A stretch of DNA of 64,000 nt from Mycolicibacterium confluentis (GTDB taxonomy: Bacteria; Actinomycetota; Actinomycetes; Mycobacteriales; Mycobacteriaceae). The notes under the pieces are model-generated. The model saw only the letters and a list, made by a program, of their open reading frames with translations, made no database searches and was not told where the DNA came from. The stretch spans positions 4,278,001 through 4,342,000 of the forward strand of contig NZ_AP022612.1 of the NCBI RefSeq assembly GCF_010729895.1, read 5' to 3'. This document shows positions 1 to 64,000 of this stretch, piece by piece. The translations under genes were made by a program, and so were the position numbers. Numbering within the stretch: position 1 is the first letter of the stretch; every line of letters begins with the position of its first letter.

Positions 1-3000
1 CCGATCACGGGCCTGCTGTCGGCAGTCACCCTCGGCACGCTCCTGGCCCCCAACGCGCCGTCGGACGCGAGCGACCTTCCCGCGACGTGGGCCGCGTTGG
101 CCTTCGTGCGCCGCCAGACGGACGACACCGCCGACCGGGTGCAGCAGGCACTCGATGAGCAGATCGTCACCACCGTACTGACGACCGCCGACGGCCCCTC
201 GACCACCGCGGTGGTCCGTCTTCCCTACAGCGTCAATGCCACCGCGATCATCAACTGGCTGGTCTACCAGCCCCTGCACGGCATCACACAGCTGATCATC
301 ACCAGCCCCATCGGTACCGCCGTCGCCGGCGTGATCAACCACGTCACCGGGGTGTACCTGATCGGCAACGGCGCCGACGGCACACTGGAGAACCCCAACG
401 GCGGTAACGGCGGACTCCTGATCGGTGACGGCGGCAAGGGCTTCGACGGCACCGCGTACGGCGTGGCCGGAGGCAACGGCGGCAACGCAGGCTGGTTCGG
501 CAACGGTGGCGCAGGTGGCGCGGGCTGGGCCGGCCTCGACGGCGGCAACGGCGGCAACGGCGGCTTCCTCCTCGGAATCGGCGGCAACGGCGGCACCGGC
601 GGCGCGGCCGCGGGCGGCAACTTGGGCTTCGACGGCGGCAACGGCGGGCACGGCGGCAATGCCACCGGCTGGTTGTTCGGCATCGGCGGCAGCGGCGGCC
701 AGGGCGGCGGCGGCGTCACCGGCGCGGCCGGTGCGGACGGCGACTGGCTGATCGACCACGGCAATGGCGCGGGCAACGGCGGCGACGGCGGCATCGGTGG
801 CGGTAACGGCGGTAAGGGTGGAAACGGCGGCAACGCAACCGGATTCCTCTTCGCCAACGGCGGCAACGGTGGACAGGGCGGTAACGCGGGCACCGGCGGC
901 GTTGGTGGTGCCGGCGCCGCAGGCGACGCGACCCATCTCATCGGCGGCAGTGGCGGCACCGGCGGCACGGGCGGCGGCACCGCAGGCCTCGGCGGCACGG
1001 CAGGCGTCGGAGGCGGGTTCCTCGCTCTCCTCGGCCACGCGGGTGCAGCAGGCATCGCCGGAACCCGCGGCACGGGCGGTGCCGGTGGCCGCGGTGGCGA
1101 CGGCTACGCCCTGATCTCCGGATCGGGCGCCACAGGAACTGCGACCGCCGGAGCGGGCGGCGCAGGCGGCGCCGGTTCGGAGGGCACCACCGCAGGAACC
1201 GGATTTGGCGGCGGCGGTGGCGGCGGCGGCGGCGGCGCCGTCATCCAAACGAGCAACGGCGGGACAGCCTCTGGTGTCGCGACCGGCGGAGCGGGCGGCG
1301 CCGGCGGCGCGGGTACGACGACCGCCGCCGGCGGCACCGGCGGCACCGGCGGGATCGGCCAGATCATCGCCGATGGCGCGGGCAGCAGCTCCGACGGTGA
1401 CGTCACCGGCGGTGACGGCGGCAATGGCGGCAGCAACGGTGGCACCGGTGGTGCCGGCGGCTTGGCGAGCATCAACGCCGGCGAAGCCGGAACCGCTGGC
1501 GGAACCGTCACCGGCGGACGAGGCGGCAACGGCACCAACGCCGGCATCGGCGGCAACGGCGGCTGGGCCGAGATCCAGGCCGGCTACCCGACCCTCAACC
1601 TGGTCGGGGGCACCGCCAGCGGCACCGCCACCGGCGGCAACGGCGGCAACGCCACCAACGCCGGCACTGGCGGCAACGGCGGCGGAGCACTCGTGATGGC
1701 CGCGGGCACCGGCGCCATCGCCACCGACAACGACGCCACCGGCGGCAACGGCGGTGCGGCCAGCGCCAGCGGCGCCACCGGCGGCGACGGCGGCTTCACC
1801 AACATCGCCGCCCTCAACGCCACCATCACCGGCAGCACCGCGACCTCCGGCCACGGCGGCGCAGGCAACGGCGGCAACGGCGGCAAGGGCGGCGACGGCT
1901 GGATCCAGGCCTACGACCCCGCAGGCCCGACAGGCACCGTCATCACCGACGGCACCTCCCACGCCGGAAACGGCGGCAACGGCGGCGCCAACGGCACCGG
2001 CGGCGCAACGGGCGGTGACGGCGGCGCCGGCGGCAACAGCACCTTCTGGAAGTTCGGCGGTCAGCAGTCCGACGGCGAGAGCACCTCCAGCGGCGCCGGC
2101 GGCCACGGCGGCAACGGCGGCGAATCCGGCGTCGGCGGCACCGGCAACGGCGGCAAGGGCGGGGCCGGCGGCCACGGCGGCAGCAGCACCTCCGGTTCCA
2201 CCGGCCACGGCGGCGCCGGCGGCAACGGCGGCAACGGCGGTGCCAACGGCGCGCTCGGCGGCAACGGCGGCGCAGGCGGCAACGGTGAAGGCGAAGGCGC
2301 CACCGGCGGTGACGGCGGCCAGGGCGGCGACGCCGGCACCTACGTCATCGCAGTCCTCAATGGCAACGGCGGCAACGGCGGCAACGGCGGCGCGGCCACC
2401 GTCCGCGGCACCAACGGCGGCACCGCCACCGGAACCGCCCAAGGCGGCAACGGCGGCAACGGCAGTGACGGCGACATCGACGGGAACCGCGGTGGCAACG
2501 GCGGTGTCGGCGGAGCCGCCGAGGTCCTCGCCAACGGCACCGGCAGCAGCGCCGCCGGCGAGGCGACCGGCGGTGACGGCGGCAACGGCGGCAGCAATGG
2601 CGCTGCGAGTGGTGCGGGCGGCTTCGCCGGCATCAATGCCGGCGAAGGCGGAACCGCCAGCGGAACCGCCACCGGTGGGCGCGGTGGAACCGGCACCAGC
2701 GGGGGCACCGGCGGCAACGGCGGCTGGGCCGAGATCCAGGCCGGCTACCCCACCCTCAACCTGACCGGCGGCACCGCCAGCGGCACCGCCACCGGCGGCA
2801 ACGGCGGCAACGCCACCAACGCCGGCACTGGCGGCAACGGCGGCGGAGCACTCGTGATGGCCGCGGGCACCGGCGCCATCGCCACCGACAACGACGCCAC
2901 CGGCGGCAACGGCGGTGCGGCCAGCGCCAGCGGCGCCACTGGCGGCGACGGCGGCTTCACCAACATCGCCGCCCTCAACGCCACCATCACCGGCGCCACC

Positions 3001-4686
3001 GCGACCTCCGGCCACGGCGGCGCAGGCAACGGCGGCAACGGCGGCAAGGGCGGCGACGGCTGGATTCAGGCCTACGACCCCGCAGGCCCCGCGGGCACCG
3101 TCATCACCGACGGCACCTCCCACGCCGGCAACGGCGGCAACGGCGGCGCCAACGGCAACGGCGGTGCCATCGGCGGCAACGGCGGCGCCGGCGGCAACAG
3201 CACCTTCTGGAAGTTCAACGGCCAGGAGTCGATCGGCGAGAGCACCTCCAGCGGCGCCGGCGGCCACGGCGGAGACGGCGGCGAATCCGGAGCGGCCGGC
3301 AACGGCGGTGCCGGCGGGGCCGGCGGCCACGGCGGCAGCAGCACCTCCGGTTCCACCGGCCACGGCGGCGACGGCGGCGACGGCGGCAACGGCGGCAACG
3401 GCACCCTCGGCGGCAACGGCGGCGCAGGCGGCAACGGCGTCGGCGAAGGCGCCACCGGTGGCAACGGCGGCCAGGGCGGCAACGGCGGTGCCGGCGGCCT
3501 GGCCTTGTTGGGCAAGGGCGGCAACGGCGGCAACGGCGGCGCGGCCATCGTGCTGGGCACCAACGGCGGCACCGCCACCGGAACCGCCCAAGGCGGCAAC
3601 GGCGGCAACGGCGGCGACGGCGGCGACGGCCTCTTGGGCTTCGCCGGCGGCAACGGCGGTGTCGGCGGGGCCGCCGAGGTCCTCGCCTCCGGCGCGGGCA
3701 GCAGCGCCGTCGGCGACGCGGTCGGCGGCGCGGGTGGCGACGCGGTCGGCTCGGGCACCGGCGGCAACGGTGGCAAGGGCTCCCTCAAGGCTGAGGGCGC
3801 CAACAGCTCCGTGAGCGGCACCGGCACCGGCGGCAACGGTGGCGACGGTATCGACGGCGGCAAGGGCGGCAACGGCTCCATCGGCCAGATCTACGCCATC
3901 GCGAACGGCACTGCAGACGGCGATGCCACCGGAGGCTCCGGCGGCACCGCGACCGGTGTCGGCAGCGTCGGGGGCAACGGCGGCGCGGCCTGGGTCCAGG
4001 GTGGTTGGGGCAGCACCGGTAAGGCCACCGGCACCGCACTCGGCGGCACCGGCGGCGGTGCCGTCAACGGCGGCAAGGGCGGTAACGGCGGAGAAGCCCT
4101 GGTGATGGGCTTCGGCACCGTCGGCGTGGCCAACGGCACGGCCACCGGCGGCACCGGCGGCGCCTCCTTCACCGCGGACGCCATCGGCGGCAACGGCGGC
4201 TCCGGCCACGTCACCGCCTCGTTCGGCAGCGTCGACGGCAGCGGCACGGGTGGCGACGGCGGCGCCGGACTCGGCGGCAACGGCGGCACCGGCGGCCAAG
4301 GGTGGGTCACGGTCGACTCCTCCGTAGGCGCCGTCGTCGATGGCACCTCGATCGGCGGCAACGGCGGCGACGGCGGCCTGAACGGCACGAACGGGGCACG
4401 CGGCGGCAACGGCGGCAGGGGCGGCCACGCCGGGGTCCAGGCCACCGGCGGCGTCACCCTCACCGGGTTGACGTCCACCGGCGGCGACGGCGGCAACGGT
4501 GGCGATGGCGGCACCTTCGTGACCTCGGCCGCCTCGGGAGCGGGCGGCAACGGCGGCGCCGGCGGTGAGGGTGGCGCCATCTTCAGCAACCTCGCCGGTC
4601 ACGGTGGGGACGGGACCGACGGCACCAACGGCGGCGCCGACGGCACCGTCGGGACCAATGGCGCCAACGGCGCCACCAATCCCTGA
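1..4686 (+). CDS. PGRS-repeat (glycine-rich) protein, 5' end outside window
   Basis: The frame is open from base 1, so the gene starts upstream of the window; the first in-frame TTG/GTG codons inside the window are unlikely to be the true start. About 110 non-repetitive residues, including NWLVYQPLHG and an INSPLG-like ITSPIG segment, precede the repeats. The remaining ~1,400 residues are Gly-Gly-Asn/Gly-Gly-X repeats (GGNGGNGG, GGAGG) of the PGRS type, with a run of ten glycines near nt 1206-1236. No PE domain is visible, but the N-terminus is missing, so PE membership cannot be judged. PGRS proteins are usually cell-envelope associated or secreted; the function here is unknown. The repeat region contains a large tandem duplication (annotated separately). 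The gene ends in TGA just before a strong hairpin. Antisense proline-rich frames are artefacts of the repeats. Confidence 0.9.
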   Translation, partial: PITGLLSAVTLGTLLAPNAPSDASDLPATWAALAFVRRQTDDTADRVQQALDEQIVTTVLTTADGPSTTAVVRLPYSVNATAIINWLVYQPLHGITQLIITSPIGTAVAGVINHVTGVYLIGNGADGTLENPNGGNGGLLIGDGGKGFDGTAYGVAGGNGGNAGWFGNGGAGGAGWAGLDGGNGGNGGFLLGIGGNGGTGGAAAGGNLGFDGGNGGHGGNATGWLFGIGGSGGQGGGGVTGAAGADGDWLIDHGNGAGNGGDGGIGGGNGGKGGNGGNATGFLFANGGNGGQGGNAGTGGVGGAGAAGDATHLIGGSGGTGGTGGGTAGLGGTAGVGGGFLALLGHAGAAGIAGTRGTGGAGGRGGDGYALISGSGATGTATAGAGGAGGAGSEGTTAGTGFGGGGGGGGGGAVIQTSNGGTASGVATGGAGGAGGAGTTTAAGGTGGTGGIGQIIADGAGSSSDGDVTGGDGGNGGSNGGTGGAGGLASINAGEAGTAGGTVTGGRGGNGTNAGIGGNGGWAEIQAGYPTLNLVGGTASGTATGGNGGNATNAGTGGNGGGALVMAAGTGAIATDNDATGGNGGAASASGATGGDGGFTNIAALNATITGSTATSGHGGAGNGGNGGKGGDGWIQAYDPAGPTGTVITDGTSHAGNGGNGGANGTGGATGGDGGAGGNSTFWKFGGQQSDGESTSSGAGGHGGNGGESGVGGTGNGGKGGAGGHGGSSTSGSTGHGGAGGNGGNGGANGALGGNGGAGGNGEGEGATGGDGGQGGDAGTYVIAVLNGNGGNGGNGGAATVRGTNGGTATGTAQGGNGGNGSDGDIDGNRGGNGGVGGAAEVLANGTGSSAAGEATGGDGGNGGSNGAASGAGGFAGINAGEGGTASGTATGGRGGTGTSGGTGGNGGWAEIQAGYPTLNLTGGTASGTATGGNGGNATNAGTGGNGGGALVMAAGTGAIATDNDATGGNGGAASASGATGGDGGFTNIAALNATITGATATSGHGGAGNGGNGGKGGDGWIQAYDPAGPAGTVITDGTSHAGNGGNGGANGNGGAIGGNGGAGGNSTFWKFNGQESIGESTSSGAGGHGGDGGESGAAGNGGAGGAGGHGGSSTSGSTGHGGDGGDGGNGGNGTLGGNGGAGGNGVGEGATGGNGGQGGNGGAGGLALLGKGGNGGNGGAAIVLGTNGGTATGTAQGGNGGNGGDGGDGLLGFAGGNGGVGGAAEVLASGAGSSAVGDAVGGAGGDAVGSGTGGNGGKGSLKAEGANSSVSGTGTGGNGGDGIDGGKGGNGSIGQIYAIANGTADGDATGGSGGTATGVGSVGGNGGAAWVQGGWGSTGKATGTALGGTGGGAVNGGKGGNGGEALVMGFGTVGVANGTATGGTGGASFTADAIGGNGGSGHVTASFGSVDGSGTGGDGGAGLGGNGGTGGQGWVTVDSSVGAVVDGTSIGGNGGDGGLNGTNGARGGNGGRGGHAGVQATGGVTLTGLTSTGGDGGNGGDGGTFVTSAASGAGGNGGAGGEGGAIFSNLAGHGGDGTDGTNGGADGTVGTNGANGATNP
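1381..2541 (+). repeat. PGRS tandem duplication, unit 1 (387 codons)
   Basis: This in-frame unit of 1161 bases begins with GGCAGCAGC (Gly-Ser-Ser) and is followed directly by a second copy. The stretch around WAEIQAGYPTLNL and ALVMAAGTGAIATDND is nearly identical to the copy 1161 bases downstream, with only scattered substitutions over several hundred bases. This suggests a recent unequal crossover. Confidence 0.85.
2542..3696 (+). repeat. PGRS tandem duplication, unit 2 (385 codons)
   Basis: Second copy of the unit, starting with the same Gly-Ser-Ser codons. It is two codons shorter than unit 1 because of a net six-base indel. A degenerate third occurrence of the boundary motif (GGCAGCAGC) follows at 3697, marking the end of the unit. 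Confidence 0.85.
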
Positions 4687-4701
4687 CCGGAAGCGACTGG
4701 A

Positions 4702-4730
4702 GGGCCCCGCACACCGGGTGTGCGGGGCCC
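4702..4730 (+). terminator. Strong hairpin terminator after the PGRS gene
   Basis: A perfect 13-bp stem, GGGCCCCGCACAC paired with GTGTGCGGGGCCC, with a 3-base loop, starts 15 bases after the stop codon. There is no U-tract, which is common for mycobacterial intrinsic terminators. Confidence 0.85.
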
Positions 4731-4807
4731 TTCCCGCGTCGTGACGTGCACCGATGACGAACGTCACCCGACACGCGGTCCGGACACGCCGAGCGAACAT
4801 GCATCCG

Positions 4808-4828
4808 GCGAACCGGTTCGCGTACATT
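4808..4828 (+). promoter_or_regulatory. Perfect palindrome plus -10 in front of the helicase gene
   Basis: GCGAACCGGTTCGC at 4808-4821 is a perfect 14-bp palindrome. It is followed after one base by TACATT (4823-4828), a TANNNT-type -10. The predicted transcript would start near 4835 and carry a Shine-Dalgarno sequence at 4841-4849. A dyad in the -35/-10 spacer is a typical repressor position. The arms resemble mycobacterial SOS half-sites (CGAAC/GTTCG) but are 2 rather than 4 bases apart. Confidence 0.55.
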
Positions 4829-4855
4829 TCCTTCCCGGCAGAGAGGAGGCCATGG

Positions 4856-6553
4856 GTGCGGGCTGAAGCAGCGCCCAGCACCCAGGGTTTGCGGGGCTGG
4901 CAGAGACGAGCGCTGGTCAAGTACCTGACCGCGAAACCGCGCGACTTCCTCGCCGTGGCCACCCCTGGTGCAGGCAAGACAACGTTTGCCCTGCGCATCG
5001 CGGCAGAATTGTTGGCCGAGGGCACGGTCAGCAAGATCACCGTCGTCGTCCCCACCGAACACCTCAAGGTGCAGTGGGCCGCGTCGGCCGCGCGTATGGG
5101 CATCGCCCTGGACCCGAAGTTCAGCAACTCCTCGGCACAGACCTCCTCGGAGTACCACGGTGTCGTCGTCACTTACGCCCAGGTCGCCAGCCATCCGACG
5201 CGGCACCGGGTGCGCACCGAGAACCACAAGACCCTGGTGATCTTCGACGAGATCCACCACGGCGGCGACGCCAAAAGTTGGGGCGAGGGCATGCGGGAGG
5301 CCTTCGACGACGCGACGCGGCGCCTGTCGCTGACCGGTACCCCGTTCCGCAGCGACGACAGCCCCATCCCGTTCGTCAACTACGAGACCGGATCCGACGG
5401 TCACGCCCGCTCGCAGGCCGACCACATCTACGGCTACGCCGACGCCCTGGCCGACGGCGTGGTGCGACCCGTCGTGTTCATGGCCTACTCCGGCGAGGCC
5501 CGCTGGCGCGACAGCGCGGGCGAGGAGCATGCGGCGCGCCTGGGTGAACCCCTGACCGCCGAGCAGACCGCGCGCGCGTGGCGCACCGCCCTCAACCCGA
5601 CCGGTGACTGGATGCCCGCGGTGATCGCGGCGGCCGATCGCCGCCTGAACCAGTTGCGCGAGCACGTGCCCGATGCCGGCGGCATGATCATCGCCACCGA
5701 TCAGACCGCCGCGAGGGCCTACGCGGACCTGCTGCTGAAGATCACCGGCCAGGCCCCGACCGTGGTGCTCTCCGACGACCCCGGCTCCTCGGACCGCATC
5801 AGCGAGTTCTCCGCGGCAAGCACCAAGTGGATGGTCGCGGTCCGCATGGTTTCCGAGGGTGTCGACGTGCCGCGACTGTCGGTCGGCGTGTACGCCACGA
5901 GCGCGTCGACGCCGCTGTTCTTCGCCCAGGCCATCGGCCGCTTCGTGCGCTCCCGCCGGCCCGGTGAGACGGCCAGCATCTTCCTGCCGTCGGTGCCCAA
6001 CCTGCTTCAGTTGGCCAGCGAGCTCGAAGAGCAGCGCAACCACGTGCTGGGCAAGCCGCATCGTCCCCAGGAGGACGATCCGCTCGAGGAGGCCCTGCGC
6101 GAGCAGCGCAAGGACGAGCCGGGCGAGATGGAGAACGGCTTCGAGTCGCTGGGCGCCGATGCCGAACTCGATCAGGTGATCTTCGACGGGGCGTCGTTCG
6201 GCACCGCGACCCCGGCAGGCAGCGAGGAGGAGGCCGACTACCTCGGCATCCCCGGTCTGCTGGACGCCAGCCAGATGCGCGACCTGCTGAGCCGGCGCCA
6301 GGATGAGCAGCTCCAAAAGCGCACGGCCTCAGGCGAACTGCCGCAGCTCGCGTCGACGCACGGCCAACTGCGCGAGTTGCGCCGCGAACTCAACGCGCTG
6401 GTGTCGGCGACCCACCACAAATCGGGTAAGCCCCACGGCTGGATTCACAACGAACTTCGGCGCCGCTGCGGCGGCCCGCCGGTTGCGGCGGCCAGCCGCG
6501 AACAGCTGAAGGAACGCATCGACGCGGTCCGCATCCTGAACCGCGAACTCTAA
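4856..6553 (+). CDS. DEAD/DEAH-like superfamily 2 helicase
   Basis: A 565-residue SF2 helicase-type ATPase. Visible motifs are Walker A GAGKT (~38-42), a DEIH motif II (~131-134), motif III LTGTPFR (~159-165), motif V SEGVDVP (~333) and motif VI QAIGRFVRSR (~358-367). The C-terminal third is charged and probably helical. Start choice: GTG 4856 has GAGAGGAGG six bases upstream; an in-frame ATG at 4754 lies upstream of the likely TSS and lacks such a site. No partner gene is adjacent, so nucleic-acid substrate and pathway cannot be named; DNA or RNA remodelling is the general inference. The 3' end overlaps the convergent HAD gene by 4 nt. A palindrome precedes it, so it may be specifically regulated. 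Confidence 0.85.
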   Translation: MRAEAAPSTQGLRGWQRRALVKYLTAKPRDFLAVATPGAGKTTFALRIAAELLAEGTVSKITVVVPTEHLKVQWAASAARMGIALDPKFSNSSAQTSSEYHGVVVTYAQVASHPTRHRVRTENHKTLVIFDEIHHGGDAKSWGEGMREAFDDATRRLSLTGTPFRSDDSPIPFVNYETGSDGHARSQADHIYGYADALADGVVRPVVFMAYSGEARWRDSAGEEHAARLGEPLTAEQTARAWRTALNPTGDWMPAVIAAADRRLNQLREHVPDAGGMIIATDQTAARAYADLLLKITGQAPTVVLSDDPGSSDRISEFSAASTKWMVAVRMVSEGVDVPRLSVGVYATSASTPLFFAQAIGRFVRSRRPGETASIFLPSVPNLLQLASELEEQRNHVLGKPHRPQEDDPLEEALREQRKDEPGEMENGFESLGADAELDQVIFDGASFGTATPAGSEEEADYLGIPGLLDASQMRDLLSRRQDEQLQKRTASGELPQLASTHGQLRELRRELNALVSATHHKSGKPHGWIHNELRRRCGGPPVAAASREQLKERIDAVRILNREL

Positions 6554-7365
6554 AGACCCAGCAGCTCCGGCAGGTCGGCCACCGAGTCGATGACGTGGTT
6601 GGGCTGCATCGCGAATTCGTCTGCGGCCCAACGATCCAGCGTCGCCTGGCGGAACTTCCCGGTGCGCACCAGCACACCGGTCATGCCCACAACCTGGCCC
6701 GCGAGCACATCGTTGTTCAGATCGTCGCCGACGATGTACATCTCGTCGGGCTCGACGCCCAGGCGTGCGGCCGAAGCCAGGAAGCCCTCGGGCGCAGGCT
6801 TGCCGACGGCCGTGGCCTTGCGCCCGCTGACCTCCTCCATGCCCAACAGGTACATGCCGGTGTCGATGCGCAGGCCCTCGGTCGTCGTCCACGAGGTGCT
6901 GCGGTGCATGGCCACCACCGGAACTCCTTGCGCCATCCAGTCATAGACCCAGGACAGCGTCACATGGTCGTACTCGGGTCCGGCCCCACCGAGCAGCACG
7001 ACGTCCGGGGTGTCGGGCATCGGGCCGCCACGGGTGTCGACGGACGCGACGATGTCGATGCCCGGCATGTCGTCGGAGATGTCACCGCTGTTGACCAGGA
7101 AGCAGCGCGCGTCGGGGTACCGGTCACGAACGAAGTCGGCAGTCAGCACGGCCGCCGTGACCACCTCGTCGGGTGAGACGGCCATTCCCGCCGCGGTGAG
7201 CAGGTCGGCGATCTGCACCCGGGTCCGGGTCGTGGTGTTGGTCAGATACGAGCGCGCGATCTGCTGCTCCGACAGCGTTCGCAACGTCGCCGCCGCACCC
7301 TCGATCGGCTTCCATGACGTCACGAGCACACCGTCGATGTCGAAAAGCACTCCGCCGATGGCCAT
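6550..7365 (-). CDS. HAD superfamily IIA phosphatase
   Basis: A 271-residue HAD hydrolase of the IIA (NagD/LHPP-like) subclass. Motif I is FDIDGVLV near the N-terminus, motif II is YLTNTTT (~40-46), motif III Lys is in VGKPAPEGFL, and motif IV is VGDDLNNDVL. Such enzymes dephosphorylate small phosphorylated metabolites via an Asp nucleophile; the substrate here is unknown. The start is well supported: TAACCT on the minus strand (7377-7372) puts transcription +1 exactly on the A of ATG, so the mRNA is probably leaderless. Convergent 4-nt overlap with the helicase gene. Confidence 0.88.
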   Translation of the reverse strand: MAIGGVLFDIDGVLVTSWKPIEGAAATLRTLSEQQIARSYLTNTTTRTRVQIADLLTAAGMAVSPDEVVTAAVLTADFVRDRYPDARCFLVNSGDISDDMPGIDIVASVDTRGGPMPDTPDVVLLGGAGPEYDHVTLSWVYDWMAQGVPVVAMHRSTSWTTTEGLRIDTGMYLLGMEEVSGRKATAVGKPAPEGFLASAARLGVEPDEMYIVGDDLNNDVLAGQVVGMTGVLVRTGKFRQATLDRWAADEFAMQPNHVIDSVADLPELLGL

Positions 7366-7371
7366 GCTGCG

Positions 7372-7377
7372 AGGTTA
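7372..7377 (-). promoter_or_regulatory. -10 hexamer TAACCT, leaderless start of the HAD gene
   Basis: TAACCT matches the mycobacterial TANNNT -10. Its last T at -7 places +1 at 7365, the A of the ATG. Confidence 0.6.
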
Positions 7378-7409
7378 TGCGCCCACCATCGACGCGCAAG
7401 TCGGGGGTC

Positions 7410-8891
7410 CTAAGAGTGAGCCCAGACACTCTCGGCGACCCACGGCGAAGCCTGCCCCGCGATCGCCCAGGCCTGCTCGGCGGGCACGTCGATCAGGACG
7501 TACCGCTTGGTGCCCGCCGCGGTCGCGGCCACCAGGGTGGCGACACCGGCTCGGCGCTGGAACCACGTCTGGCGCACAGTCCACCCGATGATGCCCGCAG
7601 TCGAGATGCAATCCCGTCGCCGTTCGACACTCCCACTTCCGGCCACCAACCAGGCCCCGTCCACGCGATGCCCGAGGGCCCGCACGCGGTCGAAAGCCAA
7701 TGCGGCACTGCCCGCGAGCACAGCCAGCCACAGCGGCCAGAGCCAGAACGGCGCTCCCCCAGTCACATCGGCGACCAGCAGCACAACGGCCGCCAGCGCG
7801 GGCACCACCATGGCCCGCACCCAACGTCGGCGCGCCGCGGCGGGGCCGTGGGACACCAGGGCACCCGTCACCACATCGGGCCGTTCCACCAGACCGGTGA
7901 GCACGCGCCGCGCCGTGTCCGCGGGGCACGGCGGCAGCAGCAGCGACGACTCCCCCGTCCCACCGACACCGGTCATCACGGCATCCAGGCGGGCACCGCC
8001 GAAGGCGCGCACCAACAGGGGTTCGCGCAGGGTGCCGCCACGCAGGCGGCTCAGGTCGTAGGTGCGCTCACGCACGCGCAGAAGACCATGGACCAGGTGC
8101 AGCGTCTCGGCCCGCCGCGTCAAGACGAGATTGCCGTACGTCACCAGTGACCGGCCCACCGCCAGCACCACCGACAGCAGCACCACCGCCGTCACCACGA
8201 CAGCGACCGCGGTCGCCACGCCGACGCGCGCGGCGGCATCCAACCCGGACTGCACCGCATCGGAACTGCGCAACGCCTCACCGAACCCCGCCTGGTACAC
8301 CAGGCCCACTCCCGCCGAGACCGCCACCAGACCCGAGAAACTCAGCGGGCTGTAGCGCAGCCAGGCCGGCCGCCACGCGGCGAGCACCACCCCATCAGAA
8401 CCCCGCTGCGGTTCCGTCGACGCCAGCGAGTCCGCGAGCAGGACGGCCCGCAGTCCCGGCACCTGATCCGACGGCACCGCGTCGAGCTCGAAAACACCGG
8501 CGCCGGTGGCCTGCTGACCCGTGGTCACCCGCACCACCGTCAGTCCGAGCAGCCGGTGCAGAGGGCGCGCATCGGTCTGCACCGAACGAATTCTGTTCCG
8601 CGGCACGGACAGTGTGTTGCGCTGCAGCACCCCGGTGCGCAGCGCGACGTTCTCGGCGTCGATGCGGTAGGTGGTGGTGAACCAGCGCGCCAGGCCCATC
8701 GCCACGATGAGACCCACGCCGAGCAGCGACCAGAGCGGGTTCTGGGTGGCCGAACCCAGCACGATCGAACCGATCACCAGCGGCAGTTGGCGCAGCACCT
8801 CATGCACGGGGTGCACCAGCAGCATGCGTGGGGAGAGGCGGCGCCAGCCCGCGCTGTCCGTATCGGCGGCGTTCACCGTCGCGCCGGTCAT
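7410..8891 (-). CDS. PH-domain membrane protein (YdbT-like, double bPH2 domain)
   Basis: A 493-residue membrane protein of the bacterial PH-domain (YdbT/DUF304) family. An N-terminal TM pair (~38-70) is followed by a PH segment (TTYRIDAENVALRTG, RNRIRSVQTD), a second TM block, a second PH segment (LTRRAETLHLVHGLL) and a third C-terminal TM-PH segment ending in SPWVAESVW. The start is ATG 8891, which overlaps the stop of the upstream PH gene as ATGA; longer upstream frames merely run through that gene. The pair is probably translationally coupled and may form a membrane complex. Function is unknown; in Bacillus subtilis, YdbS/YdbT are linked to bacteriocin resistance. Confidence 0.85.
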   Translation of the reverse strand: MTGATVNAADTDSAGWRRLSPRMLLVHPVHEVLRQLPLVIGSIVLGSATQNPLWSLLGVGLIVAMGLARWFTTTYRIDAENVALRTGVLQRNTLSVPRNRIRSVQTDARPLHRLLGLTVVRVTTGQQATGAGVFELDAVPSDQVPGLRAVLLADSLASTEPQRGSDGVVLAAWRPAWLRYSPLSFSGLVAVSAGVGLVYQAGFGEALRSSDAVQSGLDAAARVGVATAVAVVVTAVVLLSVVLAVGRSLVTYGNLVLTRRAETLHLVHGLLRVRERTYDLSRLRGGTLREPLLVRAFGGARLDAVMTGVGGTGESSLLLPPCPADTARRVLTGLVERPDVVTGALVSHGPAAARRRWVRAMVVPALAAVVLLVADVTGGAPFWLWPLWLAVLAGSAALAFDRVRALGHRVDGAWLVAGSGSVERRRDCISTAGIIGWTVRQTWFQRRAGVATLVAATAAGTKRYVLIDVPAEQAWAIAGQASPWVAESVWAHS

Positions 8892-9379
8892 GTCGCGTCG
8901 TGCACGCCGAGCGCGGCGATATCGGTCAACTGCGCCACGATCTGGTCGGCCACGGTCTGATCCAAGGCGACGATGTGCACCGCGCCGGCCGAGGATGCCG
9001 TCGTGACGGACACGTTCGCCAACCCGAACAGCCGGTCGACGGGCCCGCGGTAGGAGTCGACGGTCTGGACGCGTGAGATGGGGGCGATGCGCCTCTCCTG
9101 CACCAGCCACCCGGTGCGCGTGTAGACCGCGTGCGGGCTGATCGCCCAGCGGTGCACGCGATATCGCCACAGCGGGACCACCACGACGCCCAGCACCGCG
9201 CCGACCACCGTGGTCACGGCCGCGACCGCGTGCAGCCACAGCAGGCGATGGTCCACGACGAACCAGATGAGTTGCCCGAGCGCGAGCACCAGCCACGGAA
9301 TCGCGGCGCCGGTCGCCCACGCGAGAGGCGCCCGACGGCTCGGTGGGTTGGCCGGGTCGACCAGCCGAACTTCAGACAT
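8888..9379 (-). CDS. PH-domain membrane protein (YdbS-like, single bPH2 domain)
   Basis: A 163-residue protein with two TM helices (~22-42 and ~48-68) and one PH-type domain (HAVYTRTGWLVQERR, RVQTVDSYRGPVDR, NVSVTTASSAGAVHI). It is the typical small partner of the larger PH protein encoded directly downstream, with a 4-nt ATGA overlap. Divergently oriented from the SDR gene. Function unknown. Confidence 0.85.
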   Translation of the reverse strand: MSEVRLVDPANPPSRRAPLAWATGAAIPWLVLALGQLIWFVVDHRLLWLHAVAAVTTVVGAVLGVVVVPLWRYRVHRWAISPHAVYTRTGWLVQERRIAPISRVQTVDSYRGPVDRLFGLANVSVTTASSAGAVHIVALDQTVADQIVAQLTDIAALGVHDAT

Positions 9380-9424
9380 CAGCCCAGACTGCTATGCAGG
9401 TGCCCGCCACGTCCACCGCCGCCG

Positions 9425-9430
9425 TATGTT
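9425..9430 (+). promoter_or_regulatory. -10 hexamer TATGTT, leaderless start of the SDR gene
   Basis: TATGTT followed by exactly six bases and ATG places +1 on the start codon at 9437. Confidence 0.6.
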
Positions 9431-9436
9431 GTGGAC

Positions 9437-10354
9437 ATGAGCCAGAAATGGACTGAAGCCGACGTACCCGACCAATCCGGCCGCGTCGCGGTCATCACAG
9501 GTTCCAACACCGGCCTGGGATTCCAGACCGCACGCGTTCTGGCGGCCCGCGGCGCCAAGGTCGTGCTCGCGGTCCGCAACCTCGACAAAGGCAATGCCGC
9601 CGCGGCGCAGATTCTCGGGTTGGTGCCGCGCGCCGATGTCTCGGTGCAGCCACTGGACCTGGGTTCGCTGCAGTCGGTGCGCACCGCGGCCTCAGAACTC
9701 AAGTCCGCCTACCCGCGCATCGACCTGCTGATCAACAACGGCGGCGTGATGTACCCGCCCAAGCAGACCACCAAGGACGGCTTCGAGCTGCAGTTCGGCA
9801 CCAACCATCTCGGCCACTTCGCGCTCACCGGACTGCTGTTGGAGAACCTGCTGGGCGTCGAGGGCTCGCGCGTCGTGGTGGTGGCGAGCATCGCGCACAA
9901 CATCCGCGCCGGGATCCACTTCGACGACCTGCAGTGGGAGCGCAGCTACAACAGAGTGTCGGCCTACGGTCAGTCGAAGCTGGCCAACCTGATGTTCGCC
10001 TACGAACTGCAGCGCAGGCTGGCGGCCGCGTCGGCGTCGACCATTGCCGTGGCAGCGCACCCGGGAATCTCCAACACCGAGTTGATGCGCCATGTCCCCG
10101 GCTCGAACCTGCCGGGATACAACGCAATCGCTGGGCTGTTCACCAACAGCCCCGCCGTCGGCGCCTTGGCATCACTGCGCGCCGCGACCGACCCGGGCGT
10201 CAAGGGCGGGCAGTACTACGGTCCGAACGGTTTCCGTGAACTGCGCGGGTACCCCGTGCTCGTCGGCTCGAGCCGGCAGTCCCACGACCAGGATGTGCAA
10301 CGACGGCTCTGGACGGTGTCCGAAGAGCTCACCGGCGTGACGTTCCCGGTCTGA
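9437..10354 (+). CDS. Short-chain dehydrogenase/reductase (Rv0439c-like)
   Basis: A 305-residue classical SDR of the retinol-dehydrogenase-like group. TGSNTGLG (~21-28) forms the nucleotide-binding loop; the structural motif is NNGG rather than the usual NNAG; the active site has YGQSK with a preceding VVVASIA segment. It is probably an NADP-dependent oxidoreductase of unknown substrate. ATG 9437 is chosen because an exact -10 places the transcript start on it; the longer upstream frame lies antisense to the PH gene. The stop overlaps the moeA start by one base (TGATG), so the two are co-transcribed, as in the M. tuberculosis Rv0439c-Rv0438c pair. Confidence 0.88.
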   Translation: MSQKWTEADVPDQSGRVAVITGSNTGLGFQTARVLAARGAKVVLAVRNLDKGNAAAAQILGLVPRADVSVQPLDLGSLQSVRTAASELKSAYPRIDLLINNGGVMYPPKQTTKDGFELQFGTNHLGHFALTGLLLENLLGVEGSRVVVVASIAHNIRAGIHFDDLQWERSYNRVSAYGQSKLANLMFAYELQRRLAAASASTIAVAAHPGISNTELMRHVPGSNLPGYNAIAGLFTNSPAVGALASLRAATDPGVKGGQYYGPNGFRELRGYPVLVGSSRQSHDQDVQRRLWTVSEELTGVTFPV

Positions 10355-11562
10355 TGCGCAGCGTCTCCGAACATCAGCAGGTCGTGGCGGGCCTGATCAC
10401 CCCCCGGCCGGCGCAGACCGTCCCACTGGCCGCAGCCGAGTCCTTGGCGCTGGCGGCCGACGTGGTGGCCGGGCTGTCGCTGCCGGGCTTCGACAACTCC
10501 GCCATGGACGGTTACGCGGTGCTGGCCGCCGACGTGGTGTCGGCAAGCGCGGATGACCCCGTGAGACTGCCCGTCGTCGAAGACATCCCGGCCGGCCGCA
10601 CCGATCTGCTAGCCCTGGCGCCGCACACCGCGCACCGGATCATGACGGGCGCACCCGTGCCCGCCGGTGCGACGGCCGTGGTCCCGGTCGAGGCCACCGA
10701 CGGCGGCACCGAGACCGTCCGCATCCGCGCGTCCGCCCGGCCCGGTCAGCACATCCGCAGGGCAGGTGAGGACGTCACCGCGGGCACCACGGTGATGCAC
10801 GCCGGGCAGGTGGTCAGCCCGGCGGCACTGGGCCTGGCGGCCGCGCTGGGCATCGGCGAACTGACGGTGCGCCCGCGCCAACGGGTGCTGGTGATGTCCA
10901 CGGGCACCGAACTCATCGCGCCCGGCGCCGAGTTGAAGCCCGGGCAGATCTACGAGTCCAACGCCGTCATGCTGGCCGCCGCGGTCCGTGAGGCCGGTGG
11001 TGTCGTCACCGCGGCGCCGATGGCCGAGGACGACGTCGACGAGTTCCGCGCCGCACTGCAGGCCCACGTCGGCGAATCCGATCTGATCATCACCACCGGC
11101 GGGGTCAGTGCGGGAGCCTACGAAGTGGTCAAGGACGCCCTCGGGGGTGAGGTCGATTTCGTCAAGGTCGCGATGCAGCCGGGGATGCCGCAGGGCAGCG
11201 GGCACATCGTGGTCGACGGCCGCGAGGTGCCGATCATCACGCTTCCCGGAAACCCCGTCAGCGCGTTGGTGTCCTTCGAGGTGTTCGTCCGTCCGGCGTT
11301 GCGGGCCGCTATGGATCTGCCGCAGCCGCACCGGCGTCGACGCGAGGCGGTCCTGCGCGAATCGTGCACGTCGCCGTGGGGCAAGCGGCAGTTCCGCCGC
11401 GGGGTGCTCGACGCCGAAGCTGGCACCGTGACCAGCTACGGGCCCCCGGCCTCGCATCACCTGCGGTGGCTTGCGTCCGCCAACTGCCTTCTCGAGATCG
11501 AGGAGGACGTCACCGAGATCGAGGCCGGGTCGACAGTGGCGGTGTGGGATCTCATCGATTAG
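10354..11562 (+). CDS. moeA: Molybdopterin molybdotransferase MoeA
   Basis: A 402-residue MoeA. This enzyme inserts molybdate into adenylylated molybdopterin in the last step of molybdenum-cofactor synthesis, in the cytosol. Family signatures visible are DNSAMDGYAV near the N-terminus, VMSTGTELI, the MPT-binding TTGGVSAGAYE, and LPGNPVSALVSFE. Full length for the family. It overlaps the SDR stop by one base. It corresponds to M. tuberculosis Rv0438c (moeA2). It is followed after 84 bases by a Cys-rich peptide gene that has no clear promoter of its own and may be in the same transcript. Confidence 0.93.
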   Translation: MRSVSEHQQVVAGLITPRPAQTVPLAAAESLALAADVVAGLSLPGFDNSAMDGYAVLAADVVSASADDPVRLPVVEDIPAGRTDLLALAPHTAHRIMTGAPVPAGATAVVPVEATDGGTETVRIRASARPGQHIRRAGEDVTAGTTVMHAGQVVSPAALGLAAALGIGELTVRPRQRVLVMSTGTELIAPGAELKPGQIYESNAVMLAAAVREAGGVVTAAPMAEDDVDEFRAALQAHVGESDLIITTGGVSAGAYEVVKDALGGEVDFVKVAMQPGMPQGSGHIVVDGREVPIITLPGNPVSALVSFEVFVRPALRAAMDLPQPHRRRREAVLRESCTSPWGKRQFRRGVLDAEAGTVTSYGPPASHHLRWLASANCLLEIEEDVTEIEAGSTVAVWDLID

Positions 11563-11646
11563 CTGACAAGCGCGCGGATCCGCCCTCGGCGGGGCTCGAA
11601 CGTGAGACTCTGGTGGGGAACGATCTGTCAGCAGAAGGAGATGACG

Positions 11647-11754
11647 ATGCCTCGCAACGATCCCCCCAAGGTGGCCAAGACCTGTAGCTGCAAGTGCGGC
11701 AGGTGCAGCAACGGCGTGCACTGCGGCGCCCACTCCAGCGGCTGCAACAAGTAG
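11647..11754 (+). CDS. 35-residue cysteine-rich metallothionein-like peptide
   Basis: A short frame encoding a 35-residue peptide with six Cys (13, 15, 17, 20, 26, 33) in the pattern CxCxCxxCx5Cx6C, plus His25 and His29. It has no aromatic residue and five Lys. Dense CxC/CxxC motifs with His are typical of bacterial metallothioneins, which bind Zn, Cu or Cd in the cytosol. AAGGAG at 11635-11640 is six bases before ATG 11647; an ATG at 11641 abuts the SD and is less likely. It lies between moeA and psd, and is followed by a hairpin at 11775-11797, so it has the borders of a real unit. It does not look like M. tuberculosis MymT in sequence. Metal binding is inferred from composition only. Confidence 0.72.
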   Translation: MPRNDPPKVAKTCSCKCGRCSNGVHCGAHSSGCNK

Positions 11755-11774
11755 CCCGACGTCGAACGATTCGA

Positions 11775-11797
11775 CCGCCCCGGACACCACCGGGCGG
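11775..11797 (+). terminator. Hairpin after the Cys-rich peptide gene
   Basis: CCGCCCCGG pairs with CCGGGCGG (one bulge) around a six-base loop. A smaller dyad GTCGAA-CGA-TTCGAC lies just upstream at 11761-11775. Together they probably end the moeA/peptide transcript before the psd promoter. Confidence 0.5.
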
Positions 11798-11840
11798 CCA
11801 GATCGTTTGTGGGGGCGCTTCGACGTAAGCGAGCACTACC

Positions 11841-11846
11841 TACAAT
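11841..11846 (+). promoter_or_regulatory. -10 hexamer TACAAT in front of psd
   Basis: TACAAT is an excellent TANNNT -10. It places the transcript start at 11853-11854, i.e. on the GTG start of psd, implying a leaderless mRNA. It also rules out the in-frame ATG at 11845, which overlaps the hexamer. Confidence 0.6.
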
Positions 11847-11853
11847 GGCGCTT

Positions 11854-12564
11854 GTGGCCCGACGCCCTCGAACGTCCGAATCGTCCTCACTGGATCCTGC
11901 ACACATCGCGCGGTTGATCCGTTCCCAGGTTCCTCCGATGCATCCCGCTGGTCTGCCGTTCGTCGGCGCCAGCCTGGCCGTGGCCGCACTGGGCCGCAGG
12001 CGCAGGTGGGTCTGGACTACGGGCCTGGCGGCCGCGGCCGCCAACGCCGCGTTCTTCCGGCATCCGTCGCGCGTTCCACCGACCCGCCCCGGTGTGGTCG
12101 TGGCGCCAGCCGATGGAACCGTATGCCTCATCGAAAACGCTTCGCCCCCACCGGAGCTCGGCCTTCCCGACGAGCCGCGGCTACGCGTCAGCATCTTCCT
12201 GTCGGTGCTCGACGCCCATGTGCAGCGCGCACCCGTCGGCGGCGAGGTGGTGTCCGCGATCCATCGGCCGGGCCTGTTCGGTACGGCGGACCTGCCTGCC
12301 GCCAGCGCGGACAACGAGCGCAACAGCGTGCTCATCCGCACCCCCGACGGCGTCGACGTCATCGTGGTGCAGATCGCGGGCCTGGTGGCCCGCCGCATCG
12401 TGTGCGACGTCAAGGCCGGCGACAAGCTCGACATCGGTACGACCTACGGCCTGATCCGGTACGGCTCGCGCCTGGACACCTATCTTCCCGAGGGCTCCAC
12501 TCTCCTGGTTTCGATGGGCCAGCGCACGCTGGCGGGTGAGACCGTGATTGCCGAGCTGCCGTGA
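11854..12564 (+). CDS. psd: Phosphatidylserine decarboxylase proenzyme
   Basis: A 236-residue Psd that converts phosphatidylserine to phosphatidylethanolamine at the membrane. One or two hydrophobic segments near the N-terminus ([12 protein letters not shown]) precede the catalytic region with [14 protein letters not shown]. The autocleavage site is the Gly-Ser of [11 protein letters not shown] near the C-terminus, from which the pyruvoyl Ser arises. GTG 11854 is chosen because the -10 places +1 there and the resulting VARRPR N-terminus matches the M. tuberculosis Psd as I recall it. The stop overlaps pssA as GTGA; together they form the PE pathway operon. Confidence 0.92.
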
Positions 12565-13430
12565 AACCACGCATTAAAACCCCGCAGGTGAGCCTGCGGA
12601 TGCTGCCGAGCGCCATGACCGTGGCCGCGATCTGCTTCGGGCTTTCGTCGGTCAAGATGGCGCTCGACGGCCGCGCCACCGAGGCCATGGCGTTCCTGGC
12701 CGCGGCGGCGATCCTCGACGCGCTCGACGGCCGGACGGCCCGGATGCTCAACGCCACGTCGAAGATGGGCGAGGAGATCGATTCGCTGGCCGACGCGGTG
12801 AACTTTGGCGTGGCCCCGGCCCTGATCGTCTACGCGACGCTGCTGCCGGAGTCCCGCATCGGGTGGATCGTGGTGCTGCTCTACGCGGTGTGCATAGTGC
12901 TGCGCCTGGCCCGCTACAACGCGATGCTGGCCGGCGATCAGCCCGAGTACGAGAAGCAGTTCTTCACCGGCATGCCCGCACCTGCGGGCGCCATCGGTGC
13001 GATCGGTCCGCTGGCCGCCAAGATGCAGTTCGGCGACGGCTGGTGGACGTCGGAAGCGGCCGTGTCGTTGTGGATGGTCGGGGTCTCGCTGCTTGTGGTC
13101 AGCACCATCCCGATGCGCAAGATCCACACCTTCGCGATCCCGCCGCGGATGGTGGTCCCGCTGCTGGCCCTGCTGGCCATCGGCATCGCCGCCTCGATCC
13201 AGTACGGCTACCTGGTGATCCTGACGATCATCCTTGCCTACGTCATCCACATCCCGTTCGCGGTGCGCACCAAGGCGTGGCTGGCCAACCACCCCGAGGT
13301 GTGGGACGACAAGCCCAAGCAGCAGCGCCAGGCCCGCCGCGCCATCCGCCGGGCGGAGCACCCCAACCGCGGTCAAGCGGCGCGCCGTTCGGCCGCACGA
13401 CTGGGTCTGCGCAGGCCGGGGCGCCCGTGA
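12561..13430 (+). CDS. pssA: CDP-diacylglycerol-serine O-phosphatidyltransferase
   Basis: A 289-residue integral membrane CDP-alcohol phosphotransferase that makes phosphatidylserine from CDP-diacylglycerol and serine, the substrate of Psd. The catalytic signature DGRTAR...GEEIDSLAD (~55-80) has all conserved Asp and Gly residues. About seven or eight TM helices follow, and the C-terminal tail is Arg/Lys/Gln-rich and cytosolic. GTG start overlaps the psd stop by 4 nt, and its own stop overlaps the downstream ATPase start by 4 nt, so the three genes are translationally coupled. Confidence 0.93.
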
Positions 13431-15604
13431 CCCGGCTGACGCTGACGGCCAGGCTCAACACCTCGGCCCTGGACGCACGCCGAGGGGTCGTCAGGTTGCA
13501 TGCCGAAGCCATTGCCGCGCTGGGCATTCGGGAGTGGGATGCGGTCTCGCTGACGGGCTCGCGCACCACCGCCGCGGTCGTCGGAGTCGCCGGCCCCGGA
13601 GTGCCTGCGGGCACGGCCCTGCTCGACGACGTCACGTTGTCGAATGCGGGCCTGCGTGAGGACGCCACCGTGGTCGTCGCACCCGCGACGGTGTACGGGG
13701 CCCGGTCGGTGACGGTCACCGGTTCCAAGCTCGCGATGGGTTCGGTGTCGTCGGCGACGCTGCGTCAGGCCCTGCTCGGCAAGGTGATGACGGTCGGCGA
13801 CACGGTCTCGCTGCTGCCGCGCGACCTCGGCCCCGGCACATCGACGTCGGCGGCCACCACCGCATTGGCCACCGCGGTCGGGATCACCTGGACCTCCGAA
13901 CTTCTCACGGTCGCCTCGGTGGATCCCGCGGGGCCGGTCAGCGTGCAGCCCAACTCGGTGGTGAGTTGGGGCATCGGCACCGAGAGCGCGCCGGCAACGG
14001 CGTCGTCCCCGGTCCCCCGGACCGAGCACCCGACCGTCGCGTTCGACGACCTCAAGGGAGCCCACGCGCAGGCCGGGAAGCTCACCGAGTGGCTCAAACT
14101 CGCGCTCGATGAACCCCAGCTCCTCGAAACCCTCGGCGCGCCAGCCCATCTGGGCGTACTGGTGTCCGGCCCCGCCGGCGTCGGCAAGGCAACCATGGTG
14201 CGGACCGTGTGCGCGGACCGCCGCCTGGTGGAACTCGACGGCCCCGAAGTCGGTGCGCTGGCCGCCGAGGATCGCCTCTCGACCGTCGCGCAGGCCACGG
14301 CCACGGTGCGGGACGGCGGCGGAGTGCTCCTCATCTCCGACGTCGACGCGCTGCTGCCACTCGGCCGGGACGGCCGACCCGAACCCGTCTCGAGCCTGAT
14401 CCTCGCCGAACTGCGCACCGCGATCAGCGCCCCGGGCGTGGCCTTCATCGCCACCTCGGCCGTGCCCGACGCACTCGACCCGCGCGTGCGGGCCCCCGAC
14501 GTCTGCGACCGCGAGCTCGGCTTGAGCCTGCCCGATGCCGCGATCCGCGCCCAACTGCTCGAAGTGCTGCTGCGCGATGTCCCGACCGATCCACCCGGCG
14601 GTCTCGCCCTGAGCGAGATCGCGGACCGAACACCGGGTTTCGTCGTCGCCGACCTGTGCGCACTGGTCCGCGAGGCCGCGCTGCGGGCCGCGGCGCGGGC
14701 CAGCACGCACGGTGCCGAACCGGCGCTGATCCAGGACGACCTGGCGGGTGCCCTGACCGTGATCCGGCCGCTGTCGCGGTCGTCGACCGAGGAGATCTCG
14801 GTCGGGTCCGTCACGCTGGACGACGTCGGCGACATGGTCGCCACCAAACAGGCGCTGACCGAGGCCGTGCTGTGGCCGCTACAGCATCCCGACACGTTCG
14901 CCCGCCTGGGCGTGGACCCGCCGCGCGGTGTGCTGCTCTACGGGCCGCCCGGGTGCGGCAAGACCTTCGTGGTCCGGGCGCTGGCCAGCACCGGTCGCCT
15001 GTCGGTGCACGCCGTCAAGGGTGCCGAGCTGATGGACAAATGGGTCGGCTCCAGCGAGCGGGCCGTGCGTGATCTGTTCAAGCGGGCCCGTGACTCCGCG
15101 CCGTCGCTGGTGTTCCTCGACGAGATCGACGCGATGGCCCCGCGGCGCGGGCAGAGCTTCGACTCCGGGGTCACCGACCGCGTCGTGTCGGCCCTTCTGA
15201 CCGAACTCGACGGCATCGAACCCCTGCGCGACGTGGTGGTGCTGGGCGCGACCAACCGCCCGGATCTCATCGACCCCGCGCTGCTGCGCCCGGGGCGCCT
15301 TGAGAAGCTGGTGTTCGTCGAGCCGCCCGACGCCGATGCGCGCCGCGACATCCTGGCTTCGGCGGGCAAATCGGTGCCGCTGGCCGACGATGTGGACCTC
15401 GACGCGATCGCCGCGGAACTCGACGGCTACAGCGCGGCCGACTGCGTGGCACTGCTTCGGGAGGCGGCGCTGACGGCCATGCGGCGGTCGATCGATGCCG
15501 CCGACGTCACGATGGCGGATGTGGAACAGGCGCGGGAGACGGTGCGCCCGTCACTGGACCCGGCGCAGGTGGAATCACTGCGACAGTTTGCCGATAAACG
15601 GTAG
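13427..15604 (+). CDS. CDC48/p97-like double AAA+ ATPase (Rv0435c-like)
   Basis: A 725-residue protein with an N-terminal CDC48-type double-psi beta-barrel-like domain (~1-190) and two AAA+ modules. D1 has Walker A GPAGVGKAT but its Walker B is LLISDVDAL, lacking the Glu of DE, so D1 is probably impaired in hydrolysis. D2 is canonical: YGPPGCGKTF, VFLDEIDAM, and the ATNRPDLIDPALLRPGR sensor/arginine-finger segment. It corresponds to M. tuberculosis Rv0435c (728 aa). By family it unfolds or remodels protein complexes in the cytosol; substrates are unknown. GTG 13427 overlaps the pssA stop (GTGA). Its persistent linkage to psd/pssA suggests a role near the membrane. Confidence 0.9.
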   Translation: MTRLTLTARLNTSALDARRGVVRLHAEAIAALGIREWDAVSLTGSRTTAAVVGVAGPGVPAGTALLDDVTLSNAGLREDATVVVAPATVYGARSVTVTGSKLAMGSVSSATLRQALLGKVMTVGDTVSLLPRDLGPGTSTSAATTALATAVGITWTSELLTVASVDPAGPVSVQPNSVVSWGIGTESAPATASSPVPRTEHPTVAFDDLKGAHAQAGKLTEWLKLALDEPQLLETLGAPAHLGVLVSGPAGVGKATMVRTVCADRRLVELDGPEVGALAAEDRLSTVAQATATVRDGGGVLLISDVDALLPLGRDGRPEPVSSLILAELRTAISAPGVAFIATSAVPDALDPRVRAPDVCDRELGLSLPDAAIRAQLLEVLLRDVPTDPPGGLALSEIADRTPGFVVADLCALVREAALRAAARASTHGAEPALIQDDLAGALTVIRPLSRSSTEEISVGSVTLDDVGDMVATKQALTEAVLWPLQHPDTFARLGVDPPRGVLLYGPPGCGKTFVVRALASTGRLSVHAVKGAELMDKWVGSSERAVRDLFKRARDSAPSLVFLDEIDAMAPRRGQSFDSGVTDRVVSALLTELDGIEPLRDVVVLGATNRPDLIDPALLRPGRLEKLVFVEPPDADARRDILASAGKSVPLADDVDLDAIAAELDGYSAADCVALLREAALTAMRRSIDAADVTMADVEQARETVRPSLDPAQVESLRQFADKR

Positions 15605-15749
15605 CAGATCGGCATCAGCGCAGATCAGGCCCCCCTCAGACAAAACAAGTTCAATGTCCACCCGATAGACTCTTGAACAATTGACCTAGCCCGTTTGTGG
15701 CTGACACCCCGAGGCCGGCGCCCGCCGCGCGCCGACAGGTAGGAGTGCC
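15605..15749 (+). promoter_or_regulatory. Mrp operon upstream region
   Basis: This 145-base gap carries TAGACT (15666-15671), a TANNNT -10 that would start the mRNA near 15678, and an AT-richer stretch around 15640-15690 unlike its surroundings. AGGAG at 15740-15744 is the mrpA ribosome site. No Na+- or pH-responsive RNA element was recognised. Confidence 0.4.
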
Positions 15750-18641
15750 ATGCTCGCCATTCTGTTCGCCCATGCGGTCGCTGCTGCCGTGGCGCCGCTT
15801 CTGGTGAACAGATGGGGACGGCAGGCGTTCTACCCGCTGGCGCTCGTTCCCCTGGTGTCGCTGGTCTGGGTTGCGGCGAACTGGCCCACGGGCCAGGAGT
15901 CGGCACACCAGCTCCGGATCGACTGGGTGCCCGAGCTGTCGATGGACATCGACCTGCGCTTCGACACCCTGGCCGCGATCATGAGCGTGCTGGTGCTCGC
16001 CATCGGCGCACTCGTGCTGTTCTACTGCGCCAGCTACTTCCACCACCACGACGGGCACACCGAGAAGCGCCTGCCCAGTTTCGCGGCCGAACTCGTCGCG
16101 TTCTCCGGCACCATGTTCGGCCTGGTCGTCAGCGACAACATGCTGCTGCTCTACATCTTCTGGGAACTGACAACGGTCCTGTCGTTCCTGTTGGTGGGGC
16201 ACTACGCCGAGCGCGCCACCAGTCGCCGCGCGGCCACACAGGCGCTGTTGGTGACGACCTTCGGTGGGCTGGCGATGCTCGTCGGCGTCATCATCCTGGG
16301 CCAGTCGGGCGGCAGCTACCTGCTGTCGGAACTCGTCGCCAACCCGCCCACGGGCATGGCGGTCGATGTCGCACTCGTGCTGATCCTGATCGGCGCGCTG
16401 TCGAAGTCGGCCATCGTGCCGATGCACTTCTGGCTTCCGGGCGCGATGGCGGCGCCGACCCCCGTCAGCGCCTATCTGCACGCCGCCGCGATGGTCAAGG
16501 CCGGCGTCTACCTGATCGCGCGGATGTCGCCCGGCTTCGCCGATTCACCGCCCTGGCGACCGATCGTCGTGGTGCTCGGGCTGGCCACGATGCTGCTCGC
16601 GGGATGGCGCGCGGTGCGGGAGTACGACCTCAAACTGATTCTCGCGTTCGGCACGGTCAGCCAACTCGGTCTGATCACGATCATGGTCGGCAGCGGTGGC
16701 GGCGATCTGATGCTCGCGGGCCTGACCATGCTCTGCGCGCACGCGATGTTCAAGGCCTCGCTGTTCATGGTGGTCGGTGTGATCGACCACGCCACCGGTA
16801 CCCGCGACATCCGGCGACTGGCCTGGCTCGGCAACCGTGCGCCCAGCCTGTTCGTGATCGCCGCGCTGGCCACCGCCAGCATGGCGGCGCTGCCGCCGTT
16901 CCTCGGATTCGTGGCCAAGGAGGCCGATTTCGAGACGCTGCTGCACAGCTCATCGTTGGGCCCCTGGGCGCCGTGGGTGCTCGGCGGTGTCGTTCTGGGC
17001 TCGGTTTTCACCACCATCTACAGCCTGCGCTTCATCTGGGGCGCGTTCGCGCGCAAGGGATTACGCGTGCCGAGCGCGCGTGTCGCCGATCTGCACCCGC
17101 CGAGCGCGGCGTTCCTCCTCGCGCCCGGCGTGCTGGCAGTCGCGGGATTGGCCTTCGGCCTGGCTCCCGGTGTCCTGGAGCAGATGCTCGACGCCTACGC
17201 CGACGCGGTCCCGGGCGGTTCGGACTACCACCTGGCGCTGTGGCACGGATTCAACCTGCCCCTGCTGCTGTCGGTCGTCGTCCTCGGGGCGGGAATCGCG
17301 GCGTTCGCTCTGCGTTCCAAGCTTCGCCAAGCGCGCATCGGCTACCTGCCTCTGGGCAATGCCGATCGGATGTACGACACGACCCTGCGCGCGCTGGACT
17401 ATGCGTCGGTCAAGCTGACCGGGTCGACGCAGCGCGGTTCACTGCCGGCCACGCAGTCGGTGATCCTGCTGACCCTGGTGCTGCTGCCGTCGCTCGTGCT
17501 CGCGTTTGGTTCGCGCGATCAGCCCCATCTCGCCTTGTGGGACAGCACGCTGATGCCGATCATCGGCCTGCTGATGGTCGGCGGGGCGCTGGGCGCGACC
17601 ATCTTGCGCAACCGGTTGGCCGCGGTGCTGCTGGTGGGCCTGACCGGCTACGGGTGCGGCGCGATCTTCGCGCTCTACGGCGCTCCGGATCTGGCGCTGA
17701 CCCAGTTCCTCGTCGAGACGCTGACCCTCGTGGTGTTCGTGCTCGTGCTGCGCACGCTGCCCGCCGAAGCCGAAGTGCTGCACATGCGGCGGTTCCGGTT
17801 GCCGCGTGCGGCGCTGGCGCTGGGCGTGGGCGCCACCGTCACAGGCCTGGCCGCGTTCGCGATGGCCGCCCGGAACTCACGGCCCATCTCCGACCTGCTG
17901 CCCGACGCCGCCTACTACCGCGGCCACGGCGCGAACACCGTCAACGTGATCCTGGTCGACATCCGCGCGTGGGACACCCTCGGTGAGATCTCGGTGCTCC
18001 TGGTGGCCGCGACCGGCGTGGCCTCACTGGTGTTCCGGCATCGCCGGTTCGGCGCGGCACCCCGCGTGCCGGCCGGCAGCGCACCCGCGGGACAACCCGA
18101 CATCGGCATGATCACCACCTACAGTCCCGCCGTCGGCGACATCACGTGGCTTCGCGGCAGCGAATACCGCGACCCGCGCTACCGGTCCCTGGTCCTCGAG
18201 GTCGCCACGCGCATCATCTTCCCGCTGATCATGCTGCTGTCGGCGTACTTCTTCTTCACCGGCCACAACACGCCGGGCGGTGGTTTCGCAGGCGGTCTGA
18301 CCGCGGGCCTGGCTCTGGTGCTGCGGTATCTGGCCGGCGGTCGATATGAACTGGGCGAGACGCTGCCGCTGGACGCGGGCAAGATCCTCGGCGTCGGTCT
18401 GGGCCTGTCGGCGGGCACCGCGGTGGCGTCCCTGCTGCTCGGGGCCCCTCCCCTGTCCTCGGCACTGATCAGCTTCGACGTGCCGCTGCTGGGGTCCGTC
18501 AAGTTCGTCACGGCGCTGTTCTTCGACCTCGGCGTCTACCTGATCGTCGTGGGCCTCGTGCTCGACGTGCTGCGCAGCCTGGGCGCGCGCCTCGACGAGG
18601 AGATGCCGCCCGCCCAGATGGCACGGCGGGTGGCGCGATGA
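15750..18641 (+). CDS. mrpA: Na+/H+ antiporter subunit A fused to subunit B (MrpAB)
   Basis: A 963-residue polytopic membrane protein. Residues ~1-500 are the ND5/NuoL-like proton-channel module (e.g. ELTTVLSFLLVGHY, KSAIVPMHFWLPGAM, AYLHAAAMVKAGVY). A second region to ~770 carries the MrpA-specific C-terminal part with GAPDLALTQFLVETL. The last ~150 residues form an MrpB domain (FFTGHNTPGGGFAGG). No separate mrpB follows, so the fusion supplies it. The seven-subunit-equivalent Mrp complex exports Na+ (and other cations) using the proton gradient, protecting against salt and alkaline stress. First gene of a six-gene operon in which every junction is a 4-nt overlap. Confidence 0.94.
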   Translation: MLAILFAHAVAAAVAPLLVNRWGRQAFYPLALVPLVSLVWVAANWPTGQESAHQLRIDWVPELSMDIDLRFDTLAAIMSVLVLAIGALVLFYCASYFHHHDGHTEKRLPSFAAELVAFSGTMFGLVVSDNMLLLYIFWELTTVLSFLLVGHYAERATSRRAATQALLVTTFGGLAMLVGVIILGQSGGSYLLSELVANPPTGMAVDVALVLILIGALSKSAIVPMHFWLPGAMAAPTPVSAYLHAAAMVKAGVYLIARMSPGFADSPPWRPIVVVLGLATMLLAGWRAVREYDLKLILAFGTVSQLGLITIMVGSGGGDLMLAGLTMLCAHAMFKASLFMVVGVIDHATGTRDIRRLAWLGNRAPSLFVIAALATASMAALPPFLGFVAKEADFETLLHSSSLGPWAPWVLGGVVLGSVFTTIYSLRFIWGAFARKGLRVPSARVADLHPPSAAFLLAPGVLAVAGLAFGLAPGVLEQMLDAYADAVPGGSDYHLALWHGFNLPLLLSVVVLGAGIAAFALRSKLRQARIGYLPLGNADRMYDTTLRALDYASVKLTGSTQRGSLPATQSVILLTLVLLPSLVLAFGSRDQPHLALWDSTLMPIIGLLMVGGALGATILRNRLAAVLLVGLTGYGCGAIFALYGAPDLALTQFLVETLTLVVFVLVLRTLPAEAEVLHMRRFRLPRAALALGVGATVTGLAAFAMAARNSRPISDLLPDAAYYRGHGANTVNVILVDIRAWDTLGEISVLLVAATGVASLVFRHRRFGAAPRVPAGSAPAGQPDIGMITTYSPAVGDITWLRGSEYRDPRYRSLVLEVATRIIFPLIMLLSAYFFFTGHNTPGGGFAGGLTAGLALVLRYLAGGRYELGETLPLDAGKILGVGLGLSAGTAVASLLLGAPPLSSALISFDVPLLGSVKFVTALFFDLGVYLIVVGLVLDVLRSLGARLDEEMPPAQMARRVAR

Positions 18642-19105
18642 CCACCTACATCCTGCCGCTGCTGCTGATCGGCGCGCTGTCCAGTTGCGGTGTCTACATG
18701 CTGCTGGAACGCAACCTGACCCGCATGCTGTTGGGTCTGCTCCTGATCGGCAACTCCATCAACCTGCTGATCCTCACGGTCGGCGGTCCCGCGGGCAACC
18801 CGCCCGTGCGCGGACGCACCAGCGGGGATCAGACGACGACGGCCGACCCGTTGGCGCAGGCGATGATCCTCACCGCGATCGTCATCACGCTGGGTGTCGC
18901 GGCATTCGTGCTGGCATTGACCTACCGGTCCTACCGATTGACCACCGCCGAAGAAGTCGCCGACGACATCGAGGATGCGCGCGTGTCGAAGCTCAAGGAG
19001 TCCGACGCGGCCGACGAAGACGAATCCGACCTCATCGCCACCCATCCCGACACCGACGAACCGGACGAACTCGACGCCCTGCCCGGCCGGGAGGGGTCCC
19101 GATGA
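18638..19105 (+). CDS. mrpC: Na+/H+ antiporter subunit C
   Basis: A 155-residue NuoK-like membrane protein with three TM helices: ILPLLLIGALSSCGVYMLL, MLLGLLLIGNSINLLILTV, and the segment around AMILTAIVITLGVAAF. An acidic cytosolic tail of about 45 residues follows. It is the MrpC subunit, forming the small-subunit core of the antiporter with MrpF/G. Start ATG overlaps the mrpA stop (ATGA) and the stop overlaps mrpD. Confidence 0.93.
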   Translation: MTTYILPLLLIGALSSCGVYMLLERNLTRMLLGLLLIGNSINLLILTVGGPAGNPPVRGRTSGDQTTTADPLAQAMILTAIVITLGVAAFVLALTYRSYRLTTAEEVADDIEDARVSKLKESDAADEDESDLIATHPDTDEPDELDALPGREGSR

Positions 19106-20709
19106 CGCCGCATCTCGGCGCGGTGCTCACGCCGCTGCCCTTCCTCATCCCGATGATTGCGGCCGCGCTGACGCTGTTCGCGGGTCGCCGCCCCAGGCTG
19201 CAGCGGTTCCTCACGCTCGGCGCGCTGGTCTCGGTGGTCATCGTGTGCGCCGTGCTGGTGTACCTGACCGACCGCTTCGGCACCATCGCGGTGCAGGTCG
19301 GCGGCTGGGGTCCGACCGAACCGGGCATGGGACCCCTGGGCATCACCCTTGTGGTGGACCGGCTTTCGGCCCTGATGCTCGTGGTCTCGTCGATCGTGCT
19401 GCTGGCGGTGGTCTTCTACGCCATCGGCCAGGGCATCCGGGACGGCGACGAACGCCAACCCGTGTCGATCTTCCTGCCCACCTACCTGGTGCTGTCGGCG
19501 GGCGTGTGCAACGCCTTCCTGGCCGGTGACCTGTTCAACCTCTTCGTGGGCTTCGAGGTGCTGCTCACCGCGAGCTTCGTGCTCCTGACGCTCGGCGCCA
19601 GCAAGGAACGCGTGCGCGCCGGCATCTCCTACGTCATGGTGTCGATGGTCTCGTCGCTGATCTTCCTGTTCGGGCTCGCGCTGGTCTATGCGGCCACCGG
19701 AACCCTGAACATGGCCGAGGTGGCGCTGCGCCTCGACGACGTCACCGAGGGCACCCGCACTGCGATCTTCGCGGTGCTGCTCGTGGCCTTCGGCATCAAG
19801 GCCGCGGTCTTCCCGCTGTCGACCTGGCTTCCGGACTCCTACCCCACCGCGCCTGCACCCGTCACCGCGGTCTTCGCGGGCCTGCTCACCAAGGTCGGTG
19901 TCTACGCGATCATCCGTGCGCACACGCTGCTGTTCCCGGGCGGGCAGATGGACCGCATCCTGCTGGTGGCCGCACTGTTGACGATGCTCGTCGGCATCCT
20001 CGGTGCCATCGCGCAGAACGACATCAAACGTCTGCTGTCGTTCACCCTGGTCAGCCACATCGGGTACATGGTCTTCGGCATCGCGCTGTCCAGCGCGCTG
20101 GGCATGTCCGGCGCCATCTACTACGTCGCACACCACATCATCGTGCAGACCACGCTGTTCCTGGTGGTGGGACTCATCGAGCGCCAGGCAGGCGCATCGA
20201 CGCTGCGCCGCCTCGGCGGTCTGGCCGCCGCGAGTCCGCTGTTGGCGTTCGTCTTCGTCGTGCCCGCGCTGAACCTCGGCGGCATACCGCCGTTCTCGGG
20301 GTTCATCGGCAAGGTCGCACTGCTGGAGGCCGGCGGGGAGAGCGGCAGCGTGCTGGCCTGGATTCTGGTCGCGGGTTCTGTCGTGACGAGCCTGCTGACG
20401 CTGTACGTCGTGGCCCGGGTGTGGACCAAGGCGTTCTGGCGGGCCCGGGCCGATGCGCCCGAGGGTGAGCTGTCGGCCGCGGCGCCGTCGGTACTGCTCG
20501 CCGACCTCGACGACGACGTGACGTTCGCCGACCGCGACGACGTCGGCCGGATGCCCATCGGCATGGTGGTGCCGACGATGGCGCTGATCGCGGTCGGGTT
20601 GGCGCTGACGGTGTTCGCCGGGCCGATCTTCGCCTACAGCGAGCGGACCGCAGCCGAGGTCATCAACCGCGACGAGTACATCGCCGCTGTGGTGGGTGAG
20701 TACCGATGA
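19102..20709 (+). CDS. mrpD: Na+/H+ antiporter subunit D
   Basis: A 535-residue ND2/NuoN-like antiporter module with about 14 TM helices. Conserved elements include the acidic GFEVLLTASFVLL segment, GIKAAVFPLSTWLPDSYPTA with the functional Lys, and NDIKRLLSFTLVSHIGYM. It forms a second proton pathway in the Mrp complex. The start ATG 19102 overlaps the mrpC stop; a longer in-frame reading merely extends into mrpC. A charged loop of about 70 residues precedes the last TM. Confidence 0.93.
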   Translation: MTPHLGAVLTPLPFLIPMIAAALTLFAGRRPRLQRFLTLGALVSVVIVCAVLVYLTDRFGTIAVQVGGWGPTEPGMGPLGITLVVDRLSALMLVVSSIVLLAVVFYAIGQGIRDGDERQPVSIFLPTYLVLSAGVCNAFLAGDLFNLFVGFEVLLTASFVLLTLGASKERVRAGISYVMVSMVSSLIFLFGLALVYAATGTLNMAEVALRLDDVTEGTRTAIFAVLLVAFGIKAAVFPLSTWLPDSYPTAPAPVTAVFAGLLTKVGVYAIIRAHTLLFPGGQMDRILLVAALLTMLVGILGAIAQNDIKRLLSFTLVSHIGYMVFGIALSSALGMSGAIYYVAHHIIVQTTLFLVVGLIERQAGASTLRRLGGLAAASPLLAFVFVVPALNLGGIPPFSGFIGKVALLEAGGESGSVLAWILVAGSVVTSLLTLYVVARVWTKAFWRARADAPEGELSAAAPSVLLADLDDDVTFADRDDVGRMPIGMVVPTMALIAVGLALTVFAGPIFAYSERTAAEVINRDEYIAAVVGEYR

Positions 20710-21278
20710 AACAACCGACCGCGCGCTGGGCCTTACTGCGCATCTGGATCCTGGTCTGGCTGGTGATGGTTTGGCTCCTGCTGTGGGGCAACATTTCGGC
20801 GGCCAACGTGATCAGCGGCCTTGCCGTCGCCCTGGTGGTCACACTGCTGCTGCCGTTGCCGCCGGTTCCCGTCGAGGGCCGCGTGCATCTGCTGTCCCTG
20901 GCCAACCTCATCATCCAGGTCGCCTTCTCCCTGGTGGTCTCCAGTACGCAGGTCGCCTGGCTGGCCATCAGACCGGCCAAGCCGCCGTTGGCCGCTGTTC
21001 TGCGTGCGCACCTCAACCTCAAGTCCGATCTGGTGCTGGCGCTGGCGGTCAGCATCCTGAACCTCGTGCCGGGTTCGATCGTGCTCGAGATCGATCAGGT
21101 GCGGCGGATGATCTATGTGCACGTCATCGACGCCGGTTCGGAAAAGGCCGTGAGCAGCTTCTACCGGCAGGTCGCCAAGGTCGAGCGCCTGTTGATCCGG
21201 GCATTCGAACGCGACAACGAGTGGCGGCCCGCGGCGCGGGATGAGGACGCCGGAATGGACGGGGTGGATCGCGCATGA
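20706..21278 (+). CDS. mrpE: Na+/H+ antiporter subunit E
   Basis: A 190-residue MrpE. An N-terminal hydrophobic stretch (LVWLVMVWLLLWGNISAAN) and a second TM pair are followed by a cytosolic domain with NLVPGSIVLEID and VHVID, typical of the family. It is needed for assembly or activity of the antiporter. ATG overlaps the mrpD stop by 4 nt; its stop overlaps mrpF by 4 nt. Confidence 0.92.
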   Translation: MKQPTARWALLRIWILVWLVMVWLLLWGNISAANVISGLAVALVVTLLLPLPPVPVEGRVHLLSLANLIIQVAFSLVVSSTQVAWLAIRPAKPPLAAVLRAHLNLKSDLVLALAVSILNLVPGSIVLEIDQVRRMIYVHVIDAGSEKAVSSFYRQVAKVERLLIRAFERDNEWRPAARDEDAGMDGVDRA

Positions 21279-21547
21279 ATACCGTCTGGGTGATCGCCGC
21301 GGTGATGCTGTCGTTGGCAGCCGCGGTCACGATGTTCCGGCTTCTCGCCGGGCCGAGCACGCTGGACCGACTGGTCGCACTCGACACCATGATCGCGGTG
21401 ACGATGTGCGCGATCGGCACTTGGGCGGCCTTCAGCCTGGACACCACGGTGCTCTACAGCCTGGCGGCCCTGGCCCTGATCAGCTTTGTGGGCTCGGTCA
21501 GCATCGCGAGGTTCCGCGTGCGCGACATCGAGGGGCCGAACAAGTGA
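21275..21547 (+). CDS. mrpF: Na+/H+ antiporter subunit F
   Basis: A 90-residue MrpF with three TM helices and the family motif RLLAGPSTLDRLVALDTM between TM1 and TM2. It is a small structural subunit of the Mrp complex. Four-base overlaps with both neighbours. Confidence 0.93.
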   Translation: MNTVWVIAAVMLSLAAAVTMFRLLAGPSTLDRLVALDTMIAVTMCAIGTWAAFSLDTTVLYSLAALALISFVGSVSIARFRVRDIEGPNK

Positions 21548-21876
21548 ACATCCTCGACATCGTCTGCGCGGTCATGGTTCTGGGCGGTTCGGCGCTCGCG
21601 CTGACCGCGGCGATCGGCGTGGTCCGATTCCGCGACACCCTGTCCCGCATGCACTCGGCGACCAAACCGCAGGTGCTCGGCCTTCTGCTGGTCCTCATCG
21701 GTGCGGCCATCCGACTGCGCGGGCATCCCGACGTCGGCATGATCATCCTGACCGGCCTGTTCACCGTCATCACCGCACCCGTCGTCGCACAGCGCGTGGG
21801 CCAGCTGGCCTACCGCGAACAGAATCTCAAGGATCAGTTGGCCGTCGATGAGATGCGCGACTACGACAACGACTGA
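21544..21876 (+). CDS. mrpG: Na+/H+ antiporter subunit G
   Basis: A 110-residue MrpG with three TM helices and the family signature GVVRFRDTLSRMHSATKPQ. GTG 21544 overlaps the mrpF stop (GTGA). It is the last gene of the operon and ends 19 bases before the convergent regulator gene. Confidence 0.93.
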   Translation: MNILDIVCAVMVLGGSALALTAAIGVVRFRDTLSRMHSATKPQVLGLLLVLIGAAIRLRGHPDVGMIILTGLFTVITAPVVAQRVGQLAYREQNLKDQLAVDEMRDYDND

Positions 21877-21895
21877 GCACCGCGCAGACTGACGG

Positions 21896-22969
21896 TCAGG
21901 TCGCGCGGGCCAGGTGCTCCCGGATCTCGTCCTGCCCGTCCGGTGGAAGCTCCAGGATCATCGTCACGATGCGCCGCACCTGGGGGTCGTGCGCCAACTG
22001 CAGCCAGCGCAGGTCGGCGTCGAGACGGACCAGGTACTGCAGATCCTCGCGGTCGTACGCATCGTCGAAGTACACCGGGCGGACACCGAAGAACTCGGCG
22101 AGCGCGATCACGGCCTGCTCCGACGGGCGCCTGCGCACGCCGCTGCGAAGTTGGGACATGTACGGCGCTGAGACGTGCACGCCCTTCTCGGCGAGCGCCC
22201 GCAGCACCTCGGAATTGGTGTAGGCACCGTTACCGGGGGCCCGGATCGCGGCGAACAGTCGGTTGAGACGGTCGGCGAAGGAGCCACCGATGCCGGCCAA
22301 TGCCCGCACACTCCCGGCGTGGCGGTCCACACCGTTCCGCCGGCCACCCTGTGGCGAACGTCCGCTCCGGTGCAGGTCTGCGGTGATGTCGCGTGCGATG
22401 CACAGGATCTGACGGACCTGACCGTCGGAGTCGATGATCGGCGACAACAGGTTCTCCCAGTACTGCAGGCTGCCGCCGCGGCGCGTCGTCATGCCGACGA
22501 ACGTGGCGCGGTCACCACCGACCGCGCTGTGCAGCGCGCGCAGGCCCCGGCCGCGGATCTCCTCCGGCAGCAGTTCGAGCCACGGCATCCCGAATTCGAC
22601 CTCGTCCTCGGGGAGTTTCATCGCCACACAGCCGGCCCGGTTGGCGTGCAGCAGGGTGCCGTCGACACGGATGATCATGATGCAGTCGGTGCCGGCCTGC
22701 CACTCCCGGGACGGTGCCACCTTCGCGGCCGTCAGGTCCGCGTCGGCCGACAACTTCCACAGCGCATTCCGGCCCCGACTCTCGAGCTTGACCACCTCAC
22801 CTCGCTTCTCCAGGATCGCCAGGCTGCGATAAAGGGTCTCGTTCATCACCGCCACGTTGAAGTTCTCGTCGAGGTGCCGACGCAGCTGGCTCGTGGACAG
22901 GGTCGGCCCCGCATTCGTCAGTGCAGTCACGATCAGGCCCCGCACGGCCTCACCGCCCGCCACCGTCAC
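21896..22969 (-). CDS. Winged helix-PAS-EspR-like HTH fusion regulator
   Basis: A 357-residue protein from GTG 22969. Residues ~1-75 look like a winged-helix domain (TLSTSQLRRHLDENF, LYRSLAILEKRGEVV). Residues ~85-190 are a PAS domain (CIMIIRVDGTLLHANRAG, WENLLSPIIDSDG, LCIARDIT). The last ~125 residues resemble the nucleoid regulator EspR: RLNRLFAAI, SAPYMSQLRSG, ALAEFFGVRPVYF and a C-terminal dimerisation-like helix. It is likely a signal-sensing transcription factor. Upstream GTG/ATG codons to 23101 exist but add a Cys-containing segment with no family similarity; the exact start is uncertain. Convergent with the Mrp operon. The signal and targets are unknown. Confidence 0.75.
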   Translation of the reverse strand: MTVAGGEAVRGLIVTALTNAGPTLSTSQLRRHLDENFNVAVMNETLYRSLAILEKRGEVVKLESRGRNALWKLSADADLTAAKVAPSREWQAGTDCIMIIRVDGTLLHANRAGCVAMKLPEDEVEFGMPWLELLPEEIRGRGLRALHSAVGGDRATFVGMTTRRGGSLQYWENLLSPIIDSDGQVRQILCIARDITADLHRSGRSPQGGRRNGVDRHAGSVRALAGIGGSFADRLNRLFAAIRAPGNGAYTNSEVLRALAEKGVHVSAPYMSQLRSGVRRRPSEQAVIALAEFFGVRPVYFDDAYDREDLQYLVRLDADLRWLQLAHDPQVRRIVTMILELPPDGQDEIREHLARAT

Positions 22970-23268
22970 CGTCGGGCCCCCGCGGTTGAATCGGTCGCAA
23001 ACACGTCGCGCCGCCAGTGTCCGATAGCCAGGTTTGCCAGCGCCCCACCGGAGGTCGGTCCCGCAGACATACTGACGCCGGGGTAAGCCGCCGATCTCCA
23101 CTCAGCCAGCGCCTCCCACCCCCGCGACGCAGCAAACTGGACTACACGAAATCGACACCCCGAGGCCCACACCCTGGCGAACATTGCCTGCGCCCCAAGG
23201 GGTCGCCACTGCCGGCCTGCGCGCGGCCCGTAGGGCCTGGGCCTTCTCGCACACAGGGCAGAAAGGTC

Positions 23269-23316
23269 ATGAAGACGCGCCTTCTGGTCACACGTCGACA
23301 CCACCGAGAGGTCTGA
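23269..23316 (+). CDS. Possible 15-residue leader peptide
   Basis: ATG 23269 follows AGAAAGG (23259-23265) and encodes MKTRLLVTRRHHREV before TGA. The LVTRRH core recalls actinobacterial upstream peptides (RLVTRRH-type) found in front of sulphur-assimilation genes, but no Cys run is present and the next gene is 140 bases away. Kept only as a candidate. Confidence 0.25.
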   Translation: MKTRLLVTRRHHREV

Positions 23317-23382
23317 CTTCACGCTCTCCACATCAGCCATGTGACCCTGATCATCAGCCGTGCGCAATGGTCAAACCCATGA

Positions 23383-23398
23383 GCCATCACCTGATGGC
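23383..23398 (+). promoter_or_regulatory. 7-bp dyad, candidate operator of the MerR-STAND gene
   Basis: GCCATCA-CC-TGATGGC is a perfect inverted repeat about 21 bases upstream of the TAGACT -10 (23420-23425), i.e. roughly -49 to -34 relative to the predicted TSS. Its position suits an autoregulatory activator or repressor. Confidence 0.45.
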
Positions 23399-23419
23399 AC
23401 CCGAACCAGCAACTCACGC

Positions 23420-23425
23420 TAGACT
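23420..23425 (+). promoter_or_regulatory. -10 hexamer TAGACT of the MerR-STAND gene
   Basis: TANNNT-type hexamer giving a predicted TSS at about 23432 and a 24-base leader with AGGA before GTG 23456. Confidence 0.45.
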
Positions 23426-23455
23426 CGCTGATGGCTGCATACGGGGGCAGGATGG

Positions 23456-25741
23456 GTGGCACTATTGGCCGACGGAATGACGATCGACGAGTTCGCTAGA
23501 GCGACGAACACGTCGGCCCGTAACGTGCGCGCCTATCACGAACGCGGAATCCTGCCGCCACCGCGGATGGTGGGCCGCACCGGGTTCTACGAGGAGATCC
23601 ATCTGGATCGGATGGCCGCCATCCAGGCACTGCAGGCCGAAGGGTTCTCGCTGGCGTCCCTGCGCGCGCTGTTCGACGCATGGGAGGCCGGCGCCAGCCT
23701 CGACGATGTCGTGGGAGCCAAACACGCGCCGGTCGCCACCCGCAGCGGCGCCATCGACGTCTCGGCGCTGTACCCGCTGACCAAGTTCCGCCGCCCCGAC
23801 GCCCGGGACGAGCACGTGCCACGCACCCGTCCGCTCAGCCTGCTGCCGGGCGCGGACAGCCCGCACATCCTGCTGAGCGCGCCGGGCGGCAGCGGCAAGT
23901 CCATCCTGGCGGCCGAACTGCTCAAAACCCTTCCCGGCGTGGGCGCCTGGGTGTCACTCGACGCCGACGACGACGAACCCAGCAGGTTCTGGACCGCTGT
24001 CCTGATCGCGGCCCGGACCTCGGTCCCCGATTTCGGCGACGAACTGCTCGGTCGCCTCGTGGGCGGCGGCAGTCTCGACACCGCACTGATCGACGCCGCC
24101 GATGCACTCTCGGCGCGCACCGAACCGCTCACGGTCGTCGTCGACGATCTGCACAACATCTCCGGCACCGCGGTGATGAGCCAACTGCAGTGGTTCCTGA
24201 CACACGTCAGCCCGGCGCAGTGCCGGCTGCTGCTGTGCTCCCGCACGCGCCCGCAGATGTCCACGGCGAGGCTCGCGATGGGTGGACACCTGGTCATCCT
24301 CAACACCGAGGACCTGGCCTTCGACGAGGACGAGACCGCGGCGCTGCTCATCGACCGGCTCGGGGTGCCGTTGGCGCCGGCCGAGATCCACACCGTCGTC
24401 GCCCAGACCGACGGCTGGCCCGCCGGGATCTACCTGACGGGCATGGCGCTGCGCAGTGGTGCACCCGCGACGTCTGTCCTGCAGTCGCTCTCGCGCCCCG
24501 ACCGTCAGACCCACGAGTACTTCTCCGAAGAGGTGCTGGCTTTTCTGGAACCCGCGCACGTGCGCTTCCTCGAGGAGATCGCGCTGCTGGAACGCTTCAA
24601 CGCCGATCTGTGCGACTTCGTGCGGCAGGCCGCGGACTCGCAGCGCCTGCTCGATGAACTGGCCGACAACATGTTCGTGATCGAACTCGACGACGTCGGG
24701 TACTGGAAGCGCCTGCACCATGTGTTCGCGGGCGTGCTGCGGGCCCGGGTCGGCGCGTCGGAGGGGTTGGCGTCCCGGCACATCCGCACCGCCGCGTGGT
24801 GCGAGGAGCACGGACACCTGCCCGCGGCGGTGCACCACCTGGTCGAGGCCGGTGAATTCCAGCGGGCCGCGCGCCTGATCTCGAAGATCTACCCGATGTT
24901 CCTCAACATCAGCAATCAGGGCGCGGTGGTGTCGCAGTGGCTGCACAAGCTGCCGCCTGACCTGTTGACCCGCTCTCCAACGTTGAGCCTGGCGATGGCC
25001 TCAGTTGCGGGTCTGCGCGGGGAGCAGGACGACATGGATGCGTGGGTGGCGACGGTCGAGGCACTGTCCGCCGCGTCGGAGGCGACGCTGACCCGTTCGC
25101 TGCTGATGTTCGTGCGCGGCGCGTTCAACTTCGGCGAGGTCGAACGCGCCCTGCAGTGGGCCTGCTCGGGCTTCGCCCTGTGTCCGCCCGACGACCCGTG
25201 GGCACCCATGCAGGGCGCCTCCCTCGCGCTGCTGCGACTGCGTGTCGGCGGGCCGACGGACGAGGTGCTGTCACTGGCCGATCAGGTCCTGTCCTCAGCC
25301 CACCTGCCAGATCACCCCATCGCGCAGGCCGGTGCATGGGCGATCAAGGCCGTGGTGCTCGCCGAGCGCGGCGACCGCGCGGCAGGACTGGCCGCGGTGC
25401 TGCGAGCCAACGAGATCCGCAGCAGGTCGCGCCTGCACCGCGTGCCGCAGTCGGCCAACACGTGGGCGTCCTCGGCGCGGGCATATCGACTACTGGGCCG
25501 GACCGACTCCGCGGCGGCCGAGGCCGAGGCCGGGCACAAGATCATCGCCGGAGTGTCCGCCGAGAAGGACGCCACGGGTGCGGTGGTTCCGCTGCTGATC
25601 GAACTCATCCACGCGCGCCGCGCACAGGGCCGGGACGCCGACGCACGTCGTCTCGCCGCGGAGGTCCGCCGTCGCCTGCAGGGCATCAACGGTCCGGGCC
25701 TGATGCCGGTCTGGCTGGCCGAGGCCTGCGACGGGCTGTGA
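23456..25741 (+). CDS. MerR-type HTH fused to STAND ATPase with TPR-like tail
   Basis: A 761-residue protein. Residues ~8-75 are a MerR winged helix (MTIDEFARATNTSARNVRAY, GRTGFYEEIHLDRMAAIQAL). Residues ~140-400 are a MalT-like STAND NTPase: Walker A SAPGGSGKSIL, Walker B LTVVVDDLHN, and a sensor segment LLLCSRTRP. The remainder is alpha-helical, TPR-like. Ordinary MalT/LuxR-family regulators carry DNA binding in a C-terminal LuxR HTH; here that domain is absent and a MerR HTH sits at the N-terminus. GTG 23456 has AGGA four bases upstream; ATG 23477 (at MTIDEF) is an alternative. Probably a ligand-gated transcriptional switch; the ligand and targets are unknown. Divergent from the PAS/EspR-like regulator. 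Confidence 0.85.
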   Translation: MALLADGMTIDEFARATNTSARNVRAYHERGILPPPRMVGRTGFYEEIHLDRMAAIQALQAEGFSLASLRALFDAWEAGASLDDVVGAKHAPVATRSGAIDVSALYPLTKFRRPDARDEHVPRTRPLSLLPGADSPHILLSAPGGSGKSILAAELLKTLPGVGAWVSLDADDDEPSRFWTAVLIAARTSVPDFGDELLGRLVGGGSLDTALIDAADALSARTEPLTVVVDDLHNISGTAVMSQLQWFLTHVSPAQCRLLLCSRTRPQMSTARLAMGGHLVILNTEDLAFDEDETAALLIDRLGVPLAPAEIHTVVAQTDGWPAGIYLTGMALRSGAPATSVLQSLSRPDRQTHEYFSEEVLAFLEPAHVRFLEEIALLERFNADLCDFVRQAADSQRLLDELADNMFVIELDDVGYWKRLHHVFAGVLRARVGASEGLASRHIRTAAWCEEHGHLPAAVHHLVEAGEFQRAARLISKIYPMFLNISNQGAVVSQWLHKLPPDLLTRSPTLSLAMASVAGLRGEQDDMDAWVATVEALSAASEATLTRSLLMFVRGAFNFGEVERALQWACSGFALCPPDDPWAPMQGASLALLRLRVGGPTDEVLSLADQVLSSAHLPDHPIAQAGAWAIKAVVLAERGDRAAGLAAVLRANEIRSRSRLHRVPQSANTWASSARAYRLLGRTDSAAAEAEAGHKIIAGVSAEKDATGAVVPLLIELIHARRAQGRDADARRLAAEVRRRLQGINGPGLMPVWLAEACDGL

Positions 25742-25749
25742 TCCCCCGG

Positions 25750-26376
25750 TCAGTCGCCAGACAGTTGGAACTCGACCATGGCGGCCACCGTCTCGACGGC
25801 TTCACGCAACGCGGGCAGGCGCGTCGCGGGTGACGGCGCGGCCAACACCGCGTACCGGTCGGCGGGGTTCATCGGCAGCACCGTCGCCAGCGCGTACAGC
25901 CGACTTCCCGGGTCTTCCGGCATATCACCGAAGACGGCGTCGCGCGGAGGCGTCGGCGTGTTCCGGGCCGAGGCGATGCGCTCCATCAGCCGCATGATCT
26001 GATCCTCGACCGCCCCGATGTCGTCGGCCGTGACGCCCCCGGGTTCATCGGGCCACAACTCGATCGCCGCACGCGGATAGGGATCGTCGGGCAGCCATTC
26101 GGTGACCCGGAACCGTTCCCGCACAACGCATCTGAGTTGGTACTGGCCGTTCCCGTGATCTGCGAAGGTGACGATGTGGGCGAGCGCGCCAATGTCCTCG
26201 CGTTCATCGTCGCCGCCCACTTCGCGTCCTCGGGCGATGAGCACGACACCGAACGCCGGGTCGTCGGCGGCCAGGCAATCCCGCACCAGTGCGCCGTAAC
26301 GCGGTTCGAACACCCGCAATGGCAGTGCCTCGCCCGGCAGGAAGGCGGACTGCAGCGGGAACATCGGTGTCTGCAT
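25750..26376 (-). CDS. Lon N-terminal (substrate-binding) domain protein (Rv0434-like)
   Basis: A 208-residue stand-alone Lon N-domain protein without ATPase or protease modules. Signature segments are MFPLQSAFLPGEALPLRVFEPRY at the N-terminus (given here across residues ~4-26) and FGVVLIARGREVGG. It may bind or deliver proteins, but no function is proven. ATG 26376 lies 10 bases after the upstream ligase stop, and GTG 26379 immediately precedes it; the longer start at 26415 would overlap the ligase. Likely co-transcribed with the carboxylate-amine ligase and sodC, as in M. tuberculosis. Confidence 0.85.
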   Translation of the reverse strand: MQTPMFPLQSAFLPGEALPLRVFEPRYGALVRDCLAADDPAFGVVLIARGREVGGDDEREDIGALAHIVTFADHGNGQYQLRCVVRERFRVTEWLPDDPYPRAAIELWPDEPGGVTADDIGAVEDQIMRLMERIASARNTPTPPRDAVFGDMPEDPGSRLYALATVLPMNPADRYAVLAAPSPATRLPALREAVETVAAMVEFQLSGD

Positions 26377-26386
26377 CACGAACTCG

Positions 26387-27541
26387 TTATGTGTCGGTGT
26401 CGAGTTCTGCGACAAGGGCGTCGACGACGGCCCGCAGGTCGCCGTCGTGTTCCTCGGCGACGCGGCGCTGTCGCTGATACGACCCGCCCACCCGGGGGAT
26501 GTCGGCGACGCGGGCCAGTTCCTCAGTGCACTCCAGCGATCGTGCGACGGGCTCCAGCCGGGTCAGCAGGTCGTCGAGGTCCTCGGTGACCAGGCGTTCG
26601 TTGCTCTCGTCGTCGAGGATGATGATCGCGTCGAGACCGTACCGCGCGGCCCGCCACTTGTTCTCCTGCACATGCCAGGGCGGCATGGTCGGCAGCGCTT
26701 CACCCGCGTCGAGGCGCCGGTCGAGGTCCACGATCAGGCAGTGCGTGAGTGCGACGAGCGCCGAGAGTTCCCGAATGTTGGAGACGCCGTCGAAGATCCG
26801 CACCTCGATGGTGCCCAGATGCGGCGACGGCCGGATGTCCCACCGGACCTCGTTGATGTGGTCGATGATGCCGGTCTTCTTCTGATCGGCGACGAAACCT
26901 TCGAACTCCGACCAGGTCTGGAACTGGAAAGGCAGGCCCGCGGTGGGCAACTGCTGGAACATCATCGACCGGTTGCTGGCGTAACCGGTGTCCTCGCCCT
27001 CCCACCACGGCGAGGACGCCGACAGCGCGAGCAGGTGCGGGTAATGGTTGAGCAGCGACGAGATGATCGGCATGACCTTGTGCGCCGACGACACCCCGAC
27101 ATGCACGTGCACACCCCAGATCAGCATCTGCCGGCCCCACCACTGCGTGCGCTTGATCAGTTCGGCGTACCGCGGCGCGTCGGTGAGCTGCTGCGTGGAC
27201 CACGTGGCGAAGGGATGCGTTCCGGCACAGAACAATTCCATGCCCTGGCCGCGCACCACCTGTTGAACGGTGCGCAGCGTCGAGTGGATGTCGTCCATCG
27301 CCTCGGCCGAATTACGGCAGATGCCGGTGACCACCTCGATGGTGTTGCGCAGCAGTTCCTTGTGAACGTGCGGGTTCTCGCCGAGTTCAGCGATCACCTG
27401 CGCAGCTTCGTTGCTCAGGTCCCGGGTGGCGGCGTCGACGAGAGCGAACTCCCATTCGACGCCGACCGTCGGCCGGTAGGAGCCGGCGAAATCGATCCGG
27501 TTCCGGTGGGGGTCGAACCGACTACTCGCCGGTGATGACAC
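26387..27541 (-). CDS. Glutamate-cysteine ligase-like carboxylate-amine ligase (YbdK family, Rv0433-like)
   Basis: A 384-residue GCS2/YbdK-type ATP-dependent ligase. Diagnostic segments are [12 protein letters not shown] at the N-terminus, [34 protein letters not shown], and [15 protein letters not shown]. YbdK has weak glutamate-cysteine ligase activity in vitro; the true substrate here is unknown, and mycothiol rather than glutathione is the mycobacterial thiol. The start is uncertain: GTG 27541 (or GTG 27544) lies inside the 3' end of sodC with GCGGGTGG a few bases upstream, giving a ~20-nt overlap and probable coupling to sodC. Confidence 0.88.
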
Positions 27542-28229
27542 CACAGGCCACCCGCTTGCCCGCGTCACCGGTGGCCATGGTGGTTTCGTCGGGGCCGGGC
27601 GTTCCGTTGACCTGGTTGTAGCGCTCCGGCGGGATGTTGGCGAAGTTGTCGGCCTTCTCGTGGATGATGATCGCGGTCTTGCCGCCGGCCAACAGGTCCT
27701 CTTCGGTGAAGGCGTCGGTGGTGGTCACCAGCTTGGCCGAGCCGTCCTCGCGCACCTGCAGCGAGCTCAGGTCGCCGCTGGCGGGGTGTCCGCTGTGGCC
27801 GGGCACCTGGAAGTGGCCACCGGCGGAGTTGAAGTCGCCGGGCGCGCCACCGTTGGGCGCCACCGAGTTCGGCTCACACTTGCCGACCGAGTGGATGTGC
27901 AGACCGTGGAAGCCGGGAGCCAGCTTGCCGGTGCCGGTGGTCTCCACCGTCACCGTCGCGTACCCGGAGCTGAACTCGAACGTCGCGGTCGCGACCTCAG
28001 CACCCGAGGCGTCGTTGATCGGCACCAGCAGCGAACCGGCCGCCGCACCGTGGCCGCCTTCCGACCCATGCCCACCGGGAGTCGACGGCGCCGGCGAACC
28101 GGTCCAGATCGACGGGGTGGTCGCCGGGGCGTCGCTGGGAACCTGTCCCGGCGGCGAGCACGCTGCCAGGAGCGCGACAGGGGCGGCAAGGACTGCGACT
28201 GAGGCGGATTTCACGGCGGTCTTGACCAT
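27522..28229 (-). CDS. sodC: Cu/Zn superoxide dismutase lipoprotein
   Basis: A 235-residue periplasmic Cu/Zn SOD. A signal peptide ends in a lipobox at LLAAC (Cys24), so it is a membrane-anchored lipoprotein. A Pro/Gly/His-rich linker follows, then the SOD fold with metal ligands in [10 protein letters not shown] and [16 protein letters not shown], and the C-terminal [11 protein letters not shown] segment. It detoxifies superoxide at the cell surface. ATG 28229 is chosen because TAAGCT ends 7 nt upstream (leaderless) and it starts the signal peptide; upstream residues to 28262 are spurious. The TAA of that -10 is the stop codon of virR. Confidence 0.92.
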
Positions 28230-28239
28230 GCGCAGCAGC

Positions 28240-28728
28240 TTATCCTGTGACCACAACAACAACGCCCGGCGGTTGGTCCAAGACCTGGGGATCCGGAATC
28301 CGGGCTTCCACTGGGGCCTCCAGAATCCGCCCGACTTCCTCAGCGGCTTCGCGCTCGCCCTCCGCGGGGCCGTAGAACACTGTGGTGACCGGGACGTCGG
28401 GCAGCGTCAGGTTGCCGGTCTCGGTGACGTTCCAGCCCTCGTCGCGCAGTCGCGTGGCGGTGCGATCGGCCGCGCCGGCCACCTCAGAGATGTTGTAGAC
28501 CCGCACATCGGCCCTGGGCGCGTCGGGCGCGGCCTCGTCCGACTCGGGGGCCGGCGCCGGCGCCGCCGAGGTCGTCACGGTGGGGGTCGACGCGGTGTCG
28601 TCGCTGGAGTCGTCTCCCGAGCCCAGCGCCTGGAATCCGACGAGCAGAAAGACGACGCCGAGGAACAACAGCACCATCACCATGGCGCGCAGGGGGAGGC
28701 CGGATGAGTCCGGGACACGCTCATTCAT
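28240..28728 (-). CDS. virR: LytR C-terminal-domain membrane protein VirR (Rv0431-like)
   Basis: A 162-residue membrane protein with a short cytosolic N-terminus, one TM helix ([17 protein letters not shown], ~16-33), a low-complexity Ser/Thr/Pro/Ala linker and a C-terminal LytR_C domain ([27 protein letters not shown]). It matches M. tuberculosis VirR in length and architecture; VirR controls extracellular vesicle release and cell-wall integrity. TAGGCT (28741-28736, minus strand) ends 7 nt before ATG, so a leaderless mRNA is likely. sodC starts 11 bases after its stop. Confidence 0.88.
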
Positions 28729-28781
28729 CGGGACCAGCCTAACGTTGCGACGGGCCTACTCCGAACCGCCACCGCGAGCGG

Positions 28782-29090
28782 TCAGGTGACTTCGAAACCC
28801 AGGCGGCGTGCGGCGCGAGCCTTCTGGCGGCTGGCGCGCAGCCTGCGCAGGCGCTTGACCAGCATCGGATCGGCGGCAAGCGCCTCGGGGCGGTCCACCA
28901 ACGCGTTGAGCACCTGGTAGTACCGGGTGGCCGACATGGAGAACAGCTCTTTGATGGCGTCTTCCTTGGAACCGGCGTACTTCCACCACTGCCGTTCGAA
29001 GGCGAGGATGTCGTGCTCGCGGCGGGTCAGCCCATCGGTGAGCTCAGCGTCATCACCCGACCGCTGTGCCCTCGCCATGGAGCCGTCCAT
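28782..29090 (-). CDS. DUF3263-type small protein (Rv0430-like)
   Basis: A 102-residue basic protein with the conserved core GLTRREHDILAFERQWWK, followed by KEELFSMS-type KELFSMSATRYYQVLN and an Arg/Lys-rich C-terminus (LRRLRASRQKARAARR). The pattern resembles a sigma-like helix-turn-helix, so it may bind DNA, but the function is unknown. ATG 29090 is chosen over an upstream ATG (29144) because the resulting length equals its M. tuberculosis counterpart and AAAGGG lies ten bases upstream. Divergent from def. Confidence 0.85.
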   Translation of the reverse strand: MDGSMARAQRSGDDAELTDGLTRREHDILAFERQWWKYAGSKEDAIKELFSMSATRYYQVLNALVDRPEALAADPMLVKRLRRLRASRQKARAARRLGFEVT

Positions 29091-29212
29091 TCGTTTTTGG
29101 CCCTTTCGCCACTGAGAAATCACCGCTGAGTACTGCGCGAACATTCAACCACGGCAGCGGGAGTTGAGACGGCAACAAACGCCGCGAGTCGGCTGACTTA
29201 AGCTAACCGACC

Positions 29213-29806
29213 ATGGGAGTCAGACCAATCGTGATCGTGGGCGATCCCGTCCTGCACAATCCGACCCAGCCCGTGGCCGTCGGTGAGGACGGTTCGCTCC
29301 CGGCCGATCTGCCGGAATTGATCGCGGACATGTACGACACCATGGACGCCGCGCACGGGGTTGGCTTGGCCGCCAACCAGATCGGCGTCGGCCTCCGACT
29401 GTTCGTCTATGACTGCGCCGACGATCGCGGCCAGACCGCGCGCCGGCGCGGCGTGGTGATCAACCCCGTGTTGGAGACCTCCGAGATCCCGGAGACCATG
29501 CCCGACCCCGACAACGACGACGAGGGCTGTCTGTCGGTCCCCGGCGAATCGTTCCCGACGGGCCGCGCGGACTGGGCTCGGGTGACGGGCCTGGACGCCG
29601 AGGGCAACGAGATCACGCTCGAGGGCAACGGACTGTTCGCGCGCATGCTGCAGCACGAGACGGGCCACCTCGACGGGTTCCTGTACGTCGACATGCTGGT
29701 CGGCAGGCACGCCAGGGCCGCCAAGAAGACCGTCAAACGCAACGGCTGGGGTGTGCCGGGGCTGACGTGGATGCCGGGTGAGGACCCGGACCCGTTCGGT
29801 CACTGA
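29213..29806 (+). CDS. def: Peptide deformylase
   Basis: A 197-residue metal-dependent deformylase that removes the formyl group from nascent N-terminal Met. All three motifs are present: [18 protein letters not shown] (metal-binding Cys) and QHETGHLDG (metal-binding His pair and catalytic Glu). The C-terminal extension of about 35 residues is usual in mycobacteria. TAAGCT (29199-29204) ends 8 nt before ATG, so the mRNA is leaderless or nearly so. Stop and the next gene's start overlap by one base. Confidence 0.95.
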
Positions 29807-30732
29807 TGGTCGAACTGCCCGCGGTGGGTTCCCGGGTCAGCCTGCGCCACCGGCTTCCGCCGGGGTCGGCCAAGCCGTTGACCGACGTCGTCGGGCATCT
29901 CGTCGCGGTGGGGACAGAAGTCCTGGTGCGCACCAAGTCCGGTGAGATCGTGACTGTGGCGGCGGCCGACGTCGTCGCCGTCCGTGAGCTCTCCCACTCC
30001 CCCGTCCGGACCTCGGAGATCCGCGCGTTGGAACACGCCGCGGCGCTGGCCTGGCCGGGTGTCGAGCAGCAGTGGCTGAACGGCTGGCTGCTGCGTTTCG
30101 GGCGTGGAGTCACCAGCCGAGCGAATTCCGCTGTCCCGCTCGATGTCTCGGCCAAGTTGTCCGACCTGCTGGAGATCGCCGACTGGTACCGGCAGCGTGA
30201 TCTGCCGCCCTGGGTGGCGCTGCCGGAGCGCTTGCTGCCCGTGCGCGCCGACGGCGTCAAGCACACGCGGGTCATGGTCCGCGATGTCGACGAGCACGAT
30301 TCGGGTTCGGCTAGCGCGTCGGTGGCTCCTGCTTCGGTGGTACCTGCGTCGGTGGCTCATGCGGCGCTCCCCGACGCGGACTGGCTGCGAATCTACGAAC
30401 GCGACGTTCCGGTCGACGTCCTCTCGGCTGTCATCGACGGCGAGGTGACGTTCGCCCGGATCGGCGACGCCGCAGTCGGTCGCGGCGCGGTGACCGCCGC
30501 TCCAGACGGCACCCGCTGGCTCGGCATCTCCTCGGTGCGCGTCGCGCCGGAGCAGCGCCGGCGCGGGCATGCCCGGACACTGTGCGAGTCGCTGTCCGCC
30601 TGGGGTGCCGCCCACGGTGCGCAGCGCGCGTACGTGCAGGTGCTGGCCGACAACGACGCCGCCGTCGCGCTGTACACGTCGATGGGCTTCCGCCTGCATC
30701 ACGGGTGTCGGTACTGGCAGCCGCAGCACTGA
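29806..30732 (+). CDS. GNAT-family N-acetyltransferase (Rv0428c-like)
   Basis: A 308-residue protein with an N-terminal beta-rich SH3-like segment (~5-60, VGSRVSLRHRLPPG) and a C-terminal GNAT domain (~200-305) with the acetyl-CoA loop VRVAPEQRRRGHARTL and YVQVLADNDAAVALYTSMGF. The linker contains three imperfect repeats of PASV-type residues (VAPASVVPASVAHAA). It acetylates an amine of unknown identity. Overlaps def by one base and is cotranscribed with it. Confidence 0.87.
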   Translation: MVELPAVGSRVSLRHRLPPGSAKPLTDVVGHLVAVGTEVLVRTKSGEIVTVAAADVVAVRELSHSPVRTSEIRALEHAAALAWPGVEQQWLNGWLLRFGRGVTSRANSAVPLDVSAKLSDLLEIADWYRQRDLPPWVALPERLLPVRADGVKHTRVMVRDVDEHDSGSASASVAPASVVPASVAHAALPDADWLRIYERDVPVDVLSAVIDGEVTFARIGDAAVGRGAVTAAPDGTRWLGISSVRVAPEQRRRGHARTLCESLSAWGAAHGAQRAYVQVLADNDAAVALYTSMGFRLHHGCRYWQPQH

Positions 30733-30768
30733 TCCGGCGCGTCGGCGGCGCCCCCTAGGATTTACGCC

Positions 30769-31581
30769 ATGCGCTTGGCGACCTGGAACGTGAACTCCAT
30801 CCGCACTCGAGTGGATCGCGTGGTCGACTGGCTTGAGCGCGCCGATGTCGACGTGCTGGCCATGCAGGAGACGAAGTGCACCGACGCGCAGTTCCCGAGC
30901 ATGCCGTTCGCCGCGCTGGGCTATGAGATCGCCCATGTCGGGCTCAACCAGTGGAATGGCGTCGCGATCGCCTCGCGTGTGGGGTTGGACAACGTCGAGG
31001 TCGGATTCGAGGGGCAACCGACCTGGTCGGCCAAGCCTGACGTGGAGGCGGCCGCAGAGGCCCGTGCACTCGGCGCCACGTGCGGCGGGGTGCGGGTGTG
31101 GAGCCTGTACGTGCCCAATGGCCGCAGCCTGGAGGATCCGCACTACGCCTACAAGCTCGAATGGCTTGCCGCACTTCAGAAATCCGCTGCCAGTTGGGTC
31201 GCCGACGACCCGAGCGCGCCGATCGCACTGGTGGGAGACTGGAACATCGCGCCGTTCGATGAGGACGTCTGGGACATGGCCGCCTTCGAGGGTAGGACGC
31301 ACGTGTCCGAGCCTGAGCGGGCCGCGTTCCAGGCGATGGGCGATGCCCAGTTCACCGATGTGGTGCGGCCGTTCACGCCCGGTCCCGGCATCTACACGTA
31401 TTGGGACTACACGCAGTTGGCGTTCCAGAAGCGGCGCGGGATGCGCATCGACTTCATTCTGGGCTCACCGGCGCTGGCGCAGCGCGTGACGCATGCCGAG
31501 ATCGTCAAGGATGAAAGGCGCCCCGGGAAGAAGGGCAGCATCGCGCCGAGTGATCATGCGCCGGTGCTGATCGATATCTGA
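30769..31581 (+). CDS. xthA: Exodeoxyribonuclease III
   Basis: A 270-residue AP endonuclease/3'-exonuclease of the ExoIII/APE1 family, acting in base-excision repair. Motifs include WNVNSIR, the metal-binding QETKCTD, GDWNIAPFDEDVWD, and RMRIDFILGS...SDHAPV with the catalytic Asp-His. TAGGAT (30756-30761) ends 7 nt before ATG, suggesting a leaderless transcript separate from def. A short GC hairpin (31587-31600, GGCGC-CGCT-GCGCC) follows the stop. Confidence 0.94.
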   Translation: MRLATWNVNSIRTRVDRVVDWLERADVDVLAMQETKCTDAQFPSMPFAALGYEIAHVGLNQWNGVAIASRVGLDNVEVGFEGQPTWSAKPDVEAAAEARALGATCGGVRVWSLYVPNGRSLEDPHYAYKLEWLAALQKSAASWVADDPSAPIALVGDWNIAPFDEDVWDMAAFEGRTHVSEPERAAFQAMGDAQFTDVVRPFTPGPGIYTYWDYTQLAFQKRRGMRIDFILGSPALAQRVTHAEIVKDERRPGKKGSIAPSDHAPVLIDI

Positions 31582-31866
31582 CGTTCGGCGCCGCTGCGCC
31601 GCTGTGGCCTGACGGCCCTCACCCGAACGGCTCACGCCTCACCCACTCAGCTCACCCCTCACTCAGCTCCACCCCCCGACCCGACCTCTGGTTGGGCCAC
31701 GCCACCGTCACCAGCTATCGCCAACCGTCGTCGCCACCGTCACCGCGGCCCCGGCTCCCGTCTACTTCCGCCGCCCAGATCCGGGGTTGTCCACAGTTGC
31801 GACTTGGTCCACAGTCGCTGGCTTGACGTGCGTGATCTGTCGGCGGGTGAGGGCATACTCGAACAT
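31582..31866. other. Gap with DnaA-box-like pair upstream of the HNH gene
   Basis: The first part is C-rich and featureless apart from a small hairpin at 31587-31600. TTGTCCACA at 31787-31795 matches the mycobacterial DnaA-box consensus, and TGGTCCACA at 31805-31813 differs by one base. The right end holds the -10 and SOS box of the HNH gene. Confidence 0.4.
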
Positions 31867-31874
31867 GTGTTCGA
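31859..31874 (+). promoter_or_regulatory. Perfect mycobacterial SOS (LexA) box over the HNH start codon
   Basis: TCGAACATGTGTTCGA is a perfect TCGAAC-N4-GTTCGA palindrome, the mycobacterial LexA consensus. It begins at the last base of the -10-like CATACT (31854-31859) and covers the GTG start at 31867, so bound LexA would block a leaderless promoter directly. Confidence 0.85.
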
Positions 31875-33594
31875 TGATGATTCGCCGGACGGGCTGCTCA
31901 CCGAGATCGAGGCGTGCCACCGCTTCGAGACGATGCTCATCGGCCGCCGCATGGCCGCCATCGCCCGCCTGGTCGAACACCGCACCGCTGAGGCCGAGGC
32001 TGACGATCCAGACCCCGGCTACTGCATCATCACCGGCCTGACCCGCACCAGCGCCGAGATCGGCGCCGCCCTGAACCTGGCGCCCAAACTGGCCCAGGAC
32101 ACCGTCGCCCACGCCGAAGCCCTCGACACCCGCCTGCCGCTGGTGGGGGCGCTGCTGCGCGGCGGCGACGTCGACTGGCCCACCGTCAAACTCATCCTGA
32201 CCCGCACCGAACACGTCACCGCCACCCTGATGCCCCAGATCGACGCCCAGATGAGCCAGAAGCTCACCACCTGGTCGTCGTGGTCGCGGCGAAGGGTCAT
32301 CGACACCGTCGACGCGGCCATCCACAGCCTGGACCCCGAGGCCGCCAAGGAACGCCGCGTGCACGCCGAGGCCGGGCGCCACGTCATCATCATCGCCAAA
32401 CCCGACGGCACGGCCCAGTTGCGCGGCATCCTCACCGCCCCGGCCGCTGCAGCACTCGACGCCCGCCTCTCAGCGATGGGCACCGCGGTGTGCGCCGCCG
32501 ATTCCCGCACGCTGCGGCAGCGCCGCGCCGACGCCCTGACCGCCCTGAACCAAGACCAGCTGCTGAGCTGCGACTGCGGACAGGCCCAATGCGCCAGCCG
32601 CACCGCGGCCCACACGGCCGCCGCCGACGCCGCGGCGGCAGCGGTTTCCCGCGGGGCAGGTGCCCGTGCAGGCGGCGCGGCCACCGGTGCCGCGGGGGTG
32701 CCGGCGGTGCGCACCGTGATCAACGTCATCGCGTCTGCGGCCACGGTCTCCGGCGACAGTGATCAGCCCGGCTACCTGCAGGGCTTCGGGATCATCGACG
32801 CCGCCCAGGTCCGCGACCTGGTGCCGACCGCCCTGCTGCGCCCCGTGTCCTGCCCCACCCTCACCACCGCCCAGGCGCACACCTACACCCCGTCAGCGGC
32901 GCTGGCGCGGTTCATCAAGACCCGCGACCTGACCTGCCGCTTCCCCGGCTGTGACCGCCCCGCCTGGTTCGCCGACCTCGACCACACCACCCCGTTCCAC
33001 CACACCAACCCCGCCGCCGGCGGACCGACCGCGCCCTGGAATCTGGGCTGCTACTGCCGCGAACACCACCGCGACAAAACCTTCCTCGACTGGACCGACC
33101 ACCAACTGCGGGACGGAACCATCGTGTGGACCTCACCGACGGGCCGGACTTACGAAACCACCCCCGCCGGAGCCGAACTGTTCCCCGACCTGCTCGGCCC
33201 ACCACCGGCCCCCGACCTGCTCGGCCCACCACCGGCCCCCGACCTGCTCGGCCCACCACCAGCCCCCAACCCCTTCGGCCCACCGCCACCACCACGACGC
33301 CGCCACCCCCAACGCGACAAGGCCGCTCGTCGCGCCCAGGCCCGCGCGCAACTGGCCGCCCAACGGCCCCGCAACGCCGAACAACGCCGCCTCAACGCCG
33401 CCCGCCGCCAAGAGATCGACCAACGCCAATGGCGCAACCACGTGCGCAGAATGCTGCACCTGTTCAAAGGCACCCCCTCCACCAGCCCCTGGTGCACCTG
33501 GGTCAACGACCCACCCGAACCCGAAACCCTGCCCCCCGACTGGAAACCACCACCCCCACCACCCATCGACGACACCGAAGAACCACCGTTCTAG
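31867..33594 (+). CDS. 13E12-repeat/DUF222 family HNH endonuclease-domain protein
   Basis: A 575-residue protein of the mycobacterial 13E12 REP family: an N-terminal DUF222 helical region (LLTEIEACHRFETMLIGRRM and onward to ~330) and a C-terminal HNH domain (CRFPGCDRP, ADLDHTTPFH, NLGCYCREHH) with Cys ligands and catalytic His. The tail is Pro-rich with three exact 9-residue repeats. The true role of these proteins is unknown; a DNA nuclease acting after damage is plausible. GTG 31867 is chosen because -10 spacing puts +1 on it and the SOS box overlaps it; an earlier in-frame GTG at 31804 lies upstream of the promoter. Expected to be induced by DNA damage. Confidence 0.86.
   Translation: MFDDDSPDGLLTEIEACHRFETMLIGRRMAAIARLVEHRTAEAEADDPDPGYCIITGLTRTSAEIGAALNLAPKLAQDTVAHAEALDTRLPLVGALLRGGDVDWPTVKLILTRTEHVTATLMPQIDAQMSQKLTTWSSWSRRRVIDTVDAAIHSLDPEAAKERRVHAEAGRHVIIIAKPDGTAQLRGILTAPAAAALDARLSAMGTAVCAADSRTLRQRRADALTALNQDQLLSCDCGQAQCASRTAAHTAAADAAAAAVSRGAGARAGGAATGAAGVPAVRTVINVIASAATVSGDSDQPGYLQGFGIIDAAQVRDLVPTALLRPVSCPTLTTAQAHTYTPSAALARFIKTRDLTCRFPGCDRPAWFADLDHTTPFHHTNPAAGGPTAPWNLGCYCREHHRDKTFLDWTDHQLRDGTIVWTSPTGRTYETTPAGAELFPDLLGPPPAPDLLGPPPAPDLLGPPPAPNPFGPPPPPRRRHPQRDKAARRAQARAQLAAQRPRNAEQRRLNAARRQEIDQRQWRNHVRRMLHLFKGTPSTSPWCTWVNDPPEPETLPPDWKPPPPPPIDDTEEPPF
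33187..33267 (+). repeat. Three tandem 27-bp repeats (DLLGPPPAP)
   Basis: Three consecutive copies of a 27-base unit encode DLLGPPPAP in the linker after the HNH domain; the third copy has one base change. Copy number is likely variable between strains. Confidence 0.9.
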
Positions 33595-33608
33595 GAGGGC
33601 CCCAGAGC

Positions 33609-33992
33609 ATGAAAATCCTTGTCGCAACGGCACTCACGCAGGGCACCAGCCCGCGCGACTACCACTACTGTGTGGAGCGCGAGTTGGTCTGGATCCAGGA
33701 ACCGTGCGATCGCGACGTCAACGACCCGCAGGGTCCCTGCGGGTGCGGTCGAGGCTTCGCGGGCGCCGCCTCACACCGGGCGACCACCACCGCGGTGGTG
33801 GTCGACTCCGCCATGACACGGGACGAGGTGGTGCTGGCTTTCGAGACCAGCCTCGGCGACGGCGGCTGGCCGGCGGACTGGGCCGAGAACGTCGCCGACG
33901 ACAACCTGGAGATCGCCGCGCAGCTGCCGGTGGGCGCGATCATCACGCGTGACCGCGACCGGTTCTTCCTGCGCGGTGCGCTGTTCCGCTAG
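33609..33992 (+). CDS. Small Cys-containing protein of unknown function
   Basis: A 127-residue protein beginning MKILVATALTQG. It holds a cluster of five Cys in residues ~20-46 (YCVERELVWIQEPCDRD and PCGCGRGF), suggestive of a metal site, followed by an alpha/beta-looking region ending RDRDRFFLRGALFR. No function is recognised; homologous small proteins are, as far as I recall, widespread in actinobacteria. ATG 33609 follows GGAGG (33595-33599), which overlaps the HNH stop, so it is likely translated from the HNH transcript and could share its SOS control. The longer reading upstream overlaps the HNH gene. The 3' end overlaps the convergent MFS gene by 4 nt. Confidence 0.78.
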   Translation: MKILVATALTQGTSPRDYHYCVERELVWIQEPCDRDVNDPQGPCGCGRGFAGAASHRATTTAVVVDSAMTRDEVVLAFETSLGDGGWPADWAENVADDNLEIAAQLPVGAIITRDRDRFFLRGALFR

Positions 33993-35722
33993 CTTTCCGA
34001 GGGTTCGGTGCCATAACGGCCAGCATTGAACATTGAGGCGATTCCACCGATCACCATCATGATCGCGGCGGCGCCGAACACCACGACGAGACCGGCATGG
34101 AAGGGTCCGGTGATCAACTCGGGGAAGAACGTCTGCCCGGTCAGCACGTCGACATTGACCCCCGGATGATGAAGCGCGCCAGAGGGTTCGAGCAGTTCGG
34201 CGACCGGGTTGTAGCCCAGGAAGGCCGCGAACAGACTGCCGACGGGTGGCAGGTCAGCGACATCCTGCGCCACGGCGGCCGAAACACCTTGAGCCTGAAG
34301 ACCACTGCTCAACGCGCCCGGCAGCGTGCCGGCCAACCCAACGATCATCAGCGAGAAGAAGATCCCGATCGACAACGACGAACCGGCGTTGAAGAACGTC
34401 GCACGCACACCCGAGGCGGCCCCACGCTGCGCCGCGGGCACACTCGACATGATCGCGGCGGTGTTGGGTGCGGTGAAGATGCCGCCGCCCAACCCGTTGA
34501 AGAAGATCAGGACCGCGAACACCCAGTAGTCGAAGTTCACCGGGATCAGCAGCAGCGCCACGAACGTCACGGCCATCATGACCATGCCACCCACGGTGAA
34601 GGGACGCGCACCGAACCTGTCGGACAGCGATCCGGCGATCGGGCCGGCGATCAGGAAGCCCACCGTGATCGGCAGCATGTAGATCGCGGCCCACAGCGGC
34701 GTGGACTCGAAGGTGTACCCGTGCAGCGGCAACCAGATGCCCTGCAACCAGATGATCAGCATGAACTGCAGCCCGCCGCGGCCCACCGAGGACATCAGTC
34801 CGGCCAGGTTGCCCATGCCGAACGACGTCGACTTGAACAACCGCATGTCCACCATCGGCTGGTCGACCTTGAGCTCGATCACGCAGAACGCCACCAGCAG
34901 TGCCAGGCCCACGCCGATCGAACCGAGCACCGCGGGATTGCCCCACCCGGTGGACGCGTTGCCGTAGGGCTGGATGCCGTAGGTGATACCCAGCAGCAGC
35001 ACGGTCAGTCCGACGCCGAAGGTCAGCGTGCCCGCCCAGTCGATCCGCCCAGGAGTGCGCGTGCCGATCTCACGCAGCGACCTCAGGCTCCACACCGTGC
35101 CGAGGATGCCGATCGGCACCCCGACCCAGAACACGGCCTGCCAGTGGATCTCGGAGAGCACGCCACCGATCAGAAGACCGAGGAACGAGCCGGCGACCGC
35201 GGCAACCATGTTGACGCCCAACGCCACTCCCCGCTGATTGGCCGGGAAGGCGTCGGTCAGGATCGCCGACGACGACGCCATCAGCATGGCGCCGCCGATC
35301 CCCTGGATCACGCGCCACGCGATCAGCCACACGGCTCCCGCCCCCATGTGGAACGGGTCGAACGACACCGCGATCGCGGCCAGGGTGAAGATGACGAAGC
35401 CCAGGTTGTAGATGCGGACCCGGCCCAGCATGTCGCCGAGGCGGCCGAACGGGACCACGAGCACGGCCGTGACGACCAGATAACCCATCAGCATCCACAG
35501 CAGGTAGCCGACGTTGCCCGGCGCCAGCGGGTTCAACCCGATGCCGCGGAAGATGGCTGGCAGCGAGATCAGGACGATCGAGGCGTTGATGGTCGCCAGC
35601 AGCGTGCCCAGGGTGGTGTTGGACAGCACGACCCACTTGTAGTTCGGGTGGTCGTGGTCCATCTGGATGCGCCGGCGCGCGGTCGCGACCTCGGCAGTCG
35701 TCGTCTCGGTGTCGGTCGTCAT
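33989..35722 (-). CDS. MFS drug-resistance-type transporter (DHA2, 14 TM)
   Basis: A 577-residue major facilitator of the 14-TM DHA2 type. Motif A-like GRLGDMLGRVRIYN lies between TM2 and TM3, and the antiporter motif C-like region is GGAMLMASSSAILTDAFP/GSFLGLLIGGVLSE. It probably exports a drug or lipid by H+ antiport. Three in-frame starts compete: GTG 35749 is upstream of the predicted TSS (~35745), ATG 35734 has no SD, and ATG 35722 follows ACGAGG; the last is used here. An AT-rich promoter precedes it. No dedicated regulator gene is adjacent. Confidence 0.85.
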   Translation of the reverse strand: MTTDTETTTAEVATARRRIQMDHDHPNYKWVVLSNTTLGTLLATINASIVLISLPAIFRGIGLNPLAPGNVGYLLWMLMGYLVVTAVLVVPFGRLGDMLGRVRIYNLGFVIFTLAAIAVSFDPFHMGAGAVWLIAWRVIQGIGGAMLMASSSAILTDAFPANQRGVALGVNMVAAVAGSFLGLLIGGVLSEIHWQAVFWVGVPIGILGTVWSLRSLREIGTRTPGRIDWAGTLTFGVGLTVLLLGITYGIQPYGNASTGWGNPAVLGSIGVGLALLVAFCVIELKVDQPMVDMRLFKSTSFGMGNLAGLMSSVGRGGLQFMLIIWLQGIWLPLHGYTFESTPLWAAIYMLPITVGFLIAGPIAGSLSDRFGARPFTVGGMVMMAVTFVALLLIPVNFDYWVFAVLIFFNGLGGGIFTAPNTAAIMSSVPAAQRGAASGVRATFFNAGSSLSIGIFFSLMIVGLAGTLPGALSSGLQAQGVSAAVAQDVADLPPVGSLFAAFLGYNPVAELLEPSGALHHPGVNVDVLTGQTFFPELITGPFHAGLVVVFGAAAIMMVIGGIASMFNAGRYGTEPSES

Positions 35723-35751
35723 CAGCCTCGTCATCTCGTCAGAATTCACAT

Positions 35752-35757
35752 ATATTA
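35752..35757 (-). promoter_or_regulatory. AT-rich promoter of the MFS gene (-10 TAATAT)
   Basis: TAATAT on the minus strand sits in an unusually AT-rich stretch (about 35745-35770) and would start transcription near 35745. It lies back-to-back with the thiC promoter (TAGGTT, 35815-35820). Confidence 0.5.
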
Positions 35758-35830
35758 GCTATACAAATCATCTCCAAGCAATCCCTATTCCCCGCACCCG
35801 GCGTGACCATGCGCTAGGTTGGGCCCGTAA

Positions 35831-38337
<2,507 letters not shown>

Positions 38338-38341
<4 letters not shown>

Positions 38342-38964
38342 TCGACCTCGAGGCCATCGCGGGTGTTGCGCACGAACCCGACGGCACGCCGCAGGGCACC
38401 GTGGTGTTGACCCACGGCGCAGGCGGCAACCGGGAGTCGCCGATGCTCATCCGCCTCTGCGACGAGTGGGCCAGTCGCGGGTGGCTCGCGGTGCGCTACA
38501 ACCTGCCCTACCGGCGCCGTCGCCCCAAGGGCCCGCCGTCGGGGTCGGCCAAGGCCGATCAGGCCGGCGTCGCCGAGGCTGTTGAGGCGGCACGCGCGCT
38601 GGGCGGTCCCGTGATCGCCGGCGGGCACTCCTACGGCGGACGGATGACGTCCATGGCCGTCGCCGAGGGCGCGCACGTCGACGTCCTGACGCTGTTCTCG
38701 TACCCGCTGCACCCGCCCGGCAAGCCCGAGCGCGCCCGCACCGAACACCTGCCCGCCATCACGGTCCCGACGGTGTTCACACACGGCACGTCCGATCCGT
38801 TCGGCACCATCGACGAACTCCGGACCGCGGCCGAGCTGGTCACCGGCCCGACCGAGATCGTCGAGATCACCGGCGGGCGGCACGATCTGGGCTCCAAGAC
38901 ACTCGACGTCCCCGCGGTCGCGGTCGACGCGGCCCTCAAACTCTTCCATCTTACTCTCGAGTAA
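38338..38964 (+). CDS. Alpha/beta hydrolase of the dienelactone-hydrolase/KANL3-Tex30-like type (Rv0421c-like)
   Basis: A 208-residue hydrolase. The oxyanion-side motif THGAGGNRESP is near residue 25, the nucleophile is Ser in GGHSYGGRM (~100), the acid is Asp in HGTSDPFG, and the base is His in GGRHDLGS. The substrate is unknown; its fixed position in the thiamine operon hints at a thiamine-related or salvage esterase, but that is inference. GTG 38338 overlaps the thiD stop by 4 nt. An inverted repeat covers its last codons. Confidence 0.85.
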
Positions 38965-38965
38965 G
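38950..38965 (+). promoter_or_regulatory. Inverted repeat CTTACT-N4-AGTAAG
   Basis: A perfect 6-bp dyad with a 4-base spacer lies across the hydrolase stop codon and immediately before GATACT (38965-38970), a possible -10 for the next gene. Size and symmetry fit a TetR-type operator; a double-HTH TetR gene lies 300 bases downstream. Confidence 0.45.
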
Positions 38966-38978
38966 ATACTGTGCGCTG

Positions 38979-39263
38979 GTGACGACTGACCAGAAGCGAA
39001 GCGGCAGGGGAACATTGACGAAGGTTCTCGGACTCGGCCTTGCGGGCGTGGGGGTGGCCCACTTCACCAGCCCCAACCTGTTCGAGCCGATCACCAAGTC
39101 GGCCTTCCCCCGTCGCACCCGCCAGCACATCTACACCAACGGCGGCATCGAGACCGCACTCGGACTGGGTCTGATCAGCGGACGGACCCGCAACGCCGCG
39201 ATCGTCGGGGCCATCGGGTACCTGGCGTATCTGGGCGGCAACGCGGTGCGCAACAACCGCTAG
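38979..39263 (+). CDS. Small membrane protein (Rv0420c-like)
   Basis: A 94-residue basic protein with one N-terminal hydrophobic segment (VLGLGLAGVGVAHF) and one or two more toward the C-terminus (ETALGLGLISG, AAIVGAIGYLAYLGG). The family of small DoxX-like or uncharacterised membrane proteins is possible, but no function is known. The GTG start is 9 nt after a GATACT hexamer, giving an almost leaderless transcript; it could also be read through from the thiC operon. Four-base convergent overlap with the TetR gene. Confidence 0.72.
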   Translation: MTTDQKRSGRGTLTKVLGLGLAGVGVAHFTSPNLFEPITKSAFPRRTRQHIYTNGGIETALGLGLISGRTRNAAIVGAIGYLAYLGGNAVRNNR

Positions 39264-40498
39264 CGCGACTCGACGCCCAGGGTCACGTGCATCATGCGGC
39301 GCACGCACGCCTGGGCATGCGCGGAATCCTGGTAGGACACCAGCCTGCCGAGGTCGATCACGAGCGCCATCGCGGCGTGCACGACGAAGCGGGCCTGCGC
39401 GCTGGAGAACTCCGGGCGGGCCTCGACGAGCAGTCGGGCCCATGACCCGACGGTCGAGCGCTGCACATTGCGGAGCATCTCCTGATCGGCGACGCCCAGG
39501 TTCACGCGCTCGGTGTAATACACATAGGACAGCTCGGGATAGGCGAAGGCGCTGGCCACGTACGCCTCGATCAACCGCTGCAGCGCCTCACGCGGGTCGG
39601 TGACGCCAGCCAGCACCGAAGTCAGCTCACCCGACACGCGGTCGGCGGCACGCCGAAACACCGCGGCCAGGATGTCCTGCTTGCCGGAGAAGTAGCGATA
39701 GATCGCCGACGTCGGAATCCCCACCGCGGCGGCGATCTGGCCCATCCCGGTCTCGTGATACCCCTGCTTGTCGAACAGCAGCAGCGACTGTTGAAGCACG
39801 GCCTCGTACCGGCCGACGGTGGCGGTCTCGGCGATTGGCCGAGGTGACACGCTCGGCTGTTCCGCGGCCTCCGCAGCGGTGGGCAGTTCGGCCTCCAGCA
39901 CGGCCCCCACGAGTTGCTGCATGAGCTCCTTGATCTGCGGCGCGGGCAGTTTGGCGCGGTGGTCGGCGATGCTGCCCATGACGCTCATCGCGGCCGACGA
40001 CAGCGTCCACCGCTCCGACGACGTCAGCGCCGGCCTGCGCCGCTGCAACGGAATCTGTATCCGACGGTTGACCAGCCGGATCTGCGCCATCAGGGCGGCC
40101 TGATCGTCACCCTCGAGGTAGCGACCCTCCCAGCGGTACAGTCCCGCGGAGTCCCGACTGGCCAACGCCACGTCGACGATGGAGTCGACGATGCGGGCCT
40201 GAAGTCGGGCGGTGTCCTCATCGTCGGGGTCCGGGGAGGGCTCGTCGCAGAAGTTCGTGGCGTCCACCAGTTGCTGCCCGAGCGTGAGCACCGCCGCGCG
40301 AAACATGTCGTACTTGTTGGCGTAGTGCCGATAGAGCGCCGTGGCCGAGATGTCGAGCACCGCGGCGATGTCATCCATGCCCACCGCGTGGTAGCCGCGC
40401 GCGCTGAACGCCTCCGCCGCAACCCTGGCGATCTGGGCTTTTCGGTCCTTGGGGCGCCGACGAACACCATCGGTCGAAGCGGTTCGCGATGTCGGCAC
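39260..40498 (-). CDS. Double TetR regulator (two HTH domains in one chain)
   Basis: A 412-residue protein with two complete TetR-type HTHs: IARVAAEAFSARGYHAVGMD...ALYRHYANK (~22-65) and LLFDKQGYHETGMGQIAAAV...AIYRYFSGK (~240-280), each followed by a helical ligand-binding region. It is effectively a fused TetR dimer and would be expected to bind its operator as a monomer or to bridge two sites. The GTG start is at predicted +1 of TAGGGT (40510-40505), so the mRNA is leaderless. It is divergent from the MpaB-like operon, the likeliest target. Confidence 0.88.
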   Translation of the reverse strand: MPTSRTASTDGVRRRPKDRKAQIARVAAEAFSARGYHAVGMDDIAAVLDISATALYRHYANKYDMFRAAVLTLGQQLVDATNFCDEPSPDPDDEDTARLQARIVDSIVDVALASRDSAGLYRWEGRYLEGDDQAALMAQIRLVNRRIQIPLQRRRPALTSSERWTLSSAAMSVMGSIADHRAKLPAPQIKELMQQLVGAVLEAELPTAAEAAEQPSVSPRPIAETATVGRYEAVLQQSLLLFDKQGYHETGMGQIAAAVGIPTSAIYRYFSGKQDILAAVFRRAADRVSGELTSVLAGVTDPREALQRLIEAYVASAFAYPELSYVYYTERVNLGVADQEMLRNVQRSTVGSWARLLVEARPEFSSAQARFVVHAAMALVIDLGRLVSYQDSAHAQACVRRMMHVTLGVESR

Positions 40499-40504
40499 GC
40501 ACTC

Positions 40505-40510
40505 ACCCTA
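40505..40510 (-). promoter_or_regulatory. -10 hexamer TAGGGT, leaderless start of the double TetR gene
   Basis: TAGGGT followed by exactly six bases and GTG places +1 on the start codon. Confidence 0.6.
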
Positions 40511-40582
40511 GCGGCGATGGGCACAGTCCACCTCTGTTCCAGTCGGCCTTCCAATACCGCCGTCGGCAACGCGAATCGTGGT

Positions 40583-40588
40583 TAACAT
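40583..40588 (+). promoter_or_regulatory. -10 hexamer TAACAT of the MpaB-like operon
   Basis: TANNNT hexamer in the TetR/oxygenase intergenic gap; predicted start near 40595, leaving a ~37-base leader with GAGAAGGA before ATG 40632. ACCTCTGTT (40530) and its near inverted copy AACATAGAGGT (40585) flank the region and could be operator arms. Confidence 0.4.
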
Positions 40589-40631
40589 AGAGGTCAGACC
40601 GCCGTGCCCGCCGATCGAGAAGGATGCGCAC

Positions 40632-40856
40632 ATGCTCGCGAAGCTGCGCCAGGTGTTGAGCTACCAGTTCACGGTCGCGGAACTGATCGGCCTGGGCCTG
40701 ATTCTCGGCACGCCGTACCTGATCATCGGCGTCATCTGGTCGATGACCCACACCGATCACCTCGACCACCTGACCGGCGCGGACCTGGTGGTGTCGTTCC
40801 TGGGATCGATCGTGTCCTGGCCCGTGCTGCTGATCTCCAACGTCTGCATGACATGA
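40632..40856 (+). CDS. Small two-TM membrane protein
   Basis: A 74-residue protein with two hydrophobic helices (LIGLGLILGTPYLIIGVIW and LVVSFLGSIVSWPVLLISNV) separated by a His/Asp-rich loop (THTDHLDHLTGAD). Unknown function. ATG 40632 follows GAGAAGGA; an in-frame GTG at 40578 lies upstream of the predicted TSS. Its stop overlaps the oxygenase start (ATGA), so the two are coupled. Confidence 0.75.
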   Translation: MLAKLRQVLSYQFTVAELIGLGLILGTPYLIIGVIWSMTHTDHLDHLTGADLVVSFLGSIVSWPVLLISNVCMT

Positions 40857-41731
40857 GCGCGCCCGCACTGTCCACGTCCGACACCCGCATCACCATCACG
40901 CGGCGCACCGCGCGGTGGGACGACCGCGAGGTGACGGTCGCCGACGCCATGGACTTCTGGTCGTTCGCGGCGGGGGCGGCCAACGTGGTCATGCAGTTGG
41001 CGCTGCCCGGCGTCGGGCACGGCGTGGCGGAGAGCGTGGTGGAGTCCGGCAGCCTCATGCACCATCCGTGGAAACGGGCCCGGACGACGTTCAGCTATCT
41101 GGCGGTGGCGATCCTGGGCACCCAGGAGGACAAGTCCGCATACCGCGAGGCCGTCAACGGCGCGCACCGGCAGGTCAGGTCCACCCCCGGGAGCCCGGTG
41201 CAGTACAACGCGTTCGACCGGGATCTCCAGATGTGGGTTGCGGCATGCCTTTTCGTGGGCCTCGAGGACACCTATCAGCTGCTGCGCGGCCAGTTGACGC
41301 CGCAGGCCGCCGAGGATTTCTACCGATCGGCCTTCCCCCTGGGGACCACGCTTCAGGTGACCGAGGACCAGTGGCCGCCCACCCGCGCAGGCTTCGACGA
41401 CTACTGGAACTCCGCGTGTGCGCGGGTGTCGATGGACGACACCGTCCGGGACTATCTCACCGACCTCATCAATCTGCGCATGATCACACCCCTGCTGCGG
41501 CCGGGATACGTCCCCCTGCTGAAGTTCCTGACGACGGGTTTTCTGGCGCCGGTGTTCCGCGACGCGCTGGGCGTGACGTGGACGGCCCGCAGGCAGAAGT
41601 GGTTCGAGCGCCTGTTCCTGTTCGTCGCGCTGGTGAATCGGTTCCTGCCCAAGTTCATTCGCCAGGGCGGCAGTCAACTGTTGCTGACGGACATCCGCAT
41701 CAGGGTGCGACGCGGAAAGAGGTTGATCTGA
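40853..41731 (+). CDS. MpaB-like (DUF2236) oxygenase
   Basis: A 292-residue protein of the DUF2236/MpaB family, to which the latex-clearing oxygenase Lcp belongs; members bind heme b and attack polyisoprenoids or related substrates. Typical segments are MQLALPGVGHGVAESVV, HHPWKRARTTFSYLAVAILGT (spread over ~55-80), and DLQMWVAACLF. The Lcp-type catalytic residues cannot be confirmed by eye. Lies between two small membrane proteins with 4-nt and 1-nt overlaps, and is divergent from the double TetR. The substrate is unknown. Confidence 0.78.
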   Translation: MSAPALSTSDTRITITRRTARWDDREVTVADAMDFWSFAAGAANVVMQLALPGVGHGVAESVVESGSLMHHPWKRARTTFSYLAVAILGTQEDKSAYREAVNGAHRQVRSTPGSPVQYNAFDRDLQMWVAACLFVGLEDTYQLLRGQLTPQAAEDFYRSAFPLGTTLQVTEDQWPPTRAGFDDYWNSACARVSMDDTVRDYLTDLINLRMITPLLRPGYVPLLKFLTTGFLAPVFRDALGVTWTARRQKWFERLFLFVALVNRFLPKFIRQGGSQLLLTDIRIRVRRGKRLI

Positions 41732-42060
41732 TGAACGGTGAACTGACCACCCGCCGCCTGCTGGCGATGATCGCGGCCGCCGCAGTGCTCGGCATCGGCG
41801 TGCTGTTGATGTGGCAACCCGTCTACCTGCCGGAATTCGACAGCTACGGCCTGCAGATCCGTTGCGGGTCAGGCTTTCTCACCGACATGTCACATCCTGA
41901 ACTCGTCGACGGCGGCGCCGGGCCGCTGCGCGACCGGTGCGAGTCGGCACTGCTGCAGCGACGGGCCTGGGCGGTGCCGATGATGGTCGTGGGCGCGGGC
42001 GTGCTGATTGCGCTCGCACTGCGCGGCACCCGCGTGGTCAGCCCGCGATCCCAGCAATGA
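41731..42060 (+). CDS. Two-TM membrane protein with extracytoplasmic Cys pair
   Basis: A 109-residue protein with an N-terminal TM (LLAMIAAAAVLGIGVLLMW), a ~45-residue external loop containing two Cys (IRCGSGF and DRCESAL) that may form a disulphide, and a second TM (AVPMMVVGAGVLIALAL). Function unknown. Its ATG overlaps the oxygenase stop by one base; its 3' end overlaps the convergent TetR gene by 23 bases. Confidence 0.78.
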   Translation: MNGELTTRRLLAMIAAAAVLGIGVLLMWQPVYLPEFDSYGLQIRCGSGFLTDMSHPELVDGGAGPLRDRCESALLQRRAWAVPMMVVGAGVLIALALRGTRVVSPRSQQ

Positions 42061-42649
42061 TCCGGTCGCAGACCTCGTACATCTCCTCGAGCGCACGCTC
42101 AGGATCGGCGGCCCGCGACACGTAGAGCGCGGCCTCATCGAGCGCGCCGAGCAGCACGTGCGCGGTGGGGCGCAGGGGCGTAGCGGGAATCTCGCCCTCG
42201 GCGACGGCCGCGGCGAGCATGCCCTCGATGACACCGAGCCCGTACTTGACGCCCATCTCGCGCCACCGGTCCCACCCCAGCACGGTGGGCGCGTCCACGA
42301 GGACGATCTGCTGCACCTCGGGCGCCGAACAGCACTCGAGGAACAGCCGGGCGCCCACCCGCATCGCCGCCGACGGCCCCGCCGGTTCGCGTGCGGCGAT
42401 GCCGGCGCCGACGTCGGCCACCAACTGCTCCTCGACCTGCTCGTAGACCGCCGTGAACAGGTCGGCCTTGTCCGCGAACTGGTGGTAGAGCGCACCGCGC
42501 GTCACGCCTGCGGCCTCAACGATCTGCTGCGTGGACACGTCCGCAAAACCCCTGGTGGCGAACAGTTCGCGGGCCGCGGAAAGCAGGCACGCGCGAGTGG
42601 TCGCGGTGCGCTGCGCCTGGGTACGACGAGGTGAGCTCTTGACTTCCAT
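42038..42649 (-). CDS. TetR/AcrR-family repressor
   Basis: A 203-residue TetR with the HTH at ~17-60 (LLSAARELFATRGFADVSTQ, VTRGALYHQFADKADLF) and a C-terminal ligand domain. Divergent from the alpha/beta hydrolase gene with a 59-base gap carrying direct repeats, the first of which includes its own start codon, so autorepression and control of the hydrolase are likely. Confidence 0.9.
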   Translation of the reverse strand: MEVKSSPRRTQAQRTATTRACLLSAARELFATRGFADVSTQQIVEAAGVTRGALYHQFADKADLFTAVYEQVEEQLVADVGAGIAAREPAGPSAAMRVGARLFLECCSAPEVQQIVLVDAPTVLGWDRWREMGVKYGLGVIEGMLAAAVAEGEIPATPLRPTAHVLLGALDEAALYVSRAADPERALEEMYEVCDRIIAGIAG

Positions 42650-42674
42650 ACTGTGTGCACGTAACTTTCATACT
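42639..42674 (+). promoter_or_regulatory. Hydrolase promoter and candidate TetR operator repeats
   Basis: TTGACT (42639-42644), a 17-base spacer and TAACTT (42662-42667) form a well-spaced -35/-10 pair. Two direct repeats CTTCCATACT (42643-42652) and CTTTCATACT (42665-42674) are exactly 22 bases (two helical turns) apart and cover the promoter. Confidence 0.55.
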
Positions 42675-42708
42675 CAGAGTTTGTAAATATGCAAAAGGAT
42701 AACCCGCC

Positions 42709-43560
42709 ATGCCACACGTCACGTTGCAGCAGTGCCGGATCGACTACCTCGACCTGGGACCCATCGACTCTCCCCACCCGCCCGTCGTGTTCGTGCACGG
42801 CATGATCGTCGACGAACGACTGTGGTCGAAGGTCGCGAACGCCCTGGCAGAACGCGGTCACCGCTGCCTGATGCCCCGCCTGCCCCTCGGCTCGCACACC
42901 ACGCCCGTCACCGACCGCTCGGCCCTGACCCCACTTGCCCTGGCCGGAATCATCGGAGACTTCATCGCGGCCCTGGACCTCCACGACGTCACGCTGGTGG
43001 GAAACGACACCGGCGGCGGCCTGTGCCAGTTCCTGATCGACGCCAACCCCGAACGCATCGGCAGGCTCGTGCTGACCAACTGCGATGCCTTCGAGGCGTT
43101 CCCGCCGTTCCCGTTCGACGCCGTCTTCGCGATGCTGCGCGGGCCGCGGACGATCTCCGCACTGTTCAACCTGATGCGACTGCGTCCGCTGCGGCACTCC
43201 CCCGCGGGTTACGGCATGCTCGCGACGCACGCCGACCGCGATCTCACGGCGTCCTGGCTGGTGCCGGCCCGCACCGACCCGCGCATCGCAGGCGATCTGG
43301 CGGCCATGGCGCGCGGCATCGCGGCCACCGACCTGACCCACGTCGCGCCGCGCCTGCACCGGTTCACCAAACCCGTACGCCTGGTGTGGGGTTCGGCCGA
43401 CAGGTTCTTCACGCCCGCCCTGGGCCGCCGCCTGGCCGCGGTGTTCCCCAACTCGGCGATCACCGAGGTGCCGGGTGCGCGGACGTTCGTTCCGCTGGAC
43501 AACCCAGGCGCGGTGATCGACGCCATCACCGCACTGGCGGAGTCACCCGCCGCACCCTGA
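42709..43560 (+). CDS. Alpha/beta hydrolase with Asp nucleophile (haloalkane dehalogenase-like)
   Basis: A 283-residue hydrolase. The oxyanion motif is VFVHGMIVDERLW; the nucleophile elbow is VGNDTGGGL, with Asp where esterases have Ser, as in haloalkane dehalogenases and fluoroacetate dehalogenases. Helical cap region ~130-200, then the acid-side GSADRFFTPALG. The usual catalytic His position reads GARTFVPLDNP, i.e. Thr instead of His, so the catalytic base is unclear. AAGGAT at 42694-42699 is the SD. Controlled by the divergent TetR. Confidence 0.82.
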   Translation: MPHVTLQQCRIDYLDLGPIDSPHPPVVFVHGMIVDERLWSKVANALAERGHRCLMPRLPLGSHTTPVTDRSALTPLALAGIIGDFIAALDLHDVTLVGNDTGGGLCQFLIDANPERIGRLVLTNCDAFEAFPPFPFDAVFAMLRGPRTISALFNLMRLRPLRHSPAGYGMLATHADRDLTASWLVPARTDPRIAGDLAAMARGIAATDLTHVAPRLHRFTKPVRLVWGSADRFFTPALGRRLAAVFPNSAITEVPGARTFVPLDNPGAVIDAITALAESPAAP

Positions 43561-43612
43561 CACGCGCCGATTGCGCTGCGATCCGGGCCGCGGTGGTGTG
43601 TAGTCATAAACC

Positions 43613-44899
43613 GTGATTCCGCTGACCTGGAAACCCGTCGCCAGCAGACCCGAACCTGACTTCGTCGTCGGCCCCGACGAACGTCTGAGCTGGCCCAGAA
43701 CCATCGGCATCGGTGCACAGCACGTCGTGGCGATGTTCGGCGCCACCTTCCTGGTGCCCGTCCTGACCGGATTCCCGCCGGCCACCACACTGCTGTTCTC
43801 GGGCATCGGGACACTGCTCTTCCTGATCATCACCGGCAATCGCCTGCCGAGTTATCTGGGCTCGAGCTTCTCGGTCATCGCCCCCGTCACGGCCGCGGTC
43901 GCCGCCGAGGGGTCCGGAAGCGCGCTGGGCGGCCTGATCGCCGTCGGCGTCCTGCTCATCATCATCGGCGCGGTCGTCCACCTCGTGGGCACGCGCTGGA
44001 TCGACATCGTGCTCCCGCCGGTGGTCACCGGCGCGATCGTCGCGTTGATCGGCTTCAACCTCGCCCCCGCGGCGAAGACCAACTTCGAGAAGGGCCCACT
44101 GGTCGGCCTCGTCACACTGCTGTTGCTGGTGGGGGCGCTCGCATTCTTCCGCGGCCTGATCGGACGCCTCGCGATCTTCGTGGCCGTCGTGCTGGGCTAC
44201 CTGCTGGCCTGGGCGCTCGGCGACGTCGACACCTCGGGCATCGCGTCGGCGAGTTGGCTGGGCCTGCCGGAGTTCCAGACGCCGACGTTCTCCCTGGCCG
44301 TGCTGCCGATGTTCCTGCCCGCGGTGATCGCCCTGGTGGCCGAGAACATCGGGCACGTGAAGTCCGTCGGGCAGATGACCGGCGTGGACACCGACCCGCT
44401 CACAGGACGCGCGCTGGCGGCCGACGGTGTGGCCACGGTGCTGGCCGGCGCCGGTGGCGGTTCGGCCACCACCACGTACGCCGAGAACATCGGCGTGATG
44501 GCAGCGACCCGCGTCTACTCGACCGCGGCCTACTGGGTCGCCGGGTTCGTCGCGATCGCACTGTCGTTGTGCCCCAAGGTCGGTGCGGTCATCTCGGCCA
44601 TTCCGGCCGGCGTGCTCGGCGGTGCGACGATCGTGCTCTACGGCCTGGTCGGCGTGCTGGGCATCCGCATCTGGCTGACCAACCGCGTCGACTTCAGCCT
44701 GCCGGTCAACCAGATGACCGCGGCCATCGCGCTGATCATCGGCATCGCCGACTTCACTTGGCAGATCGGCGATCTGACCTTCACCGGTATCGCGCTGGGA
44801 TCGATCGCGGCACTGCTGATCTACCACGGGATGCGCGGCCTCGGCGCGCTGCGCGGCGGTCATCCCGAGGCGGTGCGCACCGACGACGTGGTCGGATAG
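43613..44899 (+). CDS. Nucleobase:cation symporter (NCS2, uracil/xanthine permease)
   Basis: A 428-residue NCS2 permease with about 14 TM segments. Conserved parts are GAQHVVAMFGATFLVP, RLPSYLGSSF, the substrate/proton Glu regions VAENIGHVKSVG and TTYAENIGVMAATRVYS, and the PAGVLGGATIVLYG helix. These features favour the uracil (UraA) rather than the xanthine branch, but specificity is not certain. GTG 43613 may be leaderless behind a TAGTCAT stretch (43601-43607). Four bases separate its stop from the convergent kinase gene. Confidence 0.88.
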   Translation: MIPLTWKPVASRPEPDFVVGPDERLSWPRTIGIGAQHVVAMFGATFLVPVLTGFPPATTLLFSGIGTLLFLIITGNRLPSYLGSSFSVIAPVTAAVAAEGSGSALGGLIAVGVLLIIIGAVVHLVGTRWIDIVLPPVVTGAIVALIGFNLAPAAKTNFEKGPLVGLVTLLLLVGALAFFRGLIGRLAIFVAVVLGYLLAWALGDVDTSGIASASWLGLPEFQTPTFSLAVLPMFLPAVIALVAENIGHVKSVGQMTGVDTDPLTGRALAADGVATVLAGAGGGSATTTYAENIGVMAATRVYSTAAYWVAGFVAIALSLCPKVGAVISAIPAGVLGGATIVLYGLVGVLGIRIWLTNRVDFSLPVNQMTAAIALIIGIADFTWQIGDLTFTGIALGSIAALLIYHGMRGLGALRGGHPEAVRTDDVVG

Positions 44900-44903
44900 C
44901 GCG

Positions 44904-46307
44904 TCAGCCCGGCCCGATCCGTTCGGAGTCGTACACCAGCAGCCTGCCGTCCGCCGAGACCACCGAGAACCAGCGGTTCTCGGTGTCGTTCTTGCCGCCC
45001 TTGACCACGTAGCGAAGCCGAGCCACCACGCTGTCGTCGTCGCGCGGTGTCACCGACAGGACCTCGACTTTCTTCACACCCGCCCAGAAGTTCTGGAAGT
45101 CGGCGTAACCGGTCTTGTTCTGGTAGTTGGTGTCGAACATGTTCCAGGCTTCACTGGTGTTCTCGGGCAACGCCCCGTACACCGCGAGCACCAGGTCACG
45201 CATGCCCTCGAAGGTCACCTCCCCGGTCGACGTCGCCGTCGGGGACGTCGGCGACGCGGGGTACGTCCCAGTCACAGGATCGGCCTGCTGGTCGTTCGAC
45301 GGACCCAGGTACAGCACGAAGCCCAGCACCAGCATGAGCGCTGCGAGCACACCACCTGCCAGCAGCCACCGGGACGGGCGAGGCCGAGACCCGGCGGGCG
45401 TCGCGGCGGGCAGCAGCCAGTCCTGTTCGGTGCGCATCGCGGGAGGCAGCTGCGCGGTCGGCGTGGGCACGCGCCGCGCCGTGGCCAGGGCCTGCGCGAA
45501 CTGCGTGCAGTTGGCGAATCGGTCCGCGGGATTCTTCGCCAGCGCCCGCGCCATCACGGGGTCCAGATCCGCCAGGTCTGGGCGCGATGCACCCAGCGCA
45601 CGCGGTGCGGCATTCAGGTGCTGCCCGATCACCACCGCGGGGTTGTCATCGGAGAACAGCGGTGTCCCGGTGAACAGTTCGAACGCCGTCGCCGCCAGCG
45701 AGTACTGATCGGACCGGCCGTCCAGGGGCTGCCCCATCAACTGCTCGGGTGAGGAGTACGAGACGGTCCCGAGGACCGCGTTGGTCCGGGTCAACCCGTG
45801 GGTCTGGTTGAGGCTGCGGGCGATGCCGAAGTCCGCCAACAGAATCCGTCGCACCCCCGAAGCGGGGTCGGTGAGCAGGATGTTCGCGGGCTTCACATCG
45901 CGGTGCAGCAGACCGCGCAGGTGGGCATAGTCCAGGGCGTCGGCGACCGCCGCGACGATCTCGACGACCTGTTCCCGCGGGATCCCGGTCGGGTACCGCT
46001 CACGCAGCAGTCGGCCCGCGTCGGGACCATCGATGAAGTCCATCGAGATCCACAACCGGCCGTCGTCCTCACCACGGTCGTGCACCCCGATGATGTGCGG
46101 GTGAAACAGCGTGGCCACCAGGTCTGCTTCCCGGTTGAACCGCTCGCGGAACTCGTCGTTGGCCGACATCTGCGCCGGAAGCACCTTCAGCGCATCCCGC
46201 CGTGGCAGCCTGGGATGCGCGGCCAGATAGACCTCGCCCATGCCACCGGTTCCGATCATCCGCAGAACCCGATAGCCGGCGAAGGATTCGCCGTTGGTCA
46301 ACGGCAC
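44904..46307 (-). CDS. Membrane Ser/Thr protein kinase (PknF/I/J-like)
   Basis: A 467-residue Hanks-type kinase. The glycine loop [10 protein letters not shown] (~18-27), Lys41, the catalytic HRDVKPAN (~135-142) and DFG (~159-161) are all intact, with [10 protein letters not shown] as the P+1 segment. A Pro-rich linker leads to one TM helix (~[20 protein letters not shown]) and a ~120-residue extracytoplasmic domain similar to the DUF4878/NTF2-like folds seen in other mycobacterial kinases. The ligand is unknown. GTG 46307 follows GGGAGGTGA. Divergent from a hydrolase gene. Confidence 0.9.
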
Positions 46308-46402
46308 GTGTCAAGTCACCTCCCGACACACGGTAAGCCCCGACCATACAGCGGTCGATCGCGGGTTTCAGATCGCGTGATTCGGGGGAACCGGCTGTTT
46401 CA

Positions 46403-47074
46403 ATGATGACTTCTGAGTACGCCCCGTGGCGCTGGGCCGACGTGTTCGGCGACCCGGCGCAACCCGCGGTGCTGCTGTGGCACGGGATGCAGACCGACGC
46501 CCGCGAGGCGGTCCGCCCGCTCGCCACTCTGGTGGCCGAGCGTGGGTTCGGCGTGGTGGCGCCCGACTGGAACTCCCATGCGGACGACGGCGGACGGACC
46601 GACCTGCTGCGGTCGGTGGAGTTCACCCAATCGTGGAGCGACGGCGGTGGCCGCTTCGCTCTGATCGGATGGTCGCTGGGGGCGGCCGCGGCCGCGGGAC
46701 TCACCATCCATGCCGACCGGTTCGGTGCCGACATCACCCACACGGTGTGCTTGGCCGGCGCCTTCACCTCACGCGACCCGATCTCGGGTGAACCTGCGGC
46801 ACAGGGGCTTTCGGCGGCGCGCATCGGCGCGCCCTTCACGCTCCTGCACGGCGTCAACGACGACGTGGTCCCCGCGACCGCAAGCCGGGAGTTCGCGAAC
46901 GCGCTCGAGGCGTTCGGCTGGCCAGTGAACATCGTCGAACTCCCCGCCGACCACGGCGAGATCGCGGGTGCGCGGTGGGACGCCGCGGCCGGCCGCTACG
47001 CCCCTGCCGACGACGCGCAGACCCTGCGGATCGCCGAGACCGTCGCCGACCACATCGCGGCTGCGCTGCGTTAG
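46403..47074 (+). CDS. Alpha/beta hydrolase (dienelactone hydrolase-like)
   Basis: A 223-residue serine hydrolase: LLWHGMQTDAREAV near the N-terminus, nucleophile GWSLGAAAA (~93), acid Asp in HGVNDDVVP (~150) and base His in LPADHGEIAG. The substrate is unknown. ATG 46403 is followed directly by a second ATG at 46406. Divergent from the kinase gene; 4-nt convergent overlap with the M28 peptidase gene. Confidence 0.82.
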   Translation: MMTSEYAPWRWADVFGDPAQPAVLLWHGMQTDAREAVRPLATLVAERGFGVVAPDWNSHADDGGRTDLLRSVEFTQSWSDGGGRFALIGWSLGAAAAAGLTIHADRFGADITHTVCLAGAFTSRDPISGEPAAQGLSAARIGAPFTLLHGVNDDVVPATASREFANALEAFGWPVNIVELPADHGEIAGARWDAAAGRYAPADDAQTLRIAETVADHIAAALR

Positions 47075-48528
47075 GGGCCGAGTGCGCGGCGGTGGCGTTT
47101 CGCGCGCTCAGGCACGCCGTTGACGCCCTCGATCGACGTCGCGTAGGTCGCGACGGCGAACGCGACACCCGAGCCCATCACCGCCAGTGCGTCCTCGTTG
47201 ATGGCCTCCAGGTCATCGCGCGCGGTGTGGTAGTTCGGATCGAACGCCACGCCGGCCTCACCGCCCCACAACCGGGCCTGGACGGTGGTCTTTCGCCCGT
47301 CGGCGCCGGTGGTCATCCCGCCGACGGGCATCCCGGCGGCCAGGAAACTCTGGTAGTCGGTGCGCTGGGACAGGGGCAGATCGGCGGGGCGCTTCCCGGC
47401 CAGGTTGAGGTAGGAGGCCAGGGTGCGCTCAATGCCCTCCGACCCGATCGGCACACCCTCGGCGTCGGCGCGCGCCGACTGGTCCCCGTCGTAGGTGAAG
47501 TACCCGGCGTTCGGCGACCCGAGCATGTCGAAGTTCAGATACAGCGCAAGCGAATTCAGCTCGTCACGGCTCAACCCGTACACATAGTCCGCGGACCCCG
47601 CCAGGTTCTTCTCCTCGGCGCCCCAGAACGCGAACCGCACGGCGTTGGTGACCGAGGGTTGCGAACCGAGTTGCAGCGCGGTCTCCAGCACCGCGGCCAC
47701 CCCCGAGGCGTTGTCGTTGATGCCTGGGCCCGCCGCCACGCTGTCGAGGTGCGCGCCGACGAGCACGATGTCGGTGGTGGCGCCGGTCTTGGTCTGCGCC
47801 ACCACATTCCGTGAGCGCACCTTCACGTTCTTGGCGTCCAGCACGACCCGCGCAGGCGTGCTGGTGCGACGCAGCGCGGCACCGGCCTCCTCGCCCGCCA
47901 CCGCGACCGGAATGGCCATCTGCTCGTAGTAGCCGCGCGGGAACAGCCCCGGCGGGCTTCCGTTGCGGCCTCCCGCACTGATCACCACCAGGGCCGCGGC
48001 GCCGCGATCGGCCGCCGCGTCGTGCTTGTCCACCACGGAGCACTTGGTGTCATCCACGACGGCGATGCCGCCCTTCACCGCGGCGGGGTAGTCCCTGGCC
48101 GAACACCCCGCGGCGACCCGCGGTGCGAACACCCGTCCGGTGGTTCCGCCTGCAGGGGTGGGGAGCAGCAGCGAGGCCTGGTCCACCTGGAATGTCCGCG
48201 CGCCGACGATAAGAGTGGGCCGACCCGGCGACACGGTGTCCAACCGCTGCAGTTCCGGGGTGTCGACCTCAAACCCCTTGTCCCGCAACAGCTCGACCAC
48301 GTAATCCACGCTGGCCTCGTAACCCGCGGTACCGTCGGCCCGGTTTCCGTCGTGGTCCTGCGCGATCTCGGAGAACCGCTGCAGATGGATGCGCATCGCG
48401 TCGATCGTGACCTTGGCCGCCAAGTCCTGCGGCGACGGCATCTCGGGCGGCTCGGGCGGCGGCGAACCGCAGCCGGCCAGCACGGCGATCACCGCACAGA
48501 CGGTCGCCGCGGCCCGGCGGCCGGTCAT
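47071..48528 (-). CDS. M28 aminopeptidase-like lipoprotein (LpqL paralogue)
   Basis: A 485-residue secreted lipoprotein with a signal peptide ending in VLAGC (Cys20). It has a PA-type insertion and an M28 zinc peptidase domain: GAHLDSVAAGPGINDNASG (His/Asp ligands), WGAEEKNLAG (catalytic and metal Glu), NFDMLGSPN and PNYHTARD. It probably trims peptides at the cell surface. ATG 48528 overlaps the stop of lpqL (ATGA); a longer reading extends into that gene. It is a tandem paralogue of lpqL and the last gene of the TPP-riboswitch operon. Confidence 0.88.
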   Translation of the reverse strand: MTGRRAAATVCAVIAVLAGCGSPPPEPPEMPSPQDLAAKVTIDAMRIHLQRFSEIAQDHDGNRADGTAGYEASVDYVVELLRDKGFEVDTPELQRLDTVSPGRPTLIVGARTFQVDQASLLLPTPAGGTTGRVFAPRVAAGCSARDYPAAVKGGIAVVDDTKCSVVDKHDAAADRGAAALVVISAGGRNGSPPGLFPRGYYEQMAIPVAVAGEEAGAALRRTSTPARVVLDAKNVKVRSRNVVAQTKTGATTDIVLVGAHLDSVAAGPGINDNASGVAAVLETALQLGSQPSVTNAVRFAFWGAEEKNLAGSADYVYGLSRDELNSLALYLNFDMLGSPNAGYFTYDGDQSARADAEGVPIGSEGIERTLASYLNLAGKRPADLPLSQRTDYQSFLAAGMPVGGMTTGADGRKTTVQARLWGGEAGVAFDPNYHTARDDLEAINEDALAVMGSGVAFAVATYATSIEGVNGVPERAKRHRRALGP

Positions 48529-50036
48529 GACGGGGCGACGACGTGCCGAGTGCGGTCCGCGCGGTCCGGCATGCCGTTGCGCCCGCCCTGGTCCTGGGCG
48601 TAGAACGCCGCGACGTAACCCACGCCCGCGCCCTGGATGCCCAGTGCGGTGCGGTCGATGTGCTCGATGGTGTCGGTGTCCTTGTGGTAGTTCGGGTCGA
48701 ACGGTTCGTCGGCCTTCCCGTCCCACAGCTTGGCCTGTTCGGCGCTCATCTTCTCCTCGGCGCCCGCGAACAGCCCGCCCGAGGGGATGCCGGCCAAGGT
48801 GAACGCGTCGTAATCCGACCGCCCGTCGAACGACGTGTCCTGGGATTCCTTATCGGCCGAGGCCAGGTATTCGACCAGCAGTCGTTCGATGCCCGCCGAA
48901 CCCTCGGGCACCCGCGGCGCGCTGTCGTTGCGCGTGCGCGGCGCCGACTGGTCACCGTCGTAGGTGAAGTAGCCGGGGTTGGGCGAGGCGAGCATGTCGA
49001 AATTGAGGTACAGCGCAATGTCCTTGAGCTCTTCGACATCCAGTGTCTCGATGTAGTTCGCGGACCCCACTAGGCCCAGTTCCTCGGCGCCCCAGAACCC
49101 GAACCGGACGGCGTTGCGTACGTCCGGCTCCGCACCCATCTGCAGCGCGGTCTCGAGCACCGCGGCCACCCCGGATCCGTTGTCGTTGATGCCGGGGCCC
49201 TCGGGGACGCTGTCGAGGTGTGCGCCGACCATCACCACGTTGTCGGTCGCGCCGGTCTTGGTCTGGGCGACGACGTTGCGGGACTTGAACTCCCGGGTTT
49301 CGGCCGAGATCTTGATGGTGACCTGCTCGGGCTTGGCTCGCAGTGCTGCACCGTCGGCCTTGCTGACGCTGACGACGGGCACCAAGACATCGGTGTCTTC
49401 GCCGAGCGTGCCGCCCATCTCCTTCTCGTCGACGCTGTTGGCGATGATCACGCCGACCGCACCGCGGGCCACGGCGTTGGCCATCTTCTGCGCGAACGGG
49501 CAGGTGCCGCGATCCACCAGCACGACGGCGCCCTGCACCGGCAGGCCGTCGTAGTCGGTCGCGGCGCATCCCGGGGCGTCGCCCGGGCGGGCAGGCACCA
49601 GTGGCGCGGTCAGTCCCTCGGGTTTGGTGCCGATGGTGAACTGCAGCGGCATCGCCACCAGCGACGCACCGCCGGAGGTCACGGTGCCGTTCTCACCCTT
49701 GAACACCCTTACCTCGAACTCGGGGGTCTGCACGTCGAAACCCTTGTCGCGCAGGGCACCGGCCACATAGTCCACGCTGGCGTCGTAGCCGGGTTCTCCG
49801 GCCGCGCGGTTGCCTCCGTGCGCGTCGGCGATGTCCTGCAGTTTCTGCAGATGCGACATCATGGCGTCGGTGCTGATCCGCTGCCGGATCTCGTCGGCGA
49901 ACTTCGCGGCATCCGCGCCCTCCCGGACGGCCTGCGGGCCTGCCGACTCCCGCCCACAGGCGCCGACGGCGACGATCAGGGCAACAACGGCGATCAGGGC
50001 AGACACTGCCCGACATAGGCGACGCACCCGCACCAC
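48525..50036 (-). CDS. lpqL: M28 aminopeptidase lipoprotein LpqL
   Basis: A 503-residue lipoprotein aminopeptidase (Rv0418-like). The signal peptide ends at VGAC (Cys27); a PA domain insert (GTCPFAQKMANAVARGAVG) interrupts the M28 fold, whose metal ligands are in GAHLDSVPEGPGINDNGSG, WGAEELGLVG, NFDMLASPN and PNYHKDTD. In M. tuberculosis it follows thiG as here. Tandem GTG codons (50036 and 50033) serve as possible starts, one base after the SGNH gene stop. Likely co-transcribed with the thi genes. Confidence 0.9.
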   Translation of the reverse strand: MVRVRRLCRAVSALIAVVALIVAVGACGRESAGPQAVREGADAAKFADEIRQRISTDAMMSHLQKLQDIADAHGGNRAAGEPGYDASVDYVAGALRDKGFDVQTPEFEVRVFKGENGTVTSGGASLVAMPLQFTIGTKPEGLTAPLVPARPGDAPGCAATDYDGLPVQGAVVLVDRGTCPFAQKMANAVARGAVGVIIANSVDEKEMGGTLGEDTDVLVPVVSVSKADGAALRAKPEQVTIKISAETREFKSRNVVAQTKTGATDNVVMVGAHLDSVPEGPGINDNGSGVAAVLETALQMGAEPDVRNAVRFGFWGAEELGLVGSANYIETLDVEELKDIALYLNFDMLASPNPGYFTYDGDQSAPRTRNDSAPRVPEGSAGIERLLVEYLASADKESQDTSFDGRSDYDAFTLAGIPSGGLFAGAEEKMSAEQAKLWDGKADEPFDPNYHKDTDTIEHIDRTALGIQGAGVGYVAAFYAQDQGGRNGMPDRADRTRHVVAPS

Positions 50037-50037
50037 G

Positions 50038-51761
<1,724 letters not shown>

Positions 51762-51765
<4 letters not shown>

Positions 51766-52781
51766 ACCGCAACCCTCGCTTTCAGTTCGGCTGCAATGTG
51801 TTCCGCGGTCCACGGCGCCAGCAGGAAACCGGACCTGCCGTGCCCGGCCGCCACGAGCGTGGTGTCGTCGAGTCGCCCCACGATCGGGAGGTTGTCGGGG
51901 GTCATCGGGCGCAGGCCCGCGGCGCATTCGGCCAGTTCGTACTCGCCCAGCGCCGGCATCACCTCGCACGCGTCGTCGAGCAGATCCCGCACGCCCGACA
52001 CCGTGGGCGCGGTGTCACGTCCGTGCTCGTACTGCGTCGCGCCGACCACCACACCGTCGGCCCGCGGCACCAGGTAGACGTGTCTGCCGTGCACCCGCGC
52101 GCGAATCACCCTTTGGGGCACAGGCATACAGCCCCTGCGCCACCGCAGTCGCAGCACCTCACCCTTGACCGGGCGGATGTCGAGCCCGGGCCACAGGCTC
52201 GGCGCGTCCACACCGTTGGCGACCACCCGCAGGTCGGCGTGGACGTCGGACAGGTCGCTCACGGGCCCGGCCCAGGTCACGCCGAGCCGCTCGCAGTGCT
52301 CGGTCAGCGCGGCGACCACGGCGCGGTTGTCCACGGACAGTTCGGTGCTCGCGGTGAATCCATGCCGGATGCCCTGGGCCAGCAGCGGCTCGATGTCGCG
52401 CGCCGCGGTCGTCGGCTCCACGGGGTGGCCCTGTTCGGCCAGCCAGTCGACGACGGTGCGCAGGTCGGCCGCGTCGGCGCGGTCCACGGCGACCACGAGC
52501 GACTCCCGGGCGGTCACCACGCTCGGCGGCAGGCCGTCCAGATAGGAGCCGGGCCCCTGCGCGCGCCACAACTCCAGCGACTCGAGGCCGATCCGCAGCA
52601 GCTCCTCTTCACCGGGCCAGGCCTCGCTGTGCGGGGCGAGCATTCCGCCCGCGACCCACGACGCGCCGGTCTGGGGGCTGCGGTGCACGCGCACCGACCA
52701 CCCCTCCTGCGCCGCTCGGCGCGCCACGGAGAGACCGATGACACCGCCGCCGACGACGGCCAGGCTGGGTGCGCCGGTCAT
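51762..52781 (-). CDS. thiO: Glycine oxidase ThiO
   Basis: A 339-residue FAD-dependent amine oxidase that makes dehydroglycine for thiazole synthesis. The FAD-binding Rossmann motif is AVVGGGVIGLSVARR; WVAGGMLAPHSEA and the C-terminal GLRPMTPDNLPIVG and GHGRSGFLLAP complete the DAO family signature. The SD GGGAGG at 52792-52787 is the last helix strand of the TPP riboswitch. First gene of a six-gene operon. Confidence 0.94.
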
Positions 52782-52786
52782 GTTGT

Positions 52787-52883
52787 CCTCCCTATCGCCG
52801 GCATGATCCGGATCAGGTTCGACGGTAAGGGCCCGGATTCGCTCGGCCCACTCTCAGCCCGGTTCGCCGGACTCCCGCGTTCA
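52787..52883 (-). promoter_or_regulatory. TPP riboswitch (thi box) upstream of thiO
   Basis: On the minus strand: GCGGGAGTCCGG, P2 CCGG-CGAA-CCGG leading into GCTGAGAG, a P3 arm, then GAACCTGATCCGGATCATGCCGGCGATAGGGAGG. These are the conserved THI elements. The AGGGAGG end is the thiO SD, so control is probably at translation initiation. Confidence 0.95.
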
Positions 52884-52909
52884 CCTGTCCAGGGTACTCA
52901 AACCACTCT

Positions 52910-52924
52910 GGGTAGCCTCTACCC
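52910..52924 (+). promoter_or_regulatory. thiE promoter inside a perfect dyad
   Basis: TAGCCT (52913-52918) is a -10 with +1 falling exactly on GTG 52925. It lies within GGGTAG-CCT-CTACCC, a perfect 6-bp inverted repeat, so a protein bound here would cover the -10 and block this leaderless promoter. Confidence 0.6.
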
Positions 52925-53596
52925 GTGACCCGACTCCCCCTGGACCGACTGGCCGACGCGCGCCTGTACCTGTGCACCGACGCGCGGCGTGAGCGGGGCG
53001 ATCTCGCCGAGTTCGCCGAGGCCGCGCTGGCCGGAGGCGTCGACATCATCCAGCTTCGCGACAAGGGATCGGCCGGTGAGCGGGAGTTCGGCCCGCTCGA
53101 GGCCGCCCAGGAACTCGATGCGCTGGCGGTGCTCGCCGAGGCCGCGCATCGGCATGGCGCGCTGCTCGCGGTCAACGACCGGGCCGACATTGCGCGCGCG
53201 GCCGACGCCGACGTGCTGCACCTCGGCCAGGACGACCTGCCGTTGCACGTGGCGCGGGACATCATCGGCGCGCGACCGCTGATCGGCCGGTCCACACACG
53301 ACAAGGCGCAGGTCGCCGCGGCCATCGACGAGGCCGTGGACTACTTCTGCGTCGGCCCGTGCTGGCCCACGCCCACCAAACCGGGCCGGACCGCACCGGG
53401 GTTGGACCTGGTCCGGGCCGCGGCGCGGTCCGGCACCGACAAACCCTGGTTCGCGATCGGCGGCATCGATCTGCCGCGGGTCCGTGAGGTGGTCGACGCG
53501 GGCGCGACCCGCATCGTGGTGGTCCGCGCCATCACCGCGGCGCAGGATCCGGCAGCCGCGGCGGCCGAACTGAAGTCGGCCCTACAGCTGGGCTGA
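52925..53596 (+). CDS. thiE: Thiamine-phosphate synthase ThiE
   Basis: A 223-residue TIM-barrel enzyme that joins HMP-PP and thiazole phosphate to thiamine phosphate. Motifs are [56 protein letters not shown] and FAIGGID. GTG 52925 lies exactly at the predicted transcript start. Divergent from thiO and not itself behind a riboswitch. Its 3' end overlaps mutT3 by 15 bases. Confidence 0.95.
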
Positions 53597-54157
53597 CCCC
53601 GGCAGCGGGATGTCCGCCGCGACCTCGCGCAGCCGCTGCCAACTGGCCGCGAAGCCGGGGTGCAGCGGCAGGTGCGCGACCTCGTCCTCGGGAACCCAGC
53701 GCAGTTCGGAGCTCTCCCGGTTGGGGACGGTCTCGAGCAGCGACGGCGCATCGGCGATCACCGTCGTGTAGGTCCAGCGGGTGCTGCCGTCGTCCGCACC
53801 GACCTCCGCAGTCACGACGCTGGTCCGCACGGTGACCTGATGCGCGGCCAGACCCGCCTCCTCGTGGGCTTCCCGGACAGCGGCCTGTTCGGGCGTTTCA
53901 TGGCTGTCGCGCGCACCACCGGGCAGGCCCCAGGTCCCGCCCTGATGGCTCCAGGGCGCCCGGTGCTGCAGCAGAACCGCGAACGATCCGTCGGCGCGCA
54001 CGGCGCGCAACAGCAGTCCGGCCGCGCCGTGGCGACCCCAGTAGTGGGCGCCGCTCTCGGAAATCACCCAACCGTCTCCGTCACCACGCACGCGCTCCAC
54101 AATATGCGGGCGTCCCCCGGATGTGCGCGGCTGTCCGCCGCGTCTCCCTGCGATCAC
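53582..54157 (-). CDS. mutT3: Nudix hydrolase MutT3-like
   Basis: A 191-residue Nudix protein with a complete Nudix box [24 protein letters not shown] (spread over ~82-105), flanked by [12 protein letters not shown]. It corresponds to M. tuberculosis Rv0413 (mutT3) and is likely a sanitising or nucleotide pyrophosphohydrolase. The start is uncertain: GTG 54157 gives a poorly conserved 19-residue lead, and GTG 54100 is an alternative that begins just before the conserved VRGDGDGW. Confidence 0.87.
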
Positions 54158-54176
54158 GCCCCATCAGTCACACGAG

Positions 54177-54200
54177 GCTCTTAGACTCGCTCTTAGGATC
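54177..54200 (+). promoter_or_regulatory. Two tandem 12-bp repeats with -10 hexamers upstream of glnX
   Basis: GCTCTTAGACTC (54177-54188) and GCTCTTAGGATC (54189-54200) are head-to-tail. Each contains a TANNNT hexamer (TAGACT 54182-54187; TAGGAT 54194-54199), giving two possible starts 12 bases apart for the glnX-glnH-pknG operon. Confidence 0.5.
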
Positions 54201-54238
54201 GTGACTACTGACGCAGATACGAAACCGCAGAAAGTGGG

Positions 54239-55567
54239 TTGACGGTGACGGTGGAGCTGACGCACCCGTCGACGGAACCGCTGGCGTCCCGCGCGCCCAC
54301 CGCCTCCCATCAGCCTCGGCGCCGCTGGTTTCTGTGGACCACACCCGGGCGGATTCTCGCGCTCGGCGCCATCCTGGCGATGCTCGGCGTGCTGAGCGCG
54401 TTCGCGACGTCGACCACCATCGACCACCGTCAGCAGGCCCTGACCACGGTGCTCGACCACACCGAGCCACTGTCCTTCGCCGCAGGCGAGCTGTACACGA
54501 CGCTGTCGGTTGCCGACGCCGCGGCCGCCACTGCGTTCATCGCGGGTGCCGAACCGCGCCCGGTCCGGCAGCGCTACGAGCAGGCGATCACCGACGCGGC
54601 CGCGGCACTCACGCGCGCCGCCAGCGGCCTGTCCGACGAGAACATGAGCCAGCTGCTGGGTCGGATCAACGCCAATCTCGCCGTTTACACAGGCCTGATC
54701 GAGACGGCCCGGACGAACAACCGCGCGGGCAATCCGGTCGGATCGTCGTACCTGTCGGAGGCGTCGTCGCTGATGCAGGGCACGATCCTGCCCGACGCAC
54801 AGCGTCTCTACGAGGAGATGTCCTCACGCGTGGACGGCGAGACCACGGCTTCGACCCGGATTCCGGCACCGGTGATCCTGGTGATCACCGCGACGATCCT
54901 GTTCGGTGCGTTCGCGCACCGGTGGCTGGGCCGGCGCACCCGGCGACGGGTCAACATCGGGCTGGTCGCCGGCGGGCTGGCGATTCTGATCATGGTGATC
55001 TGGGTGGGCACGGCGCTGGTGATCTCCACCGCTATGAGCCGTAGCGCGAAGGACACCGCGGCCGAGTCACTCAAGACCGTCACCAACCTGGCGATCACCG
55101 CGCAGCAGGCCCGCGCCGACGAGACCCTGTCGTTGATCCGCCGCGGCGACGCCGATATCCGTAAGCAGTCTTACTACCAGCGCATCGAGGACATGCAGCG
55201 TCAACTCGCGGACTACCTCGAACAGGAGGACTCGATCGACAAGACCGACCTGGCCAACGCCAACACCCTGCTGGCCCGGTGGCGCGCCGCCGACGAGCGG
55301 ATCAACGCCTACATCTCGGTGGGCAACTATCAGGCCGCCACCCAGGTGGCGCTCGGTACGGGAGAGGACGATTCGACGCCGGCCTTCGACAAGCTGGAGT
55401 CCGCCCTGAGCGCGGGCATCCAGGAGAGCCGCAGCCAGTTGCGCAGTGACATCGCCAGCGCCCGCCGCGTGCTGTCCGGCGCGACGATCGGCGGGGTGGT
55501 GTTGTCTCTGGGCGCCGCAATGGCGGTGGCCCTGGGACTGTGGCCGCGGATGTCGGAGTACCGATGA
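54239..55567 (+). CDS. glnX: GlnX, membrane signal protein of the GlnH-PknG axis (Rv0412c-like)
   Basis: A ~442-residue membrane protein. One TM (~GRILALGAILAMLGVLSAF, ~38-56) is followed by a helical extracytoplasmic domain, a TM pair around 205-260 (VILVITATILFGAFA, IGLVAGGLAILIMVIWVG), another helical domain, and a last TM near the C-terminus (GATIGGVVLSLGAAMAVALGLW). In mycobacteria it is thought to relay amino-acid sensing by the lipoprotein GlnH to the kinase PknG. TTG 54239, GTG 54245 and GTG 54251 are all possible starts. The stop overlaps glnH as ATGA. Confidence 0.88.
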   Translation: MTVTVELTHPSTEPLASRAPTASHQPRRRWFLWTTPGRILALGAILAMLGVLSAFATSTTIDHRQQALTTVLDHTEPLSFAAGELYTTLSVADAAAATAFIAGAEPRPVRQRYEQAITDAAAALTRAASGLSDENMSQLLGRINANLAVYTGLIETARTNNRAGNPVGSSYLSEASSLMQGTILPDAQRLYEEMSSRVDGETTASTRIPAPVILVITATILFGAFAHRWLGRRTRRRVNIGLVAGGLAILIMVIWVGTALVISTAMSRSAKDTAAESLKTVTNLAITAQQARADETLSLIRRGDADIRKQSYYQRIEDMQRQLADYLEQEDSIDKTDLANANTLLARWRAADERINAYISVGNYQAATQVALGTGEDDSTPAFDKLESALSAGIQESRSQLRSDIASARRVLSGATIGGVVLSLGAAMAVALGLWPRMSEYR

Positions 55568-56535
55568 ACCGCTGGCGCAGCATGTGTGCGTCCGTGGCGG
55601 CGGTCGTGCTGACCGGCGCCACTGCCTGCGGGCAGGCGCCGCCGGAGGCGGTGGTCCCGACGTTGACGCTGTCGCCACCCACTCCCGCCGGACTGCAGGA
55701 ACTCCCCCCGGAGATCGCGCCTCCGCCGGCGACCAACGACGACTGCGATCGCACCGCGAGCCTGCGCCCGTTCACCAACCGGGAGGACGCCAAGGACGCG
55801 GTGACCAACATCCGCAACCGTGGGCGCCTGATCGTCGGGCTGGACATCGGCTCCAACCTGTTCTCCTTCCGCGATCCCATCACCGGCGAGATCACCGGGT
55901 TTGACGTGGACATCGCCGGCGAGGTGGCGCGCGACATCTTCGGCACCCCGACGCAGGTCGAGTACCGGATCCTGTCGTCGGCCGACCGCATCAACGCACT
56001 GCGCAACAACCAGGTGGACATCGTGGTCAAGACCATGACCATCACCTGTGAACGCCGCGAGCAGGTCAACTTCTCGACGGTGTATCTGACCGCCTACCAA
56101 CGCATTCTGGTGCCCAGGGACTCGGCGATCAGCCAGGCCTCCGATCTGTCCGGGCGCCGGGTGTGCGCGGTCGACGGCACCACATCGCTCAAACGGATTC
56201 AGCAGATCTCCCCGGCGCCGATCATCATCTCGGTGGTCACCTGGGCCGACTGCCTGGTGGCCATCCAACAGCGCCAGGTCGCGGCCATCAGCACCGATGA
56301 CACGATCCTGGCGGGCCTGGCCGCCCAGGACCCCTTCCTGCACATCGTCGGCCCGAGCATGGCGCAGGAACCCTACGGCATCGGCATCAACCTGGAGAAC
56401 ACGCCGCTGGTCCGGTTCGTCAACGGGACACTGGACCGGATTCGGCGCGACGGCACGTGGAACACGTTGTACCGCAAATGGTTGAGCGTCCTCGGCCCGG
56501 TACCCGCTCCCCCGACCGCCCGGTATGTGGACTAG
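55564..56535 (+). CDS. glnH: GlnH, amino-acid-binding lipoprotein (Rv0411c-like)
   Basis: A 323-residue periplasmic binding protein of the amino-acid ABC-transporter class. The signal peptide ends in a weak lipobox at GATAC (Cys22). A Pro-rich linker precedes the bilobed domain: GRLIVGLDIGSNLFSF, ITGFDVDIAGEVARDIFG, VDIVVKTMTITCERR and AAISTDDTILAGL. No permease or ABC ATPase is adjacent; its partners are glnX and pknG. ATG overlaps the glnX stop by 4 nt. Confidence 0.93.
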   Translation: MNRWRSMCASVAAVVLTGATACGQAPPEAVVPTLTLSPPTPAGLQELPPEIAPPPATNDDCDRTASLRPFTNREDAKDAVTNIRNRGRLIVGLDIGSNLFSFRDPITGEITGFDVDIAGEVARDIFGTPTQVEYRILSSADRINALRNNQVDIVVKTMTITCERREQVNFSTVYLTAYQRILVPRDSAISQASDLSGRRVCAVDGTTSLKRIQQISPAPIIISVVTWADCLVAIQQRQVAAISTDDTILAGLAAQDPFLHIVGPSMAQEPYGIGINLENTPLVRFVNGTLDRIRRDGTWNTLYRKWLSVLGPVPAPPTARYVD

Positions 56536-58797
<2,262 letters not shown>

Positions 58798-58802
58798 ATT
58801 CC

Positions 58803-58883
58803 CGCGAGCGCCCTGGGGTCCCCGCTTGCGGGGCGTCTGTACGCAACACGCCGGGTCAACCCGTACAAAGACGGGCGCTCGCG
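58803..58883. terminator. Compound stem structure between pknG and ackA
   Basis: CGCGAGCGCCC (58803-58813) pairs perfectly with GGGCGCTCGCG (58873-58883). Nested inside are CCCCGC-TT-GCGGGG (58820-58833) and CGGGT-CA-ACCCG (58852-58863). Convergent genes end on either side, so it is likely a bidirectional terminator, though the three-helix layout could also be an independent RNA. Confidence 0.7.
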
Positions 58884-58896
58884 AAGAACGGAGTGG

Positions 58897-60108
58897 TCAC
58901 TCGCCGTCCGCATCCCCTGGATCCACCACCGCGGCGCACGCCCGCGCGATGGCCAACTCCTCGTCGGTGGGGATGACCAGCACCTTGGTCGGCGAGTTCT
59001 CCGCGGAGATCACCCGCGCACTGCGCGCCGGACTGTCGTTGAGATGCTCGTCGATCTCCACCCCGAGCGGCGCAAGCCCCGTCAGGGCGTCACGCCGCAC
59101 GTGCGCGTCGTTCTCACCGACGCCCGCGGTGAACGTGATCGCGTGGGTGTCACCCAGTACCGCCAGATAGGCGCCGATGTACTTGCGCAGACGGTGGATG
59201 TAGACCTCGTAGGCCAGTCGCGCGTCGCTGGATCCGGCGTCGATGGCCTTGTGCAGTTCGCGAAAATCGTTGACCCCGGCCAATCCCCGCACTCCGGAGC
59301 GCCGGTTGAGCATCGACTCGATCTCTTCGACCGGAATCTTCGCGGTACGGGCCAGGTAGAAGACCAGGCCCGGGTCGATGTCGCCGCTGCGGGTGCCCAT
59401 CACCAGACCCTCCATGGGCGTCATCCCCATCGAGGTGTCCACCGGCCGGCCACCCGCGATCGCCGAGGCCGAGGCCCCGTTGCCCAGATGAAGCACGATC
59501 TGGTTGAGCTGGGACAGCGGGACGTCGAGGAACTTCGCGGCCTGCTGGCTCACGTACTCGTGCGACGTGCCGTGGAAGCCGTACCGGCGGATCTGCCAAC
59601 GCTGCGCGACCTCGCGGTCGATCGCGTACGTCGCCGCCATCTCGGGCAGGTCATGGAAGAACGCGGTGTCGAACACCGCGACGTGCGGGACGTCGGGCAG
59701 GATTCTGCGCGCAACCTCGATGCCCAGGACCGCGGGCGGATTGTGCAGGGGCGCAAGCGCGGACAGTGCGTCGATCTTCGCCACGAACGCGTCGTCGATC
59801 AGGGTCGGCTGGTAGAGATCCCGTCCGCCGTGGACCACCCGATGCCCGACGGCGACCAGTCCGAGGGTTCCGAGGTGCCCACCGACCTCGGCGAACAGAT
59901 CGAACGTCAGGCGCAGCGCGGCCTCGTGATCGGCCACCGACCGTTCCCGCTCGACCTTGAGACCGCCGAACTCGAGGCGCGCCAGCGAGTGGTCGTCCCC
60001 GATCCGCTCGATGATCCCGTTGGCCACCGACACCCCCGACTCCGGTTGCACGAGGCTGTATTTCACCGACGAGGAGCCAGAGTTCAACACCAGAACTGTT
60101 CGCTGCAC
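58897..60108 (-). CDS. ackA: Acetate kinase
   Basis: A ~403-residue acetate kinase that interconverts acetyl phosphate and acetate with ATP. The N-terminal [55 protein letters not shown] and [18 protein letters not shown] are all conserved, as is FTAGVGEN near the C-terminus. GTG 60108 is 3 bases after the pta stop, so the pair is co-transcribed and coupled. Metabolically linked to pknG only by position. Confidence 0.95.
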
Positions 60109-60111
60109 TGC

Positions 60112-62187
60112 TCAGCCCTTCTGCGCCTGGATCGCCGTGATCGCCACGGTATTGAAGATGTCTTCGACCAGTGCACCCCTGGACAGGTCGTTGACAGGCT
60201 TGTTCAGACCCTGCAGCACCGGACCGATCGCAATCGCCCCGGCACTGCGCTGCACGGCCTTGTAGGTGTTGTTGCCGGTGTTGAGGTCCGGGAAGATCAG
60301 CACCGTGGCACGTCCGGCCACGGGCGAGTCCGGCATCTTGGTGACGGCGACGGAGGGTTCGACGGCCGCGTCGTATTGAATGGGCCCCTCCACAAGAAGT
60401 TCAGGTGCGCGTTGTCGCACCAGTTCGGTCGCGGTGCGCACCTTGTCGACGTCCGCGCCGGTGCCCGAACTCCCCGTCGAGTAGGACAGCATCGCAACCC
60501 GGGGATCGATGCCGAACTGGGCCGCGGTGCGCGCGGAACTGATCGCGATGTCGGCCAACTGCTCGGCCGTCGGGTCGGGCACGATCGCGCAGTCCCCGTA
60601 GGCCAGCACGCGGTCGGCCAGGCACATCAGGAAGATGCTCGACACCGTGGAGACGTCGGGTTGCGTCTTGATGATCTCGAGGGCGGGGCGCACGGTGTGC
60701 GCCGTGGTGTGCGCGGCGCCGGACACCATGCCGTCGACGAGGTCGTTGTACACCAGCATGGTGCCGAAGTACGAGACATCGTGGATGATCTCGCGGGCCT
60801 GTTCGACCGTGACGCCCTTGTGCCTGCGAAGCTCGGCATACTGCTCGGCGAACTGATCGCAGTACTCGCTGGTCTTCGGATTGAGAAGGGTTGCGGCCGA
60901 CAGGTCGACGCCGAGTTCTGCCGCCCGCGAGCGGATCTGGGTCTCCTCGCCGAGGATCGTCAGATCGGCGACGCCGCGCTGCAGCAGTCGGCCCGCCGCC
61001 GCCAGGATGCGGTCATCCTCACCCTCGGGCAGCACGATCCGCCTGCGTGCAGCTCGGGCCCGGCACAGAAGCTCGTGGGTGAACATCTGCGGTGTGGTGA
61101 CGGTGGGGATCGAGATCGACAACACCGTCAGCAGGTCGTCGATGTCCACGTGCTGTTCCATGAGTTCGATGGCCGTGTCGATCTTGCGGTGCGACGTCTT
61201 CGTGACGCGCCCGCGCGTCCCGGCCACCGCACTCGCGGTGTCGAAGGTGCCCAGGTCGGTGGTGATGATCGGCAGGCGCAGGCCGAGGCCGTCGACCAGC
61301 GCCGCGATCGACGGGTGCAGCGGCAGGCCACCGTTGAGGATCACGGTGGACAGCGACGGAAAGCCTTCTGCCGCATGCGCACTCATGACCGCGAGCACGA
61401 CGTCCGACCGATCCCCGGGGGTGATAACCGCCATCCCTTCGCTCAGCCGTTCCAACACATGCTCGGCGGTCATGCCGGCCACCAGCACACCCATCGCCTC
61501 GCGGCCCAGCAGCGCGTCGGCACCGTTGATCAGCGTTCCCGAGACGGCATCCCGCAGTTCGCCGACCGACGGTGCCACCAACAGCGGCTCCTCCGGCAGG
61601 ACGTAGGACCTGGGCGCAAATCGACTCAGTGCCTCGGCCACCGCCGCCAACTGTTCCGGATCGCAGCGGTTGGCGACGATGGCCGCGGTGTGCGCGTGCT
61701 GGTTGGAGATCTCGTCGAGACAGAGCCCGACCAACTGCGCGACGTCGTCGGGCGTGCGCTTCTTGCCATGGACGGCGAGAACCAGCGGTGCACCCAGATT
61801 GGCCGCGATCCGGGCGTTGACCGACAGTTCGGACGGGCTCGCGATGTCGGTGTAGTCGCTTCCCACGATCACCACGACGTCGCACAGATCCGCGACGGCG
61901 TGATACCGGTCGACGATCGCGACCATCGCGGCGTCGGGGTCCTCATGCAGTTGCTGATAGCTCACACCGACGCATTGTTCGTAGCTCAGTCCCGCGGTGG
62001 TGTGGTCGAGGAGGAGGTCGAGGATGTAGTCACGGTCCTCGCCGAGTCGGGTGATGGGCCGGAAGACGCCCACGCGGGGCGCGGTCGCGGCCAGTCGGCG
62101 CAGGATGCCCAAGGCAATCGTCGACTTTCCGGTGTCACCTTCCGGCGACGCGATGTAGATGCCGGAGGCGCGGCCGTTGTCCACCAT
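60112..62187 (-). CDS. pta: Phosphate acetyltransferase
   Basis: A 691-residue long-type Pta that interconverts acetyl-CoA and acetyl phosphate. The N-terminal domain resembles DRTGG/CobB (SPEGDTGKSTIALGIL with a P-loop), followed by a DRTGG region and the catalytic PTA_PTB domain (RIVLPEGEDDRILAAAGRL, MVSGAAHTTAHTVRPAL, LNTGNNTYKAVQRS). ATG 62187 is chosen since the product length then matches the family; the region upstream to 62232 is Gly/Cys-rich and unsupported. Confidence 0.94.
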   Translation of the reverse strand: MVDNGRASGIYIASPEGDTGKSTIALGILRRLAATAPRVGVFRPITRLGEDRDYILDLLLDHTTAGLSYEQCVGVSYQQLHEDPDAAMVAIVDRYHAVADLCDVVVIVGSDYTDIASPSELSVNARIAANLGAPLVLAVHGKKRTPDDVAQLVGLCLDEISNQHAHTAAIVANRCDPEQLAAVAEALSRFAPRSYVLPEEPLLVAPSVGELRDAVSGTLINGADALLGREAMGVLVAGMTAEHVLERLSEGMAVITPGDRSDVVLAVMSAHAAEGFPSLSTVILNGGLPLHPSIAALVDGLGLRLPIITTDLGTFDTASAVAGTRGRVTKTSHRKIDTAIELMEQHVDIDDLLTVLSISIPTVTTPQMFTHELLCRARAARRRIVLPEGEDDRILAAAGRLLQRGVADLTILGEETQIRSRAAELGVDLSAATLLNPKTSEYCDQFAEQYAELRRHKGVTVEQAREIIHDVSYFGTMLVYNDLVDGMVSGAAHTTAHTVRPALEIIKTQPDVSTVSSIFLMCLADRVLAYGDCAIVPDPTAEQLADIAISSARTAAQFGIDPRVAMLSYSTGSSGTGADVDKVRTATELVRQRAPELLVEGPIQYDAAVEPSVAVTKMPDSPVAGRATVLIFPDLNTGNNTYKAVQRSAGAIAIGPVLQGLNKPVNDLSRGALVEDIFNTVAITAIQAQKG

Positions 62188-62435
62188 GTCTCCAGCCTCG
62201 CACGCGCCGCACCCACCCCAAGCGGCAGCCACTCTCCATGCCAGGCGTGTGCACGCATTAGCGCCATTTTGGCAAACTTAAAGCTGAACCGCGGATCTCG
62301 AACTTATAACATTACATGCATATTGTGGCGAAGCTCACAGGGCTGCGACTCCCGATTGTGACCGAAGTCCCTAGGTGCTTTAGCTGCGCATATGTTCTCA
62401 TTGTCCGGCCTCGGCGCTGCGACAAAGGATGCGAC
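62188..62435. other. Divergent gap between pta and a membrane-protein gene
   Basis: AT-rich relative to the window. Contains TAACAT (62307-62312), a CRP-like site (62324-62339), and TATGTT (62391-62396) as a possible -10 for the downstream gene, whose SD AAAGGA is near 62424. An in-frame ATG at 62316 could extend the membrane protein, but it precedes these sites. Confidence 0.4.
62324..62339. promoter_or_regulatory. CRP-like site
   Basis: TGTGG-CGAAGC-TCACA matches the TGTGA-N6-TCACA consensus of mycobacterial cAMP receptor proteins except for one base. Confidence 0.5.
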
Positions 62436-63953
62436 ATGACGATTTCAGCAAATATCTTGCACCCGCCACCGCAGAACTCCGCCAACAAACTCGTTACCAA
62501 CAGCAACAAACTTGACCATCCCAACGGCAGCGCCGAGGCGGAAGCGCCCGCGCCCGCCACGGCAGCACAGGGTTCAGACAGCTTCTGGCCGCAGGTCGCC
62601 GCGATTGTGGCACTCACCGGCGTCGGTTACATGTTCGTCTTCGCCGGCGTGGTGGCCGACGTGCTGAACGGATCACGCAATGCGTATCTGCTGACCGTTC
62701 CGGTGCTCATCCTCCTCATCGTCAGCAGTTATCGATCCTGCAATGACGGCGTCGGGGACTCGGAGTCAGACTGGATCCTCGCCGTACTGCTCGGCGTGGG
62801 TGGTCTCGTAGGCATCCACCTGTTCACCCAGCGCGGACCAACCGTCGCCGCGCTCTGGCACCTCGACCTGGTGGGCGTCGCCTTCTGGATCGCCTGTTGC
62901 GCGGTGGTGGTGGCAGGTTCGCGACGAGTGTTTCGGGCGTGGGCGGCAGGGGCGTTCCTGCTGTGCTGCCTGACACCGCTGCCCTCCCAACTCGCGGTCG
63001 CGCACTTGGGCGGTTCCGACGCTGACGCCGCGATGGTCGCCGCGGCACTGGGGGCGACGGCAGTCTTCCTGTGCGGCCGCGGAATCGCGCTGCACTGGCG
63101 CATCGCCGCTGCCGCCGGTTGTCTCCTGCTCGCCGCCATCACCACGACGACCCTCGATGGAGTGGTCGGTCTGACGATCCTGGTCCTCATCGCCGGGGGC
63201 GCGGTGCCTGTGCTGTGCGCCGCTCTCCTCTACCCGCTGCGCCCCGCGGCCAACCCCCTGCGCATCGGGGGCAGCACACCGCCGCCACTGCACCGCTCGC
63301 CCCGAACCATCGTGCTGCTCACCCTCGGTTCGCTCGGGATGCTGGCCGCGCATCCACTGCAGAGCCCACCCGCAGCGCCGGCGTCGGCACCCGCTGACTG
63401 GGTGACGAACGCAGGGTTGCTCCAGCCGACGCCCATTCCATTCATCAGTCGGTTCCTGGGCCCCGACGCGTCCCTGACCCGGTACACCGCTCCCGTCCCC
63501 GACGGGAGCCCCCCGGCCGTGGTGGATGTCATGACCAGCTCCAATCTGGCCGGGCTGCGGGACTACACCGACGCCGTCTGGTACCCCTCGGCAGAACCGC
63601 TGAACTATCGCCCGGCGGATCCGGAACTGGGCGCCCCCAACGGATCTCGGGTCGTCTACAACAATCCCGACATCGCAACCAGCGACGCCGAACAGCATTG
63701 GTACGCCGTGACATGGCTGTGGCGCACGCCGGACGCCTACGAACGTGTCACGGTGCTGGTCAACCAGTCGCAGACGTCGCACGAGCCACCCCCCATGCCG
63801 CGCCCGCTGTCGATCTCCAACACCCTGATCGATCCGACCCTGTGGTTGTCGCGCCGTCAATCATCCGACGCCGGAGAGCTGAACCCAAGCGTGATGCACC
63901 GTGCTGCCGAGGTGGTCCGTGTGATCACGGAGACCAGTGGCCGCGATGGGTGA
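62436..63953 (+). CDS. Polytopic membrane protein with C-terminal extracytoplasmic domain
   Basis: A 505-residue protein starting at ATG 62436 (SD AAAGGA). A polar ~40-residue N-terminus precedes seven or eight TM helices (about residues 50-290). A linker with His/Pro and the segment PTPIPFISRFLGPDASLTRYTAP lead to a soluble domain of ~200 residues (MTSSNLAGLRDYTDAVWYPS, WYAVTWLWRTPDAYERVTVLVNQS). The topology and the TM motif RAWAAGAFLLCCLTPLPSQLA recall exosortases followed by an EpsI-like domain, but the exosortase active-site Cys-Arg pattern is not evident. Function unknown. The M. tuberculosis neighbour of pta is fgd1, so this is accessory. Confidence 0.7.
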   Translation: MTISANILHPPPQNSANKLVTNSNKLDHPNGSAEAEAPAPATAAQGSDSFWPQVAAIVALTGVGYMFVFAGVVADVLNGSRNAYLLTVPVLILLIVSSYRSCNDGVGDSESDWILAVLLGVGGLVGIHLFTQRGPTVAALWHLDLVGVAFWIACCAVVVAGSRRVFRAWAAGAFLLCCLTPLPSQLAVAHLGGSDADAAMVAAALGATAVFLCGRGIALHWRIAAAAGCLLLAAITTTTLDGVVGLTILVLIAGGAVPVLCAALLYPLRPAANPLRIGGSTPPPLHRSPRTIVLLTLGSLGMLAAHPLQSPPAAPASAPADWVTNAGLLQPTPIPFISRFLGPDASLTRYTAPVPDGSPPAVVDVMTSSNLAGLRDYTDAVWYPSAEPLNYRPADPELGAPNGSRVVYNNPDIATSDAEQHWYAVTWLWRTPDAYERVTVLVNQSQTSHEPPPMPRPLSISNTLIDPTLWLSRRQSSDAGELNPSVMHRAAEVVRVITETSGRDG

Positions 63954-64000
63954 GGACCACCAACACCGACCCCACCTGCATTTACCGCATCTCCCTCGAC
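63946..64000 (+). CDS. Possible start of a further gene, truncated by the window
   Basis: ATG 63946 overlaps the end of the membrane-protein gene and its frame stays open to the window edge, encoding a His/Pro-rich stretch (MGEDHQHRPHLHLP). Only 18 codons are visible, so this is no more than a candidate. Confidence 0.25.
   Translation, partial: MGEDHQHRPHLHLPHLPR

Follow-up and report, generated by a model that had tools for sequence, protein, structure and literature searches.

A family of six-cysteine, probably metallothionein-like peptides nearly restricted to Mycobacterium, with one member between moeA and psd in Mycolicibacterium confluentis

Introduction

The mycobacterial metallothionein whose function has been studied is, according to the available part of PMC7387436, the copper protein MymT, a Cu(I) metallothionein of 53 amino acids that is regulated by RicR and copper (PMC10470581, available part). 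The same part of PMC7387436 describes smtA as adjoining its repressor SmtB, and the Pseudomonas cluster as having nine cysteines. Short cysteine-rich reading frames of another kind are also described from mycobacteria, namely a uORF upstream of cysA2 with a C-terminal cysteine cluster (Shell et al. 2015; PMC4633059, available part). This source also mentions further conserved cysteine-rich small ORFs, one of which may belong to the peptide family presented here.

A first-pass annotation of a 64,000-nucleotide stretch of the Mycolicibacterium confluentis genome (contig NZ_AP022612.1, positions 4,278,001 to 4,342,000; hereafter the window) proposed a 35-residue cysteine-rich peptide as a new mycobacterial metallothionein. 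Searches of the open literature, by title listings and abstract openings, revealed no report of such a peptide family, and five family peptide strings had no match there.

The peptide gene and its surroundings in the window

The window encodes a six-cysteine peptide at 11647..11754 (+ strand; 35 codons plus stop), recognised by conservation, pN/pS and the family profile. Its translation, MPRNDPPKVAKTCSCKCGRCSNGVHCGAHSSGCNK (35 residues), has six cysteines spaced CxCxCxxCx5Cx6C, histidines at 25 and 29, and no phenylalanine, tyrosine or tryptophan. The coordinates, the frame, the cysteine spacing and the two histidines given in the first-pass annotation can be read directly from the window, and so can the Shine-Dalgarno sequence that it called good: AAGGAG (11635..11640, + strand) lies six bases 5' of the ATG at 11647. 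In alignments with the window, AAGGAG is kept in one of the two orthologues described below (L005) and reads AAAGGAG in the other (L006). A second in-frame ATG at 11641 directly abuts AAGGAG and is absent from L005, so that the ATG at 11647 is the likelier start; L006 has an upstream ATG similar to that of the window. The ORF is presumably translated from these signals. An AlphaFold model of the peptide (pLDDT 52) has no structure and is uninformative.

The peptide gene is preceded by moeA (actinobacterial MoeA / Glp-like, NCBIfam/Pfam; 10354..11562, + strand), which ends 84 nt 5' of the peptide ATG, and is followed by psd (phosphatidylserine decarboxylase, NCBIfam/Pfam; 11845..12564, + strand) and then pssA (NCBIfam, Pfam). 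The psd start was placed at the ATG at 11845, 90 nt from the peptide stop codon, because the alignments with many relatives begin only near residue 13-16 of the longer ORF that starts with GTG (11809). The moeA product is above the cut-off of NF050098 and just under that of the Glp/gephyrin divisome model (467.7 versus 475 bits); this closeness to the divisome model makes molybdenum a weak context for the peptide, and the role of this moeA (10354-11562) may not be molybdenum cofactor synthesis. The position after moeA had been taken as a possible hint of metal homeostasis, and as such it carries little weight: of the members read, none sits there but the window copy and its orthologues in two other genomes.

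A GC-rich hairpin lies 3' of the peptide stop codon (11775..11797, + strand). The 79-nt stretch that contains it has a fold z of -2.45, and the corresponding region folds strongly in L005 (z -2.64) and not in L006 (z -0.36). The terminator hairpin of the first-pass annotation is right in part: the hairpin is present but has no T-run, and a search of 11400-12000 revealed neither a consensus terminator on the + strand nor a sigma-70 promoter.

Conservation at the same place in close relatives

Orthologues were sought in contigs of one genome per species (84,980 species), a scan that detects close relatives only, and two loci were found, one in Mycobacterium sp. ACS4331 (L005) and one in a groundwater Mycobacterium MAG (L006). 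The order moeA-peptide-psd is common to all three, and the frame and cysteine pattern, whose loss in close relatives would have told against the ORF, are kept in both orthologues with low pN/pS. Between the window and L006, the coding part is nearly gap-free in the alignment while the flanks break up, and there are 11 synonymous and 9 non-synonymous differences, giving a pN/pS of 0.22; between the window and L005 there are 2 of each, giving 0.25, both values coming from small numbers. In the other frames of the comparison with L006, pN/pS is about 1.2-2.4, except in one minus frame with 0.41, still above 0.22.

The surroundings hold many overlapping spurious ORFs on both strands, as would suit a chance ORF in GC-rich DNA. 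The probability that the peptide ORF is another of these is next to nil, as its place is conserved, its pN/pS is low and it has 100 distinct relatives; same-place conservation and pN/pS rule this reading out. To judge from the sequence comparisons, the window ORF is a real gene: the shared place, the low pN/pS in two genomes and a genus-wide family take it beyond chance.

The moeA-psd gap was measured in the best-scoring 30 of 78 genomes, the window's own included. In each of the 29 others, all mycobacteria, moeA is followed by psd with no peptide gene between the two, and 0-74 nt separate it from the psd match; the exceptions are L169 (137 nt, without the peptide) and L177 (an artefact of a split alignment, also without the peptide). 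As it is absent from these 29 genomes, the peptide gene was most simply inserted into a tight moeA-psd pair in the window lineage.

A peptide family nearly restricted to Mycobacterium

A first profile built from four sequences matched 141 of 297 genomes of the genus at E<=0.05. With a 14-sequence profile, matches at E<=1e-3 came from 122 of 297 Mycobacterium genomes, or from 109 of 275 if only those of good quality are counted; 175 of 297 had no family match at this threshold. Beyond the genus, the order search matched 18 of 298 genomes, one of which (G452) is outside Mycobacterium and encodes a peptide with the full cysteine pattern (L079); the class search matched 14 of 345 and the phylum search 4 of 246, all within the genus except G321. 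This last genome, the sole match outside the genus in both searches, was dropped, its sequence being without the CxCxCxxC core, and two early matches (L002, L003) located inside long open frames were dropped as well. The family is thus nearly restricted to Mycobacterium and apparently unnamed: 16 database proteins were found, of which five have the source name 'hypothetical protein' and a sixth, from Mycolicibacterium rhodesiae JS60, is labelled 'EGF-like domain-containing protein'. The 28 members scanned are covered by no Pfam or NCBIfam model, the best model match being a yeast metallothionein (E 0.031, two of the 28 members).

From the fetched loci, 108 distinct places encoding 100 distinct peptides were read. 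These places are 103 of the 132 listed by the profile, L086 being merged as identical, together with L006, L070, L075, L079 and L081. About 28 of the 132 were left out; the collection used the cysteine pattern, and the profile itself favours cysteines. The fetched profile matches added no pattern-breaking member, since a fitting one was present in each of the loci L004 to L143. All 100 distinct peptides fit CxCxCxxCx4HCx5-6C, 97 of them with exactly six cysteines and 3 with seven. Their length is 31-45 residues in 91 cases, and aromatic residues (F/Y/W) are scarce, with none in 69 peptides, one in 27 and two or three in 4. The spacing to the last cysteine is the shorter one in 43 places and the longer one in 65. 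The mean pairwise pN / pS is 0.11 / 0.65 in the shorter-core and 0.26 / 0.56 in the longer-core group. Both TGC and TGT are used in most cysteine columns (in the longer-core group, for example, 47/18, 38/27 and 45/20), and two of the six columns of the shorter-core group are TGC only.

The window peptide is an outlying member of this family. In a tree of 108 rows, whose 33 columns are too few to support firm conclusions and many of whose forks are unresolved, it groups together with its two orthologues and L127 (96/82), whose N-terminus reads MPRRDRP versus MPRNDPP in the window peptide. A second member is encoded in the window's own genome (G000:C1:819307-819417, - strand; L036 / L144; MRSQPRGQSDHQCRCNCSRCKNGQHCHNLAAGCRAQHW), flanked by two genes that by eye resemble 3-beta-HSD/dehydrogenase/epimerase types. 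A divergent member (L142, in G181) sits among transposase genes (HTH_Tnp_1, Mutator type), which suggests that family members can move.

A small size, richness in cysteine, variable location and patchy distribution would also be expected of a precursor from which a peptide is secreted, modified or cross-linked by disulfides, of RiPP or bacteriocin-like type. This reading is quite improbable, given that by eye there is no evident signal sequence, that no modifying enzyme recurs among the identified clustered neighbours, and that neither phage nor plasmid carriage was found for two members: the plasmid and phage search returned no record for P0007 and no phage for the window peptide, whose one plasmid match (E = 9) is inside a helicase gene.

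Genomic neighbourhoods

Neighbours within three genes were recorded for the 108 places with a simple GC-bias gene caller on loci of 1.7-16 kb, so that the counts are rough lower bounds; the cluster names rest on one or few scanned representatives, and the SDR label was given by eye. Most frequent among them are Ppx/GppA (50 of 108 places), DUF4383 (34) and an acetate/propionate-CoA ligase (34). Less frequent are a response regulator (14), a membrane protein designated F06 (11), an NDMA-dependent alcohol dehydrogenase (9), ArsR (8), PhoD (5), a formylglycine-generating-type enzyme (4) and an SDR/3-beta-HSD type protein (4). One arrangement is recurrent: CoA ligase - peptide - DUF4383 - Ppx.

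Genes related to metals are a minority context of the family. In seven of the 108 places, one ArsR/SmtB cluster (F12) lies immediately upstream of the peptide, and a heavy-metal P-type ATPase diverges from this ArsR; the window copy has no ArsR/SmtB gene just upstream. The ArsR representative (L119) passes NF033788, and L110, which represents the ATPases, passes TIGR01512 (cadmium) but not TIGR01511 (copper). The F06 membrane protein follows the peptide in five of these seven places and is tentatively ZIP-like: PF02535 is matched, below its cut-off (3.9e-6), by one of three relatives (L102, not from an ArsR place), and two F06 proteins from ArsR places have no ZIP-model match. Orthologues of this ArsR scoring at least 150 bits are present in 77 genomes, 40 with the peptide and 37 without, and the peptide occurs in 82 of the 220 other genomes, a weak association (Fisher p 0.03, uncorrected for kinship).

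In nine places (L038, L042, L044, L049, L054, L058, L060, L062 and L084; family scanned in L058), the peptide gene lies directly 3' of the gene of an NDMA-dependent, zinc-binding-type alcohol dehydrogenase, 67-115 nt apart. Three members that end in ASHW (L135, L138 and L140) belong to an arylsulfatase cluster, where they lie directly 3' of the gene for a formylglycine-generating-type enzyme; the families of this cluster were scanned in L135 only. This enzyme class uses copper, and the neighbourhood could point to Cu instead of Zn.

The orientation of neighbouring genes bears on a further reading, in which the ORF would encode a leader peptide that senses cysteine and attenuates the gene behind it, in the manner of the cysteine-rich uORFs, some of them before hypothetical genes, reported in mycobacteria in the available part of PMC4633059. 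The window ORF is indeed short, cysteine-rich and 5' of psd with a hairpin between the two. Such a role is nevertheless highly improbable: in 48 of the 108 places the next called downstream gene is on the opposite strand, leaving nothing to attenuate, psd is no cysteine gene, the hairpin is absent in L006, and the cysteines stand in a fixed, dispersed pattern with a constant histidine and form no C-terminal cluster.

A promoter-like element upstream of many members

A 34-bp element near CGAACTATTGTGAAGTCGTCATATGTTGATATCC was found 22-70 nt 5' of the start codon in 35 of 107 places, sites being accepted from 22 identities upward against a seed derived from members; 2140 first-order shuffles reached 21 at most. 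Its left part, CTATNGTGA, chosen post hoc after inspection, lies at most 120 nt from the start in 37 of the 107 places, versus 0.004 per 120 nt across the same loci. TATNGT within the element would be compatible with a mycobacterial -10 box.

A sequence model of the element (R1) was applied to 20 genomes, 18 of them picked for having the element at the peptide; in each genome, 150 candidates out of several hundred were scored. The best match was at the peptide in all 18 element-selected genomes, three of which gave a weak second match (E 0.1-0.8), and there was no match in G000 and G190, which carry copies from other subfamilies. With stricter filters, R1 had no match in 48 genomes that the family profile does not match either, an empty result that proves nothing on its own. 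Many members apparently possess what looks like a private promoter. The element is absent from the window copy, from the second copy in the same genome and from the two orthologues; being without it, the window copy is probably transcribed from moeA, and in this lineage the peptide gene would be cotranscribed with moeA and psd.

The peptide's element is likewise absent from the three ArsR-ATPase intergenic regions inspected. Another, AT-rich element (ACATGTA...AAATGTAT type) lies between the divergent ATPase and ArsR genes in L110, L119 and L074 and is perhaps an ArsR operator. With a different element in these three intergenic regions and 37 of 77 genomes without the peptide, the ArsR cluster F12 is unsupported as the regulator of the family.

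Proposed function

The family peptides probably bind metal ions as metallothioneins do. Metal ligation is the best explanation for six constant thiolates and a constant histidine within 20-21 residues, the cysteines being retained despite switches between TGC and TGT in most columns. As for the window ORF itself, it is fairly likely to encode a cytosolic metallothionein-like peptide that buffers or detoxifies a soft metal. The six thiolates (CxCxCxxC...C...C), with the constant histidine before the fifth cysteine, would wrap a small metal-thiolate cluster, and this cluster would buffer or detoxify the metal. Six cysteines would fit a cluster of either two Zn/Cd or four Cu(I) ions, which is roughly the load predicted here. 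The histidine ligand and the Zn/Cd-type ATPase give a lean to a divalent metal, Zn/Cd being somewhat more likely than Cu(I) as candidate ligand. Several points count against a metal-binding role: ArsR is within three genes in only 8 of 108 places and F06 in 11, the peptide is missing from 37 of the 77 genomes with a close ArsR orthologue, the three ArsR-ATPase intergenic regions inspected do not have its element, two F06 proteins from ArsR places have no ZIP-model match, six cysteines are few for a metallothionein, 175 of 297 genomes have no family match, and the window copy has neither the promoter element nor a sigma-70 promoter.

The same cysteines could instead belong to a miniature structural zinc protein, a zinc-knuckle-like adaptor in which the metal folds the peptide and a partner protein or a nucleic acid is bound. 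Conserved non-cysteine residues near the ligands (often GxHC, HCxN, GC or PNC, and a basic C-terminal K/R) exceed what pure sequestration needs and would suit such an adaptor, as would the recurrent arrangement with CoA ligase, DUF4383 and Ppx. We consider it rather unlikely, since the neighbourhoods differ between subfamilies without a common partner, comparison of the peptide sequence with the PDB revealed no similarity to solved structures (best E 1.3), and a single structural zinc site does not usually have CxCxC spacing.

The metallothionein proposed in the first-pass annotation remains a candidate, favoured by the constant six cysteines and histidine, the few aromatic residues, the low pN/pS, the absence of known family models among the matches of 28 members and the metal-gene neighbours of some members. 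On balance, we lean towards a mycobacterial metallothionein family of about 35 residues that would be nearly restricted to the genus, share one signature of six cysteines and one histidine, have a private promoter element in about one third of the members read and occupy several genomic homes, the window copy being placed inside moeA-psd-pssA. Should the peptides bind metal, roughly two in five of the sampled mycobacterial species (122 of 297) carry a further metal-buffering protein, whose gene is very short and hence easily missed by gene finders, and the peptides would be among the smallest bacterial metallothioneins. With one six-cysteine core, 100 natural variants and a once-per-genome promoter element for a regulator search, the family would then offer an easy system.

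Comparison with known systems

The family shares with the cysteine-rich uORF attenuators the nature of short, unannotated, cysteine-rich mycobacterial ORFs (PMC4633059). It differs from the cysA2 uORF, as far as the available part of that source describes it: the uORF has a C-terminal cysteine cluster, whereas the family has dispersed, fixed cysteines and often no co-directional downstream gene.

Like SmtA and the Pseudomonas metallothioneins, as the available text presents them, the peptides combine cysteine and histidine ligands, and Zn/Cd binding would be a likely role. The genomic setting is similar too in a minority of cases: smtA lies beside its repressor SmtB, and an ArsR/SmtB-type gene is just upstream in 7 of 108 family members. 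The peptides differ in being shorter, with six cysteines versus nine in the Pseudomonas cluster, and in that their element is absent from the ArsR-ATPase intergenic regions inspected. The family is not part of PF02069 (Metallothio_Pro): this model had no match at E<=1 in 28 members, nor in the window's own genome, and it matched four control genomes, Synechococcus elongatus included. NCBIfam metallothionein models likewise had no match among the 28 members at E<=1.

From MymT, as described in the available text, the family is set apart by its size, mostly 31-45 residues versus 53, and by its six-cysteine/histidine signature. It resembles MymT in comprising small cysteine-rich mycobacterial peptides, which would likewise bind a soft metal by thiolates.
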